Shown: positions 1 to 64,000 of the stretch, piece by piece
Layout of the letters: each line of letters starts with the position of its first letter
Numbering within the stretch: position 1 is the first letter of the stretch
DNA from: Paracoccaceae bacterium
GTDB lineage: Bacteria; Pseudomonadota; Alphaproteobacteria; Rhodobacterales; Rhodobacteraceae
Direction: 5' to 3'
NCBI GenBank assembly: GCA_947476475.1
Contig: CANJQT010000007.1
Span: forward strand, 1-64,000
Length of the DNA: 64,000 bases
Position numbers and translations under genes: made by a program
Notes under the pieces: generated by a model
Databases searched by the model: none
Told to the model about the DNA's origin: nothing
Seen by the model: only the letters and a program-made list of their open reading frames with translations

Positions 1-408
1 GAACAGGACGACCGCCGTGGTCAGCGACATCATGTAAAGCGCGCCCAGTGCTGACGAGATGATCGAAACGGCGGTGGTCATAGGGCCATGCAGCATGATT
101 GCCGAAGTAGAGCTTGGCGCACCATAAACAGCCCGCATGGTTCGTGCATACGTCATGTAAGGCAACACACCGGAAATGATGAAAAGCATGAAGTCGCCGT
201 GAAAGGCGGGATTCCGGAATCCCAGCAGCTTCATCGTCACATAGAGAGAGATGATGAAAAAGGCGGACATGAGGACGCTCATCATCAAGCCAAACAGCGC
301 ATTCGACTCGCTGCCCCGGGCAGAGCGGACCGTGGCATGAAAGGTCACTTCCGCCGTTTCAAAGGCGGCAACCAGAGCGGTGCGTCTTTTCTTTTCGACC
401 TGGAACAT
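1..408 (-). CDS. ABC-2 type polysaccharide export permease, KpsM-like (partial, runs off window start)
   Basis: Minus-strand reading from ATG at 408 (MFQVEKKRRTALVAAFETAEVTFHATVRSARGSESNALFGLMMSVLMSAFFIISLYVTMKLLGFRNPAFHGDFMLF...) is open to the window edge, with TM segments typical of capsule export permeases; not in the ORF track because it has no stop. Confidence 0.7.
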   Translation of the reverse strand, partial: MFQVEKKRRTALVAAFETAEVTFHATVRSARGSESNALFGLMMSVLMSAFFIISLYVTMKLLGFRNPAFHGDFMLFIISGVLPYMTYARTMRAVYGAPSSTSAIMLHGPMTTAVSIISSALGALYMMSLTTAVVLF

Positions 409-500
409 GCGAGAAAAGAACCTGCGACGGGGATTGAGAACAGATTAGATACTGGATTTCTTGCCGTTTCTTTACCAACTCAGCATAAGGGCTGCGAGCA

Positions 501-1331
501 ATGCCAGCAACCGTGCAGGATACGAAAGGACCAAAAGTGGATTTTGACCGTTTAACCCTGGTGATGCGGCGGCTTGCACTCGAGGCGGGCGACAAGATTA
601 TGGAAGTCTATAATTCCCCGGATTTTGAAGTGCGCTCCAAATCGGATGCAAGCCCGGTCACGGCGGCTGACGACGCGGCGGATGCACTGATAGCTGAAGG
701 TCTGGCAGAGGCCTTTCCTGCGATGCCCATCGTGACCGAAGAACAAAGCGACGGCCACGGTCAGGTGGTTTCAACCTTTCTGATCGTCGACCCGCTGGAT
801 GGGACCAAGGAATTCGTCCAGCGGCGCGGCGACTTCACCGTCAACATCGCCTATGTCGAAAAGGGTGTTCCTCTGCGCGGTGTCGTCTATGCCCCCGCGA
901 AGGGGCGGCTTTTCTACACACTGGCTGATGGCCGTGCGGTCGAGGAAACCGGAGCCTTTGCCAAAGATGCGCCTGGGCCACAGAAACCGCTGTCCGTCTC
1001 GCTGCCGGACAACCGGGCGCTGATGGTGGTGGCGTCGAAATCACACCGCGATCAGGCGACCGATGACTACATCAGCCAGTATGCCGTGCGCGACATGACC
1101 AGTGCCGGGTCGTCACTGAAATTCTGTCTGGTGGCGGCGGGCGAAGCCGATCTTTACCCTCGCCTGGGCCGGACGATGGAATGGGACACGGCAGCGGGCG
1201 ACGCGGTTTTGCGCGGCGCGGGCGGAGAGATGGTGCGGTTCGAGGATCACGGCCCCTTCACCTATGGCAAGCCCGGTTTTGAAAATCCCTTCTTCATCGC
1301 CTATGCCCCCGGCGTGCTTCTGGTGAAATAA
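501..1331 (+). CDS. cysQ: 3'(2'),5'-bisphosphate nucleotidase CysQ (inositol monophosphatase family)
   Basis: IMPase motifs VTEEQ, DPLDGTKEFV and WDTAAGDAVL. Confidence 0.9.
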   Translation: MPATVQDTKGPKVDFDRLTLVMRRLALEAGDKIMEVYNSPDFEVRSKSDASPVTAADDAADALIAEGLAEAFPAMPIVTEEQSDGHGQVVSTFLIVDPLDGTKEFVQRRGDFTVNIAYVEKGVPLRGVVYAPAKGRLFYTLADGRAVEETGAFAKDAPGPQKPLSVSLPDNRALMVVASKSHRDQATDDYISQYAVRDMTSAGSSLKFCLVAAGEADLYPRLGRTMEWDTAAGDAVLRGAGGEMVRFEDHGPFTYGKPGFENPFFIAYAPGVLLVK

Positions 1332-2131
1332 TGTCCGTCTTGATAGTGATCCCAGCCCGCTACGCCTCAACCCGCTATCCGGGCAAACCTTTGGTCGAAC
1401 TGAAAGGCGCAGATGGTCAGGCCCGCACGCTGATCCGCCGCAGTTGGGAGGCGGCAAAGGCCGTCGCGGGCATCGACCGCGTCGTCGTCGCAACCGATGA
1501 CGACCGGATCCGAACCCACGCTGAAGCCTTCGGGGCAGACGTGGTGATGACGTCGCAAGCCTGCCAAAACGGCACTGAGCGTTGTGCCGAGGCACAGGCG
1601 GTTCTGGGCTGGGCTCATGACATCGTTGTCAACCTGCAAGGCGATGCGCCGTTGACCCCGGCCTGGTTCGTCGAGGAACTGGTCAAGGGCCTCAAGGCAC
1701 AGCCAGATGCCGAGGTGGCAACTCCGGTTCTGCGCTGCGATGGTGCTGCTTTGAACGGCTTTCTGGAGGACCGTCGCAATGGCCGTGTGGGCGGCACAAC
1801 CGCGGTGTTTGGGCATGACCGCAAGGCGCTCTACTTCTCGAAAGAGGTGATCCCCTTTACCCCGCGCACCTTTGCCGACGAAGAAAGCACCCCGGTCTTT
1901 CACCATGTTGGCGTTTATGCGTATCGCCCGGCAGCGCTGAAGGACTATGCCACCTGGCCAACCGGCCCGCTTGAGGCATTGGAAGGGTTGGAACAATTGC
2001 GCTTTCTGGAACGCGGTCGGTCGGTTCTGTGCGTCGAGGTCGAGGCGCGCGGCCGCCAGTTCTGGGAACTGAACAACCCGTCCGACGTCAGCCGGATCGA
2101 GGCGATGATGGCCAAGATGGGCATGCGCTGA
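1331..2131 (+). CDS. kdsB: 3-deoxy-manno-octulosonate cytidylyltransferase
   Basis: N-terminus VIPARYASTRYPGKPL; VATDDDRI and NLQGDAPL motifs; start overlaps the cysQ stop. Confidence 0.9.
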   Translation: MSVLIVIPARYASTRYPGKPLVELKGADGQARTLIRRSWEAAKAVAGIDRVVVATDDDRIRTHAEAFGADVVMTSQACQNGTERCAEAQAVLGWAHDIVVNLQGDAPLTPAWFVEELVKGLKAQPDAEVATPVLRCDGAALNGFLEDRRNGRVGGTTAVFGHDRKALYFSKEVIPFTPRTFADEESTPVFHHVGVYAYRPAALKDYATWPTGPLEALEGLEQLRFLERGRSVLCVEVEARGRQFWELNNPSDVSRIEAMMAKMGMR

Positions 2132-2138
2132 GGTTGGT

Positions 2139-3359
2139 ATGGCTGATGCCCCGTCCGTCAGCCTGATCATCGCATCGCGTCATAGGCCGGCGATGTTGGC
2201 GCGCTGTCTGACCGCTGTCGCGCAGTTGGATCATCCTGCGTTCGAAGTGGTGGTGGTAGCCGATCCAGTTGGGCTGGAAGTGGCGCGCGCTTGGCCGGTC
2301 AAGGCAGTGCCCTTCAATGAGCGCAATATCTCGGTTGCCCGCAATCTGGGGATTGCGGCGGCGGCGGGGGATGTAGTGGCATTCATCGATGACGACGCCG
2401 TCCCCGAACCTCTGTGGCTGGCGCATCTGACGCAACCCTTTGCTGACCCGCAAGTCGTGGCCTCAGGCGGCTTTGTGGTAGGCTGGAACGGCATTTCCTT
2501 TGAATGGAAAAGCGGAGCCGTTGACCGGCATTTGGCGTTGCACCGCCTCCCCGTGCCAGAAGATCGGGTCAGCTTGCACCGTCTCCAGCCGGGTATCGCT
2601 GTAGACATCAAGGGAGTGAACTGCGCCTATCGTCGCGCAATGCTGGTGGAAATGGGCGGGTTCGACCCGTTGCTTAGGTACTATCTCGACGAAACCGAAC
2701 TGAACCTGCGGCTGGCGCAGCGGCCTGGACTGACGGCAGTAGTGCCCATGGCACGGGTCCACCATCGGAAAGCCGCCAGTGACCAGCGCCGCGCAGACCG
2801 CGCGCCCGCCAGCCTCTATGACATTGGCTTCAGCAGTTCGGTTACTTTGCGCCGCCATGGTGCCGAACCCGCCGAACAGCAGGCAGCGCAAATGCAAATT
2901 GCGGCGAACGAACGCCAGAAGCTGTTGCGCATGATGGTTTCAGGGGTGATCGGGACAGACGATGTCGGGCGGTTGCTGTCCAGCCTTGATCTGGGGTTTG
3001 CCGCTGGTTTGGCGGTTTCCTTGCCGCCGCTTTCCTCCATCTCTGGACAGGCCGAAGGCTTCGTCGCCTTCCCGGCGGTTCGACGCGATCTGGTTCAGAT
3101 CAAAGGGTGGGTCTGGAGGGCGCAATCCTTGCGGGCAAAGGCGCGCGCCCTTGTTGCAGAGGGGCGAATAGTGCGGCTCTATCTGTTCAGCCCGACGGCC
3201 TTGTTTCACAAACACATTTTTAGCGATGGATACTGGTGCCAGCACGGCGGCCTGTTCGGAAAATCAGACCGCAGCGACGCGGTCTTCAGGCTTTGGTGGT
3301 TTGGAAAGCGCTTTGACAGAGAGTCTGCTCGCTTCCTGACCGGTTTCAGGGATTCCTGA
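2139..3359 (+). CDS. glycosyltransferase family 2
   Basis: GT-A signature SLIIASRHRPAMLARCL...VAFIDDDAVPEP. Confidence 0.8.
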   Translation: MADAPSVSLIIASRHRPAMLARCLTAVAQLDHPAFEVVVVADPVGLEVARAWPVKAVPFNERNISVARNLGIAAAAGDVVAFIDDDAVPEPLWLAHLTQPFADPQVVASGGFVVGWNGISFEWKSGAVDRHLALHRLPVPEDRVSLHRLQPGIAVDIKGVNCAYRRAMLVEMGGFDPLLRYYLDETELNLRLAQRPGLTAVVPMARVHHRKAASDQRRADRAPASLYDIGFSSSVTLRRHGAEPAEQQAAQMQIAANERQKLLRMMVSGVIGTDDVGRLLSSLDLGFAAGLAVSLPPLSSISGQAEGFVAFPAVRRDLVQIKGWVWRAQSLRAKARALVAEGRIVRLYLFSPTALFHKHIFSDGYWCQHGGLFGKSDRSDAVFRLWWFGKRFDRESARFLTGFRDS

Positions 3360-3533
3360 CTTTCTTGTTTCCATTCCCGCAACTAATATGGCGTGAAAGC
3401 GGTACTCTTGCGCAAATTTCCCCCTGAATCGGCGGCAATTTGCCCTATGATTGCCAAGGTCTTGTCTGACCTAGGGTCGCGGCATAAAACAAACTAAACG
3501 CCCTGCTGCGGGGCGAGAACACAAGGTGCATAG

Positions 3534-4427
3534 ATGACACGCAAGGTCACAAAGGCCATTTTTCCAGTGGCCGGACTGGGGACACGCTTCCTTCCCGCGA
3601 CGAAATCGATCCCGAAAGAGATCATGACCCTGGTTGACCGACCGCTGATTCAATATGCGATCGACGAGGCGCGCGCGGCAGGGATCGAGGAATTCATCTT
3701 TGTGACATCACGCGGCAAGGGTGCGCTGGAAGATTATTTCGACCACGCGCATGAACTGGAATCAAACCTGCGCAATGCGGGCAAGGATGAACTTCTGGCG
3801 GTCCTGCAAAGCACCAATATGGATTCGGGCGCCATCGCTTACATCCGTCAGCACAAGGCACTGGGCCTTGGCCATGCGGTCTGGTGTGCCGGTCGCCTGA
3901 TTGGCGAAGAGCCTTTCGCGGTGATCCTGCCAGATGACGTGATCGCTGCCGAAAAACCCTGCCTGCAGCAGATGGTTGAAGCCTATCAGGAAACCGGCGG
4001 CAACATGGTTGCGGCGATGGAAGTGCCGGCCGACAAAGCCTCGTCCTACGGGGTCCTGGACATCCGCGAGGACATGGGCGCGCTCGTGTCCGTGAAGGGG
4101 ATGGTTGAAAAGCCAAAGGCGAACGAAGCCCCGTCCAATCTGGCGGTCATTGGCCGCTATATCCTGTCGCCGAACGTTTTGCGCAACCTTGACCGCAAGC
4201 AGACCGGAGCCGGCGGCGAGATTCAACTGACCGACGCAATCGCGCAGGAAATCACCAATTCGAACGATGTCTATGGCTATCGGTTCCGCGGCCAGCGGTT
4301 TGACTGCGGTTCCAAAGCGGGCTTCTTGCAGGCGACCGTTGCCTTTGGCTTGGCGCGCCCCGAACTGCATGACGAATTCCTGCAGTTCCTTGTCGAAATG
4401 ACGCAAGTACGGAAGGCGGCCGAGTAG
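3534..4427 (+). CDS. galU: UTP--glucose-1-phosphate uridylyltransferase
   Basis: KAIFPVAGLGTRFLPATKSIPKEIMTLVDRPLIQYAIDEA is diagnostic for GalU. Confidence 0.95.
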   Translation: MTRKVTKAIFPVAGLGTRFLPATKSIPKEIMTLVDRPLIQYAIDEARAAGIEEFIFVTSRGKGALEDYFDHAHELESNLRNAGKDELLAVLQSTNMDSGAIAYIRQHKALGLGHAVWCAGRLIGEEPFAVILPDDVIAAEKPCLQQMVEAYQETGGNMVAAMEVPADKASSYGVLDIREDMGALVSVKGMVEKPKANEAPSNLAVIGRYILSPNVLRNLDRKQTGAGGEIQLTDAIAQEITNSNDVYGYRFRGQRFDCGSKAGFLQATVAFGLARPELHDEFLQFLVEMTQVRKAAE

Positions 4428-4432
4428 GGCCG

Positions 4433-5419
4433 ATGCCAAAGACCGTTCTGGTCACTGGGGGGGCCGGATATATTGGCTCGCATGCCTGCAAGGCGTTGAA
4501 GGCGGCGGGGTATCTGCCCGTCACCTATGACAGTCTGGTGACGGGCTGGCAGGACGCGGTGAAATTCGGCCCCTTCGAACAGGGCGATCTGGCTGACCGC
4601 GCCCGGTTGGATGCGGTCTTTGCCCGTTGGAAACCGGATGCAGTGATGCACTTTGCCGCTTTGTCGCTTGTCGGCGATGCGATGCGCGATCCGGGCCTTT
4701 ACTGGCGCGCGAATGTGCTATCGTCGCTGACGCTGATCGAGGCGGCGGTGGCGGCGGGTTGTCTGGACTTCGTCTTTTCCTCTACCTGCGCCACCTATGG
4801 CGATCAGGACGGAGTGGTGCTGGATGAAAACACTAAACAGGAACCGATCAACGCCTACGGCAAGTCGAAACTCGCTATAGAACTGATGCTGGGTGACTTT
4901 GCGGCGGCGCATGGTCTGCGCCCGGTGATCTTCCGTTATTTCAACGTGGCAGGTGCCGACCCTGAAGGCGAGGTGGGCGAACATCACCGGCCGGAAACCC
5001 ATCTGATCCCGCTGATACTGGATGCGGTTGACGGAAAGCGCCCGGCACTGACTGTGTTCGGCAGCGATTACCCCACGCCGGATGGCACCTGCATCCGCGA
5101 TTACGTGCATGTGATGGATCTGGTAGATGCACATTTGCTGGGCCTGAATTGGCTGGAACAGGGAAAACCGCCGCGCACCTTCTGCCTGGGCACCGGGCAA
5201 GGTTTCTCGGTGCGGCAGGTGCTGGAACAGTCGCAGCGGATTACCAACCGCGATGTGCCGGTCACCTATGGCGCTCGGCGGGCAGGGGATGCCGTCAAGC
5301 TGGTCTGCGGGTCTGACCGGGCAGTGGCGGAACTTGGTTGGCGTCCCACCCGTTCCAGCATGCGCGACATGATTGCCGATGCCTGGCGCTGGCATCAGTC
5401 CGGCCGCTATGAGCGCTGA
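4433..5419 (+). CDS. galE: UDP-glucose 4-epimerase
   Basis: VLVTGGAGYIGSHACKAL; YGKSKLAIE; YFNVAGADPEGEVGEHH. Confidence 0.95.
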   Translation: MPKTVLVTGGAGYIGSHACKALKAAGYLPVTYDSLVTGWQDAVKFGPFEQGDLADRARLDAVFARWKPDAVMHFAALSLVGDAMRDPGLYWRANVLSSLTLIEAAVAAGCLDFVFSSTCATYGDQDGVVLDENTKQEPINAYGKSKLAIELMLGDFAAAHGLRPVIFRYFNVAGADPEGEVGEHHRPETHLIPLILDAVDGKRPALTVFGSDYPTPDGTCIRDYVHVMDLVDAHLLGLNWLEQGKPPRTFCLGTGQGFSVRQVLEQSQRITNRDVPVTYGARRAGDAVKLVCGSDRAVAELGWRPTRSSMRDMIADAWRWHQSGRYER

Positions 5420-6624
5420 AAGGCGGACGGTCTTTCTTGACATCACCCGGTTGGTTGCCCAGGGCAGGATGCGCGCCCCTGACCGGGATTGACCGGGTCG
5501 AACGGGCCTATCTGCGCGAACTGGCGCTGCGGGGGCGGCCTTTTTTTCTGCTTGCCCGCACTGCCTTGGGCTGGCTGGCAATCCCCGGCACCCGCGCGCC
5601 ACAGATTCTGGCCTGGATAGATCAGGCGGAACCTTTACCTCATGCCACGCCGCTGGCGAAATTCCTGGCCCGGTCACGGCGTACACCGGCGCTGGAAGCC
5701 GCTCTGCGAAAGCTGTCCGTTGCACGCATCGGGCCACGCGGACTTTGCAGTTGGATTGGGCGAATAGCCCCTTCCGGCGCGATGTGGCTTTCGGTCGGGC
5801 ATGTGAACCTTGATGCCCGGACATTCGGGCAAATCCGGCGGGCGGGTTGCGCAAAGATCGCCGTGATGATCCACGACACGATCCCGCTGGATCATCCCGA
5901 ATGGTCGGGCCGGGGCGCGCCGGCCCGCTTTGCTACGGCGCTGCGGGCAACGTGTCAGTTCGCCGATCTGATCCTTTGCCCCTCGGCCGTCGCCGCCACC
6001 TGCGTGCGGCGGCATGGTTGGGTGCGCCAGCCGCTGCTGGTTGCCTCACTTGGTGTCGATCTGGCCGTCCCAGATGTCAGCCTTTTGCCTGCGGATCTGG
6101 ATCTTGCCCATCCCTATTTCGTGGCACTTGGCACCATCGAACCGCGCAAGAACCTCGATCTTCTGCTGAGTGTCTGGTCAGAGCTGACCGCCACCAGCAA
6201 GGAAACCACCATTCCGCACCTGCACCTGGTTGGCCAGCGTGGCTGGAATAATGACGCGCTGTTTCGCATGCTGGATAACGCGCCTTTCATGGGCCGGACG
6301 GTCTTTGAACATGGTGCATTGCCTGATCCGGCCGTGATGGCGCTTTTGCAGGGCGCGCGCGGCTTTCTGGCGCCAAGTCGGGCCGAAGGCTTCGGGATTC
6401 CGGTGGCCGAAGCCGCCTGTCTGGGTTTACCGATTCTTGCCACGGATCTTCCTGTGACCCGGGAAATCCTGGGCGACTATTCTACCTACCTTCCGCCGGA
6501 TGACTCCACCGCCTGGCGGCAAGCCATCCAGGCGCTGCCACCCCGAACGCAAGCCGCAGCGTCGGCGCAAATACGCTTTGACTGGACAGACCATTTCAAC
6601 CTGGTCTTTAGTAAAATCGAATAG
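5409..6624 (+). pseudogene. glycosyltransferase family 1/4 with an apparent frame disruption near 5476-5479
   Basis: Frame 5409-5492 encodes MSAERRTVFLDITRLVAQGRMRAPDRD*; the next frame (TTG 5437..6624) carries TGIDRVERAYL...PYFVALGTIEPRKNLDLLL...APSRAEGFGIPVAEAACLGLPILATDLPVTREILGDYSTYLPPDD. The family N-terminus is split across two frames. Confidence 0.65.
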
Positions 6625-6659
6625 CGATTGACTGAACGCAGTTGCGCCGAAAGCCGGGG

Positions 6660-7676
6660 ATGAGCTTGAACCTTTGGGAACGATATAGGCTGCGCTTGCG
6701 TCGCCAGTATTTCTTGGCGCGCGCCATTCGCAAGGGACGAGAGCTGCAGATACGGGCTGACCGAACCAGCGCGATCCGCCCTGATGGCATTCTTCTATTT
6801 GCTACGGTTCGCAACGAACGACTGCGGCTGCCATACTTTCTGGATTACTATCGCAAGCTTGGCGTCGATCACTTCTTGATCATCGACAATGGATCGGACG
6901 ATGGAACGGGTGAATACTTGGCCCAACAGCGAGATGTGTCGGTATGGTATACGGCGCGCAGCTATCAGGCTTCGCGTTTCGGGGTCGATTGGCAAAATCG
7001 ACTCCTGCGCCGGTATGGGCACGCACACTGGACGCTTTCGGTCGATATAGACGAATTCTTCATCTACCCATTCTGCGACAGCCGCCCAATTCGTGCGCTT
7101 ACCGATTGGCTGGACGCTTATGGAATTCGTTCCTTTTCGTCCATGATGCTGGATATGTATCCGAATGGCGAAGTAGGTGCCCGGACCTACGCCGAAGGCC
7201 AGAATCCGTTCGAGATTGCATGCGGCTTCGATAGCGGCAACTACATGATTTCCCGCAATCCGCTCTACGGCAACTTGTGGATTCAGGGTGGTCCGCGCGC
7301 CCGGGCCTTTTTCGCCGACAGCCCTGAAGATGCGCCTGCGCTGAACAAGATCCCATTGGTGAAATGGCATCGCTCTTATGCGTTCGTTCACTCGACCCAT
7401 ATGCTTTTGCCGCGCAGCCTTAACCTTGTCTATGATACGCGCGGCGGTGAAATGGCATCCGGGTGCCTGCTTCATGCCAAGTTCCTTTCGACCTTCCCCG
7501 CGAAAGTCTCAGAAGAGATCGAACGCAGCCAGCATTTCGCCCGTGGCCGCGAATATCAGGCCTATGCCGCCGAAAACCCCGACCGGATCAATTTGTGGTG
7601 CAAGTGGAGCGAGACATACATCAACTGGCGCCAGCTCGAAATCCTTGGGCTGATGTCAAAGGGCAGTTGGGCATGA
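6660..7676 (+). CDS. glycosyltransferase family 2 / GT92-like
   Basis: LLFATVRNERLRLPYFLDYYRKLGVDHFLIIDNGSDDGTGEYL...DIDEFF. Confidence 0.75.
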   Translation: MSLNLWERYRLRLRRQYFLARAIRKGRELQIRADRTSAIRPDGILLFATVRNERLRLPYFLDYYRKLGVDHFLIIDNGSDDGTGEYLAQQRDVSVWYTARSYQASRFGVDWQNRLLRRYGHAHWTLSVDIDEFFIYPFCDSRPIRALTDWLDAYGIRSFSSMMLDMYPNGEVGARTYAEGQNPFEIACGFDSGNYMISRNPLYGNLWIQGGPRARAFFADSPEDAPALNKIPLVKWHRSYAFVHSTHMLLPRSLNLVYDTRGGEMASGCLLHAKFLSTFPAKVSEEIERSQHFARGREYQAYAAENPDRINLWCKWSETYINWRQLEILGLMSKGSWA

Positions 7677-7686
7677 GGGTCCGCGA

Positions 7687-9384
7687 ATGACGTTCGGTGT
7701 TGTGATGCTGTGCCACACGGCGTTCGACCGTGCGGCGGCTGTCGCGCGGTTTTGGGCCGAAGGCGGGTCGCCCGTGGTGATCCATGTGGACGCGCGCGCG
7801 GCCGGTGATGACGCCAAAACCTTCATTTCGTCATTCTCAGATCTAAAGAATGTCAGCTTCTCCAGACGTTTTCCCTGTGAATGGGGCAGTTTTGGGCTTG
7901 TGGCTGCAAGCCTGGCAGCCTCGGAACAACTGCTGGCTCACAATGCAGACGTCAGCCACGTTTATCTTACATCCGGGTCATGCCTGCCACTCAGGCCTCA
8001 TGCCGAACTGGCGGAATACCTTGAAAGCGAACCTGCAACCGACTTCATTGAAAGCGTTACCACTGACGATGTTCCTTGGATCGTCGACGGGCTTTCGATG
8101 GAGCGGTTCACCCTGCGGTTCCCCTTTTCCTGGCGAACCCAGCGCCGTTTGTTTGACGGCTACGTGAAACTTCAGCGCCGGTTGGGTGTGCGGCGGCGCA
8201 TACCCACTGGGCTTGCACCGCATCTGGGATCGCAATGGTGGTGTCTGACGCGCCGAACTCTGCTGTCGATTCTCCAAGACCCGCGCCGCGCCGAATTTGA
8301 CCGGTATTTCCGCAGGGTCTGGATCCCCGACGAAAGTTACTTCCAAACTCTCGCGCGGGCTTATTCAGTGCGTATCGAAAGTCGGTCGCTGACCCTTTCG
8401 AAGTTCGATATTCAGGGTCGCCCGCATATTTTCTATGACGATCATCTGCAACTGCTCCGCCGCTCTGATTGCTTCGTTGCGCGAAAGATCTGGCCCCATG
8501 CCAGCCGCCTGTATGAGGCGTTCCTCGACAAGAAAACCACGGTCCAAGAGCGTGCAGAACCGCAGCCTGGAAAGATAGACAGGCTGTTCGCGAAAGCAGT
8601 TGAACGGCGGATCTATGGCCGCCCCGGACTTTACATGCAAAGCCGTTTCCCGGTCCTTGACCATGAAAACGGCAAGACCTGCGCCCCCTATTCGGTTTTT
8701 CAGGGCTTTGCAGATCTGTTCGAAAACTTTGATGGCTGGATGGCCAAAACCATTGGAACGCGGGTCCACGGCAACCTGTTTGCCCCCGGACAGATTGCTT
8801 TCGCCGGGCGCGACCCAGAGTTTAACGGGGCGCTGTCTGACAGTGCCGCCCTGCGCGATTACAATCCGCGCGCGTTCTTGACCAACCTCATCTGGAACAC
8901 GCGCGGCGAACGGCAGTGTTTCCAGTTCAGCCCGCGCGATTTGCAGGTACTGAACCGCTTCATGGCGACCGATCCCAATGCACAGATTTCCGTGATCTCG
9001 GGCGGCTGGGCGATTCCGCTGTTCCGGTCGGCGCGGCCGTTTGCAGCACTTCGGGCAGAGGCGGCTCTTTTGCAAAGGACAGAGACGGATCATCTGGCGC
9101 TTTTGCGGTCGCCCTCCGTCAAGGCGCGGGTCCGGATCTGGACGCTGGCAGACTTCCTGGAAAACCCGATGGAGCACCTTCAGGCGATCATCGATGAAAT
9201 CAACCCTCGCGCGCCGCGTCGTGTCGCAGAGGTGCCGCGCATGGTTGATCTCAGGGGGTTTGGTCAGTTTCTGCAAAATCTGAAAAACCAGGGGATGCAG
9301 CCAACCTTGATGGGTGACTTCCCGGTCGACCACGACTGGCGTGCGGTCAGCGCGCCGCGTGATCGGCCCTATCTGGTGCGATAG
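7687..9384 (+). CDS. beta-1,6-N-acetylglucosaminyltransferase-like (GT14 'Branch') with C-terminal DUF5928-type region
   Basis: VVMLCHTAFDRAAAVARFW...VIHVDARA; YLTSGSCLPLRPHAEL; GSQWWCLTRRTL; two-part protein as known from Rhodobacteraceae. Confidence 0.75.
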   Translation: MTFGVVMLCHTAFDRAAAVARFWAEGGSPVVIHVDARAAGDDAKTFISSFSDLKNVSFSRRFPCEWGSFGLVAASLAASEQLLAHNADVSHVYLTSGSCLPLRPHAELAEYLESEPATDFIESVTTDDVPWIVDGLSMERFTLRFPFSWRTQRRLFDGYVKLQRRLGVRRRIPTGLAPHLGSQWWCLTRRTLLSILQDPRRAEFDRYFRRVWIPDESYFQTLARAYSVRIESRSLTLSKFDIQGRPHIFYDDHLQLLRRSDCFVARKIWPHASRLYEAFLDKKTTVQERAEPQPGKIDRLFAKAVERRIYGRPGLYMQSRFPVLDHENGKTCAPYSVFQGFADLFENFDGWMAKTIGTRVHGNLFAPGQIAFAGRDPEFNGALSDSAALRDYNPRAFLTNLIWNTRGERQCFQFSPRDLQVLNRFMATDPNAQISVISGGWAIPLFRSARPFAALRAEAALLQRTETDHLALLRSPSVKARVRIWTLADFLENPMEHLQAIIDEINPRAPRRVAEVPRMVDLRGFGQFLQNLKNQGMQPTLMGDFPVDHDWRAVSAPRDRPYLVR

Positions 9385-9395
9385 GGCAGGCTAGA

Positions 9396-10778
9396 ATGAC
9401 GAAATTCAGATCATTCGCAATTCTCGCAGCCATGCGTACCGGCTCGAACTTCCTAGAGGAAAGCCTGAACGCGGTGCCCGGCCTGACATCGCACGGCGAG
9501 GCATTCAACCCTTCCTTCATTGGCTTTCCCGGTCAGCCAGATCTGATGGGCGTGACGCGCGATGCGCGTGATGCGTGGCCAGCGCAGCTTCTGGATCGGA
9601 TCGCACGCGCGCCGGGGCTCAATGGATTTCGCTACTTTCCGGGGCATGATCCACGGGTCTTGCCGCAGCTACTGTCGGACCCACATTGCGCCAAGATCAT
9701 CCTGAACCGTAATCCGATCGAAAGTTACGTCAGCCTGCGGATCGCCCGCGAAACCGACCAGTGGCGCCTGACCGATGCGCGCGGCCGGAAGTCGGTGCGC
9801 ATTCGTTTTGACGCTCAGGATTTCAAAACCTACCTTGATGCGCTTCAGTGTTTTCAACAGGCGGTTCAGACCGGTCTGCAAGCTTCGGGCCAGACAGCTT
9901 TCTATCTGGACTACGAAGACCTGAACAACCGGGCCGTTCTGCAGGGGCTCTTGACCTATCTGGGGGTCACCTCTGGGGCCGTGCCCGCCGCGTCAGTCGT
10001 GCCACAAAACCCTGAACCGCTAAGCGAAAAAGTCTCTAACCTGGCTGAAATGTCGGCTGCGTTGCGTGACCTTGATCCGTTCGACCTATCGCGAATCCCC
10101 AACTTCGAACCGCGCCGTGGCCCGGCTGTGCCGGGCTTTGTGGCTGCGGCGGGGGCACCGCTGATGTTCATGCCGATCAAGGGCGGCCCGACAGGGCGGA
10201 TCGAAGATTGGCTTGCGTCCGTCGGATCGGGTGGGCTCTTGCGCGGCTTTACCCAAGTGACGTTGCGCGACTGGATGCGCCATCAAGTGATAACGCGCCG
10301 CTTTACGGTACTGCGCCATCCGATGTTACGCGCTTTCGCCGCCTTTGACGAATTCGTTCTGGGCGACGGGGATCCTGATTTGCGTAACCTGCTTGCCCGC
10401 AACTACAAGATCGGGGTGAAAGACCCCAGCGACCCGGGTGATCTGCACATTGGGTTTGCCGCCTTTCTGAAGTTCCTCAAGTCAAATCTGAATGGACAGA
10501 CTGCGGCGCGGATGGACGCAAGCTGGGCCAGTCAGACCGCAGTCGTGCAAGGGTTTCAACAGTTCGTGCCCTGCGATCTTCTGGTGCGCGAAGGGACATT
10601 GCTCGGCGGATTGGCGCATTTGTGCGCAGAACTTGGTCTGACCTGTCCGCCCCTTGCGGACGCCCCAGACCCCCGCGCCGCCCGGCTGGCCGCGATCTAC
10701 GACGAAGGCATGGAAAAACTGGCGCGTCAGGCCTACGCGCGCGATTATCTGAATTTCGGCTTCGCCAACTGGGCCTGA
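9396..10778 (+). CDS. sulfotransferase with two sulfotransferase-like domains
   Basis: N-terminal half NodH-like (FAILAAMRTGSNFLEESLNAVPGLTSHGEAFNP; KIILNRNPIESYVSL). C-terminal half resembles Sulfotransfer_2 (FMPIKGGPTGRIEDWL; FTVLRHPMLRAFAAFDEFVL). Confidence 0.7.
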   Translation: MTKFRSFAILAAMRTGSNFLEESLNAVPGLTSHGEAFNPSFIGFPGQPDLMGVTRDARDAWPAQLLDRIARAPGLNGFRYFPGHDPRVLPQLLSDPHCAKIILNRNPIESYVSLRIARETDQWRLTDARGRKSVRIRFDAQDFKTYLDALQCFQQAVQTGLQASGQTAFYLDYEDLNNRAVLQGLLTYLGVTSGAVPAASVVPQNPEPLSEKVSNLAEMSAALRDLDPFDLSRIPNFEPRRGPAVPGFVAAAGAPLMFMPIKGGPTGRIEDWLASVGSGGLLRGFTQVTLRDWMRHQVITRRFTVLRHPMLRAFAAFDEFVLGDGDPDLRNLLARNYKIGVKDPSDPGDLHIGFAAFLKFLKSNLNGQTAARMDASWASQTAVVQGFQQFVPCDLLVREGTLLGGLAHLCAELGLTCPPLADAPDPRAARLAAIYDEGMEKLARQAYARDYLNFGFANWA

Positions 10779-10795
10779 CAAACGGAACCCGCGCG

Positions 10796-11260
10796 TCAGG
10801 CCGCCTGACTGGCCTGACTACCAGTCAGCACAGCATGCAGCGCCGCCGGATCGGTGTTTTGCCGAAGCTTGGCACGCGTTGCTTCGTCCCGCAGGGTGCG
10901 CGATACGACGGCCAGTGCCTTCAGATGTTCCACCCCGGAGTCTTTCGGCGCAAACAAGGCGAAGATCAGATCGACGGGCTGGCGATCAACCGCATCAAAA
11001 TCGAGTGGCTTTTCCAGCCGAATGAATATGCCCGCAACTTTGTCCAGCCCGTGCAAGCGGGCGTGAGGCAAGGCAACGCCATGCCCCACGCCTGTCGGAC
11101 CCAGTGTTTCCCGTTCCTGCAACGCATCAACCGTTGCCGCTGCCCCAAGTCCGTAGACCGCTTGGGCAATATCGCCCAAATCCTGAAACAGCCGCTTTTT
11201 GCTGGCGGTGCCTGCCATGACGCGCACGGCGTTTGGGCGAAGAAAGCTCGAAAGATCCAT
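10796..11260 (-). CDS. ptsN: PTS IIA-like nitrogen regulatory protein
   Basis: MDLSSFLRPNAVRVMAGTASKKRLFQDL...GVGHGVALPHARLHGLDKVAGIFIRLEKPLDFDAVDRQPVDLIFALFAP. Confidence 0.9.
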   Translation of the reverse strand: MDLSSFLRPNAVRVMAGTASKKRLFQDLGDIAQAVYGLGAAATVDALQERETLGPTGVGHGVALPHARLHGLDKVAGIFIRLEKPLDFDAVDRQPVDLIFALFAPKDSGVEHLKALAVVSRTLRDEATRAKLRQNTDPAALHAVLTGSQASQAA

Positions 11261-11297
11261 TCGTTCTTGTCCTGTTGCACCCAAGGACGTCGTTGCC

Positions 11298-11876
11298 TTA
11301 GGTGCGTCCGGCCGGGTCAATCCAGCCAATGTTCTTGTCATCCCGGCGGTAGACCACGTTTACGCCGCCGTTCTTTTCATTCCTGAAGATCAGAAACTGC
11401 GCATGAGCCAGTTCCATCTGCATGACCGCTTCGCCCACCGACAGCGACGGAATCTTGGTTTCCGTCTCGGCGATGATGATCGGTTGCAGGGTAGCTGTCT
11501 CGGCCTCGTCCACATTGTCGTCAGCGGCAAGCACATACATCGAGCCGTCGGCATATTCAACCGGACCACGGCGGTCGCGGTGGTGGTCGCGCAGGCGCCG
11601 CTTATACCGGCGCACCTGCTTGTCCATCTTCTCGCGCGCGGATTCGAATGCGGCGTAAACTTCGTGGGAATGGCCCTTCGCGGCCACGCTCAGACCGGTC
11701 GAAAGATGGACGCTGACCTCGCACAGATAGGCACTGGCATCGCGTGAAAAGAACACAGCGGCATCTGTCGGACGCTGGGCATATTTTTCGAAGGTCTGCC
11801 CCAGTTCGGTTTTCACATGGCTTTGCAGGGCTTCGCCCACGTCCAACTGTTTGCCGCTGATCTGGTAACGCATCAT
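11298..11876 (-). CDS. hpf: long-form ribosome hibernation promoting factor
   Basis: MMRYQISGKQLDVGEALQSHVKTELGQTFEKYAQRPTDAAVFFSRD plus C-terminal LSVGEAVMQMELAHAQFLIFRNEKNGGVNVVYRRDDKNIGWIDP. Confidence 0.93.
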   Translation of the reverse strand: MMRYQISGKQLDVGEALQSHVKTELGQTFEKYAQRPTDAAVFFSRDASAYLCEVSVHLSTGLSVAAKGHSHEVYAAFESAREKMDKQVRRYKRRLRDHHRDRRGPVEYADGSMYVLAADDNVDEAETATLQPIIIAETETKIPSLSVGEAVMQMELAHAQFLIFRNEKNGGVNVVYRRDDKNIGWIDPAGRT

Positions 11877-11953
11877 GACCTCCTATGAGTGCGAGATCCT
11901 TTTCGCCGGGCGGAACTGCCCTGCGCTGGATGGGGGAATGTCTGTAAGTGAAT

Positions 11954-13237
11954 TCACCTGCCGCCGCCGCGCGACCCTATGCCATCGGAGGATGTCCGGC
12001 GTCGGCGTTTGGATGAAGACGGTACGCGCATGCATTTGCGATATTTGGCGACAGTTCGGCGGGCGATGTCAACGCCTTCCTTTTGAAGGTGGGCGCAGAT
12101 CGCCTCATCGGCAAGCGGGCTGGTGCAGTCCTCGGCTGCAATCAGCCTGCGGATACGCGCCATCACATCATAGGCAGAAACCGTGCCGCTGCTGGTGGGC
12201 AGCGCGCGCGAATAGAATTGGGATAAATCATAGGATTTGCCTTCAAACGTCAGGGCTTTGCCCATCAGCGCACGCGCGAGTGTAGAGACGTGAATCCCCA
12301 GTGCCTTGGCGGCTTCGGCGCGCGATTGCGGGCGCAGACTGGCGGCGTTTTCCAAGAAGAAGTCTGGTTGTGCTGCAACAATGTTACGCCCGATGCGCAA
12401 CAATGTCGTGGCTCGCGCAGCCAGCGCGTGCGTCAGAAGGGTCGCACGTTCCGCAAGGGCGCGCAGTTCGGGCGACTCAACAGAAGGGCGCGGCAGGTCC
12501 GATAGGGTAATCTGCGGCAAGGCCCCGCTGGTCGGCACCACATCAAGCATGCCGTCCTGATCCCGAACGACCGCAAGTTCGGGAAGGCACATGGCCGCAT
12601 TGTCTGGCTCTTCCACAACCGGTGTGGGTGTAAGGCTGCGCAGATCGTTGGCAATACGAGTAAGATCGGCGGCACTGCACCCCAGATAGGCCTCAAGCCG
12701 GTGCAGGCGGTTATCGGCGAATTTGTCCAGGTGCGCGACGATCGCGCCAGCATCTGTTGCCGAGTAGCCCTTGTCGATCAGTTGCAGCGCCAGGCATTCT
12801 TCCAGCGTGCGGGCGCCAACGCCGGTCGGTTCGCACGATTGCAGTGCCGTCAGGCCGCGTTCAAGACCTGCAAGCGACAGGTCATGATCCTGTGCAATCT
12901 CTTCAAGGGGCATGTCCAGATAGCCATCATTGCGCAGCTCGGTGACAAGGACCAGCGCACAGCGCCGTACGTCCGGGTCCAGTTTTTGCAGGTCGATCTG
13001 TCTGGCCAGATAAACCATCAGGCTGTCACGATCCGCCACAGTTTCGGTCGCATATGCAAAGGCGCCACCCGTCGAAGGCAGGCGCAGTTCAAGGTAGGGG
13101 TTTTCGCCCGCTTCCCGTGACAGTTCCTCAGCCAGCAGGTCGGTCGGCAGCCGTAACACGCCAAGCGACATACGCATCGCCGGTGTCAGCGCCAACGTCT
13201 GGCGCTGCCGAATATCAAGGCGTGGGCTTACCGCCAA
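11954..13237 (-). CDS. rpoN: RNA polymerase sigma-54 factor
   Basis: QTLALTPAMRMSLGVLRLPTDLL; RpoN box ARRTVAKYRKCMRVPSSSKRRR. Confidence 0.93.
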   Translation of the reverse strand: MAVSPRLDIRQRQTLALTPAMRMSLGVLRLPTDLLAEELSREAGENPYLELRLPSTGGAFAYATETVADRDSLMVYLARQIDLQKLDPDVRRCALVLVTELRNDGYLDMPLEEIAQDHDLSLAGLERGLTALQSCEPTGVGARTLEECLALQLIDKGYSATDAGAIVAHLDKFADNRLHRLEAYLGCSAADLTRIANDLRSLTPTPVVEEPDNAAMCLPELAVVRDQDGMLDVVPTSGALPQITLSDLPRPSVESPELRALAERATLLTHALAARATTLLRIGRNIVAAQPDFFLENAASLRPQSRAEAAKALGIHVSTLARALMGKALTFEGKSYDLSQFYSRALPTSSGTVSAYDVMARIRRLIAAEDCTSPLADEAICAHLQKEGVDIARRTVAKYRKCMRVPSSSKRRRRTSSDGIGSRGGGR

Positions 13238-13255
13238 TCACCCACCCCCCCTGAA

Positions 13256-14017
13256 TCAGGAGATGCGGAAATTCTGGCCAAGATAGACCCGGCGCACGTT
13301 TTCATCCCGCACAACCTCATCCGCCGTGCCGCTCATCAGCACGGTTCCATCATGCAGGATATAGGCGCGGTCGACGATTTCCAACGTTTCGCGCACATTG
13401 TGATCGGTGATCAAAACACCAATGCCGCGTTCTTTCAGGTCATGGACCAGTGCGCGGATGTCACCTACGGAAATCGGGTCAACCCCTGCAAAAGGTTCGT
13501 CAAGCAGCAGGTATTTCGGGTTGGCGGCCAGGCAACGGGCAATTTCCACCCGCCGCCGCTCGCCGCCCGACAAGGCCAGTGCCGGCGCGCGGCGCAGATG
13601 TTCGACCGAAAAATCGGACAGAAGTTCCTCCAGCCGCTCGCGGCGTTTGTGGCGGTCGGCCTCGGTAATTTCAAGGACGGCTAGAATATTGTCTTCGACT
13701 GACAGGCCGCGAAAGATCGACACTTCCTGTGGCAGGTAGCCAATCCCAAGCCGGGCGCGGCGATACATGGGCAGGCTGGTCACGTCCTGCCCGTCGATTA
13801 TCACCTGTCCGCTGTCCGGCGTGATCAGGCCGGCGATATTGTAGAAGCAGGTGGTCTTGCCTGACCCGTTCGGGCCCAGCAGCGCCACAACTTCGCCCCG
13901 CGCCAGATCCATCGACACATCGCGGATCACCGGGCGGCGGCGATAGCTTTTGCGCAGATGCCGAACCTTCAGTCCGGCGCTGCCCTCGGAGACTGTCAGA
14001 ATAGCGGGCTGAGCCAT
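13256..14017 (-). CDS. lptB: LPS export ABC transporter ATP-binding protein
   Basis: LLGPNGSGKTT, LSGGERRRVEIARCL, LLLDEPFAGVDPISVGDI; next to lptA/lptC and rpoN. Confidence 0.95.
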   Translation of the reverse strand: MAQPAILTVSEGSAGLKVRHLRKSYRRRPVIRDVSMDLARGEVVALLGPNGSGKTTCFYNIAGLITPDSGQVIIDGQDVTSLPMYRRARLGIGYLPQEVSIFRGLSVEDNILAVLEITEADRHKRRERLEELLSDFSVEHLRRAPALALSGGERRRVEIARCLAANPKYLLLDEPFAGVDPISVGDIRALVHDLKERGIGVLITDHNVRETLEIVDRAYILHDGTVLMSGTADEVVRDENVRRVYLGQNFRIS

Positions 14018-14019
14018 GG

Positions 14020-14517
14020 TCAGTTCCCCGCTGGCTGCAAGACGGTCTTGACCCGGCCGCTCATTCGGCCGGTGCCGCTGTCCAGATCGACGGTCAGGGT
14101 GCCGCCGCTCATCACATTTCCGGCCTGGGTCAGCAGCACGTTGCCGGTCAGCACCAACGTATGGTCCTTAAGGGAATAGGCCGCTTCCGCGGCTTCGGCT
14201 GCCTCGGACGGGGTGGACATCAGCACATTGCCAGTGGCCACCATCTGGTCGATCTGCTGCTTTGCGCCTTGGGTATAGTCGACGCGCAGACTGTCAGAGG
14301 AAAGGCGCATGCCACCCTGCACCACCAGAACATGGCCGGTAAACACGGCCGTCGCATCCTTCTGGCTGGCCTCCAGCCGGTCGGCTGTGATTTCTACCGG
14401 CTCGGACGAAGCCGAACGCAGCCCTTCGAACGCCAGCACGGTCTCCTGCGCATTCGCACCGGCGATCGTCAGGCCGGCAATCACGGCCAGCAGCAGGGCT
14501 TTGATCGGCGAAAGCAT
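14020..14517 (-). CDS. lptA: LPS transport periplasmic protein LptA
   Basis: EPVEITADRLEASQKDATAVFTGHVLVVQGGMRLSSDSLRVDY (OstA-like); synteny. Confidence 0.88.
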   Translation of the reverse strand: MLSPIKALLLAVIAGLTIAGANAQETVLAFEGLRSASSEPVEITADRLEASQKDATAVFTGHVLVVQGGMRLSSDSLRVDYTQGAKQQIDQMVATGNVLMSTPSEAAEAAEAAYSLKDHTLVLTGNVLLTQAGNVMSGGTLTVDLDSGTGRMSGRVKTVLQPAGN

Positions 14518-14525
14518 CGGGATCC

Positions 14526-15125
14526 TCAGTTCTTGGGCTCGTATATCAGCCGCACACCGTTATTGAAAACCATCTGTTGATCATCCGATGGCCCGAAAAG
14601 CTTCATTCCGCCTGCCTCCAGTTGTCCGAAGGGACCGGTCCCCTGCACAGGCCCCTCCGAAGTGACTTCGGTCACGTCAAGGGAGGACACCATTTCCTGC
14701 GAATGCAGGTCGTATCCGCCCGATGTGGCGACAACCACATCTCCGGTCAAAGTCAGACTGTGCTGCGCCCCGCCGAAAGATCCGGACTTGGCCTGAATCG
14801 TTACACGATTGCCACTTTCGCTTTGGTAAACGGCGATCACATCTTCGGCCGTGACCGGATCACCCTCTGCCTTGCCGGGGCGCGCGGTCAGGGCGGCCAC
14901 CGTAACTGCGGCGCCATCTTCGGTGACGCCGGAAAATTCCGGTCTGGTCAGCCGCGGGTCATTGGCCAGCGCGTCGATGTCGACCTCGGCATAGGGCAGC
15001 GCGCCTTCGAAATCGATGCGGCGGGCAAAAAGAAACATCGTCGACAGGATCGCCAGCGCCAGAATGGGTAGCGCGATCTTCAGCCATAAGACAAGGCGCG
15101 AGTGGCGGGTCAGCGGGTTTGACAT
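14526..15125 (-). CDS. lptC: LPS export protein LptC
   Basis: single N-terminal TM, LptC-like domain, operon position. Confidence 0.82.
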   Translation of the reverse strand: MSNPLTRHSRLVLWLKIALPILALAILSTMFLFARRIDFEGALPYAEVDIDALANDPRLTRPEFSGVTEDGAAVTVAALTARPGKAEGDPVTAEDVIAVYQSESGNRVTIQAKSGSFGGAQHSLTLTGDVVVATSGGYDLHSQEMVSSLDVTEVTSEGPVQGTGPFGQLEAGGMKLFGPSDDQQMVFNNGVRLIYEPKN

Positions 15126-15128
15126 GGC

Positions 15129-16097
15129 TCAGACGATACCCGCCCGCAGGCAGTCGTGGATATTGAGGATGCCTGCCGCGCGCCCTTCGCCGTCGGGATC
15201 GACGACGAACAGGCAGGTGATCGACCGGTCCTTCATAATCGCCACCGCTTTTTCGGCCACGGCCCCCGGTGCCACCGTGCGCGGCCCGCGGGTCATTACC
15301 TCGGCGGCCGTGTGGGACAAAAGCCCCTCCATATGCCGCCGCAGATCGCCGTCGGTAACAATGCCGACCAGCCGCCCCGCCGCATCGGTGACGCCCGCCA
15401 CGCCAAAGCCCTTGCGCGTCATCTCCAGCAGCACGTCGCCCATCGGCTGGCTTTCCGTCACCAGAGGGACCGCAGCACCCGCGTGCATCAGATCGGCGAC
15501 CTTTATCAGCTTCGCCCCCAACTTGCCGCCGGGGTGGAAGGTGCGGAAATGGTCAGGCGTGAAGCGGCGGTGCTCCATCAGCGCCACTGCCATCGCATCG
15601 CCCAAAGCCAATGTCATGGTGGTTGAGGTGGTGGGAACAATGCCGGTGCCGCAGGCCTCGGGTGCATTGGGCAGCAGGATCGCCACATCTGCCTGGGTCA
15701 ACAGGGTGGACCCGGGGCGACTGGCCACCCCGATCAGGGGAATGCTGAAGCGGCGGGTATGCGCGACGATATCCGCCAGTTCCGGCGTTTCCCCCGAATT
15801 CGACAGAACCAGCGCCACGTCGCCTTCGGTCACCATGCCCAGATCGCCATGACTGGCTTCGGCGGGATGAACGAACTGCGCGGGCGTGCCGGTCGAGGCG
15901 AAAGTGGCCGCGATCTTGCGGCCTACATGGCCAGACTTGCCCATGCCCGAGACAATGACCCGGCCCTTTGCCTGCAGGATGAGGTCGATCGCTGCCGCGA
16001 AGGAACCGTCCAGTGCTGCGGACAGGGCGCGAAGCCCGTCAACCTCGATCCCGATCACGCGGCGGGCGGTGGCAAGAAAGGTTTCGGATGTGGTCAT
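15129..16097 (-). CDS. kdsD: D-arabinose-5-phosphate isomerase (KpsF/GutQ family)
   Basis: SIS domain GRVIVSGMGKSGHVGRKIAATFASTGTPAQFVHPAEASHGDLGMV plus CBS domains; start chosen at MTTSETFL. Confidence 0.92.
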   Translation of the reverse strand: MTTSETFLATARRVIGIEVDGLRALSAALDGSFAAAIDLILQAKGRVIVSGMGKSGHVGRKIAATFASTGTPAQFVHPAEASHGDLGMVTEGDVALVLSNSGETPELADIVAHTRRFSIPLIGVASRPGSTLLTQADVAILLPNAPEACGTGIVPTTSTTMTLALGDAMAVALMEHRRFTPDHFRTFHPGGKLGAKLIKVADLMHAGAAVPLVTESQPMGDVLLEMTRKGFGVAGVTDAAGRLVGIVTDGDLRRHMEGLLSHTAAEVMTRGPRTVAPGAVAEKAVAIMKDRSITCLFVVDPDGEGRAAGILNIHDCLRAGIV

Positions 16098-16098
16098 G

Positions 16099-16713
16099 TC
16101 AGTGCGAGAAAATGTCAGCGGAATCGTCCCAGCCCAGCAGGTCAAGCGCCGCCCGAGTGGGCAGGAAATCATAACAGGCCTTCGCCAGCTCCGTGCGCCC
16201 TTCGCGGGCAAGCCGCTCGTCCAGTTCTGCCTTCAACCTGTGAAGATACAAGACATCGGATGCTGCATATTCCATCTGCGCGTCGGTCAGGGTGACAGAA
16301 CCCCAGTCCGACGTTTGCTGTTGCTTTGAAATATCAACACCCAGCAGTTCCTGTAGCAGGTATTTAAGCCCGTGCCTGTCGGTGAAAGTGCGCACCATCT
16401 TCGCTGCGATCTTGGTGCAATAGACGGGGGCGGTTGCAACGCCGAAGGCCTTTTTCATCACGGCTATGTCGAACCGGCCAAAATGGAAAAGCTTCAGCAC
16501 CTTGGGGTCGGTCAGCAGTTTTTCCAGATTGGGTGCACGCGTCTGGCCGCGTTCGATCTGCACCAGATGCGCATTGCCGTCGCCGGATGACAGCTGCACC
16601 AGACACAGCCGGTCGCGCCGCGGGTCCAACCCCATGGTTTCGGTGTCAATCGCCACGATAGGGCCAAGTGACAGCCCGTCGGGAAGATCGTTTTTGTGAA
16701 GCTGGATCGTCAT
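16099..16713 (-). CDS. ribonuclease D-like 3'-5' exonuclease
   Basis: AIDTETMGLDPRRDRLCLVQLSSGDGNAHLVQI; LLGVDISKQQQTSDWGSVTLTDAQMEYAASDVLYLHRL. Confidence 0.88.
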   Translation of the reverse strand: MTIQLHKNDLPDGLSLGPIVAIDTETMGLDPRRDRLCLVQLSSGDGNAHLVQIERGQTRAPNLEKLLTDPKVLKLFHFGRFDIAVMKKAFGVATAPVYCTKIAAKMVRTFTDRHGLKYLLQELLGVDISKQQQTSDWGSVTLTDAQMEYAASDVLYLHRLKAELDERLAREGRTELAKACYDFLPTRAALDLLGWDDSADIFSH

Positions 16714-16739
16714 GTTAACCCCTCATTGGCGGAGGGGTT

Positions 16740-16824
16740 TGGTGCCCAGAAGAGGACTCGAACCTCCACGCCTTGCGGCACACGGACCTGAACCGTGCGC
16801 GTCTACCAATTCCGCCATCTGGGC
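16740..16824 (-). tRNA. tRNA-Leu (anticodon CAG)
   Basis: Reverse complement GCCCAGATGGCGGAATTGGTAGACGCGCACGGTTCAGGTCCGTGTGCCGCAAGGCGTGGAGGTTCGAGTCCTCTTCTGGGCACCA; 7-bp acceptor stem, loop TTCAGGT, T arm, encoded CCA. Confidence 0.95.
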
Positions 16825-16981
16825 CGATGTCGTGAGGGGCGATGTATAGGGGGTAAATCGGACTGTCAACAGGGGCCGCCCGAAAAGAATGCAGGAAATT
16901 TCGCCCATTGCTTTGCGCCTTGTCCGGCAGGGGGCTTGGCGCTAATCAGGGGCAGACACGGAACATATGAAGGCAAGGCCA

Positions 16982-17971
16982 ATGTCGAAGCTTGTCACGA
17001 TCTATGGCGGTTCAGGGTTTGTCGGGCGGCAGATTGCCCGGCTGATGGCCAAGGAAGGCTGGCGCGTGCGCGTGGCCTGCCGCCGCCCGAACGAGGCTTT
17101 GTTTGTCAAACCTTACGGCGCTGTCGGGCAGGTGGAACCGGTCTTTTGCAACATTCGCGATGATGCATCGGTGGCTGCCGCGATGGCGGGGGCAGATGCG
17201 GTCGTCAATTGCGTGGGCACCTTCGACCGCGGCGGCAAGAACAATTTCGACTCGGTGCAGCATCTGGGTGCCGAACGGGTCGCCCGGATTGCTGCGGCGC
17301 ACGGCGTGAAGACATTGGTGCATCTGTCGGCGATTGGCGCGGATGCGGGGTCGCAAAGCCTTTATCAGCAGTCGAAGGCGGCGGGCGAGGCGGCGGTGCG
17401 CGCGGCCTTCCCTGGCGCGGTGATCCTGCGGCCTTCGGTGGTCTTCGGGCCAGGCGACGGGTTCTTCAACCGCTTTGCCGGGCAAAGCCGGTTGGGGCCG
17501 GTGCTGCCGATCACCGGTGGGGCGACGATGTTCCAGCCAGTCTATGTGGAAGATGTGGCCCGCGCCGCCGTCAAGGGCGTGCTGGGTCAGGCCGGTGCGG
17601 GCACCTATGAACTGGGTGGGCCGGATGCGGAAAGCCTGCGCGATCTGATGGCCCGGATGCTGGCGGTGGTGGGGCGCCGTCGGTTGGTGCTGAACCTGCC
17701 CTTCTGGGTGGCTGGCCTGATTGGCGGGATGCTTGATATCGGCTCGGCGCTGACGCTGGGGCTGGTTTCCAACCGCATCCTGACCCGTGACCAGGTGAGA
17801 AGCCTGCGTCATGACAATACTGTGGCCAAGGGCTCCAAAGGCCTTGCCGATCTGGGGATCGAACCCACGGCAATGGGGGCCGTTCTGCCCGATTATCTGT
17901 GGCGCTTCCGCCCCGACGGCCAGTTCACGGCGATCATGGCTTCGGCAAAGAACCTGCGCAAACAGGGCTGA
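16982..17971 (+). CDS. complex I NDUFA9-like NAD(P)-binding / epimerase family protein
   Basis: [66 protein letters not shown]. Confidence 0.85.
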
Positions 17972-17998
17972 TCTGGCCCGCACTTTCAGGAGCCAGAC

Positions 17999-18802
17999 AT
18001 GGCCGGAACGATTTTGGACGCCCTCATCCTTGGTGTGCTGGAGGGGCTGACAGAGTTCATTCCCGTCTCGTCTACCGGACATATCCTGCTGGCAGGGCAT
18101 TTCCTTGGCTTCGATAGCACCGGCAAGGTGTTCGAGGTAGTGATCCAGCTTGGCGCGATCCTTGCGGTGATGGGCGTCTATGCGGCGCGGCTTTGGCAGA
18201 TGGTGCGGGGGCTGGGCAGCGACCCGAAAGAGATGCGGTTCCTGACCTCGATCCTCGTGGCTTTCTTTCCGGCGGTTCTGGTGGGCGTTCTGGCCCATGA
18301 TTTCATCAAGGACGTGCTGTTCGAAAGCCCGCGGCTGATTGCGACCATGCTGATCCTTGGCGGGGTGATCCTGCTGGTGGTGGATCGGATGCCGTTGCAG
18401 GCGCGCCATCATGACACAGATCGGCTGCCCTTCCGCGTGGCCCTGGGGATCGGGCTGGTGCAGTGCCTGGCGATGATTCCGGGTGTGTCGCGGTCGGGTG
18501 CGACCATCGTGGGTGGGTTGTTGATGGGGGCCGACAAAAGGACGGCGGCGGAATTTTCGTTTTTCCTGTCGATGCCCACCATGTCGGCGGCCTTTGCCTA
18601 TGACCTGTTCAAGAACCGCCATGCGCTGGATGGTGCCGCCTTTGGCGAGATTGCCATCGGCTTCGCCGCAGCCTTTATCGCCGCGCTGATCGTGGTGCGG
18701 TGGGTGTTGGGCTACATTGGCCGCAACGGATTCGCCTTCTTCGGCTGGTGGCGAATCATTGTTGGAGTGGCGGTTTGGGCGGCGCTTTTGGCCGGGCTTT
18801 GA
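17999..18802 (+). CDS. uppP: undecaprenyl-diphosphate phosphatase
   Basis: [60 protein letters not shown]. Confidence 0.97.
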
Positions 18803-18963
18803 TTATAGGTAATATATACTGCCATAAATTATGCACAAAAAAGCAACATAACGCCAACATAGCACGAAAAACCAGATTATATGTCAGCATAACTGACTTT
18901 TAATCACAAAGGGACCGCTTTAGCACTATCCCCGATAGAATTTTTCGGGGGAGTTCCGCGCCG

Positions 18964-20403
18964 ATGGCCCAGAACCGCATGCTTCAGTTCGTCACGCGTG
19001 GCAAGGAAATGCCAGAAAAGCGCGCGGCCAGTCTGCGCAATCAGGATTTCGCTGAAATTTACCAGCAGTTCGCGGCCCAGAAGGCCGCCGAACAAGCGGG
19101 CCGTTGCAGCCAGTGCGGCGTGCCCTACTGCCAGACCCATTGCCCGCTGCACAACAATATCCCCGACTGGCTGCGCCTGACCGCCGAAGGCCGACTTCAG
19201 GAAGCCTATGAGTTGTCACAGGCCACCAACACTTTCCCGGAAATCTGTGGCCGCATCTGCCCACAGGACCGCCTGTGCGAAGGCAACTGCGTGATCGAAC
19301 AATCGGGCCACGGCACTGTCACCATTGGCGCGGTCGAAAAATACCTGACCGACACCGCCTGGGAACAGGGCTGGGTCAAACCCGTGGCCCCCAAGTCAGA
19401 GCGGGCCGAAAGCGTCGGCATCATCGGCGCGGGGCCGGGCGGACTTGCCGCAGCCGAGGCGTTGCGGCGCGCGGGGGTGCAGGTCACCGTCTATGACCGT
19501 TACGACCGGGCGGGCGGCCTGCTGACCTATGGCATCCCCGGCTTCAAGCTGGAAAAAGACGTAGTGATGCAACGGATTGCCCATCTGGAACAGGGTGGTG
19601 TGCAGTTTGTGCTGAATTGCAACGTGGGTGTCGATCTGTCGTTCGACGCGATCCGCGGCAAGCATGATGCGGTGCTGATAGCCACCGGCGTCTACAAGAC
19701 CCGCGATCTGGAAGGGCCGGGGGCCGGTCAGGCCGGGATCGTGCGGGCGATTGATTATCTGACGGCGTCCAACCGCAAGGGTTTTGGCGACGAGGTCCCG
19801 GAATATGACGCGGGCACCCTGAATGCGGCGGGCAAGCGGGTGGTGGTCATCGGCGGCGGCGATACGGCGATGGATTGCGTGCGCACCGCGATCCGGCAAG
19901 GGGCTGTGTCGGTCAAATGCCTTTATCGGCGCGACCGGGCCAATATGCCGGGCAGCCAGCGCGAAGTGCAGAATGCCGAGGAAGAAGGCGTGGAATTTGT
20001 CTGGCTTGCCGCGCCCAAGGGTTTTGCAGGCGGTGGCAAGGTCGAAGGCGTGCTGACCGAAAAGATGCGGCTGGGCGCGCCTGACGCCACTGGCCGCCAG
20101 TCGCCAGAGGTGATCGACGGTGCCGACTGGCTGGAACCGGCCGATCTGGTGATCAAGGCGCTGGGGTTTGAAGCCGAGGATCTGCCGAACCTGTGGGGGG
20201 TCGAGGCGCTGGCCGTGACCCGCTGGGGAACGATCAAGGCGGCATATGGAAGCCACGCGACCAGCCTGCCCGGCGTCTATGCGGTGGGCGATATCGTGCG
20301 CGGCGCCAGCCTTGTGGTATGGGCGATCCGCGATGGGCGCGAGGCGGCGGCCAGCATTCTGGACTATCTGGCGCAGGGCGCCGGACAGGTGGCGGCGGAG
20401 TGA
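18964..20403 (+). CDS. gltD: glutamate synthase small subunit
   Basis: RCSQCGVPYCQTHCPLHNNIPDWLRL; IIGAGPGGLAAAEALRRAGVQVTVYDRYDRAGGLLTYGIPGFKLEKDVV. Confidence 0.96.
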   Translation: MAQNRMLQFVTRGKEMPEKRAASLRNQDFAEIYQQFAAQKAAEQAGRCSQCGVPYCQTHCPLHNNIPDWLRLTAEGRLQEAYELSQATNTFPEICGRICPQDRLCEGNCVIEQSGHGTVTIGAVEKYLTDTAWEQGWVKPVAPKSERAESVGIIGAGPGGLAAAEALRRAGVQVTVYDRYDRAGGLLTYGIPGFKLEKDVVMQRIAHLEQGGVQFVLNCNVGVDLSFDAIRGKHDAVLIATGVYKTRDLEGPGAGQAGIVRAIDYLTASNRKGFGDEVPEYDAGTLNAAGKRVVVIGGGDTAMDCVRTAIRQGAVSVKCLYRRDRANMPGSQREVQNAEEEGVEFVWLAAPKGFAGGGKVEGVLTEKMRLGAPDATGRQSPEVIDGADWLEPADLVIKALGFEAEDLPNLWGVEALAVTRWGTIKAAYGSHATSLPGVYAVGDIVRGASLVVWAIRDGREAAASILDYLAQGAGQVAAE

Positions 20404-20431
20404 TGCCGATGGGCGTTTCCGGGGTATGCGC

Positions 20432-20467
20432 AACGTATGGCAAACGTATGGCTTTCAGCCATACGTT
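20432..20467. repeat. three copies of AACGTATGGC (two direct, one inverted), able to form an 11-bp stem with a 3-nt loop
   Basis: Copies at 20432-20441, 20443-20452 and, inverted, 20458-20467; AACGTATGGCT-TTC-AGCCATACGTT is a perfect hairpin. Confidence 0.9.
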
Positions 20468-20533
20468 GGACGGCAAGGCCCCTAGCCCATTCCGCGCGAT
20501 GGGTCAGTGAGTATGACGCAAAGGAAAGGTCCG

Positions 20534-21247
20534 ATGAGAAATGCCCTGCCGCTGTTCCTGCTGATGGCCAGCCCTGCCCTTGCCGCTGGCAAGTTCACTC
20601 CGCCACAAGGGTGTGAGGTCTTCATGACCGTGCAGCATTCAGACTGCCAGGTTTCGCAGCACTATACCTGCGAGGGCGAACCCAAGGGCGATCAATGGTC
20701 GGTCTATGAAGGGGCGGACGGGCCTTACTACATGTCGCGGATAGATAGCGAAACGCGCTGGATCGAAAGCCACGATCTGGTGACGCCAGAAAGCGACAAG
20801 CTGGGCACCGAGACGGACCCCGCCTCGTTCAGCGGGCTGCTGGAAAGCGGGCGCGATGATTTCGATTTCACCACCGAAAGCAGCAACGGCGAGGTGCGCC
20901 GCTATGTCGGCCATGACAAGCTGACCGGCCGCAAAATCACCATCGACGGGATCGAATTGGACCAGACCGAATTCGATCTGCAGACCTTTGCCGCGGACGG
21001 GTCGCTTTTGCACAGGCGCAGTGGCAATCAGATGATCAGTCGTGACTGGCGTTTGTTCTTTTCGGACACGGAACACTTTGAAAACGCCTTTGGCGACAAG
21101 GAAGACACGGTTTCGCGGCCGATGACGTTTGCCTTTCCGGGCGATGCGGGCTTCTTGTCGGCACGTCCGCAGTTCGGCTGTGACCAGATGATGACCGACG
21201 CGGGCGGGATCATCCCTGCCGCCTACCAGCCGGGGGCTGCGCCATGA
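20534..21247 (+). CDS. secreted/periplasmic hypothetical protein
   Basis: Signal peptide MRNALPLFLLMASPALAAGKF; intact ORF in a same-strand run. Confidence 0.7.
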   Translation: MRNALPLFLLMASPALAAGKFTPPQGCEVFMTVQHSDCQVSQHYTCEGEPKGDQWSVYEGADGPYYMSRIDSETRWIESHDLVTPESDKLGTETDPASFSGLLESGRDDFDFTTESSNGEVRRYVGHDKLTGRKITIDGIELDQTEFDLQTFAADGSLLHRRSGNQMISRDWRLFFSDTEHFENAFGDKEDTVSRPMTFAFPGDAGFLSARPQFGCDQMMTDAGGIIPAAYQPGAAP

Positions 21248-21665
21248 TCGAAGGGCATTGCCTGTGCGGTGCGGTCACGATCAGGGTGGCCGAACATGGT
21301 GGCTTTACCGGTGCCTGTCATTGCCGGATGTGCCAGCGCTGGTCAGGGGCGCTGTTTGTCAGCTTCAACGCGCCTGCTGCCGCAGTGACGGTGACGGGTG
21401 AGGTCGCGCGTTATCAGTCGTCAACGTTCGCCGAGCGGGGCTTTTGTCCGAAATGCGGATCGCATCTGTGGGTGCGCAATACCGACAGGGACGATGCGCC
21501 CTATGACCTGATACCCGGCTTGTTCGATGCCGCCCGCGACATTCCGCTGACAAGCGAGATCTATACTGACCGAGCGCTGCCCGGCCTTGCCCTTGCCGGC
21601 GACCACCGGCGCGCCACCCGCGCCGAATATGAAGCCAAAAATGCCCATATCGAAGGAGACGCCCC

Positions 21666-21669
<4 letters not shown>
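21244..21669 (+). CDS. GFA family (glutathione-dependent formaldehyde-activating-like) zinc protein
   Basis: GHCLCGAVTIRV; TGACHCRMCQRWSGALFVSF; RGFCPKCGSHLW. Confidence 0.92.
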
Positions 21670-26204
<4,535 letters not shown>

Positions 26205-26207
26205 CCG

Positions 26208-26717
26208 CTAGTCCAGCTCTGCCAGGCCTACGACATAATTCTTGCCGTAGGCTTGGGCGCATTTCGGACAGGTTGTATAAAAGAACCAGACGTCCTTCGC
26301 CTCGCGCCCTTTGGCACGGGCTGCAGCCAGCATCCGTGTGTGCCATTCCCGGACCTTGCGGTAAGGCCCTTCGAACACCCCGGTCAGAAAGTCGCCAGAG
26401 ACAAGCCGGGTTTCCTCGCCCGGGACCGGGCCGGTTACGGCAAACAGATGTTCGCCCGAGAAGGGGGACAAATCGCGCGACATGACCAGATACTGGTCCA
26501 TGGCAAAGGCGCCGGCATCCTCGATTGCCTCGCTGACGCGGCCAAACACGCCCGACATGTTCAGCGGGACATAGGCCAGCGAACGGGTCATCGCCCGCAC
26601 GAAGGGCTTGTCCGTGAAGTGCAGTTCCTGACCGTCCCAGCCTTCGGGGTTGAAGCGCGCGCAGCAGCCTGTGCTGTTGAAGGAGGAATCATAATGCGGC
26701 GTTTCATTGGTTTTCAT
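26208..26717 (-). CDS. conserved hypothetical protein with CxxC motif
   Basis: MKTNETPHYDSSFNSTGCCARFNPEGWDGQELHFTDKPFVRAMTRSLAYVPLNM...FFYTTCPKCAQAYGKNYVVGLAELD; purine-rich RBS AAGAAAGG upstream of 26717. Confidence 0.75.
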   Translation of the reverse strand: MKTNETPHYDSSFNSTGCCARFNPEGWDGQELHFTDKPFVRAMTRSLAYVPLNMSGVFGRVSEAIEDAGAFAMDQYLVMSRDLSPFSGEHLFAVTGPVPGEETRLVSGDFLTGVFEGPYRKVREWHTRMLAAARAKGREAKDVWFFYTTCPKCAQAYGKNYVVGLAELD

Positions 26718-27299
26718 GTGAGGGGCCTTTCTTGACAGATAGACATGCCAGACTGCATGTCCCGGCGCGCGACCTTGCGCATTGATCCGCGGCAATCCAT
26801 GCCCGAGGACGCCGGTTTTGCGCCAAAGACCGCCCCATCCGCTGACCATCAGAAAACCGATGAACGCCACCGGGGACTTCGGCCAGATGCCAGCGCCAAT
26901 GCATCAACCCGACCACCGCAGAGTCACTCAAAAAAGGGTGCCAGGAACAGCCAAACGTCTTGCAGATACCGATCGCGGCCAATTGGCCGGCCAGCCAAGG
27001 CGGGTTTCATGGCGCCGTCTTGGCAACGGGGCGGATCTGGCGCAGAGGGTGCCGTCATCGGTGAAACCTGACCCGGTAAAAAGCGCACCCGAACCGCAGT
27101 CGCGCGGCAGAAATTCCAACCTGGGAACCACATCGACTGACGAAAAACAGGCAGCCGATGCCGACGGAAACAAGGGGATGCTGACCATCGGCAGGGCAGG
27201 ATCTGTTCTGGCTAAGATTCTTGGTAGAATTGCCGTGAAACCCGGCAAGAAGCATAGTAATGTGGCACCGCGCCCGTGCACCACAAGAGTTAGTAACCC

Positions 27300-28214
27300 G
27301 TGCCAACGACCTATACGGATCAGTTTTACCTTATCGATCCCAGCGCGCCGCCCGCCGCAGGAACCGTCCTGACGGTTTATCGGTTCGATCTTGTGGATCA
27401 GAACAACAACAATCTGATCGGAAACGCGGCAAACGACAGCATTGATGGATCGGACATTTCGCGAACCTATCCGGGTGACACAGTCACGGTCACTGTCAAC
27501 GGTGTCACACGCACGATCACCGGAACCACATTCTATCTGGCTGACGGACGCAGGATTTTTACGCCCACCGACGGATCAAATCTGTATGAAGGGACTTTCG
27601 TCAGTTCAACCTTTGTCAGCACGCAGGGCAACCTTCCGGTCGGCAATCTTGGCCCGACCTGTTTTGCCATTGGAACCAGGATATCGACGATCGAGGGAGA
27701 GGTGCCCATCGAAGAACTGCGCCTTGGGGACCGGGTTCTGACGCTCGACAACGGTTATGAGCCGGTCCGCTGGATCGGCCGCCATGTGACAGACGCGACC
27801 GGCAGTTTTGCGCCCGTACAGTTTGCCAGCGGCGTCCTTGGCAACCACCAGGCGCTACTGGTGTCGCCGCAGCACCGGGTGCTGATGCAGGGCGCACGGA
27901 CCGAATTGCTGTTTGGCGAGACCGAGGTACTGATCGCGGCCATCCACATGGTGGGCAGGGCCGGGGTGACGCGGGTATATCAGCCCGAGGTCACCTACAT
28001 GCATTTGCTGTTTGATCGCCACGAGATCATCTTTGGCAACGGCGCGCCCAGTGAAAGTTTTCACCCCGGTGGGCTGATCCTGACCTGTGACCGTGCCCTG
28101 CGGGCCGAGATTGCCGCGATTTTCCCGGACTGTCCGGGCCTCAAGGCCGGGTGCAGGGTTGGTGCGGCGCGCCCGATGCTGAGCGGGCGCGAGGCATTGC
28201 TTCTGGCGGCCTGA
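27300..28214 (+). CDS. Hint (Hedgehog/intein-type) domain-containing protein
   Basis: GPTCFAIGTRISTIEGEVPIEELRLGDRVLTLDNGYEPVRWIGRH...LLVSPQHRVLM; GTG start. Confidence 0.85.
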   Translation: MPTTYTDQFYLIDPSAPPAAGTVLTVYRFDLVDQNNNNLIGNAANDSIDGSDISRTYPGDTVTVTVNGVTRTITGTTFYLADGRRIFTPTDGSNLYEGTFVSSTFVSTQGNLPVGNLGPTCFAIGTRISTIEGEVPIEELRLGDRVLTLDNGYEPVRWIGRHVTDATGSFAPVQFASGVLGNHQALLVSPQHRVLMQGARTELLFGETEVLIAAIHMVGRAGVTRVYQPEVTYMHLLFDRHEIIFGNGAPSESFHPGGLILTCDRALRAEIAAIFPDCPGLKAGCRVGAARPMLSGREALLLAA

Positions 28215-28264
28215 GTCTGATCCGGCCTTGACCCCAAGGGGGGGGGCATGGCTAAGGTTCGCGC

Positions 28265-29026
28265 ATGACAGAGGCAGCAAAGAAACCACGCAAGAGCCGG
28301 GCAAGAAAACCTGGCCCCAAGGCACCGAAGGCCGTCGAACTGCCATCCTGGGGCAGTCTTCTGCAGGCGGTGCCATGGGCCTTGGGGCGCGTGCTTTTCT
28401 ACGGCACGGCGGGCTTTCTGGCGTTGGTGGTGATTTATGCTTTCCTCAATCCGCGCCTGACGCCCTATCTGATGGCCGAACGGCTGCGTCAGGGCGGGAT
28501 CGAACGCAACTGGACGGCCATCGGGGATATGGCCCCGGACGTGGCGCGATCCTTCGTGGCGGCCGAAGATGCCGACTTTTGCAACCATTGGGGCTTTGAC
28601 GTGAAAGCCATCCGCAAGGCCATGGATGAAGGCGCGGGGCGCGGCGCCTCGACGATTTCGCAGCAGGTGACCAAGAATGTGTTCCTGTGGCAGGGCCGCA
28701 GTTGGCCGCGCAAGGCCCTCGAAGGGCTGATGACCCCGGTGGTCGAACTGGTCTGGACCAAGCGGCGGATCCTTGAGGTTTACCTCAATGTCGCGGAAAC
28801 CGGGCCGGGCATCTTTGGCGTGGATGCGGCCGCCCGGCATTATTTCGGGGTGCCCGCGGCGGATCTGAGCCCCGATCAGGCCGCGCGCATCGCGGCCGTA
28901 CTGCCCGACCCCAAGGGGCGCAATCCCGCCAAGAATTCAGGCTACATCCGGCGACGGGCCGCGCAAATCCGCTCAGGCGCCGAAACGATCAAGGCCGACG
29001 GGCGCGCCGCCTGTTTCGAGGATTGA
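28265..29026 (+). CDS. mtgA: monofunctional biosynthetic peptidoglycan transglycosylase
   Basis: RSFVAAEDADFCNHWGFDVKAIRKAMDEG...GRGASTISQQVTKNVFLWQGRSWPRKALE. Confidence 0.95.
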   Translation: MTEAAKKPRKSRARKPGPKAPKAVELPSWGSLLQAVPWALGRVLFYGTAGFLALVVIYAFLNPRLTPYLMAERLRQGGIERNWTAIGDMAPDVARSFVAAEDADFCNHWGFDVKAIRKAMDEGAGRGASTISQQVTKNVFLWQGRSWPRKALEGLMTPVVELVWTKRRILEVYLNVAETGPGIFGVDAAARHYFGVPAADLSPDQAARIAAVLPDPKGRNPAKNSGYIRRRAAQIRSGAETIKADGRAACFED

Positions 29027-29078
29027 TCGCCCCGCCCCCCGGCGCTATCAGGGATGCTGAACTGCCGGAAAGCATCCC

Positions 29079-29744
29079 ATGACCCGCCTTTACCACGTTC
29101 CCCTGTCACCCTTTTGCCGCAAGGTCCGCCTGACGCTGGCGGAAAAGAAGATCGAGGTGGAGCTGGTCGAGGAACGGTATTGGGAACAGGGCGCAGAATT
29201 CCTGCGCCGCAATCCGGCGGGCAAGGTGCCGGTGCTGAGGATCGAGAACCGCACCCTGTCGGAAAGCCAGGCGATTTGCGAATACCTGGAAGACACGATC
29301 CCCGAACCGCGCCTGATGCCGCGCGACGCAGATGGCCGCTATGAGGTGCGCAGGCTTTGCGCCTGGTTTGATGACAAGTTCCATGGCGAAGTGACCTCGA
29401 AGCTGCTTTATGAACGGGTCAACAAGAAGATGATGGGGCAGGGCTATCCGGATTCGAAGAATGTGAAATCTGGTGCCAGCCGGATCAAATATCACCTCGA
29501 TTACCTCAGCTGGCTTCTGGACCAACGCCGCTGGCTGGCGGGCGATCAGATGACGCTGGCCGATCTGACCGCCGCCGCGCATCTGTCCTCGCTCGACTAT
29601 ATTTCGGATGTAGACTGGAACCGTTCGCAGACGCTGAAGGACTGGTATTCGAAGATCAAATCCCGCCCGTCCTTCCGGTCGATCCTTGCCGATCAGATTT
29701 CGGGCTTCCCGCCACCTCCGCATTACGCCGATCTTGATTTCTGA
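29079..29744 (+). CDS. glutathione S-transferase family protein
   Basis: RLYHVPLSPFCRKVRLTLAEKKIEVELVEE; NPAGKVPVLRIENRTLSESQAICEYLED. Confidence 0.93.
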   Translation: MTRLYHVPLSPFCRKVRLTLAEKKIEVELVEERYWEQGAEFLRRNPAGKVPVLRIENRTLSESQAICEYLEDTIPEPRLMPRDADGRYEVRRLCAWFDDKFHGEVTSKLLYERVNKKMMGQGYPDSKNVKSGASRIKYHLDYLSWLLDQRRWLAGDQMTLADLTAAAHLSSLDYISDVDWNRSQTLKDWYSKIKSRPSFRSILADQISGFPPPPHYADLDF

Positions 29745-29772
29745 GGTGGGGGCGGTGGTTTGGCCCGAAGAC

Positions 29773-29885
29773 GGGGGGCGCTGCCCCCGGACCCCCGGGA
29801 TATTTTCGGACAGAAAATGCAGATGACCCATTTTCTGTCCGAAAATATCCTCGGGAGAGCGCGAGAGGGCAGACAGCCCTCTCGC
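29773..29885. repeat. three consecutive stem-loops between the GST gene and radC
   Basis: GGGGGC-GCT-GCCCCC (29774-29788); perfect 21-bp arms GGATATTTTCGGACAGAAAAT (29798-29818) / ATTTTCTGTCCGAAAATATCC (29830-29850); perfect 10-bp arms GCGAGAGGGC (29861-29870) / GCCCTCTCGC (29876-29885). Confidence 0.92.
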
Positions 29886-29963
29886 CTGAATGCGGCGGGC
29901 GGGCTCTGTTCGACGAGGGCGCGCGTTAACCTTTCCTAAACCATGAGGCCGCAGGATCGGTGC

Positions 29964-30728
29964 ATGAGCCAACCCCCGCATGCCTTTCGGGAAGCCCCGC
30001 TTCCCCTGTTCGACCCCGACGAAGCGCCGGTGGCTGTGCTGCCGGACGGGCGGCTACCTTCCTACATCCGTGATCACCGCCAGCGGTTGCGCGAACGGTT
30101 CATGGCGGGTGGGGCGGCGGCCTTGCCGGACTACGAACTTTTGGAGCTGGTCCTGTTTCGCGCCATTCCGCGGCAGGATGTCAAACCGCTGGCGCGGCGG
30201 CTTCTGGATCTGTTCGGCGATTTCAGCGCGGTGATTTCGGCCCCGGTGGCGCAGCTGGAACAGGTGGCGGGTGTCGGCCCCGCCGTTGTGCAGGAACTGA
30301 AGATCGTCGAGGCTGCCGCCCACCGATTGGCGCGGTCAAAGGTGATGCACCGGCCGGTTCTGTCGTCCTGGGATCAGTTGCTGGACTATTGCCGGGCGGC
30401 GATGGGGCACCGGGCGACCGAACAGTTCCGCATCCTTTTTCTGGACCGCAAGAACCTGCTGATCGCCGATGAGGAACAGGCCAAAGGCACGGTCGATCAT
30501 GTGCCGGTCTATCCGCGCGAGGTGGTCAAGCGGGCGCTGGAGTTGAACGCAAGCGCGCTGATCCTGGTGCACAATCACCCGTCCGGCGATCCGACCCCGT
30601 CAGAGGCGGATATTCTGGTGACCAACCAGATCCTTGACGCGGCCAACACGATGGGAATTGTCCTGCATGACCATCTGGTGATTGGCCGCGCCGCAGTGCT
30701 GAGCTTTCGCAGTCAGGGCCTTATCTGA
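29964..30728 (+). CDS. radC: RadC family protein (JAB/MPN)
   Basis: LPDYELLELVLFRAIPRQDVKPLARRLL; LILVHNHPSGDPTPSEADI. Confidence 0.95.
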   Translation: MSQPPHAFREAPLPLFDPDEAPVAVLPDGRLPSYIRDHRQRLRERFMAGGAAALPDYELLELVLFRAIPRQDVKPLARRLLDLFGDFSAVISAPVAQLEQVAGVGPAVVQELKIVEAAAHRLARSKVMHRPVLSSWDQLLDYCRAAMGHRATEQFRILFLDRKNLLIADEEQAKGTVDHVPVYPREVVKRALELNASALILVHNHPSGDPTPSEADILVTNQILDAANTMGIVLHDHLVIGRAAVLSFRSQGLI

Positions 30729-30730
30729 CC

Positions 30731-31453
30731 TTAAGGTGCGGGCGCGGGAAGGCTGTCGATAGCGATGTCGATCTGCTTTCCGGGCGCGGTGCAGGCGGGC
30801 ATGGCCAGGGTCAGGGCACCTGCTGCGAGCGTCCCGTCTGGCTGGAGGCGGAAGGTCATGGCCAGAAGATCGTGCCCGCAATTGGCAGCGTCCACCGCGG
30901 CAAGAAGCCGTGCCGGACTGGTTCCGGTGGCGACGGGCAGGGTCAGGAGTTCGGCCTGCGGGCCTGCGGTTGGATCCCCCAGAAGGGTCAGGAAACCGCC
31001 CGTCGCAAGATTGGGCTGACCGGGATCGGTGGAACTGATCGGCGGGCTGGTGCCGGGGCGCGCGGCGCGCAAGTGCAGGCCCGGCAGGCCAACTGGAACC
31101 AGCGCCAGACGCGCGACGTCGGCGAGATCGGCGACCGGGGCGCTGGCGGTCAGGCGGGTGCCATCTGTCAGCGTCATATCAACCTGGGCGGGGGTGGACA
31201 GCGCGGGCAGGGCCAGTGTCAGCTGGCCCTGATCATCGGTCAGCGCAGAAAAGCGCAGGCCGGAATGGACGATGGTGACACTGTCGAGCGGATGGCAGGG
31301 GGCGGTCAGGGTGACGGTGACCATCGCCGGGACCTGCGGCATCAGACGCAGTGCCGGATCGGCGCAGCTTTGCGCGGCACTGGCCGTCTGCGTCAGCGTG
31401 GTAAAGGCCGTCACGGCCAGAATCAGATGAAAGATGCGAGTCCGGATCATCAT
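30731..31453 (-). CDS. secreted hypothetical protein
   Basis: Signal peptide MMIRTRIFHLILAVTAFTTLTQTASAAQSCADP; beta-rich, A/L/T-rich body. Confidence 0.65.
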   Translation of the reverse strand: MMIRTRIFHLILAVTAFTTLTQTASAAQSCADPALRLMPQVPAMVTVTLTAPCHPLDSVTIVHSGLRFSALTDDQGQLTLALPALSTPAQVDMTLTDGTRLTASAPVADLADVARLALVPVGLPGLHLRAARPGTSPPISSTDPGQPNLATGGFLTLLGDPTAGPQAELLTLPVATGTSPARLLAAVDAANCGHDLLAMTFRLQPDGTLAAGALTLAMPACTAPGKQIDIAIDSLPAPAP

Positions 31454-31560
31454 GTCCCTCGGCGTTGCTCTGGCTGGTTTAGCGCAGGATCGTGCCGGGG
31501 TCATGGGCGAAAAACCGGGGCGTGATCGGGTCGCGCCCCGGCGGGTCATTCGTGAACCGT

Positions 31561-34296
31561 TCAGGCCAGTTTGCCATGGCAGTGTTTGAACTTTTCGCCT
31601 GATCCGCAGGGGCAGGCATCGTTGCGTGACGGATTGCCCCAGCTGGCGGCATCGTTCGCATCAAAGCCCGGCAGCGCATCTGCAGCGGCGGCGGTGGCCA
31701 GTTGCGGCGCGGGTGCCGGTTTGGGGGCAGGTGCCGGCGCCGGCGCCGCGGCGCCCTGTTGGGCTGCCGCCTGCTGGGCAAGGAACTGCTGCATCATCGC
31801 CTGCTGTTCTTCTTCGCTGATCGGACGAATCTGCGACAGCTTACGTGTTACTTCCACCCTGAGCCCGTCGAGCAGGTTTTCAAACAACTGGAAGGCTTCG
31901 GTCTTGTATTCCGACAGGGGATCGCGCTGGGCGTAGCCGCGGAAGCCCACGACCGAACGAAGATGTTCCAGCGTGACCAGATGTTCACGCCATTTGCCGT
32001 CAATGGTCTGCAAAAGGAACTGTTTTTCCACCTGGCGCATCGTATCGGCCCCAAAGGCCGCGACCTTTTCAGCGGCCAGCGCATCAGAGGCCTGATAGAT
32101 CCGTTCACGGATCGTGTCCTGATCGACGCCCTCTTCCGCAGCCCAGTCCTTGATCGGCAGATCAAGGTTCATCTGCTGGGTTACTGCCTCGTGCAGTCCG
32201 TTCGCATCCCATTGCTCGGGATAGGATTTCGGCGGCATAAAACTGTCAACCAGATCATCGGCCACCTGATGGCGCATGTCTTCGACGATGTCTTCGATAT
32301 CCAGCGAGGACATGATTTCCATCCGCTGGCCGAAGATCGCCTTGCGCTGATCGTTCATCACATCGTCGAACTTCAGCAATTGCTTGCGGATGTCGAAGTT
32401 GCGGCCTTCGACCTTGGCCTGGGCGCGTTCCAGCGACTTGTTCACCCAAGGATGGATGATCGCTTCGCCTTCTTTCATGCCCAGCGACGACAGCACCTTG
32501 TCCAGCCGGTCTGACCCGAAGATGCGCATCAGGTCATCTTCCAGCGACAGATAGAAGGAAGACCGCCCCGGGTCGCCCTGGCGGCCCGAGCGGCCGCGCA
32601 ACTGGTTGTCGATCCGGCGGCTTTCGTGGCGTTCAGAGGCAAGGACGTAAAGCCCGCCCGCCTCGATCACCTTTTGCTTTTCCTCGGCATGTTCGGCCTC
32701 GATCCGGGCGCGGATTTCGTCGGGATGGGCGTCGGGCTTGGCCGCCAGTTCCTCCATCACCTTCATCTCGACGTTGCCGCCAAGCTGAATGTCAGTGCCA
32801 CGACCGGCCATGTTGGTGGCAATGGTCACGGCCCCAAGGCGGCCGGCGTCAGCGACGATCTTGGCCTCTTGCTCGTGTTGGCGGGCGTTCAGGACGTTGT
32901 GGGGGATGCCTTCCTTTTTCAGCATCTCGGACAGCATTTCCGACTTTTCGATAGAGGTGGTGCCCACCAGGATCGGCTGGCCCTTTTCGTGGGCCTTTTT
33001 CACCCGCTTGATGACAGCTTCGTATTTTTCGCGGGCGGTGCGGTAGACCTGATCATGGTCATCCTTGCGCGCGACTGAGCGGTTCGTGGGCACTTCGACC
33101 ACGCCAAGCTTGTAGATTTCCATGAATTCTTCGGCTTCGGTGGTGGCGGTGCCGGTCATGCCGCCAAGCTTTTCGTAAAGCCGGAAATAGTTCTGGAACG
33201 TGACCGAGGCGAGGGTGACGTTTTCGGGCTGAACCTTGACGCCTTCCTTGGCTTCGATCGCCTGATGCAGGCCGTCCGACAGGCGGCGGCCCTTCATCAT
33301 GCGGCCGGTGAATTCGTCGATCAGGATCACCTCGTCGTCGCGCACGATATATTGCTGGTCGCGCTGGAACAGCTTGTGGGCGCGCAGGGCCTGGGTGACG
33401 TGATGGACGATGGTGGTTGATTCCGGGTCATAAAGCGTCTGGTCGGGCGGCAGGACGCCAACTTCTTGCAGGCGCTTTTCCAGAAACTCGTTGCCCTCTT
33501 CGGTGAAGGTGGCATTGCGGGTCTTTTCGTCAACCTTGTAATGTTCGGGCGACAGTTCGGGGATATATTTGTCGAGCGTCTTGTAAAGGTCCGACCGGTC
33601 CTGCGAGGGGCCAGAGATGATCAGAGGCGTGCGCGCCTCGTCGACCAGAATGCTGTCAACCTCGTCGACGATCGCAAAATAGTGGCCGCGCTGGGACATT
33701 TCCTCAAGCGAGGCTTTCATATTGTCGCGCAGATAGTCGAAGCCCAGTTCGTTGTTGGTCGCATAGGTGATGTCGGCCTTGTAGGCCGCGCGCTTTTCGG
33801 TGTCAGACTGGAAGGGGTAGACGACGCCAACCGTCATTCCCAGCTGGCGGTAAACCTTGCCCATCCATTCGGCGTCGCGCTTGGCCAGATAGTCGTTCAC
33901 GGTGACGACATGCACGCCCTTGCCGGTCAGCGCATTCAGGTAAGCCGGGAAGGTGGCGACAAGGGTCTTGCCCTCGCCGGTGCGCATTTCGGAAATATTG
34001 CCCTGATGCAGGAAAATGCCTCCCATCAACTGCACGTCAAAGGCGCGCAGGCCAAGGGCGCGGCGGGCGGCTTCGCGGCAGTTGGCGAAGGCTTCGGGCA
34101 GCACCTTGTCCAGGCTTTCGCCCGCAGCCACCCTCGCCTTCAGTTCGGCGGTCTTTTCGATCAGTCCCTCGTCGCTGAGGGCTTTGAACTGATCTTCCAG
34201 CGCATTGATCTTGTCGACCAGCGGGCGCGCGGATTTGATGACACGATCATTGTGCGTGCCAAAGACCTTCCGTGCGATTGTTCCTAGACCCAGCAT
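31561..34296 (-). CDS. secA: preprotein translocase subunit SecA
   Basis: [65 protein letters not shown]-terminal zinc motif [14 protein letters not shown]. Confidence 0.98.
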
Positions 34297-34479
34297 TTTT
34301 TCTCCGCTCGGGTTGCGATGATCTGTTGCCGTCAACTCGGCCTTGCCGCCGACTTCGGCGCGCCCTAGATAGGCTGCAAAAGCGGGCAGAGGGGCCGATA
34401 AAGGCTTCTGGCGATGTAAGCGGCTGCCCGGGGATAGTCAACGCTGCAGGGATTTGCAGCCCGCTCAGGAGCATTTGCA

Positions 34480-35334
34480 ATGATGAAATCGGCCCATTTC
34501 CTTTCGGCCGCACTGGTCGCCCTCAGCCTTTCGGCCCCGGCGCGTGCCGAAGATCCTTCGGCGACCACGGTTGTGGCGGTGGTGAATGGGATCGAAATCA
34601 CCCTTGGCCACATGATCGCAGCGCGTGAAGCACTTCCAGAACAGTACAAGGCCCTTCCTGATGACGTGCTGTTCAATGGTGTTCTCGAACAATTGATCCA
34701 GCAAACGGCACTGGCGGCGGCGGGCGACGCAGAAAAGACCAACGGCGACGTGCTGACGCTGGAAAACCAGAAGCGCAGCTATCTGTCGGCGGTGGTGCTG
34801 GACAAGGTCGCGGCCGCAGCGGTGAGCGACGAGGCGCTGAAAAAGCTTTACGACGAAAAATACGCCAAGGCGGAGCCGTCCAAGGAATATCACGCCGCCC
34901 ATATCCTGGTGGCGACCGAGGATGAGGCCAAGGCCATCAAGGCCGATCTGGACAAGGGCGGCGATTTTGCCGCCATCGCCACCGAAAAATCGACTGACAG
35001 GGGATCTGCGGCCAATGGCGGCGATCTGGGCTGGTTCGGGCTGGGCATGATGGTCAAGCCGTTCGAGGATGCAGTTGTGGCAGCAGAGGCCGGCAAGATC
35101 GTCGGTCCGGTTCAGACCGATTTCGGCTGGCACCTGATCCGTCTGGATGAAGTGCGCACCGCCGCCGCCCCGAAGTTTGAGGATGTGCAGGAAGAGCTGA
35201 CCGGCGACTTGCGCCAGAAGGCGGTCGAGGCCAAGGTCAAGGAATTGACCGATGCCGCCAAGGTCGAGAAAAAGTCCGAGGGGATTGACCCGGCGCTTCT
35301 TAAGAATGTCATCCTGATCCAGGATAATAACTGA
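34480..35334 (+). CDS. exported parvulin-type peptidylprolyl isomerase
   Basis: Signal peptide; EYHAAHILVATEDEAKAIKADLDKGGDFAAIATEKSTDRGSAANGGDLGWFGLGMMVKPFEDAV. Confidence 0.93.
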   Translation: MMKSAHFLSAALVALSLSAPARAEDPSATTVVAVVNGIEITLGHMIAAREALPEQYKALPDDVLFNGVLEQLIQQTALAAAGDAEKTNGDVLTLENQKRSYLSAVVLDKVAAAAVSDEALKKLYDEKYAKAEPSKEYHAAHILVATEDEAKAIKADLDKGGDFAAIATEKSTDRGSAANGGDLGWFGLGMMVKPFEDAVVAAEAGKIVGPVQTDFGWHLIRLDEVRTAAAPKFEDVQEELTGDLRQKAVEAKVKELTDAAKVEKKSEGIDPALLKNVILIQDNN

Positions 35335-35356
35335 AACTGAAACCGGGGGGACGGGT

Positions 35357-36703
35357 ATGGCGAAGGGTGGCAAGGACTGGAAAGCCAGAGCGGAAAAGCT
35401 GAAGCAGAAGGTTGAGAAGCTGAAGGCGCTACTCGCCGCCGCCCCGGCCCCGACCCCGGTCAAAACCAAGGCGCAAAAGCCCGTCTCGCCGCTTGCGCCT
35501 GCCCGGTTCCCGGTGCTTCCGGCCATTGCCGGGGCTGAATTTTCCGCCGTCGGGACGGGGATCAAGTATCAGAACCGCAAGGATGTGATGCTGGTGCGCC
35601 TTGCCCCCGGCACGGCGATGGCCGGGGCGTTTACCCGGTCATCGACCCGTTCGGGCTGCGTGCGCGATTGCCAGGCCAAGCTTGCGCTGAAGGCCGGTGC
35701 CGAGGGCGCTGCGATCATCGTCAATTCCGGAAACTCCAACGCCTTCACCGGGCGGGTCGGGGAAGAGGCGGTGGCGGCAGTGACAGGCGCAGTTGCGGCG
35801 GCGCTGGGCATGCCTTCGACGCGTGTCTTTTCGTCCTCGACCGGGGTGATCGGCGAGCCGCTGCCCTATGAAAAGATCACTGCCAAGGTTCCCGATCTGG
35901 TGGCGGGCCTTGATGGCGACGCCATCGAAATGGCCGCCCATGCAATCATGACCACCGACACCTTTCCCAAGGGCGCTGCGGCCACCCTGCAGGGCGAGGG
36001 CGGGCCGATCCACATTGCCGGTATCGCCAAGGGTTCGGGGATGATCGCGCCGGATATGGCGACGATGTTGGTCTACATTTTCACCGACGCGAAGATTTCC
36101 GCGAAGGTGCTGCAAAAGCTGGTGTCGCGCCATGTCGAAGCGACGTTCAATTCGATTACCGTCGACAGCGACACATCGACCTCTGACACGCTTCTGGTTG
36201 CGGCCACCGGGCAAAGCCCGGCCGCCGAAGTGAAGGGCGATGTGGCCAAGGCGTTCGAGACGGCGCTGAAGGGCGTGATGATGAACCTGGCCCATCAGGT
36301 GATCCGCGACGGCGAAGGCGCCACCAAGTTCGTCGAAGTGCGGGTGACCGGGGCGGTTTCGGACGCGGACGCGCATCGCGTGGCCCTGTCGATCGCCAAT
36401 TCGCCGCTGGTCAAGACGGCGATTGCCGGTGAAGACCCGAACTGGGGCCGGATCGTCGCCGCCATCGGCAAATCCGGGGCCGAGGCCGACCGCGACCGCC
36501 TGAGCATCCGCTTCGGTGACATTCTTGTGGCCGAAAAAGGGTGGCGCAACCCCGACTACCGCGAAGAAGACGGCGCCGCCTATATGCGTCAGCCCGAACT
36601 GGTGATCCATGTCGACATGGGGCTGGGGCGCGCGAAGCGGTCTGTCTGGACCTGCGATCTGACCAGCCGCTATATCGAGATCAACGCGGACTACCGTTCG
36701 TGA
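35357..36703 (+). CDS. argJ: bifunctional glutamate N-acetyltransferase / amino-acid acetyltransferase
   Basis: SGNSNAFTGRVGEEAV; FSSSTGVIGEPLPYEKI; MIAPDMATMLVYIFTDA; GEDPNWGRIVAAIGKSG. Confidence 0.96.
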   Translation: MAKGGKDWKARAEKLKQKVEKLKALLAAAPAPTPVKTKAQKPVSPLAPARFPVLPAIAGAEFSAVGTGIKYQNRKDVMLVRLAPGTAMAGAFTRSSTRSGCVRDCQAKLALKAGAEGAAIIVNSGNSNAFTGRVGEEAVAAVTGAVAAALGMPSTRVFSSSTGVIGEPLPYEKITAKVPDLVAGLDGDAIEMAAHAIMTTDTFPKGAAATLQGEGGPIHIAGIAKGSGMIAPDMATMLVYIFTDAKISAKVLQKLVSRHVEATFNSITVDSDTSTSDTLLVAATGQSPAAEVKGDVAKAFETALKGVMMNLAHQVIRDGEGATKFVEVRVTGAVSDADAHRVALSIANSPLVKTAIAGEDPNWGRIVAAIGKSGAEADRDRLSIRFGDILVAEKGWRNPDYREEDGAAYMRQPELVIHVDMGLGRAKRSVWTCDLTSRYIEINADYRS

Positions 36704-37098
36704 AGGTTCTGCTGGTTGCGGCGGTTGCCCTGATCGACGCGGACGGGCGCGTGCTGCTGGCGCAGCGGCCGGAAGGCAAATCGCTGGCGGGTCTGTGGGA
36801 ATTTCCCGGCGGCAAGGCCGAGCCCGGCGAGACGCCTGAAGCGGCGCTGATCCGCGAGCTGAAGGAAGAGCTGGCAATTGATACCTGGGCCAGCTGTCTG
36901 GCACCGCTGACCTTCGCCAGTCATTCCTACGAGGATTTCCACCTTCTGATGCCGCTTTTTGCCTGCCGCCGCTGGCAGGGAACGCCGCACCCGCAAGAGG
37001 GACAAAAACTTGCCTGGGTGCGGGCGCGCGACCTGAAGGACTATCCGATGCCGCCCGCCGATCTGCCGTTGATACCGATCCTGCGCGACTGGCTTTAG
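36700..37098 (+). CDS. mutT: (deoxy)nucleoside triphosphate pyrophosphohydrolase, MutT-type Nudix
   Basis: GTG start in a GTGA overlap with argJ; Nudix box GGKAEPGETPEAALIRELKEEL. Confidence 0.92.
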   Translation: MKVLLVAAVALIDADGRVLLAQRPEGKSLAGLWEFPGGKAEPGETPEAALIRELKEELAIDTWASCLAPLTFASHSYEDFHLLMPLFACRRWQGTPHPQEGQKLAWVRARDLKDYPMPPADLPLIPILRDWL

Positions 37099-37286
37099 GC
37101 CCGCTAGGGCGGCCTTAGATCGCCGGTTTATGCCAAAAGCAACCCTATGCAGAGATTAGTGACAGTCTGGCGACATTTATTGTTTCCATAGCTGACTAAT
37201 TGTGCAAATTTTCATTCAGCCCGGTAAGGGCAATTAAACCCGACTGGGTAAGACTTGGTCTGCCCACAAAAAAAGGGAACACGGGG

Positions 37287-37424
37287 ATGTTGCGGACAAT
37301 TACTCTCGGCAGTTGTGTGCAGGTGCAAGGGACGTTCGAACGCGATTCGGCCAATGGCAAGATCATTGTCCGGGTCGGCGATCAGGTCTTTGAAGGGTAT
37401 CCTATCCAGAAAAAAGCCGCCTGA
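37287..37424 (+). CDS. 45-aa small protein (hypothetical)
   Basis: MLRTITLGSCVQVQGTFERDSANGKIIVRVGDQVFEGYPIQKKAA; a GGGA run upstream; ends at a terminator hairpin. Confidence 0.6.
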   Translation: MLRTITLGSCVQVQGTFERDSANGKIIVRVGDQVFEGYPIQKKAA

Positions 37425-37435
37425 AAAAAGGCGGC
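37410..37435 (-). terminator. intrinsic terminator (infB orientation)
   Basis: Minus strand GCCGCCT-TTTTTC-AGGCGGC followed by TTTTTT. Confidence 0.75.
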
Positions 37436-37447
37436 CCTGTGCGGCAA

Positions 37448-37478
37448 TAAAAAAAGGGGGCGCTTGCGCCCCCTTTTT
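37448..37478. terminator. bidirectional intrinsic terminator between infB and the small ORF
   Basis: A-tract, GGGGGCG-CTTG-CGCCCCC, TTTTT; convergent genes. Confidence 0.9.
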
Positions 37479-37481
37479 CCA

Positions 37482-40019
37482 TCAGGCGAGCGTCCGCTCG
37501 ATCTCTTCGCGCTCAAAGATCTCGATGACGTCATTCGGGCGCACATCATCATAGTTTTCAAAGGCCATGCCGCATTCCTGACCGGACTGCACTTCCTTGA
37601 CCTCGTCCTTGAATCTCTTGAGAGTTTTCAATGTTCCCTCGTGGACCACGACGTTGTCGCGCAGCAGGCGCACACCAGCCGACCGGCGGGCAATACCTTC
37701 GGTCACCAGACAGCCCGCGACCTTGCCCACGTTCGACACCTTGAAGACTTCAAGGACTTTGGCGTAGCCGATGAAGGTTTCGCGCACTTCGGCTTTCAGC
37801 AGGCCAGACGCGGCGGCTTTGATATCGTCAACCAGATCGTAGATAATCGAGTAATAGCGGATCTCGACGCCCTTCTGGTTGGCTGACGCGCGCGCCGAAG
37901 CATTGGCGCGGACGTTGAAGCCGATGACCGGAGCTTTTGAGGCTTCGGCAAGGCTGATATCCGATTCCGTGATGGCGCCGACACCGTAATGCAGCACGCG
38001 GACGCGCACTTCGTCGTTGCCGATTTTTTCCATAGCTTGAACAATCGCCTCGGCAGAACCCTGCACGTCGGCTTTCACCACGATCGGCAGTTCGGCCACG
38101 CTCTTGTCGGCCTTGGCCTTGGCCATCAGCTGTTCCATCGTGGTCGCGGCACCGGCTGCGGCGCGCTTGTCCTTCGCGGCTTTCTCGCGGTAGGTGGCGA
38201 TCTCGCGGGCCTGGGCTTCGGTTTCGACCACGTTCAGCACGTCACCGGCTTCGGGCGTGCCGTTCAGGCCCAGAACCTCGACCGGAACCGAGGGACCAGC
38301 CTCTGCAATGCGCTCGCCCTTGTCGTTGATCAGGGCGCGGACCTTGCCCCACTGTTCGCCGACCACGAAGATGTCACCCTGACGCAGGGTGCCGTTCTGG
38401 ACCAGAACCGTGGCAACCGGGCCGCGGCCCACATCAAGTTTGGCTTCGATCACAGCGCCAGAGGCGGCGCGGGTCGGATTGGCGCGCAGTTCAAGGATTT
38501 CGGCCTGAAGCGCGATGTTTTCCAGAAGCTTGTCGATCCCCTGGCCAGTCTTGGCCGAGACTTCCACATCCAGAACGTCACCGGACATGGCTTCGACGAC
38601 CACTTCGTGCTGCAGAAGATCGGTGCGGACCTTTTGCGGATTGGCGTCATACTTGTCGACCTTGTTGATCGCCACGATCATCGGCACCTTTGCCGCTTTC
38701 GCATGGGCAATCGCTTCGATCGTTTGCGGCATCACGGCATCATCCGCCGCAACCACCAGAACCACAATGTCAGTCACATGCGCGCCACGGGCCCGCATCG
38801 AGGTGAAGGCAGCGTGGCCGGGGGTGTCAAGGAAGGTCAGAACCGAACCGTTGTCGGTTGTCACCTGATAGGCCCCGATATGCTGGGTAATGCCACCGGC
38901 TTCGCCCGACACAACAGAGGTCTTGCGGATCGCATCCAGAAGCGAGGTCTTGCCGTGGTCGACGTGGCCCATGATCGTGACGATCGGCGGGCGCGGCACC
39001 AGATCTTCGTCGCGGTCCTGAACCGAGTCGATCACCTGTTCCACGTCGGCATCCGACACGCGCACGGCCTTGTGGCCGAATTCTTCGATCACCAGTTCGG
39101 CGGTGTCGGCGTCGATGGCCTGGTTCATCGTGACCATCATGCCCATCTTCATCAGCGACTTGACCACATCGGCGGCGCGTTCGGCCATCCGGTTTGCAAG
39201 TTCGGATACGACGATGGTTTCGGGCAGCTGCACGTCGCGCACCTGCTTTTCAGGCTTCTGGCTGAAGCCCATCGCCTTCTGACGGGCTTTTTCCTGCTTG
39301 CGCTTCATTGCGGCCATCGACCGCTGGCGGCCACCTTCGCCGTTCAGCGCATCGTTCAGCGAAAGTTTGCCGGTGCGGCGGCTGTCGTCGACCTTGGCCT
39401 TGCCGGTGCGATCATTCGCCGGGCTGCGGTCGTCGCGTTCGCGGTCGGTCTTGCGCGGGCCGACAGCGGCGACGCCCTTGGTTTCCGCACGCGCGGCGGC
39501 AGCTTCGGCTGCGGCCGGATCAATCGGTGCCGCAGGCGCGGCTTTCGAAAGCGGCTTGGTGCGCAGCACGTCTTGCTTGCGGGCCTCGCGGGTTTCGGTG
39601 TCGCGCGCCTTCTTGGCCTCTTCTTCGGCCTTCAGGCGCAACGCTTCCTGATGCTCACGCTCTTCGCGTTCCTTCGCCTCGATCTCGGCGCGGCGGCGGT
39701 CGCGTTCTTCTTCGCGGGCCTTGTCTTCGATGATCCGGCGGGCCGCATCTTCGACTTCACGAATCTTGGCGGCCTGAAGCGCCTTCAGACGGCGTTCCAT
39801 TTCCGCATCGGAAATCCCGGCGGGGCGCTTGGACGGATCGCCCAAGGCAGGGTTGGTGCTGCCGCCCGCTGCCGGGGCGCCCGGCTTCGGCACGACAACG
39901 CGTTTGCGTTTCGTCTCAACAATAACCGCCTTGGTGCGCCCATGGCTGAAGCTCTGCTTCACCTGTCCGGGGCGTCCGCCGCCGAGGCCGAGGGGTTTTT
40001 TGCCATCCGTATCGCTCAT
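37482..40019 (-). CDS. infB: translation initiation factor IF-2
   Basis: [60 protein letters not shown]. Confidence 0.98.
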
Positions 40020-40645
40020 GCCGGTCTCAGATCTTTCCCGGCGGATTGTCCGCCGTCCGCTTGCCGCAAGCCATTCAACTTTGCGGCCTCCTCTACAACA
40101 CGCTTCGTGAGTCCGCCAGCGGCAAGCGCCGCATGAACCACAGAATCGCGTCCAAATGCCATTCCCAGCTCGTTTGCCGTAAGACAACCGAACCAGCGCC
40201 CGCCCTCGGGCGTCCAGAGTTTACCCTTGCCGCGCTCGGATCCGTCCGATGCCTGCAGCAGAACCTTGGCACGCCCGTCGGACAGCCAGTCCTTCACTTT
40301 TTCATATCCGCAGACGGCATAGCCCGCCTTGCGGTCCAGCGAAATCAGTTCAACCACGCGCTTGGCCAGTCCGGCTTCCACCAGATCGACCAGCCCCGGC
40401 GGCACGGTCGCGGGCGCTTTTGCGGCGCGCGCGAACAGGCCCTTGGTGGCCGCCTTTTCGATGGCGGCCCGGTCAGCCGTCACCCAGATGCCCCGACCGG
40501 GCAACTTGGCCGCCAGATCGGGGAAGACCACGCCATCAGGCGACAGGACAAAGCGGATGAGGCCAGCCTTCGGCTGCACCTCGCCCGTTACGACGCAGCG
40601 CCGTTCCGGGTCTTCCTGCATCTTGTCCGCACCGCCGCGTGTCAT
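40016..40645 (-). CDS. YlxR family (DUF448) RNA-binding protein with L7Ae-like C-terminal domain
   Basis: [51 protein letters not shown]; between nusA and infB. Confidence 0.9.
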
Positions 40646-42249
40646 CAGGCATCAGCCTCTTCGTCTTCGGCCTCTGCCTCGGTCTCCAGTTCTGCCGGAT
40701 CGACCCAGCCCAGCTGAATCCGCGCCGTCATCACCAGATGCTGGGCTTCTTCAAGGCTCATTTCGAACTTCTCAAGCAGACCTTCGTCCTTGACACGTTC
40801 GCCGTTCACCGTGGTCCAGCCGCCGGCCAGTTCCCAGTCGGCGCAGGTGGCGAAGTCTTCCAGCGTTTTCACGCCGTCTTTGGCCAGGGCTTCCAGCATC
40901 TGCGGGGTAAGCCCATCGAAGTTCACCAGGCTGTCTTCGACACCCAGTGCACGGGCGGCGTCAAGGGCGGCCTTGTTCTGCGCTTCCAGATATTCGCGGG
41001 CGCGGGTCTGAAGTTCGGCCGCAGTGCTGTCATCGACGCCTTCGATGGTCAGAAGTTCGTCCTGATCCACATAGGCGACTTCTTCCAGATTGGCGAAGCC
41101 TTCGGACACCAGAAGCTGGGCGAAGAATTCGTCCAGATCCAGTGCTTCCATGAACAGCTTGGTGCGTTCGGCGAATTCGGCCTGACGGCGCTCGCTTTCA
41201 TCGGCTTCGGTCATGATGTCGATATCAAGGCCGGTCAGCTGGCTGGCAAGGCGCACGTTCTGGCCACGGCGACCGATGGCCAGCGACAGCTGCCCATCCG
41301 GCACCACGACTTCGATGCGGTTGTTTTCTTCGTCGATAACCACCTTCGACACTTCGGCAGGCTGAAGCGCGTTCACCAGGAAGGTGGCCGGGTCTTCGTT
41401 CCACGGAATGATGTCGATCTTTTCGCCCTGAAGCTCGTTCACAACCGCCTGAACGCGGCTGCCGCGCATGCCGACGCAGGCACCGACCGGGTCGATGGAG
41501 CTGTCATAGGAAATGACGCCGATCTTGGCGCGCGAACCGGGGTCGCGGGCCACGGCCTTGATCACGATGATGCCGTCATAGATTTCCGGCACTTCCATCT
41601 TGAACAGTTCGGCCATGAACTGCGGATCGGTGCGCGACAGGAAGACCTGCGGCCCACGCGCTTCGCGGCGCACGTCCTTGATATAGGCGCGGATCCGGTC
41701 GTTCGGGCGATAGCTTTCGCGGCCGATCTTTTCGGTGCGGCGCAGGATGGCTTCGCCACGGCCGATATCGACGATGATGTTGCCGTATTCCTCGCGCTTG
41801 ACGACGCCGTTGATGATCGTGCCCTTGCGGTCCTTGAATTCCTCGAACTGGCGGTCGCGTTCAGCTTCGCGGACCTTCTGCAGAATCACCTGCTTGGCCG
41901 ACTGGGCGGCGATGCGGCCCAGTTCCACCGGGGGAACCTCGTCCACGATCACGTCGCCGACCGAAGGCGCATCCAGGAACTGCTTGGCCTGCGCCACTGT
42001 CAGCTGCGCCTGGTAATTCTCGACCGCGTCATCTTCAACAACCGTGCGCACACGGGTGAAGGTGGCGCGACCGGTCTTGCGGTCGATCGCCACGCGGATA
42101 TCCATTTCCGAGCCATAGCGCGACTTCGCTGCGCGAGCGAGGCTCTCCTCCATCGCCTGGATCACCAGATCCGGGTCGATCATCTTTTCGCGCGCAACCG
42201 CCTCGGCGGTCTGCAAAAGCTCAAGCTGGTTGGCTGAAGTAATCGCCAT
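40645..42249 (-). CDS. nusA: transcription termination/antitermination factor NusA
   Basis: [86 protein letters not shown]. Confidence 0.98.
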
Positions 42250-42250
42250 C

Positions 42251-42820
42251 TTACTCCTCCTCGGAAGTATCTTCTACGATGTCGTCAAACGCGGCTTCGT
42301 CGATGGCCTGAGTGGCCTTCTTCTGCCGCAGCATTTCAGTGATCAGTTCGTCGGTCAGGATCAGTTTCGCGTCGGCAAGCCAGTCGAATTTCAGGCCAAT
42401 GGTGCCTTCTTCGATTTCGATCAGAACCTCGTCGCCCTCTACGCCGCGCAAGAAGCCCTTGAAGCGCTTGCGCCCCTCGATCATCTCGCTGGTTTCGATC
42501 CGCACTTCGTAATCCGCCCAATGTTCGAAATCCTTGAGGCGGGTCAGGGGCCGGTCGATGCCGGGGCTGGACACTTCCAGATGATAGGCGTCGCCGATCG
42601 GGTCCTCGACATCGAGAACCGCGGAAACGGCGGTAGAGATCTTGCCGCAGTCGTCCACGTCGATGCCGCCTTCTGGGCGGTCGGCCATGATCTGCAACGT
42701 CTTGGTAAGTCCGCCCATCAGCCGGATTCGCACCAGTTCGAACCCCAGCCCTTCGATGGCAGGGGTGACAATTTCGGCAAGGCGACGGTCGATGGCGGTT
42801 TTGGCGATTAGATCAGTCAT
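42251..42820 (-). CDS. rimP: ribosome maturation factor RimP
   Basis: [58 protein letters not shown]. Confidence 0.95.
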
Positions 42821-42833
42821 GGTCAGGCTTGGT

Positions 42834-42864
42834 CCAAAAACAAAAAGCGGGCCAGAGGGCCCGC
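42834..42864 (-). terminator. intrinsic terminator in the rimP leader (candidate attenuator)
   Basis: Minus strand GCGGGCC-CTCT-GGCCCGC followed by TTTTTGTTTTT, ending 13 nt before the rimP ATG. Confidence 0.85.
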
Positions 42865-42917
42865 CGAACTTTCCGGTGGGCTGCGAGTTTGGACCCCGCA
42901 GCGCCTCTGTTGAGGGG

Positions 42918-42946
42918 GATATAGGGGAAAGGGGGCGGGGATGCAA
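42918..42946 (-). promoter_or_regulatory. candidate sigma-70 promoter for rimP-nusA-ylxR-infB
   Basis: Minus strand TTGCAT (42946-42941), 17-nt spacer, TATATC (42923-42918). Confidence 0.55.
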
Positions 42947-42985
42947 GGATTGGATTCTGGCGACCGAAGACCCGGCCCGCTTGGA

Positions 42986-43435
42986 TCAGGGGTTGAACCT
43001 CCAGATCCACAAGTTCAGCGAAGCAGCGATGGTCAGCCACGCCAGATAGGGTGCAATCAGCGCCCCCGCCAGACGGTCAAGCCGCCAGAAGGCCACAAGC
43101 ATAAACGCCACGGCCAGCCAAAGGCCGCAGATAATCGCCAGCCCCGCGCCCACGCGATGCGCCCCGAAGAACACCGGCGTCCAAAGCGTGTTGAGCGCGA
43201 TCTGCAAGGCAAAGAGCGCCAGTGCGATACCGGCACCCGGCAGGTTCGCCACCCGTGCCGCGGCAATCGCCATCAGCACATAAAGCGTTGTCCAGACCAC
43301 CGGAAAGACCCACCCGGGCGGCGTCCATGGCGCCCGGTTAAGGCTTGCGTACCAGTCCGAAGGGCTGAACAGACTGCCCGTTGCTGCCGCCACAGTGACC
43401 GAAGCCAGAAAAATGACCAGTACGCGCCAGTCCAT
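42986..43435 (-). CDS. TspO/MBR family tryptophan-rich sensory protein
   Basis: SDWYASLNRAPWTPPGWVFPVVWTTLYVLMAIAA; LALFALQIALNTLWTPVFFGAH. Confidence 0.95.
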   Translation of the reverse strand: MDWRVLVIFLASVTVAAATGSLFSPSDWYASLNRAPWTPPGWVFPVVWTTLYVLMAIAAARVANLPGAGIALALFALQIALNTLWTPVFFGAHRVGAGLAIICGLWLAVAFMLVAFWRLDRLAGALIAPYLAWLTIAASLNLWIWRFNP

Positions 43436-43438
43436 CCT

Positions 43439-43792
43439 TTATCCTTCCACCGCTACGTAAACCTTGCGCACATGTTCGATCACCCGCCATTCGCCCTTCC
43501 AGCCCAAAGGCAGGTTGAACGCGTCACCGGGGCCAAACCGTTGCACCCTGCCATCGGCGTGGGTCAGTTCCACCAGCCCTTTCAGGAAATGGCAGAATTC
43601 CGACGAAGCGCTGCGGTCGGCCATGAACCGGCCGGGCGTGCATTCCCAAAGGCCGATGTCCACCTTGCCGTCGGGCGAGGTAAACAGCGACAGAGCTGCC
43701 TCTTTCTGGTTCCCCTCGATCGAGGTAGGCTTGGGCTTCAGCGGGCCAAGGTCGGTATCGGCAAGATGCAGAAAGGCGGACAGGTCGATCAT
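43439..43792 (-). CDS. cupin domain-containing protein
   Basis: KVDIGLWECTPGRFMADRSASSEFCHFLKGLVELTHADGRVQRFGPGDAFNLPLGWKGEW. Confidence 0.88.
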   Translation of the reverse strand: MIDLSAFLHLADTDLGPLKPKPTSIEGNQKEAALSLFTSPDGKVDIGLWECTPGRFMADRSASSEFCHFLKGLVELTHADGRVQRFGPGDAFNLPLGWKGEWRVIEHVRKVYVAVEG

Positions 43793-43815
43793 GGCTTCTC
43801 TCTTGTTAAAAGGGG

Positions 43816-45036
43816 TCAAACGGCAAATGTCGCTTCAACGGCGCGCAGGCCCGCCATCGTCTGGTGGTAAAGATCCTCGCAGGTGAAGTCGGGCCAGGTT
43901 GACAGCTTCACCACCATCATACCGGTATCGGGGGCCACCATCACCATCTGGCCAAAGATCCCAAAGCAGTAATGACGGCCAAGGGTGCTGTCTTCCACCC
44001 AGAACTGGTTGCGATAGGTGCCGTTCGGCCAAGCCTTGTAATTATCTTCATCATAAAGCCCATGCGTGCCGTGCCGAATATCCTGGCACCAGGCGGCGGG
44101 CATGACCTGCCGCCCCTCGACCCGCCCCTCGTTCAGCAGCATCAGGCCAAAGCGCGCCATATCGCGCAGGCTGGCGCAGATGCCGCCGCAGGCCAGCCCA
44201 TAACCGGACCGGTCCACGGTCATGTCCGCATCCTCTGCCGCGCCCATCGGTTGCCAGATCCGTTCGGAAATGATTTGCGGCAGGCGCTTGCCCGTCACCC
44301 GTTCCATCGCATGGCCCAGAACGTCAGTCTCGATCGACCGATAGTTGAAGCGCGCACCATGGTCGGCCTCGGCCACCTTCATCTGCAGGATCTGTTCCCA
44401 CATGCAGGTCGGCCAGTTCGACACATCCATACCTTCGGGCGCCGGTTTCCAGCCGGAGGCATAATCCATCTTGCCCACATCGCTGTCGCGCACCGCGTAG
44501 TCTTCGACGAAGCGCACGCCCGAGGTCATGTCGAACACCTGTTGCAGCGTCGCCCCGTTCCAGGCTGTCGCGGCCAGTTCCGGCAGATAGGCGGTGATCG
44601 GGCGAGCGGGGTCCAGAAGCCCCTCGGCGATCAGGCAGCCAGCTGCGGCGGCGGTGATGGATTTCGACACCGATTGCAGCAGGTGCGGGCTGCGTTCGTC
44701 CATGCCATTGTGGTAACTTTCATGCAGAACACGGCCATTCTTCCACACATAGATCGCGTCGGTATAGGTGTCGTCCAGCATCTGGGCGAAACTGGTCATC
44801 TGCCCGTCAACGCCCTTGTAGGTGAAATCGTTCAGCGCAGCTGTGCCTGTCGAAAGCGCCGAAGGCTGCGCGGCCCGCCGGATCGGCGTGGTGGGCACCA
44901 TTTCGCGCACATGCTGAAACGCCCAGCGGTTCCAAGGCGCGCGGTCCCAGTCGATCAGCGGCGGTCGCATGTCGCGCGGTGGCGGAGAGCCGACCATGAT
45001 TGGCGGAACCGGACCGGAGTTCTTGTAGCTTTGCAT
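43816..45036 (-). CDS. serine hydrolase (class C beta-lactamase-like)
   Basis: SVSKSITAAAAGCLIAEGLLD (SxxK); YRSIETDVLGHAMERVTGK. Confidence 0.9.
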   Translation of the reverse strand: MQSYKNSGPVPPIMVGSPPPRDMRPPLIDWDRAPWNRWAFQHVREMVPTTPIRRAAQPSALSTGTAALNDFTYKGVDGQMTSFAQMLDDTYTDAIYVWKNGRVLHESYHNGMDERSPHLLQSVSKSITAAAAGCLIAEGLLDPARPITAYLPELAATAWNGATLQQVFDMTSGVRFVEDYAVRDSDVGKMDYASGWKPAPEGMDVSNWPTCMWEQILQMKVAEADHGARFNYRSIETDVLGHAMERVTGKRLPQIISERIWQPMGAAEDADMTVDRSGYGLACGGICASLRDMARFGLMLLNEGRVEGRQVMPAAWCQDIRHGTHGLYDEDNYKAWPNGTYRNQFWVEDSTLGRHYCFGIFGQMVMVAPDTGMMVVKLSTWPDFTCEDLYHQTMAGLRAVEATFAV

Positions 45037-45117
45037 CAGGCATCCCTTCATCGGCGCAATGGAATTGCGCACCCTTCCTTTTTCTGCGCGCCCCGCCCGG
45101 TCAAGCCGGGTTGCGGA

Positions 45118-46086
45118 TCAGCCGCGCAAACGGTCCATTGCCCGCACCAGTTCGGCGGTGATCCCCACTTCCGACAGCGCGTGCCCCGCGCCCGGGACCA
45201 TCCGCAGGTCGGCCCGCTTCCAGCCCTGCGCCAGCAGCCACGCTGATTGCGGCGGGCAAATCATGTCATAACGGCCCTGCACGATCACCGCGGGAACATG
45301 CTCGATCCGCCCACGGTCGCGCAGGATCTGGCCGTCCTCCTCCAGAAACCCCTTGTTCAGGAAATAGTGGTTTTCCAGCCGGGCGAAGGCGCGGGCATAT
45401 TCGGGGGCCGCGTCCCCCACCATCCCGTCATTCTCGATCGAGGCCAGCGCATTTTCCCACCCCGCCCAGGCGCGGGCAAAGCGGGTCTCGGTGATGTAGT
45501 CGCCCGAAAACAGCCGACGGTGATAGGCGGCGATCATGTCGTGGCGCTCCGCTTCGGGGATGATCCCGGCGAAAGATTGCCAAAGGTCGGGCCAGAAGGC
45601 CGCGGCACCGCCGCCATAAAACCAGTCCAGTTCGCGCTGCATCATCAGGAAGACCCCGCGCAGGATCAGATGGCGAACCCGGTCCGGATGCGCTTCGGCA
45701 TAAAGCAGCGCAAGGGTCGCCCCCCAGCTGCCGCCAAACACCGTCCAGCTGTCGATCTCCAGCGCACTGCGGATCGCCTCGATATCGGCAATCAGATCCC
45801 AGGTCGTGTTCGCCTCGACCGTGGCATGGGGGCGCGACCGGCCGCAGCCGCGCTGATCGAACAGCACGATCCGGTAATGGGCGGGGTCGAAATAGCGCCG
45901 CATCGCCGGCGAACAACCGCCCCCCGGCCCGCCATGCAGCACGACGACGGGCTGGCCCTGCGGGTGCCCGGATTGTTCGACATAAATGCGGTGGCCGCCC
46001 GGCACATCCATCTGCCGCTGATCGAATGGTTCGATCGGCGGATAAAGGTGGCTGCCTGCGCGCTTTTGCCCTGCGATACGGTCCAT
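45118..46086 (-). CDS. pip: prolyl aminopeptidase (alpha/beta hydrolase)
   Basis: VVVLHGGPGGGCSPAMRRYFDPAHYRIVLFDQRGCGRSRPHA; VFGGSWGATLALLYAEAHP. Confidence 0.95.
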   Translation of the reverse strand: MDRIAGQKRAGSHLYPPIEPFDQRQMDVPGGHRIYVEQSGHPQGQPVVVLHGGPGGGCSPAMRRYFDPAHYRIVLFDQRGCGRSRPHATVEANTTWDLIADIEAIRSALEIDSWTVFGGSWGATLALLYAEAHPDRVRHLILRGVFLMMQRELDWFYGGGAAAFWPDLWQSFAGIIPEAERHDMIAAYHRRLFSGDYITETRFARAWAGWENALASIENDGMVGDAAPEYARAFARLENHYFLNKGFLEEDGQILRDRGRIEHVPAVIVQGRYDMICPPQSAWLLAQGWKRADLRMVPGAGHALSEVGITAELVRAMDRLRG

Positions 46087-46131
46087 CAATCTACTATATA
46101 AGCCTTTCAAGGCCCCCGCCACCCGGAGAGA

Positions 46132-46872
46132 ATGCAGATGCTGAATACGGTAAACCCCGCCGAGGTCGCGAAATTCGAGGCAATGGCAGCCGAATGGTGG
46201 GACGCGGGCGGCAAGTTCAAGCCGTTGCACATGATGAATCCGGTCCGGCTGGACTACATCACCCGCCAGATCGCCGCCGAATTCGGGCGCGACCTGTCAA
46301 CCCCCCAGCCCTTCGCCGGCCTGCGCCTGCTGGACATCGGCTGTGGCGGCGGATTGCTGTCTGAACCGATGGCGCGGCTGGGTGCCATCGTGGTGGGCGC
46401 GGATGCGGCAGCCGGCAATATCCCTGTGGCCGCCCTGCATGCCGAACAGTCCGGCCTTGCCATCGATTACCGTCACACGACGGCCGAAGCCCTATCTGCA
46501 GCGGGTGAGGCCTTCGACGTGGTTCTGGCGATGGAGATCGTCGAACATGTCGCCGACCCGCAGGGCTTTGTCACCACTTGCCACGACTTGCTCAAACCCG
46601 GCGGGCTGATGATCATGTCGACCCTGAACCGCACCACCAAAAGCTTTCTTGCCGCGATCATCGGCGCGGAATGGATCATGCGCTGGCTGCCAAAGGGCAC
46701 CCATGACTGGGCAAAATTTATTCAGCCCGAAGAACTGAAAGCCCTGATCCGGCGCGCCGGCCTTGATCCGGTCGATGCCAAGGGCTTCACCTTCAATTTG
46801 GTCGGCTGGCAATGGTCGGTCTCGGACCGGGATCTGTCGGTCAATTATGTGACGGCCAGCCTGCGACGCTGA
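46132..46872 (+). CDS. ubiG: ubiquinone biosynthesis O-methyltransferase
   Basis: [53 protein letters not shown]. Confidence 0.96.
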
Positions 46873-46890
46873 GGCGGTGCCCCCCGCGTT

Positions 46891-47334
46891 TCATTCCCCG
46901 CCAAGCCGCTGCCGCAGGTCGCGCAGAACCGGCAGCGCCGCTTTCACCCTGTCCGCCCCCACCGCGCGCACCACATCGCCTATCACCGGGGCAACGGCAG
47001 CCAACGCCGCATCGCGCGCCGACCGGCCCGAGGGGCTGATCGACACGAATTTGCGCCGCGCATCGTCCCAGTCGGGGCGGATATGCACATGGCCCGCCCA
47101 TTCGAGCTTGGACAGGGTATTGGTCATTGCCCCCCGGGTGACGTGAAAGGCATCGGCAAGCTGCGCCGGCGTGCGTTCATCGTTCAGATGCGCAAGGTGG
47201 TTCAGCACCGAAAAATGCGACAGTTCCATCCCCTTGGGCAACACCCGCGCGATCACGTTGCGCGCCAGTTGGTCCGCGGTGAACACCTCGGAAAAAAGCG
47301 CGATTGCCAGGGCGTCGATATGGTCGCTCATCAC
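46891..47334 (-). CDS. MarR family transcriptional regulator
   Basis: winged-helix reading LADAFHVTRGAMTNTLSKLEWAGHVHIRPDWDDARRKFVSISPSG. Confidence 0.9.
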   Translation of the reverse strand: MMSDHIDALAIALFSEVFTADQLARNVIARVLPKGMELSHFSVLNHLAHLNDERTPAQLADAFHVTRGAMTNTLSKLEWAGHVHIRPDWDDARRKFVSISPSGRSARDAALAAVAPVIGDVVRAVGADRVKAALPVLRDLRQRLGGE

Positions 47335-48161
47335 GGCCCCTCGAATGGGCGGTCGTGGGTCAGGCTTGGCACACGGGCGCGCGCCTTGCGGACGGCATCA
47401 AGGTCCAGATCAACCAGTGTCACCCCCGGATCACTGCCGCCATCGGCCAGCACTTCGCCCCACGGCGCCACGGCCAGCGAATGGCCGTGGGTGCGGCGCG
47501 GGCGGCCATTGTGGCTGGCGTGGCTGCCGCATTGCGCCGGGGCCAGAACGAAACAGCCGTTTTCAATAGCCCGCGCGCGCAACAGGCTCTCCCAATGCGC
47601 CGCCCCTGTGGTGTCGTTGAAGGCGGCGGGCACGGTCAGGATTGTCGCCCCCGCCTGCGCCAGCCGCCGGTAAAGCTGCGGGAAGCGCACGTCATAGCAC
47701 ACGCTCAGGCCGATCGCGCCGAACGGCGTCTGGGCCAGCACCGCGCGGTCACCGGGCCGGTAGCCCGACGATTCGCGATATTGCTCGGTTTCTGACACGT
47801 TCACGTCGAACATATGGATCTTGTCATAGCGGGCAGCAATCCCGCCATCGGGGCCGATCAGGAAAGACCGGTTGGCAAAGCGCCCGTCCGCATCCCCGGT
47901 CAGCAGCCCCAGCGAGCCGATCAAAAGCCAGATCCCCAGCCGCGCTGCTTCGGCCCGCAGGGCGGCCAGGGTCGGATCATCGCTTTCATGGCGCAAAACG
48001 GCGTGCTGATGGACGCGGTCGGACGACAGGCAATTCGTCACCTCCGGCGTCAGGATAAATCCTGCCCCGCCGGCATGGGCCTTGCGGATCAGATCCAGCG
48101 TCACCGGCAGGTTCGCTGCCGGATCGTCACTGACAGAAAGCTGGATAAGGCCCGCGCGCAT
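47331..48161 (-). CDS. carbon-nitrogen hydrolase (nitrilase superfamily, Nit-like)
   Basis: FILTPEVTN; YDKIHMFDV; IGLSVCYDVRFPQLYRRLAQAGA. Confidence 0.93.
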   Translation of the reverse strand: MRAGLIQLSVSDDPAANLPVTLDLIRKAHAGGAGFILTPEVTNCLSSDRVHQHAVLRHESDDPTLAALRAEAARLGIWLLIGSLGLLTGDADGRFANRSFLIGPDGGIAARYDKIHMFDVNVSETEQYRESSGYRPGDRAVLAQTPFGAIGLSVCYDVRFPQLYRRLAQAGATILTVPAAFNDTTGAAHWESLLRARAIENGCFVLAPAQCGSHASHNGRPRRTHGHSLAVAPWGEVLADGGSDPGVTLVDLDLDAVRKARARVPSLTHDRPFEGP

Positions 48162-48164
48162 CCG

Positions 48165-48422
48165 TCACGCCGCCAAAAGCGGGTCTAGCCTGCCAGCATG
48201 ATCCAGTGCGTAAATCTTATCGCAGTCGCCGACATGCTGGCCGTTGACGAAGATCTGCGGCACGGTGCGGCTGCCCCCGGCGCGCTGGGTCATCGCCTGA
48301 CGCAGGGCGGGGTCGCGCGAGACGTCGATTTCTTCATAGCTTACACCCTTCGTCGCCAGAAGCTGCTTGGCAGCCCGGCAATAGGGGCAGGTAGGTGTGG
48401 TGTAGATTTCAACGCGGCGCAT
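48165..48422 (-). CDS. grxC: glutaredoxin 3
   Basis: VEIYTTPTCPYCRAAKQLL; GGSRTVPQIFVNGQHVGDCDKIYALD. Confidence 0.96.
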   Translation of the reverse strand: MRRVEIYTTPTCPYCRAAKQLLATKGVSYEEIDVSRDPALRQAMTQRAGGSRTVPQIFVNGQHVGDCDKIYALDHAGRLDPLLAA

Positions 48423-48457
48423 GATGTCCTTCCTGAAGTCTTGATGACTATAGGGAT

Positions 48458-49183
48458 TTAGGCATCCTTCGCAACGCGTGCCAGAGCCAGAACGGAAACC
48501 TGTGTTGCGCCTGCCGCATGGCAGGCATCGGCGGCGGCGGCAAAAGTGGCGCCCGAGGTCATCACATCATCGACCAGCAGAACATGCCGCCCGACCATCT
48601 TGCCTCTGCGGCGCGGATGGACGCGAAACGCGTCCTCCAGATTGGCAAAGCGCTGATCGCGGCTTTTGCCTTCCTGGCTTTCGGTCTGACGCGGGCGCAC
48701 AAGAAGATCTGGGCAATGATCGATCCCGGTGATTTTCGCCAGCGAACGGCCAAGCAAGGCCGACTGGTTGTAGCGGCGGCGCAAAAGGCGGGTCCAGTGC
48801 AAGGGGATCGGGGCAGCGATCATACCGTTGGTCATGATCGGGCGGACGGCGCGGGCCAGCCAGCCCGCCATCGGGCGGATCAGGTCCAGCCGGTCGGCAT
48901 GTTTCAGCGACAGCACCAAATCGCGCCCCTTGTCGCGGTAAAGACAGACGGCGCGGCCCCGGTCCCACGGGCGGGCGATCGTCAGGCAATCATCGCAATA
49001 TTCCGGCCGCCCCTCGTCTTCGCCAGGCAGGGGGGTGCCGCATTTGTCGCATACCAGCCCGGCGATGAAGGACATGTCACGCCAGCAATCGGGGCACAGG
49101 CCGAAGTCTGACGCGACCTGCCCGCCACAGCCCACGCAGGTTGGCGGAAAAAGAAGATGCAGCGCGCTTTCTATTCCCATCAT
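48458..49183 (-). CDS. ComF family phosphoribosyltransferase-like protein
   Basis: N-terminal zinc ribbon CVGCGGQVASDFGLCPDCW; PRT motif VLLVDDVMTSGATFAAAADA. Confidence 0.93.
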   Translation of the reverse strand: MMGIESALHLLFPPTCVGCGGQVASDFGLCPDCWRDMSFIAGLVCDKCGTPLPGEDEGRPEYCDDCLTIARPWDRGRAVCLYRDKGRDLVLSLKHADRLDLIRPMAGWLARAVRPIMTNGMIAAPIPLHWTRLLRRRYNQSALLGRSLAKITGIDHCPDLLVRPRQTESQEGKSRDQRFANLEDAFRVHPRRRGKMVGRHVLLVDDVMTSGATFAAAADACHAAGATQVSVLALARVAKDA

Positions 49184-49205
49184 CCGCCCCTAAATTCCGT
49201 CCACC

Positions 49206-50030
49206 ATGCAAGAACCGCCCAAACTGACGGACCGCCGCACCCTTGACCTCAACCGCGCCCGTGCGCGGCGGATCGGCCTTGCGCCTTTCCTGCACGAAGA
49301 AGCGATTGCCGAAATTCAGGAAAGACTGGCTCTGGTTAACAGAAGGTTTACAAAACCCGCTGTCGTCACGGCTTTTCCGGAAATCTGGGCCAGCGCCCTG
49401 CCCGGCGCGCGGATCGTGCCCGATGATGACGTGCTGGCGCTGGAACCGCAGGCGCATGATCTAGTGATTCATGCTATGGGCCTGCACTGGGCCAATGACC
49501 CGGTGGGCCAAATCATTCAGTGCGCCCGCGCCCTGCAACCGGACGGGTTGTTTCTGGCGGCATTGCCCGGGGGGCGCAGCCTTCAGGAACTGCGCGCCAG
49601 CCTTGCCGAGGCGGAAAGCAGGCTGACCGGCGGACTTTCCCCCCGCGTGCTGCCGATGGCAGAGATCCGCGATCTGGGCGGACTTCTGGGCCGCGCGGGC
49701 CTTGCGCTGCCGGTGGCGGATTCGCTGATGCTGAATGCCAGCTACCGCGACCTTGCCCATCTGGCCCATGACCTGCGCGCCATGGGTGAAAGCAATGCCT
49801 TGGCCGCCCGCAGCCGCCGCCCCGCGCAGCGCGATCTGTTCACGCTTGCCGCCCGCATCTATGCGGAAAGCTACCCTGCGGGCGACGGCCGGATCAGCGC
49901 CAGCTATGAGCTGATCTTCCTGACCGGCTGGACCCCGCACCCCAGCCAGCAAAAACCCCTGCGCCCCGGATCCGCACTGACGCGGCTGGCCGATGCGCTG
50001 AAGGCCGACCAGACGGAACCGGGCAATTGA
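49206..50030 (+). CDS. SAM-dependent methyltransferase (NDUFAF5/BioC-like)
   Basis: LDLNRARARRIGLAPFLHEEAIAEIQERLALVNRRF; LHWANDPVGQIIQCARALQPDGLFLAALPGGRSLQELR. Confidence 0.85.
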   Translation: MQEPPKLTDRRTLDLNRARARRIGLAPFLHEEAIAEIQERLALVNRRFTKPAVVTAFPEIWASALPGARIVPDDDVLALEPQAHDLVIHAMGLHWANDPVGQIIQCARALQPDGLFLAALPGGRSLQELRASLAEAESRLTGGLSPRVLPMAEIRDLGGLLGRAGLALPVADSLMLNASYRDLAHLAHDLRAMGESNALAARSRRPAQRDLFTLAARIYAESYPAGDGRISASYELIFLTGWTPHPSQQKPLRPGSALTRLADALKADQTEPGN

Positions 50031-50082
50031 CCCCGCAACAGAAACCGCGCATGTCGCCCGCGACAGCTTTCAGGATCCGATC

Positions 50083-51132
50083 ATGACCAATGAGTTCCGC
50101 GCCTTGCCCCACGCCCCGGCGGATCACCCGGCGGTCAGGCAACCGAAAATCGGCATCCTGTTCGCCAATCTTGGCACGCCGGACGGCTACAGTTATTGGC
50201 CGATGCGCCGCTATCTGTCGGAATTCCTGTCGGACAAGCGGGTGATCGACTACCCCGCCTGGAAATGGCAGCCGATCCTGCAACTGATCATCCTGACCAA
50301 GCGCCCCAAGGCCAAGGGCCGCGATTACCAGTCGATCTGGAACCATGAGCGCAACGAAAGCCCGATGCTGACGATCACCCGCCAGCAGACCGAAAAGCTG
50401 CGTGCGGCGGCGGTGGCCGAATGGGGCGACCGGGTCATGGTTGATTTCTGCATGCGCTACGGCAATCCCTCGACCGAAAGCGTGGTGCAAAAGATGGTGG
50501 CCGAGGGGTGCGAAAAGATCCTGTTCTTCCCGCTTTACCCCCAATATGCGGGTGCCACCGTTGCCACCGCCAACGACCAGTTCTTCCGCGCCCTGATGAA
50601 GGAAAAGCGCCAGCCCGCTGCGCGCACCGTAGCCGAATATTTCGATCATCCGCTTTACATCGATGCGCTGGCGGGTTCGGTGACGCGTGCCTATGCGGCA
50701 CTGGATCACCGGCCAGATGTTCTGGTCGCGTCTTACCACGGCATGCCAAAACGCTATCTGATGGAAGGCGACCCCTACCATTGCCAGTGCCAGAAAACCA
50801 CGCGCCTGCTGCGCGAACGGTTGGGCTGGGACAAGGCCGCAATCGACACCACCTTCCAGTCGGTCTTTGGCCCGGAAGAATGGCTAAAGCCCTATACGGT
50901 GAAACATGTGGCCGAACTGGCCCGCGCCGGAAAGAAGAAGATCGCGGTGATTTCTCCGGCCTTTGCCGCCGACTGTATCGAGACGCTGGAAGAAATTCAG
51001 GGCGAGATCCGCGAGGAGTTCATGCATGCCGGGGGCGAAAGCTTCACCTATATTCCGTGCCTGAATGACGAAGACGCCCATATCGCCGCCCTGACCGCGG
51101 TTGTGCGGCAGAATCTGGCGGGCTGGGTCTGA
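50083..51132 (+). CDS. hemH: ferrochelatase
   Basis: KIGILFANLGTPDGYSYWPMRRYLSEFLSDKRVID; LVASYHGMPKRYLMEGDPYHCQCQKTTRLL. Confidence 0.97.
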   Translation: MTNEFRALPHAPADHPAVRQPKIGILFANLGTPDGYSYWPMRRYLSEFLSDKRVIDYPAWKWQPILQLIILTKRPKAKGRDYQSIWNHERNESPMLTITRQQTEKLRAAAVAEWGDRVMVDFCMRYGNPSTESVVQKMVAEGCEKILFFPLYPQYAGATVATANDQFFRALMKEKRQPAARTVAEYFDHPLYIDALAGSVTRAYAALDHRPDVLVASYHGMPKRYLMEGDPYHCQCQKTTRLLRERLGWDKAAIDTTFQSVFGPEEWLKPYTVKHVAELARAGKKKIAVISPAFAADCIETLEEIQGEIREEFMHAGGESFTYIPCLNDEDAHIAALTAVVRQNLAGWV

Positions 51133-51155
51133 CAGCTGGTCAGGCGCAGACAAAG

Positions 51156-51184
51156 AAAAAGGCGACGGAAAACCGTCGCCTTTT
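51156..51184. terminator. bidirectional intrinsic terminator after hemH
   Basis: AAAAA-GGCGACGG-AAAA-CCGTCGCC-TTTT. Confidence 0.9.
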
Positions 51185-51205
51185 CTTCTGATTGCTCAGA
51201 AAATA

Positions 51206-51385
51206 TTAGTTGCTGGCAGCGGCCGCAACGAGCAGCAGAACCAGCAGCGGAACGACGATGCCGCCAGCCGACGACGAAGCCTTCGCTTCAACAACTTCCG
51301 GCTCGGTCACAGCTTCGCCCACGCCGCCAGCGAAAGCGGTGGTTGCGGAAAGCGTCAGAGCGGTAGCAAGCGCGATTTTCTTCAT
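51206..51385 (-). CDS. 59-aa secreted/membrane small protein (paralog A)
   Basis: MKKIALATALTLSATTAFAGGVGEAVTEPEVVEAKASSSAGGIVVPLLVLLLVAAAASN; not in the ORF track at this length, read by hand; RBS-like GGAGACA upstream. Confidence 0.8.
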   Translation of the reverse strand: MKKIALATALTLSATTAFAGGVGEAVTEPEVVEAKASSSAGGIVVPLLVLLLVAAAASN

Positions 51386-51686
51386 TTGTATGTCTCCATC
51401 CGCGCCCCAGCAAATGAATCAAGTGAGGATAACTGGGGCAAATTATCGTTACCTCGTGCTGTCGAGTAGCCCGAAGGGTGGGATATATGCAACAGCCCTT
51501 GTGCATCAAAAGCAAAGGTTTCGGGTATTTCGTCAAATAAGCAACACTTCGGCGCATGCCGGATGAGACTGGCGCGCGCTGTCTGGTCGCAATCAGAATT
51601 CTTGTGGCAAACCAAAAATATCCCGACAAAAGGCCGGGCTAACCGTTCAACATCGGCCGTTGGCAGCGGCACGGCGGCTTGGGGTG

Positions 51687-51714
51687 CATCGGGGTCAAAG
51701 CAGGCCCCGATGCG
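51687..51714 (-). terminator. stem-loop downstream of paralog B
   Basis: GCATCGGGG / CCCCGATGC, 9-bp stem, 10-nt loop; no clear U-tract. Confidence 0.5.
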
Positions 51715-51744
51715 GTATTTAGCAGGCCCTTGGGCCAGTGTCGC

Positions 51745-51924
51745 TTAGTTGCTGGCAGCAGCCGCAACCAGCAGCAGAACCAGCAGCGGAACGACGATGC
51801 CGCCAGCCGACGACGACGCTTCAGTGGCGACCGGTTCCGGTTCCATGACCGGTTCAGCAATGCCGCCGGCGAAAGCCGAGGTGGCAGCGAGCGTCAGTGC
51901 AGTTGCAAGCGCAAACTTCTTCAT
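51745..51924 (-). CDS. 59-aa secreted/membrane small protein (paralog B)
   Basis: MKKFALATALTLAATSAFAGGIAEPVMEPEPVATEASSSAGGIVVPLLVLLLVAAAASN; C-terminal 22 residues identical to paralog A. Confidence 0.8.
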   Translation of the reverse strand: MKKFALATALTLAATSAFAGGIAEPVMEPEPVATEASSSAGGIVVPLLVLLLVAAAASN

Positions 51925-52064
51925 CTGTATGTCTCCATCCGCGCCCCGTTTCAAAATGAATGGGATGGCCGGGGCTGCCTCCGTCCCTTAGCATACAAGG
52001 TGCGGTGGACTGGCATTTTTTTCCAGCATTTTTTTCGCCCACCGCAACCGCAGGCACCAGTCTG

Positions 52065-52682
52065 TCAAATCAGCAACACCTGGGTCCCGACCTTGGCCAT
52101 TTCGAACAGTTCGGTGATATGTTCATTATAAAGGCCCACGCAGCCGTTCGACGACCGCCGCCCGATCTTGCGGGTATCATGGGTGCCGTGGATGCGATAG
52201 AACTGCCAGCCCAGGTAAAGCGCGCGCACCCCAAGCGGGTTTGCCGGGTCGCCGCCGGGAATGAACTCGGGCCATTCGGGATAGCGTGCGCGCATCGCTG
52301 GCGTCGGGCGCCATGGCGGATTCACCACCTTGTCCACCACTTCAGTGCGCCCGCGGCGAACCAGATCTTCGGTCAGCGCGACAGAGCAGGGATAAAGCCG
52401 GTAGGTCACCTGATCTTCGTTCCAGTAATGCAGCGCGCGCGAGGTGATATCCACCAGGATGGCACCCTTCCGGAGGTCGGGGAAATAGGGCTGCCATTCC
52501 AGCGAACGGAAGCTGGACATGTTGCGGCGCAGATTGTGGCTGAGGTCGTTTTCGACCTCGGTGCTGTTGGCATCCATCGTGGACTGGGCGAAAGCCGGGG
52601 CGGCAAGGGCCGCTGTGGCGAAAGCTGCGGCACCGCCCAGAAGGGACCGGCGGCTTACTTTGCGCGCGTCTTGTGAACTCAT
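52065..52682 (-). CDS. L,D-transpeptidase (YkuD) with Tat-like signal
   Basis: SRRSLLGGAAAFATAALAAPAFAQ signal; HGTHDTRKIGRRSSNGCVGLYNEHITELF active-site region. Confidence 0.93.
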   Translation of the reverse strand: MSSQDARKVSRRSLLGGAAAFATAALAAPAFAQSTMDANSTEVENDLSHNLRRNMSSFRSLEWQPYFPDLRKGAILVDITSRALHYWNEDQVTYRLYPCSVALTEDLVRRGRTEVVDKVVNPPWRPTPAMRARYPEWPEFIPGGDPANPLGVRALYLGWQFYRIHGTHDTRKIGRRSSNGCVGLYNEHITELFEMAKVGTQVLLI

Positions 52683-52881
52683 TGCCTCATGACTCCGTTT
52701 TGCGGTTAGGGTCCGCACCAGGTCTGATCGCCTGCTTGAAGGACCCATCCTATCTGCTGTCGGGGCGCGCGCGCATGCAAATCAAACCTGCGCGACCTTC
52801 CGCGGCCCGATAATTTGGCGTTTGAACACTGTTTGACGAAACTGTAAAGCACAGCGTGATGAAAATGAGGGCTTCTTGCCG

Positions 52882-53391
52882 ATGATGAAATTTGCCGGAG
52901 CGGTCCTGGCCACCGCACTTCTTCTTTCCGCCTGCGTCACGGCGCCGCCGCAACTTGGCCCGGACGGCAAACCGCTGCCCGAAGCCTATATCATCGGGCC
53001 GGGCGATGTCAGCCGCGTGACCTATTCGATGGTGGATTCGATCAATGCGCTGCGGACGGCCAAGGGGCTTGTGCCCTTGCAACTGGATGCGCAACTGACC
53101 GCCGCCGCCGCCACCCATTCGCGCGATATGGCCGTGCAGAACCGCCCCTGGCATTTTGGGTCCGACGGTTCTTCGCCGCTTCTGCGGGTGCAGCGCACCG
53201 GCTATGCCGGCAAGATGATGGGCGAGAATATTTCGGAAACCTACGAGAACGAGCTTGAAACCCTGACCGCCTGGATGTCGGTCCCCGATACCCGCGCCGT
53301 GGTTCTGGACCCCAAAGCGGTGAGCATGGGCTTTTCCTGGTATCAGGAACCTTCGGGCAAGATCTGGTGGACGCTGGTCACTGGAAGCTGA
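52882..53391 (+). CDS. CAP (SCP-like) domain lipoprotein
   Basis: Lipobox LLLSAC; INALRTAKGLVPLQLDAQLTAAAATHSRDMAVQNRPWHFGSDGSS; MGENISET. Confidence 0.9.
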   Translation: MMKFAGAVLATALLLSACVTAPPQLGPDGKPLPEAYIIGPGDVSRVTYSMVDSINALRTAKGLVPLQLDAQLTAAAATHSRDMAVQNRPWHFGSDGSSPLLRVQRTGYAGKMMGENISETYENELETLTAWMSVPDTRAVVLDPKAVSMGFSWYQEPSGKIWWTLVTGS

Positions 53392-53414
53392 TCGCAACAA
53401 GCCATTGTCAGACA

Positions 53415-53446
53415 AGAAAAAAGGCGGCCGGACGGCCGCCTTTTTC
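53415..53446. terminator. bidirectional intrinsic terminator
   Basis: AAAAAA-GGCGGCC-GGAC-GGCCGCC-TTTTT between convergent genes. Confidence 0.9.
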
Positions 53447-53464
53447 ATAACCTTGGCGCCAGGA

Positions 53465-53959
53465 TCATGGCTTGATGAAGATCGGCGTGCCGACCTTGAC
53501 CATCGAATAGACTTCCTCGATCTCGCTGTTGGTCACGGCGATGCAGCCGGCGGTCCAGTCGGTGCCCTTGGCCTTCTTGCGCGGGGCCTGTCCGTGAACG
53601 AAGATGTCGCCCCCCGGCTGTTTGCCCAGCGCCTTTGCGTCGGCGCGGTCCTTTTCGTTAGGATAGGAAATACCCAGCGACAGGTAAAAGGCGCTTCGCG
53701 GGTTACGACGGTTGATGAAATAGGTGCCTTCCGGCGTCTTGCCGTCGCCCTCGATCTGCTTGTCGCCCACCGGATTGCCGCCAAGCGCGATCTGATAGTT
53801 TTCAAGCACCTCATTGCCGTGCAGCAGATACATCTGCCGGTCGGCCTTGTGGACGACGATAGCCGTCACTTCCGGCCCGTCATATGTCCGGAATTTCGAC
53901 TCGCCGCAGGCCGCCAGCACCAGTGGGGCACCCAAAAGCAAGATACCAAGATATTTCAT
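53465..53959 (-). CDS. L,D-transpeptidase (YkuD) lipoprotein
   Basis: Lipobox LVLAAC; IFVHGQAPRKKAKGTDWTAGCIAVTNSEIEEVYSMVKVGTPIFI. Confidence 0.92.
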   Translation of the reverse strand: MKYLGILLLGAPLVLAACGESKFRTYDGPEVTAIVVHKADRQMYLLHGNEVLENYQIALGGNPVGDKQIEGDGKTPEGTYFINRRNPRSAFYLSLGISYPNEKDRADAKALGKQPGGDIFVHGQAPRKKAKGTDWTAGCIAVTNSEIEEVYSMVKVGTPIFIKP

Positions 53960-54044
53960 GATCGGCCCGTCTGCCCCTTTTTCTTCGCCTCTTACACCCC
54001 GGGCCTGACCAGCGGAAGTGGGCCTTTCACAGCTTTTCGTGATG

Positions 54045-55274
54045 CTAGCCGCGCGACAGCCGCGCCGCCAATTCAACATGTGGCGACCAGCGGAACTGGT
54101 CAACCACCTGCACCCAGTCCAGCCGGAACCCGGCGGCCGTCAATATCCGCGCATCGCGGGCGAATGTCACCGGATTGCACGACACATAGGCGATGACCTT
54201 CACTTTCGATTGCGCAAGCTCGCGCACCTGCGCTTCGGCCCCGGCGCGCGGCGGATCCAGCACCACCGCGTCATGGCGGTTCAATTCGTCAGGCAGCAAG
54301 GGGCGGCGGAACAGATCGCGGGTTTCGGTCGTGACCCGGTGCAGGCCTTGCGCCTTGCGAAAGCCTGCTTCAAGCGCGACTAGCATCGGCTTTTCCGATT
54401 CCGCCGCATGGACCTCGGCCTGTTCGGCCAAAGGCAGGCTGAAGGTGCCCGCCCCGGAAAACAGATCGGCAATGCGCCGCGCCTTGCCCACCGTTTCGCG
54501 CACGGCGGCCAGCAGTGCGGCCTCGCCGGCCTTCGTCGCTTGCAAGAACGCCCCGGCCGGCGGCGCGACCAGCGCCTTGCCGAACCTCTGCAGGGGCGGG
54601 CGACGGGTGGCGACCGGCTCGCCCTCCCAGGTGATGCGCGCCAGATCGGCACTTTCGGCCAGCGCCGCCAACTTCTGGAACAACTCGGCGTCCATCGGCT
54701 TGCCGCCCATGACCGCCAGATCAACGCCGCTTTCGCTTTCGGTGACGGTCAGCGCCAGTTCGCCCTTGCGGGAATTCCCGGCCTCGGTCACCGCATGCAG
54801 GGTGGGCAGCGCCGCCAGCAGTTGCGGCGCCAGCAATGCGCAATCCTTCAGATCGACCAATGTGCCCGAAGCACGGCCATGAAATCCGACGATCGTGCCC
54901 TTCTTTGTCCGTCGCCCAGAAAGCGTCGCCCGCCGCCGCGACCGTCCGGGCGAGGTTTGAATGGCGCGCATCGGCGCCTCAAGCCCCTGTGCGGCCAGCG
55001 CCGAGGCCACGACCTGAACTTTCCAGCCCGCGACAAACGCATCGGTCGCATGCTGCAGCGCGCAGCCTCCGCAGGCGGCATAGTGCGGGCAGGGCGCGCG
55101 GCGGCGGTCTGGCGATGGGGTGACGACCTTGGGCGCGTCCATCCGGCCCGCCACAACCTCGCCTTCGACCACTTCGCCCGGCAGGGCGCGCGGCACGAAC
55201 ACCGGTCCGCCCATCACATCATCCGCGCCGATCCCGTCGCCATGATGGCCCAGCCGTTCGATTGTCAGCCTCAC
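54045..55274 (-). CDS. class I SAM-dependent RNA (uracil-5-)methyltransferase, TrmA/RlmD family
   Basis: CPHYAACGGCALQHA; DLFSGAGTFSLPLAE; VVLDPPRAGAEAQV; VIAYVSCNPVTFARDA. Confidence 0.92.
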   Translation of the reverse strand: MRLTIERLGHHGDGIGADDVMGGPVFVPRALPGEVVEGEVVAGRMDAPKVVTPSPDRRRAPCPHYAACGGCALQHATDAFVAGWKVQVVASALAAQGLEAPMRAIQTSPGRSRRRATLSGRRTKKGTIVGFHGRASGTLVDLKDCALLAPQLLAALPTLHAVTEAGNSRKGELALTVTESESGVDLAVMGGKPMDAELFQKLAALAESADLARITWEGEPVATRRPPLQRFGKALVAPPAGAFLQATKAGEAALLAAVRETVGKARRIADLFSGAGTFSLPLAEQAEVHAAESEKPMLVALEAGFRKAQGLHRVTTETRDLFRRPLLPDELNRHDAVVLDPPRAGAEAQVRELAQSKVKVIAYVSCNPVTFARDARILTAAGFRLDWVQVVDQFRWSPHVELAARLSRG

Positions 55275-57127
55275 TCTGCCGCCTCTTCCTCGGTTCCGAT
55301 GAAGCCCCCCGATTGACGGTTCCAGTAGCGCGCGTAAAGCCCGTTTTTCGCCAGAAGCTGGGCGTGGGTGCCATCTTCGACGATATGGCCCTGATCCATT
55401 ACCAAAATCCGGTCCATTTCGGCGATGGTTGACAGGCGGTGGGCAATGGCCAGCACCGTCTTGCCCTGCATGATCCGCCGCAGCGCCCCCTGAATCGCCG
55501 CCTCCACCTCGCTGTCCAGCGCCGAAGTGGCCTCGTCCAGCACCAGAACCGGCGCGTCCTTCAGGAAGGCGCGCGCCAAGGCGATCCGCTGCCGCTGCCC
55601 GCCCGAAAGCTTCACCCCGCGCTCGCCCAGATAGGCCTCATAGCCGGTGCGGCCATTGGCATCGCGCAGGCCAAGGATGAACTCATGCGCCTCGGCGGCG
55701 CGGGCGGCGGCGATCATTTCCGCCTCGGTCGCTTCAGGGCGGCCATAAAGGATGTTTTCCCGCGCGGTGCGGTTGAACATCGCGGTTTCCTGCGTGACCA
55801 TGCCGATCTGGCGGCGGAGGCTTTCTTGCGTCACCGTCCGCACATCGGTTCCGTCGATCAGCACCCGCCCCTTTTCGGTGTCGTAAAGCCGCAAAAGCAG
55901 CGCCACCAGCGTTGATTTACCGGCACCCGAGGCCCCGACCACCCCGATCTTTTCGCCCGGGCGGATATGCAGGTTCACCTCGGCAATGCCGCCGCGCCCG
56001 TCGGCAGTGGTGCGCCCATAGGCGAAGCTGACGCCCTCCATCCGCACATCACCCTTCACCCGGCCCAACTCGGCCGCATTCGGCGCGTCGCTAAGCGTAT
56101 AGGCGGGCGACAGGGTGCGGATCCCGTCCTCTACCTCGCCCAGATTGCCGAAGATCGACATGAGGCTGAAACTGACCCAGCCGGTCATCTGCGCCAGCCG
56201 GAAGGAAATCGCCCCGGCGGCGGCAATATCGCCCGCGCTGGCGGTGCCGTGGGACCAAAGCCAGACGGTGCCGCCGACCAGCATCACCGGCAACACCCCT
56301 GCCAAAGCCATCAGCGTCAGCCGGAACCACGAAGAGATGACCCCATAGGAAATCGCCCGTTCGCGGAACGTCTCCATCGCCTCCAGCGCCACGCGGTCCT
56401 CGTGGCGCGCATGGGCGAACAGCTTGACGGTTTTCATGTTGGTAACCGTATCGACGATCTGCCCGGTGACATTGGCCCGCGCACCCGCCCGCGCCGCACT
56501 GGCCTTGCGGATACGCGAAAGGAACCCCTTGATCAGTCCGACATAGGCCGCCACCCAGATCAGCAGCAACACCGACACCCAGCCGTCAATCGCCAGCAGC
56601 AGGATCACCGACCCAACCACAGATGCTGCGGCAAACGCCATGGTTTCGATCGCACCCGCCACCACATCGGTGGCCGCCCGCGCGGTCTGCATCTGCTTTT
56701 GCGCGATCCGCCCGGCGAAATCATTGTCAAAGAAGGTCACCGCCTGCCCGATCGTCCAGCGGTGCAGCCGCGACAGGATCAGCGGAAACAGGCCCGGTTC
56801 GATGATAATGCTTTGCGCAGCGGTCGAAAGGCCGAAGATCAGCGGGCGGGCCAGCAGGTAAAAGGCCAGAAAACCCGCGAACAGCAGCCAGTGATCGTGC
56901 CAGACCGTCGCGGGCGTCGCAGTGTTGGCCGCATCAATCACCCGCCCCAGAATCGTCGCCGACACCGCTTCCAGCGATCCAGCCGCCGCAGACCACAGCG
57001 TGGCCCACAACACCCCGGCCCAAGCCCCGCGCAAGGCCCAGCCCAGAAAGGGCCAGGTATGCCCCGGCGGCGGCCCGTCGGCGGGCAGAAAGGGCGGAAT
57101 GGCCGGGCCTATCGCCATGCGGAACAC
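55271..57127 (-). CDS. ABC transporter, fused permease and ATPase (MsbA-like exporter)
   Basis: GVVGASGAGKSTLVALLLRLYD; VKLSGGQRQRIALARAFLKDAPVLVLDEATSALDSEVE. Confidence 0.95.
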   Translation of the reverse strand: MFRMAIGPAIPPFLPADGPPPGHTWPFLGWALRGAWAGVLWATLWSAAAGSLEAVSATILGRVIDAANTATPATVWHDHWLLFAGFLAFYLLARPLIFGLSTAAQSIIIEPGLFPLILSRLHRWTIGQAVTFFDNDFAGRIAQKQMQTARAATDVVAGAIETMAFAAASVVGSVILLLAIDGWVSVLLLIWVAAYVGLIKGFLSRIRKASAARAGARANVTGQIVDTVTNMKTVKLFAHARHEDRVALEAMETFRERAISYGVISSWFRLTLMALAGVLPVMLVGGTVWLWSHGTASAGDIAAAGAISFRLAQMTGWVSFSLMSIFGNLGEVEDGIRTLSPAYTLSDAPNAAELGRVKGDVRMEGVSFAYGRTTADGRGGIAEVNLHIRPGEKIGVVGASGAGKSTLVALLLRLYDTEKGRVLIDGTDVRTVTQESLRRQIGMVTQETAMFNRTARENILYGRPEATEAEMIAAARAAEAHEFILGLRDANGRTGYEAYLGERGVKLSGGQRQRIALARAFLKDAPVLVLDEATSALDSEVEAAIQGALRRIMQGKTVLAIAHRLSTIAEMDRILVMDQGHIVEDGTHAQLLAKNGLYARYWNRQSGGFIGTEEEAAE

Positions 57128-57267
57128 CCCCGCAATGGCCGCCGGGCAGAATGGTTGCTATTCGCGTCGCCGCAAAATGGGTTGGCTGGGTTCGTCAAGA
57201 ACCGGAACATCTGGACTGCCTTTCAGAACGGCCCTCAGCATAGACCGCTTTGGCGGATAGGGAAATG

Positions 57268-57870
57268 TCAGTGCCAAAGCATCTGGATGGTGGACAGCAC
57301 AATCAGCGCCGCCATCGTCACGTTAAAAATGCGGCGGCGGGCCTCGGTGGTCAACCAACGGGAAATCACTTGCCCAAGGCCAACCCATGTGGCGGATGAC
57401 ATCAGTCCGATCAGGGTGAAAACCGCAGCCACGATCAGCGCCGTATGCAGGGGGCTGGCCGGATCAATGAACAGCGATGTGGCGGCAATTGCCATCGACC
57501 AACCCTTGGGGTTGATCCACTGAAAGGCGCTGGCACCGATGAAAGTCATCGGCCGCGCATCGGCCGATTTCGTCTCTGTTCCGCCTGAAAACGCCACTTT
57601 ATAGGCGATCCAAAGCAAAAGCACCGCACCACCCCAGCGCAGGCCTTCGCGCAGCAGCACTGAACTTTGGAACAACTGCCCCAGCAACAGGCCAACGATC
57701 AGCACCATCGCCGGAAAGCCGATCGCCACGCCCAAGGCGTGCGGGATCGTGCGGCGAAAGCCGAAATGTGCGCCCGATGTCGCCAGCATGGCATTGTTGG
57801 GGCCGGGGGTGAACAGGGTGGCAATCGCCAGTCCGATCAGGGCCAGCAGGGTCTGCGAAGTCATGGTCAT
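57268..57870 (-). CDS. LysE family transporter
   Basis: LIGLAIATLFTPGPNNAMLATSGAHFGFRRTIPHALGVAIGF. Confidence 0.93.
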   Translation of the reverse strand: MTMTSQTLLALIGLAIATLFTPGPNNAMLATSGAHFGFRRTIPHALGVAIGFPAMVLIVGLLLGQLFQSSVLLREGLRWGGAVLLLWIAYKVAFSGGTETKSADARPMTFIGASAFQWINPKGWSMAIAATSLFIDPASPLHTALIVAAVFTLIGLMSSATWVGLGQVISRWLTTEARRRIFNVTMAALIVLSTIQMLWH

Positions 57871-57915
57871 GGGTCCTTTCAGGCTGAAAGACTATTCCGG
57901 CAGGCGCGGTCAGGT

Positions 57916-59055
57916 TCAAGCCAGCAATTGTGCCCGTGACAATTCAAATCCCGAAGCGATCCACCGCGCCTCCAGCTCTTTCAGGCGCGCGCCAAGTGCG
58001 GCCCCCGTCAGCCCCGGCAGATCGGCGGCACGCACCGGAAAGACCGCCGCCGCGCCCTTTGCCGCTTCTGCCTGCCAGCCTTTCGGCGGCGGGCTTTCCA
58101 GCACCGCCGCGCGCAACAGGATCACATCGCGCACAAAGTCCACCCCGTGGCGAAACGCCAGTTCGCCGGGGCCGCTCTGGTTGCCAATTGCCTCGCGCAG
58201 CAATGCCAGCCGCCGCGCCTCGTTGCGTGACAGGCGCAGGGCCTGCGCCGCATCTTCGCCACCCAGCGCGGCCAGACGGCGCAGCCAGTCTGCGGGCGTG
58301 TTCCCTTCCAGATGCACCAGCGGCGCCAGCGCCCGCGCGTCTGCGCCGGCCAACGCACGGGCCAGAACCCCCGTCGCCTGCATCGCGGCGATAGACGGCG
58401 CCGGGTCGCGCGCCCCCAGCAGCTTGCGCATCTCGTGGCCGACGCGTTCGCGCGAAAGCGACTCTATTCCAGCCGAATGGGCGGCACAGGCGGCCAGACC
58501 ATCGGCGTCCAGCCCAAGCGACATGTCGCCATAAATCGCATGAAAGCGGAAGAAACGCAGGATGCGCAGGTAATCCTCGCGGATACGGTCCTCGGGGCGC
58601 CCGACAAAGCGCACACGCCGCGCCATCAGGTCCGGCAGGCCGCCCAGCGGGTCAACCACCCCCCCCGCCCCGTCGGCATAAAGCGCATTCATGGTGAAAT
58701 CGCGCCGCGCCGCATCCTCCTCGATCCGGGTGGAAAAGGCGACAACCGCGCGGCGGCCATCGGTTTCGACATCACGGCGAAAGGTGGTGACCTCGTGCGG
58801 AATGCCGCCGGCCACCAGCGTCACCGTACCATGGTCGATCCCCGTCGGCACCACCTTCAGTCCGGCCGCCCGCGCCAGTTCGCTGACCCGCTGCGGAATG
58901 GCATCGGTGGAAATATCCAGATCGGTGACCGGAAGGCCCAGCAGCGCATTCCTGACGCAGCCGCCGACCAGATAGGCGCGGTGGCCCGCCCCGGTCAGGC
59001 AGGCCAGCACCTGTTGCAGCCCGGGGGCCCTGATCCAGTCGCCGTCGATCTTCAT
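57916..59055 (-). CDS. CCA tRNA nucleotidyltransferase
   Basis: AYLVGGCVRNALLGLPVTDLDISTDAIPQ; RRDFTMNALYADGAGGVVDPLGGLPDLMARRVRFVG. Confidence 0.95.
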   Translation of the reverse strand: MKIDGDWIRAPGLQQVLACLTGAGHRAYLVGGCVRNALLGLPVTDLDISTDAIPQRVSELARAAGLKVVPTGIDHGTVTLVAGGIPHEVTTFRRDVETDGRRAVVAFSTRIEEDAARRDFTMNALYADGAGGVVDPLGGLPDLMARRVRFVGRPEDRIREDYLRILRFFRFHAIYGDMSLGLDADGLAACAAHSAGIESLSRERVGHEMRKLLGARDPAPSIAAMQATGVLARALAGADARALAPLVHLEGNTPADWLRRLAALGGEDAAQALRLSRNEARRLALLREAIGNQSGPGELAFRHGVDFVRDVILLRAAVLESPPPKGWQAEAAKGAAAVFPVRAADLPGLTGAALGARLKELEARWIASGFELSRAQLLA

Positions 59056-59654
59056 TCCACCATCCGGTCCGCCAGCGCCCGCAGCATACGCGCGGTTGCG
59101 CCCCAGATGTAATAGGGGCCGTAGGGTACTGTGTAATAGTGGCGGCGCACCCCGCGCCACAGGCGGCTTTCCACGCGGAAATGCGCGGGATTGGCGACAT
59201 GTGCGAAGGGCACCGCAAAAACCTCTTCCACCTCGTCCTCTTGCCGGGTCGCGGTAAAAAGCGGGTCTATTAAAGCCAAAACGGGGGTAACGCTGAAACT
59301 TGTGACGGTTTCATGCGCCTGCATCACTCCCAGAATTTCGGCCTGCCCCGCCGCCAGCCCGATTTCTTCCCGCGCCTCGCGCAGGGCGGCCTCGACCGGC
59401 CCGGCGTCCGTCTCGTCCTGCTTGCCGCCCGGAAAGGCGATCTGGCCCGGATGGTGCTTCAGATGCGATGCGCGCTTGGTCAGGATCAGCCGAAGCCCGT
59501 CGGCCCCCGGCTGAAGGCCGATCAGCACCGACGCGGGGCGCAGAACCCGGCCTTCGGGCAGGATCGTGCCGGGATTGAGGTCATAGTCAGACGTATCGCG
59601 ACCCTTGCGGGCCAACGCGGCCTTCAGGGCAATAAGCGCGTCAGGCGCTGGCAC
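59052..59654 (-). CDS. Nudix hydrolase, CoA pyrophosphatase-like
   Basis: RASHLKHHPGQIAFPGGKQDETDAGPVEAALREAREEIGL; GTG start inferred. Confidence 0.92.
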   Translation of the reverse strand: MPAPDALIALKAALARKGRDTSDYDLNPGTILPEGRVLRPASVLIGLQPGADGLRLILTKRASHLKHHPGQIAFPGGKQDETDAGPVEAALREAREEIGLAAGQAEILGVMQAHETVTSFSVTPVLALIDPLFTATRQEDEVEEVFAVPFAHVANPAHFRVESRLWRGVRRHYYTVPYGPYYIWGATARMLRALADRMVE

Positions 59655-60642
59655 CCTCTTCCCCCCTGGCCTCGAACCCCAGCGTCGCGGGGTCGAATTC
59701 GTAATGCGCGCCGCAGAACTGGCAATCGGCGGTAACGATGCCCGCATCGGTGGTCATCGTGGCGATGTCCTTGGCCGAATAGATCGACAGGCTCTGGCGG
59801 ACCTTGTCGGACGAACAGGTGCAACCAAAGCGCACCGGCTGCGGATCGTAAACCCGCGGGCCTTCCTCGTGGAACAGTCGCACCAGAAGGTCGGTGGGCT
59901 GCACCGTCGGCCCGATCAGCTCAAGCTCCTCGACGGTATCAAGCAGGATGTTGGCGCGGGCCCAGTTTTCGCCCTCGCTGCCGTCCAGAATATCGGCATG
60001 GGTCAGCAACCCGCCTTCGCCGCTGCCGCCGTCCTGCGCCACAAAAGGCGAGGCTTTGGGCATATGCTGCAACATCACGCCCCCCGCCCGCCAGCGTTCG
60101 GCCTGCCCCTTCATCTGCGACAACCCGTAAGACAGCTGGAAGCGGGTCGGCAACTGTTCGGACTGGGCAAAATACGTCTCTGCACAGGCGGAAAGTGACC
60201 CTCCGGACAGCGGTGTGATGCCCTGATAGGGCACCGTCCCTTCGCCCTGATCCAACAGAATCGCAAAGTAGCCCTGACCGATCAGGTCAAAGGGCTTGTC
60301 CGCCCCGTCGATCCGTTCCGCGTCATAAGCAGCCCAGGCGCGGATCTGCGCCGGCGCATCTTCCGACGCGGGCGCGAAATAGTCGGTGGCTATGATCCGC
60401 ACCGGACCGTTTCCGCGGATCTGCAACGACAGTTTCCAACGCAGCTTCACCGTCTGGCCGATCAGCGCGGTCAGCAGCGCCGCCTCGGCCACCAAAGCCT
60501 CGACCGAAGCCGGATAGGAATGCTGGCTCAGGATCCTGTCCAGCGTCCCGTCCAGCCGCGCCACGCGGCCACGGATGTCGGACAGGTCAAGCTGGAACGG
60601 CAGGACGGTATCGTCCCAGGCAATTTCGTGGGTGGTGGTCAT
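59641..60642 (-). CDS. hslO: Hsp33 redox chaperone
   Basis: C-terminal zinc site FGCTCSSDKVRQSL...ADCQFCGAHYEFDP. Confidence 0.96.
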   Translation of the reverse strand: MTTTHEIAWDDTVLPFQLDLSDIRGRVARLDGTLDRILSQHSYPASVEALVAEAALLTALIGQTVKLRWKLSLQIRGNGPVRIIATDYFAPASEDAPAQIRAWAAYDAERIDGADKPFDLIGQGYFAILLDQGEGTVPYQGITPLSGGSLSACAETYFAQSEQLPTRFQLSYGLSQMKGQAERWRAGGVMLQHMPKASPFVAQDGGSGEGGLLTHADILDGSEGENWARANILLDTVEELELIGPTVQPTDLLVRLFHEEGPRVYDPQPVRFGCTCSSDKVRQSLSIYSAKDIATMTTDAGIVTADCQFCGAHYEFDPATLGFEARGEEGASA

Positions 60643-60724
60643 GGGGTTTCCTTAAGGCGCGGCGCTTGGCATACCTTTTCGGGGCGGATTGGGCAACCGC
60701 CAGGCACAGAAGGGGCAGGCGGGC

Positions 60725-61168
60725 ATGATCAGGCGGTTTGGCGAACCTTTGGTGACGGGGCAGAAATACCGGATCAGACCGGGGGCTTACGCGGTTCTGC
60801 GTCTGGGTGGCGATGTGCTGCTGACCTATCAGGAAGACCCTGAACCGGAATTCCAACTGCCCGGCGGCGGCATCGACGCGGGCGAATCGCCGATCCGCGC
60901 GCTTCACCGCGAGGTTTATGAAGAAACCGGCTGGTCGATCAGCGCCCCGCGCCGCCTTGGCGCCTTCCGCCGCTTTGTCTACATGCCCGAATATGACCGG
61001 TGGGCCGAAAAGGTCTGCCAGATTTACGAGGCGCGCCCGGTTCGCCGCCTTGGCCCGCCCAGGGAACCCGGTCACAGCGCGGTCTGGACCAGCCTTGGTC
61101 AGGCTGCCCGGCTGGTCGGAAACCCCGGCGACCGGCATTTTTTGCAGCAAATCCTGCGGGCGGGCTGA
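60725..61168 (+). CDS. Nudix hydrolase
   Basis: QLPGGGIDAGESPIRALHREVYEETGW. Confidence 0.9.
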   Translation: MIRRFGEPLVTGQKYRIRPGAYAVLRLGGDVLLTYQEDPEPEFQLPGGGIDAGESPIRALHREVYEETGWSISAPRRLGAFRRFVYMPEYDRWAEKVCQIYEARPVRRLGPPREPGHSAVWTSLGQAARLVGNPGDRHFLQQILRAG

Positions 61169-61262
61169 AAAGCCACATTCCGCCCGCTCAAACGCCCGGA
61201 AAGCATCGCTTTTTCTGGACCCGCGCGCGCCCATTGGGTAGAGTTCATCCAAACGGGGCGCA

Positions 61263-62477
61263 ATGACCCCGGTGATTGAGGCAGCAATGGCGTTTCCCGA
61301 GCGGTTTTCGAACCTGCCAGAATACGCATTTCCGCGTTTGCGGAAACTGATCGACTCTTACCCGCCCGGGGGCGATCCCGTTGCCATGACCATTGGCGAG
61401 CCGCGCCACGCCATGCCCGCCTTTCTGGCCGAAGTGCTGAACGCCCATCTTCACGAATTCGCGCTTTACCCGCCGAACGAAGGCGCGCCGGAATTGCTGG
61501 AAGCCATGTCGGCATGGCTGAAGCGGCGTTATGGCGCTGACCTGGGGCCAGACCGGATCATGGCGCTGAACGGCACCCGCGAAGGGCTGTTCGATGCCTG
61601 TCTGGCGCTGTGCCCGGAACAGAAGGGCGGCAAGCGGCCAGTGGTGCTGATGCCCAACCCCTTCTATCAGCCCTATGCGGCGGCGGCCATGTCGGTGGGC
61701 GCGGAGGCCATCTTTGTGCCCGCCACCGCGGCCACGGGTTTTCTGCCCGATTATGAAAGCCTGCCCGCGTCGGTGCTGGACAGGGTCGCGCTGGCCTATC
61801 TGTGTTCGCCGGCCAACCCGCAAGGCGCGGTGGCACCGCGCGATTATCTGGAACGCCTGCTGGCCTTGGCCGAACGTCACGGCTTCACCCTGCTGTCGGA
61901 CGAATGCTATTCGGAAATCTGGCGCACCGCGCCGCCGGTTGGCGCGTTGGACGTGGCCACCCGCATGGGGGCAGACCCCGAACGGGTAGCGGTGTTTCAT
62001 TCGTTGTCCAAACGCTCAAACCTGCCCGGCCTGCGGTCGGGCTTTGTCGCCGGTGGGCCGGAAGCGATCCGCCGTTTTCGCCAGTTACGCGCCTATGGCG
62101 GCGCACCCCTGCCGCTGCCGATCCAGCGCGTCAGCACCCGCGCATGGCAAGACGAGGCGCATGTCGATGAAAACCGCGCGCTTTATCAGGAAAAATTCCG
62201 CATTGCCGATCAGGTTTTTGCCGGCGTGCAATCCTACCGGGGTCCTGAAGGGGGCTTTTTCCTTTGGCTGCCGGTTCCCGATCAGATCGGCGACGGCGAA
62301 GCCGCAGCCCTGAAGCTGTGGCGCGAAACCGGCGTGCGGGTTCTGCCCGGCGCCTACCTTGCGCGCGACGTTGACGGTCACAACCCCGGCAGGGAATTCA
62401 TTCGCGTGGCGATGGTCGCGCCAAAAGAAGACATGCAGCGCGCGCTGATCCGCTTGCGCGACTGCATCTATGTGTAG
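61263..62477 (+). CDS. class I/II aminotransferase (succinyldiaminopimelate transaminase-like)
   Basis: PPGGDPVAMTIGEPRH; LLSDECYSEIW; SLSKRSNLPGLRSGFVAG. Confidence 0.88.
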   Translation: MTPVIEAAMAFPERFSNLPEYAFPRLRKLIDSYPPGGDPVAMTIGEPRHAMPAFLAEVLNAHLHEFALYPPNEGAPELLEAMSAWLKRRYGADLGPDRIMALNGTREGLFDACLALCPEQKGGKRPVVLMPNPFYQPYAAAAMSVGAEAIFVPATAATGFLPDYESLPASVLDRVALAYLCSPANPQGAVAPRDYLERLLALAERHGFTLLSDECYSEIWRTAPPVGALDVATRMGADPERVAVFHSLSKRSNLPGLRSGFVAGGPEAIRRFRQLRAYGGAPLPLPIQRVSTRAWQDEAHVDENRALYQEKFRIADQVFAGVQSYRGPEGGFFLWLPVPDQIGDGEAAALKLWRETGVRVLPGAYLARDVDGHNPGREFIRVAMVAPKEDMQRALIRLRDCIYV

Positions 62478-62488
62478 GGACGGGTAAG

Positions 62489-64000
62489 ATGGCGTCATAT
62501 CAGGCAAGACGGCGGGATCCATTGGTGGACCAGAAGATGCAGGCAGCCATCGAACGGCGCGGGAAAGAGCTTTTGGGCGGCTTTCTTCTGGTGCTGGGCG
62601 CGGTTGTCGGTCTGATACTGGTCAGCTATTCACCCGACGACCCAAGCTGGTTCAGCGCCTCGGACCAGCCGGTGCAAAACCTGCTGGGGCATATGGGCGC
62701 GGCCGTGGCCGCCCCGCTTTACGTCATTGCCGGACGCGGTGGCTGGGCTGTGCCGATGATCCTGATCGCATGGGGTGTGCGGATGATCACCCATGTGGGC
62801 GAAGACCGCGCCCTGGGCCGGTCCATCTTTGCGCCCATCGCGGTGGCGATGGTGTCGGTGGCCGCGGCCGCCTATGAACCCGGCGAAAGCTGGACCCAGG
62901 TCTTCGGCTTTGGCGGCATGTTCGGCGACACGGTGTTTGGCTCGCTTCTGGGCGTGGTTCCGGCCAGCGGCAGCGTCAGCTTCGCCATGACCGGCTTGAT
63001 GCTTTCGCTTCTGGCCGTCGGCATGATGCTGTTCGTTCTGGGCTTTGACCGGCTGGAACTGGCCCATATCGGCAGACGTGCGCTGTATTGGTCGATCATC
63101 CTCTATGACCGGCTGGTGCGGATGCTGGGCACCGGCGTTCTGATGTCGGCGCGCACCGCGCAAAATCTGCATGAAATGCACCGTGCCCACCGCGCCGCGC
63201 GGGCCGAACAACGGGCGCAAGCCGCAGCACGCTATGCCCCGTCGGGGGCGGATGGAACGATTGCGCGTGCGCCTACGCAGGGCAAGTCCGCCAGCCTGAG
63301 GGCAGAGCCGCGCTTTGCCACCGACCAGGCCGTGATGACCGGGGCGGACGATGGCCGCGCCGATCAGGGCTTTGGTCAGGCCGACGCATACGGCGGGCAG
63401 GGCAAACCGGGTCTTGCCACCCGCGCGCCCGGCATCTTCCGTCGCCTGCTGGTGCCCGAACCCGAAACCCACCTGGAACCCGAACTGATCGAACGCGCGC
63501 CCGCGCAGTCGGTCTGGACAACCGAAGCCCCAACCCCGGACCGCATCCGCAGCCGCATCGCCGACGCGGTCAAGCGCAATGCCCAAGGCACCGAAACCGT
63601 GCTCCTCGACCGGATCGAACCGCCGCTGGTGCGCGCGCCCGCGCCCGCATTGGCCAGCGCATTGTCGGCGCCCATGGCCTATGTCGAACAACCACTCGGC
63701 CCTGAACCCCTTGCCCATGGCGCGCCCGCCCACCGCGCGGCAGAACCGCAATGGGATGACACCCCCGAAGTGGACTGGGACCGCAACGCCTTCGCCGATC
63801 TTGATGACGATGCCGACGATCTAGCCTATGCCCCGCCGCCGCCTCGCCTTGCCCAGCCGAACGGCTTTGTCGCCGAGGGAAAACGCGCCGTGGTTCAGCA
63901 TGCCACCCGTAAACCCGCCGCTCCGTCGCGCAAGGCCGAGGCCGAAAAGCAACCGCGCCTGCGCTTTGACGCGCCCGACGAACCCGCCTATGAACTGCCG
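62489..64000 (+). CDS. ftsK: DNA translocase FtsK, N-terminal part (truncated by window end)
   Basis: Open frame MASYQARRRDPLVDQKMQAAIERRGKELLGGFLLVLGAVVGLILVSYSPDDPSWFSAS to the window end (504 codons); TM region then acidic/proline-rich linker; no stop, so absent from the ORF track. Confidence 0.85.
   Translation, partial: MASYQARRRDPLVDQKMQAAIERRGKELLGGFLLVLGAVVGLILVSYSPDDPSWFSASDQPVQNLLGHMGAAVAAPLYVIAGRGGWAVPMILIAWGVRMITHVGEDRALGRSIFAPIAVAMVSVAAAAYEPGESWTQVFGFGGMFGDTVFGSLLGVVPASGSVSFAMTGLMLSLLAVGMMLFVLGFDRLELAHIGRRALYWSIILYDRLVRMLGTGVLMSARTAQNLHEMHRAHRAARAEQRAQAAARYAPSGADGTIARAPTQGKSASLRAEPRFATDQAVMTGADDGRADQGFGQADAYGGQGKPGLATRAPGIFRRLLVPEPETHLEPELIERAPAQSVWTTEAPTPDRIRSRIADAVKRNAQGTETVLLDRIEPPLVRAPAPALASALSAPMAYVEQPLGPEPLAHGAPAHRAAEPQWDDTPEVDWDRNAFADLDDDADDLAYAPPPPRLAQPNGFVAEGKRAVVQHATRKPAAPSRKAEAEKQPRLRFDAPDEPAYELP

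Follow-up and report, generated by a model that had tools for sequence, protein, structure and literature searches.

The question raised by this locus is to which gene the terminator in front of rimP belongs and, if it belongs to rimP, what would decide between stopping at it and reading through. The window, by which we mean the whole stretch of 64,000 nucleotides analysed, has Frigidibacter and Defluviimonas as its nearest named relatives. The operon rimP-nusA-ylxR-infB given for it by an initial annotation is confirmed by the Pfam domains of its products:

42254..42820, minus strand: rimP, 189 aa, first gene of the operon; Pfam RimP_N and DUF150_C
40645..42249, minus strand: nusA; Pfam NusA_N, KH_5 and others, with matches to solved NusA chains
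40016..40645, minus strand: ylxR (DUF448); Pfam YlxR
37482..40022 (start approximate), minus strand: infB, encoding IF2; Pfam IF-2, IF2_N and others

The reading that we favour, and judge fairly probable, is that transcription of rimP-nusA-ylxR-infB is attenuated by the element before rimP, probably through negative feedback of NusA. All the elements named by the initial annotation sit at the coordinates it gave, including the rimP ATG at 42820; the gap from the U-tract to this ATG is 15 nt and not 13. No stop interrupts the rimP frame upstream as far as a TTG within the promoter (window 42251-42946, minus strand), and an automatic annotation might for this reason place the rimP start too early. 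The parts of the leader are the following:

42918..42946, minus strand: sigma-70-type promoter TTGCAT-N17-TATATC (TTGCAT at 42946-42941, TATATC at 42923-42918)
42903..42912, minus strand: leader 5' end CAACAGAGGC (CAACAGCGGC in most relatives), near-invariant in 99 held-out leaders
42909-42904, minus strand: CAGAGG, first half of the putative split antiterminator, able to pair with the terminator loop and showing matched changes elsewhere
42880..42902, minus strand: hairpin P2, GCTGCGGG (42902-42895) with CTCGCAGC (42887-42880), loop GTCCAAA
42873..42879, minus strand: CCACCGG, with C57 and G58 in 99/99 and A55 in 96/99 held-out leaders; a spacer separates it from the terminator hairpin
42846..42865, minus strand: terminator hairpin GGCGGGCC-CTCT-GGCCCGCT, followed by the U-tract
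42858-42853, minus strand: CCTCTG, partner of CAGAGG (42909-42904) in the predicted antiterminator state
42836..42846, minus strand: U-tract TTTTTGTTTTT, conserved in the family

The promoter-like TTGCAT-N17-TATATC was not flagged by a generic promoter scan of the window; it is nevertheless present as first described and conserved at fixed spacing, the TTGCA and TATAT columns being kept at equal distance in 129 aligned family loci. The transcription start would lie at about 42911, the A of CAACAG, and the conserved RNA, of which the transcript 5' end CAACAGCGG is one of the conserved parts, starts where the promoter spacing predicts it. A motif UCAAYAG at the leader 5' end resembles the boxC-like NusA site of M. 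tuberculosis; this reading was set aside, and the predicted start site would exclude the first bases of the motif. In six genomes (G000, G007, G054, G160, G244 and G249) neither a model nor a primer pattern located a 16S rRNA gene, probably because such genes had been masked or withheld.

The intrinsic terminator, GCGGGCC-CTCT-GGCCCGC with TTTTTGTTTTT ending at 42836, stands as first proposed: its exact pattern occurs once in the window against 0.10 expected, and the leader folds better than its shuffles (z -2.4), 3 of 200 of them doing as well. In the held-out leaders the stem is almost fixed (GGGC in 99/99, GCCC in 98/99), and so is the 5' side of the loop, where C, G and C are kept in 99, 91 and 90 of 99; the loop thus appears unusually conserved, more than a plain terminator would need. 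Upstream of it, the stem GCTGCG 42902-42897 / CGCAGC 42885-42880 was rightly recognised and is the covarying hairpin P2, whose pairs changed on both sides in 6/6 cases in the training set and in 5/6 in the held-out leaders, the alignment of the latter leaning to the model's structure because it was fitted to it, and the MAFFT alignment of the training set being free of such fitting. None of 500 shuffles attained the whole-structure covariation score, and versions slid along the alignment score far lower. The loop of P2 varies (UCCA, CUUCGG, GAAA and others), and the CCG of the neighbouring CCACCG has two possible partners, the 5' end (P1) and the CGG in the lower arm of the terminator.

To which gene, then, does this element belong? 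A covariance model built from 33 rimP-anchored family leaders (genus and family loci) recovered 99 of 100 further family loci with E below 1e-11, the one that it missed (L109) having a rearranged leader, and all 121 genomes of an order-level sample, which covers 59 genera and consists entirely of genomes of one family, with one strong copy per genome. The leader is present in Rhodobacter capsulatus and Paracoccus denitrificans, and no plasmid copy was found. The genes upstream of it include TspO, a polysaccharide deacetylase, RhuM, the bicarbonate transporter Sbt_1, a dehydroquinase, an IF-2B family protein and TerC, and at one locus (L014) a divergent EamA transporter; this variation indicates that the element belongs to rimP. 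The alternative that the initial annotation had itself raised, namely that the hairpin is the terminator of the upstream tspO, is hardly credible any longer: tspO does run in the same direction in the window, its end lying 40 nt upstream of the -35 box, but a promoter lies in between, and the changing synteny refutes it. It is also very improbable that the leader, once terminated, works in trans as a small RNA derived from the 5' UTR, with termination forming its 3' end. A hairpin followed by a terminator is the architecture of many sRNAs, and the best weak Rfam hit of the leader, which matches none of the families, is SorY, far below threshold; the conservation is however tied to rimP, with a single strong copy in each genome and a P2 loop that varies.

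Terminators before rimP are themselves familiar. The rimP-leader of Naville and Gautheret (2010, PMC2965389) is the most ubiquitous attenuator in their survey of bacteria; its general form is a GGGc...gCCC terminator alone before rimP-nusA-infB, with no larger element; no antiterminator was visible at most rimP leaders, and a protein such as NusA was proposed. The leader described here agrees with it in position, operon, GGGC...GCCC stem (GGGCC-CTCT-GGCCC in the window) and U-tract, having an intrinsic terminator in the 5' UTR of rimP-nusA-infB, a GGGc...gCCC stem and a U stretch. It differs in being more than a terminator, as the covariation of P2 and the conserved flanks indicate, the Rhodobacteraceae form adding a conserved 5' end, a covarying hairpin and a putative split antiterminator. 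Because PMC2965389 reports the absence of a larger element in most species, we regard the Rhodobacteraceae leader as a variant of the rimP-leader and not as excluded from it. The gammaproteobacterial rimP leader RF01770 is alike in its operon and in the termination/antitermination proposed for it; the comparison with it that had been suggested was run and gave no match in the window even at E 10 and none in the genome, the leader not reaching the gathering threshold of 47 bits, and in 14 control genomes RF01770 matched in E. coli only. In S. agalactiae the rimP-nusA-infB operon yields a short terminated RNA and a long transcript from one start site (PMC4448216), where control by NusA was proposed for S. 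agalactiae and E. coli; that leader terminates 31 nt after the start, and the Rhodobacteraceae one after about 75 nt with a hairpin upstream. In B. subtilis, NusA regulates its own gene by stimulating termination in the nusA leader (2016 work, as cited in PMC12288461). The two leaders share a terminator ahead of the nusA operon and likely the physiological logic. A split antiterminator is not known from the B. subtilis nusA leader. A literature search, with most subscription journals outside its range, found no paper on Rhodobacter rimP leaders or sRNAs or on a split-antiterminator form; the general rimP-leader is thus known, and the folding scheme that we propose appears in none of the libraries searched.

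What could compete with the terminator? The initial annotation had paired GCCCACCG (42881-42874) with CGGCGGGC (42866-42859) as an antiterminator. In the window this pairing exists, with 7 pairs and 1 mismatch, but it is not conserved in the family: among 32 distinct family leaders it is paired in 74.0% of cases against 73.3% in shuffled columns, and we rejected it as the family's antiterminator, its outer three pairs being broken in 10-18 of the 32. In the form seen in the window's group, the smaller, second half of an antiterminator comes close to this pairing. Of the three helices whose covariation the annotation had proposed to check, P2 covaries in the family, the terminator stem is near invariant and this pairing lacks support. 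The idea of mutually exclusive alternative pairings at the rimP leader survives through another helix, which appeared when RNAs ending before the 3' arm of the terminator were folded. The conserved antiterminator seems to consist of two halves bridged by P2: in the first, the 5' end (AGCGGC in most relatives) would pair with GCCGCU of the upper terminator arm and loop, and the second would join CGG in the lower arm to CCG from CCACCG. Eight bases of the consensus terminator, CGGGCCGC, match exactly the reverse complement of GCGGC joined to CCG. With an antiterminator split in this way it would be understandable that P2 drifts although its flanks and the terminator loop stay constant.

The two antiterminator helices show pairing in 95.6% and in 99.3% of the cells of alignment A2, the latter figure being that of columns 56-58 x 71-73, which are near invariant and so uninformative on covariation. 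As the antiterminator pairs hardly vary, the test lies in the variants, and the evidence rests on few clades. Of the 117 distinct combinations present in 250 leaders, 81 have five or more consecutive Watson-Crick pairs between the 5' end and the loop region; with the loop letters shuffled the figure is 18.4 +/- 3.6 of 117. Cognate pairs of 5' end and loop do better than swapped ones (0/500, and 0/2000 in another, deduplicated test), the advantage being borderline within the variant classes alone (112/2000). Matched variants occur in the window's group (CAGAGG:CCUCUG) and in another clade (CAACAG:CUGUUG), with ACAGG:CCUGU and ACAC:GUGU as single cases; CAGAGG or CCUCUG put together with the usual partner forms no more than three pairs. 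In L277-L281 the terminators have been rebuilt and CCGCUG facing CAGCGG has been kept. A tree-based test of independence of the 5' end and loop changes found too few independent pairs. GC-rich 5' arms pair nearly as often with shuffled upstream sequence (0.77 vs 0.67), and the probability of the terminator arm pairing upstream is a poor discriminator. The CAGAGG/CCUCUG leader is nearly identical in two RimP clades (L025 and L207 versus L001-L005), which suggests leader transfer or recombination, or convergence; it may reflect one event spread by transfer.

These matched changes bear directly on the view that the attenuator is recognised by a protein and involves no RNA switch, NusA or RimP reading the terminator stem, CAACAGCGG and CCACCG, and the complementarity being a by-product. 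Such recognition would agree with the proposal made in PMC2965389 and with the near invariance of the flanks and of GGGC/GCCC. It would agree also with the other alphaproteobacterial families (L248-L275, up to 350 nt before rimP searched), 22/28 of which have a GGGCC...GGCCC terminator before rimP (1.3 expected) and none of which gave an antiterminator signal. It leaves unexplained both the matched changes of 5' end and loop and the loop complement kept despite the remodelled terminators of L277-L281, and we hold it to be unlikely, though worth keeping in mind.

Our preferred reading, an RNA switch, is suggested by this comparison together with folding predictions, which are equilibrium (MFE) states and not kinetics. 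As the window transcript lengthens, its predicted MFE structure passes from P2 and its base to P2 with the split antiterminator (nt 55-64), and then to the terminator (from nt 65); this path from antiterminator to terminator was seen in the window and in one relative. In 247/249 leaders the 5' end pairs with the terminator region at some transcript length, the terminator first takes over as the MFE once a median of 5 nt of its own 3' arm is present (249 leaders), and in 59/249 the MFE at the U-tract retains the 5' pairing. The 5' pairing state is found in 116/120 real leaders and in 51-70/120 with shuffled 5' ends. When the 3' arm of the terminator is masked, the mean fold is 4.6 kcal/mol weaker than that of the full leader and 9.1 kcal/mol stronger than that of the 5' hairpin alone.

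In these predictions the conserved pairing is mutually exclusive with the terminator, L281 being the exception: its complement CCGCUG lies wholly inside the loop CCGCUGA, off the stem, and need not exclude the terminator. This case, and the fact that the complement always includes the loop, would favour a pseudoknot in which the 5' end pairs with the loop of an intact terminator and helps or hinders it with no exclusion. Most complements include stem bases, and loops of 3-5 nt would be too small to pair fully while closed, so that we consider a pseudoknot improbable.

In the switch that we propose instead, the polymerase would start at the leader promoter and make about 75 nt. P2 would fold first and bring the 5' end and the CCACCG segment together, and the emerging 5' arm and loop of the terminator would be captured by the 5' end (upper arm and loop) and by CCG (lower arm). 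Once the 3' arm emerges, the terminator hairpin would displace the antiterminator and transcription would stop 15 nt before the rimP start codon, the amount of readthrough depending on which of the two folds wins the race. NusA would be the most likely modulator: by promoting pausing and intrinsic termination it would bias the race to the terminator; high NusA would thus mean more termination, resulting in the proposed negative feedback. Control of readthrough in the cell and NusA as its signal are what we infer from this scheme, NusA being suggested by analogy with other bacteria. A bolder form of the proposal, possible but tentative, is that the switch is family-wide and its antiterminator divided into two halves, the first ten transcript nucleotides and a segment past a freely evolving hairpin, so that readthrough would hang on the exact start and on NusA.

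Such a switch would seem to decide between an early stop and transcription into genes of ribosome maturation, transcription and translation start. A compact conserved rimP-leader with a two-state predicted fold is at hand in Rhodobacter capsulatus and Paracoccus denitrificans, and its 75-nt template makes the setting of NusA, RimP and IF2 levels directly testable, the role of NusA at the rimP-leader being suspected from the proposal of PMC2965389.

Two further observations were made. In the window, the P2 loop GGUCCAAA has 8 bp of complementarity to the ribosome binding site UUUGGACC: GGTCCAAA (42895-42888, P2 loop region) is perfectly complementary to TTTGGACC (42838-42831), which runs from the last part of the U-tract into the putative ribosome binding site. 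As a family feature this pairing was rejected, 129 leaders giving no cognate preference and 104/200 shuffles being as low. Outside the family, a class-level search gave weak matches, in seven cases ahead of rimP, where the terminator alone is clearly shared; in 5 of the 22 other families that have the terminator, CCATAG occurs upstream of it (0.9 expected), and could perhaps be the counterpart of CAACAG.
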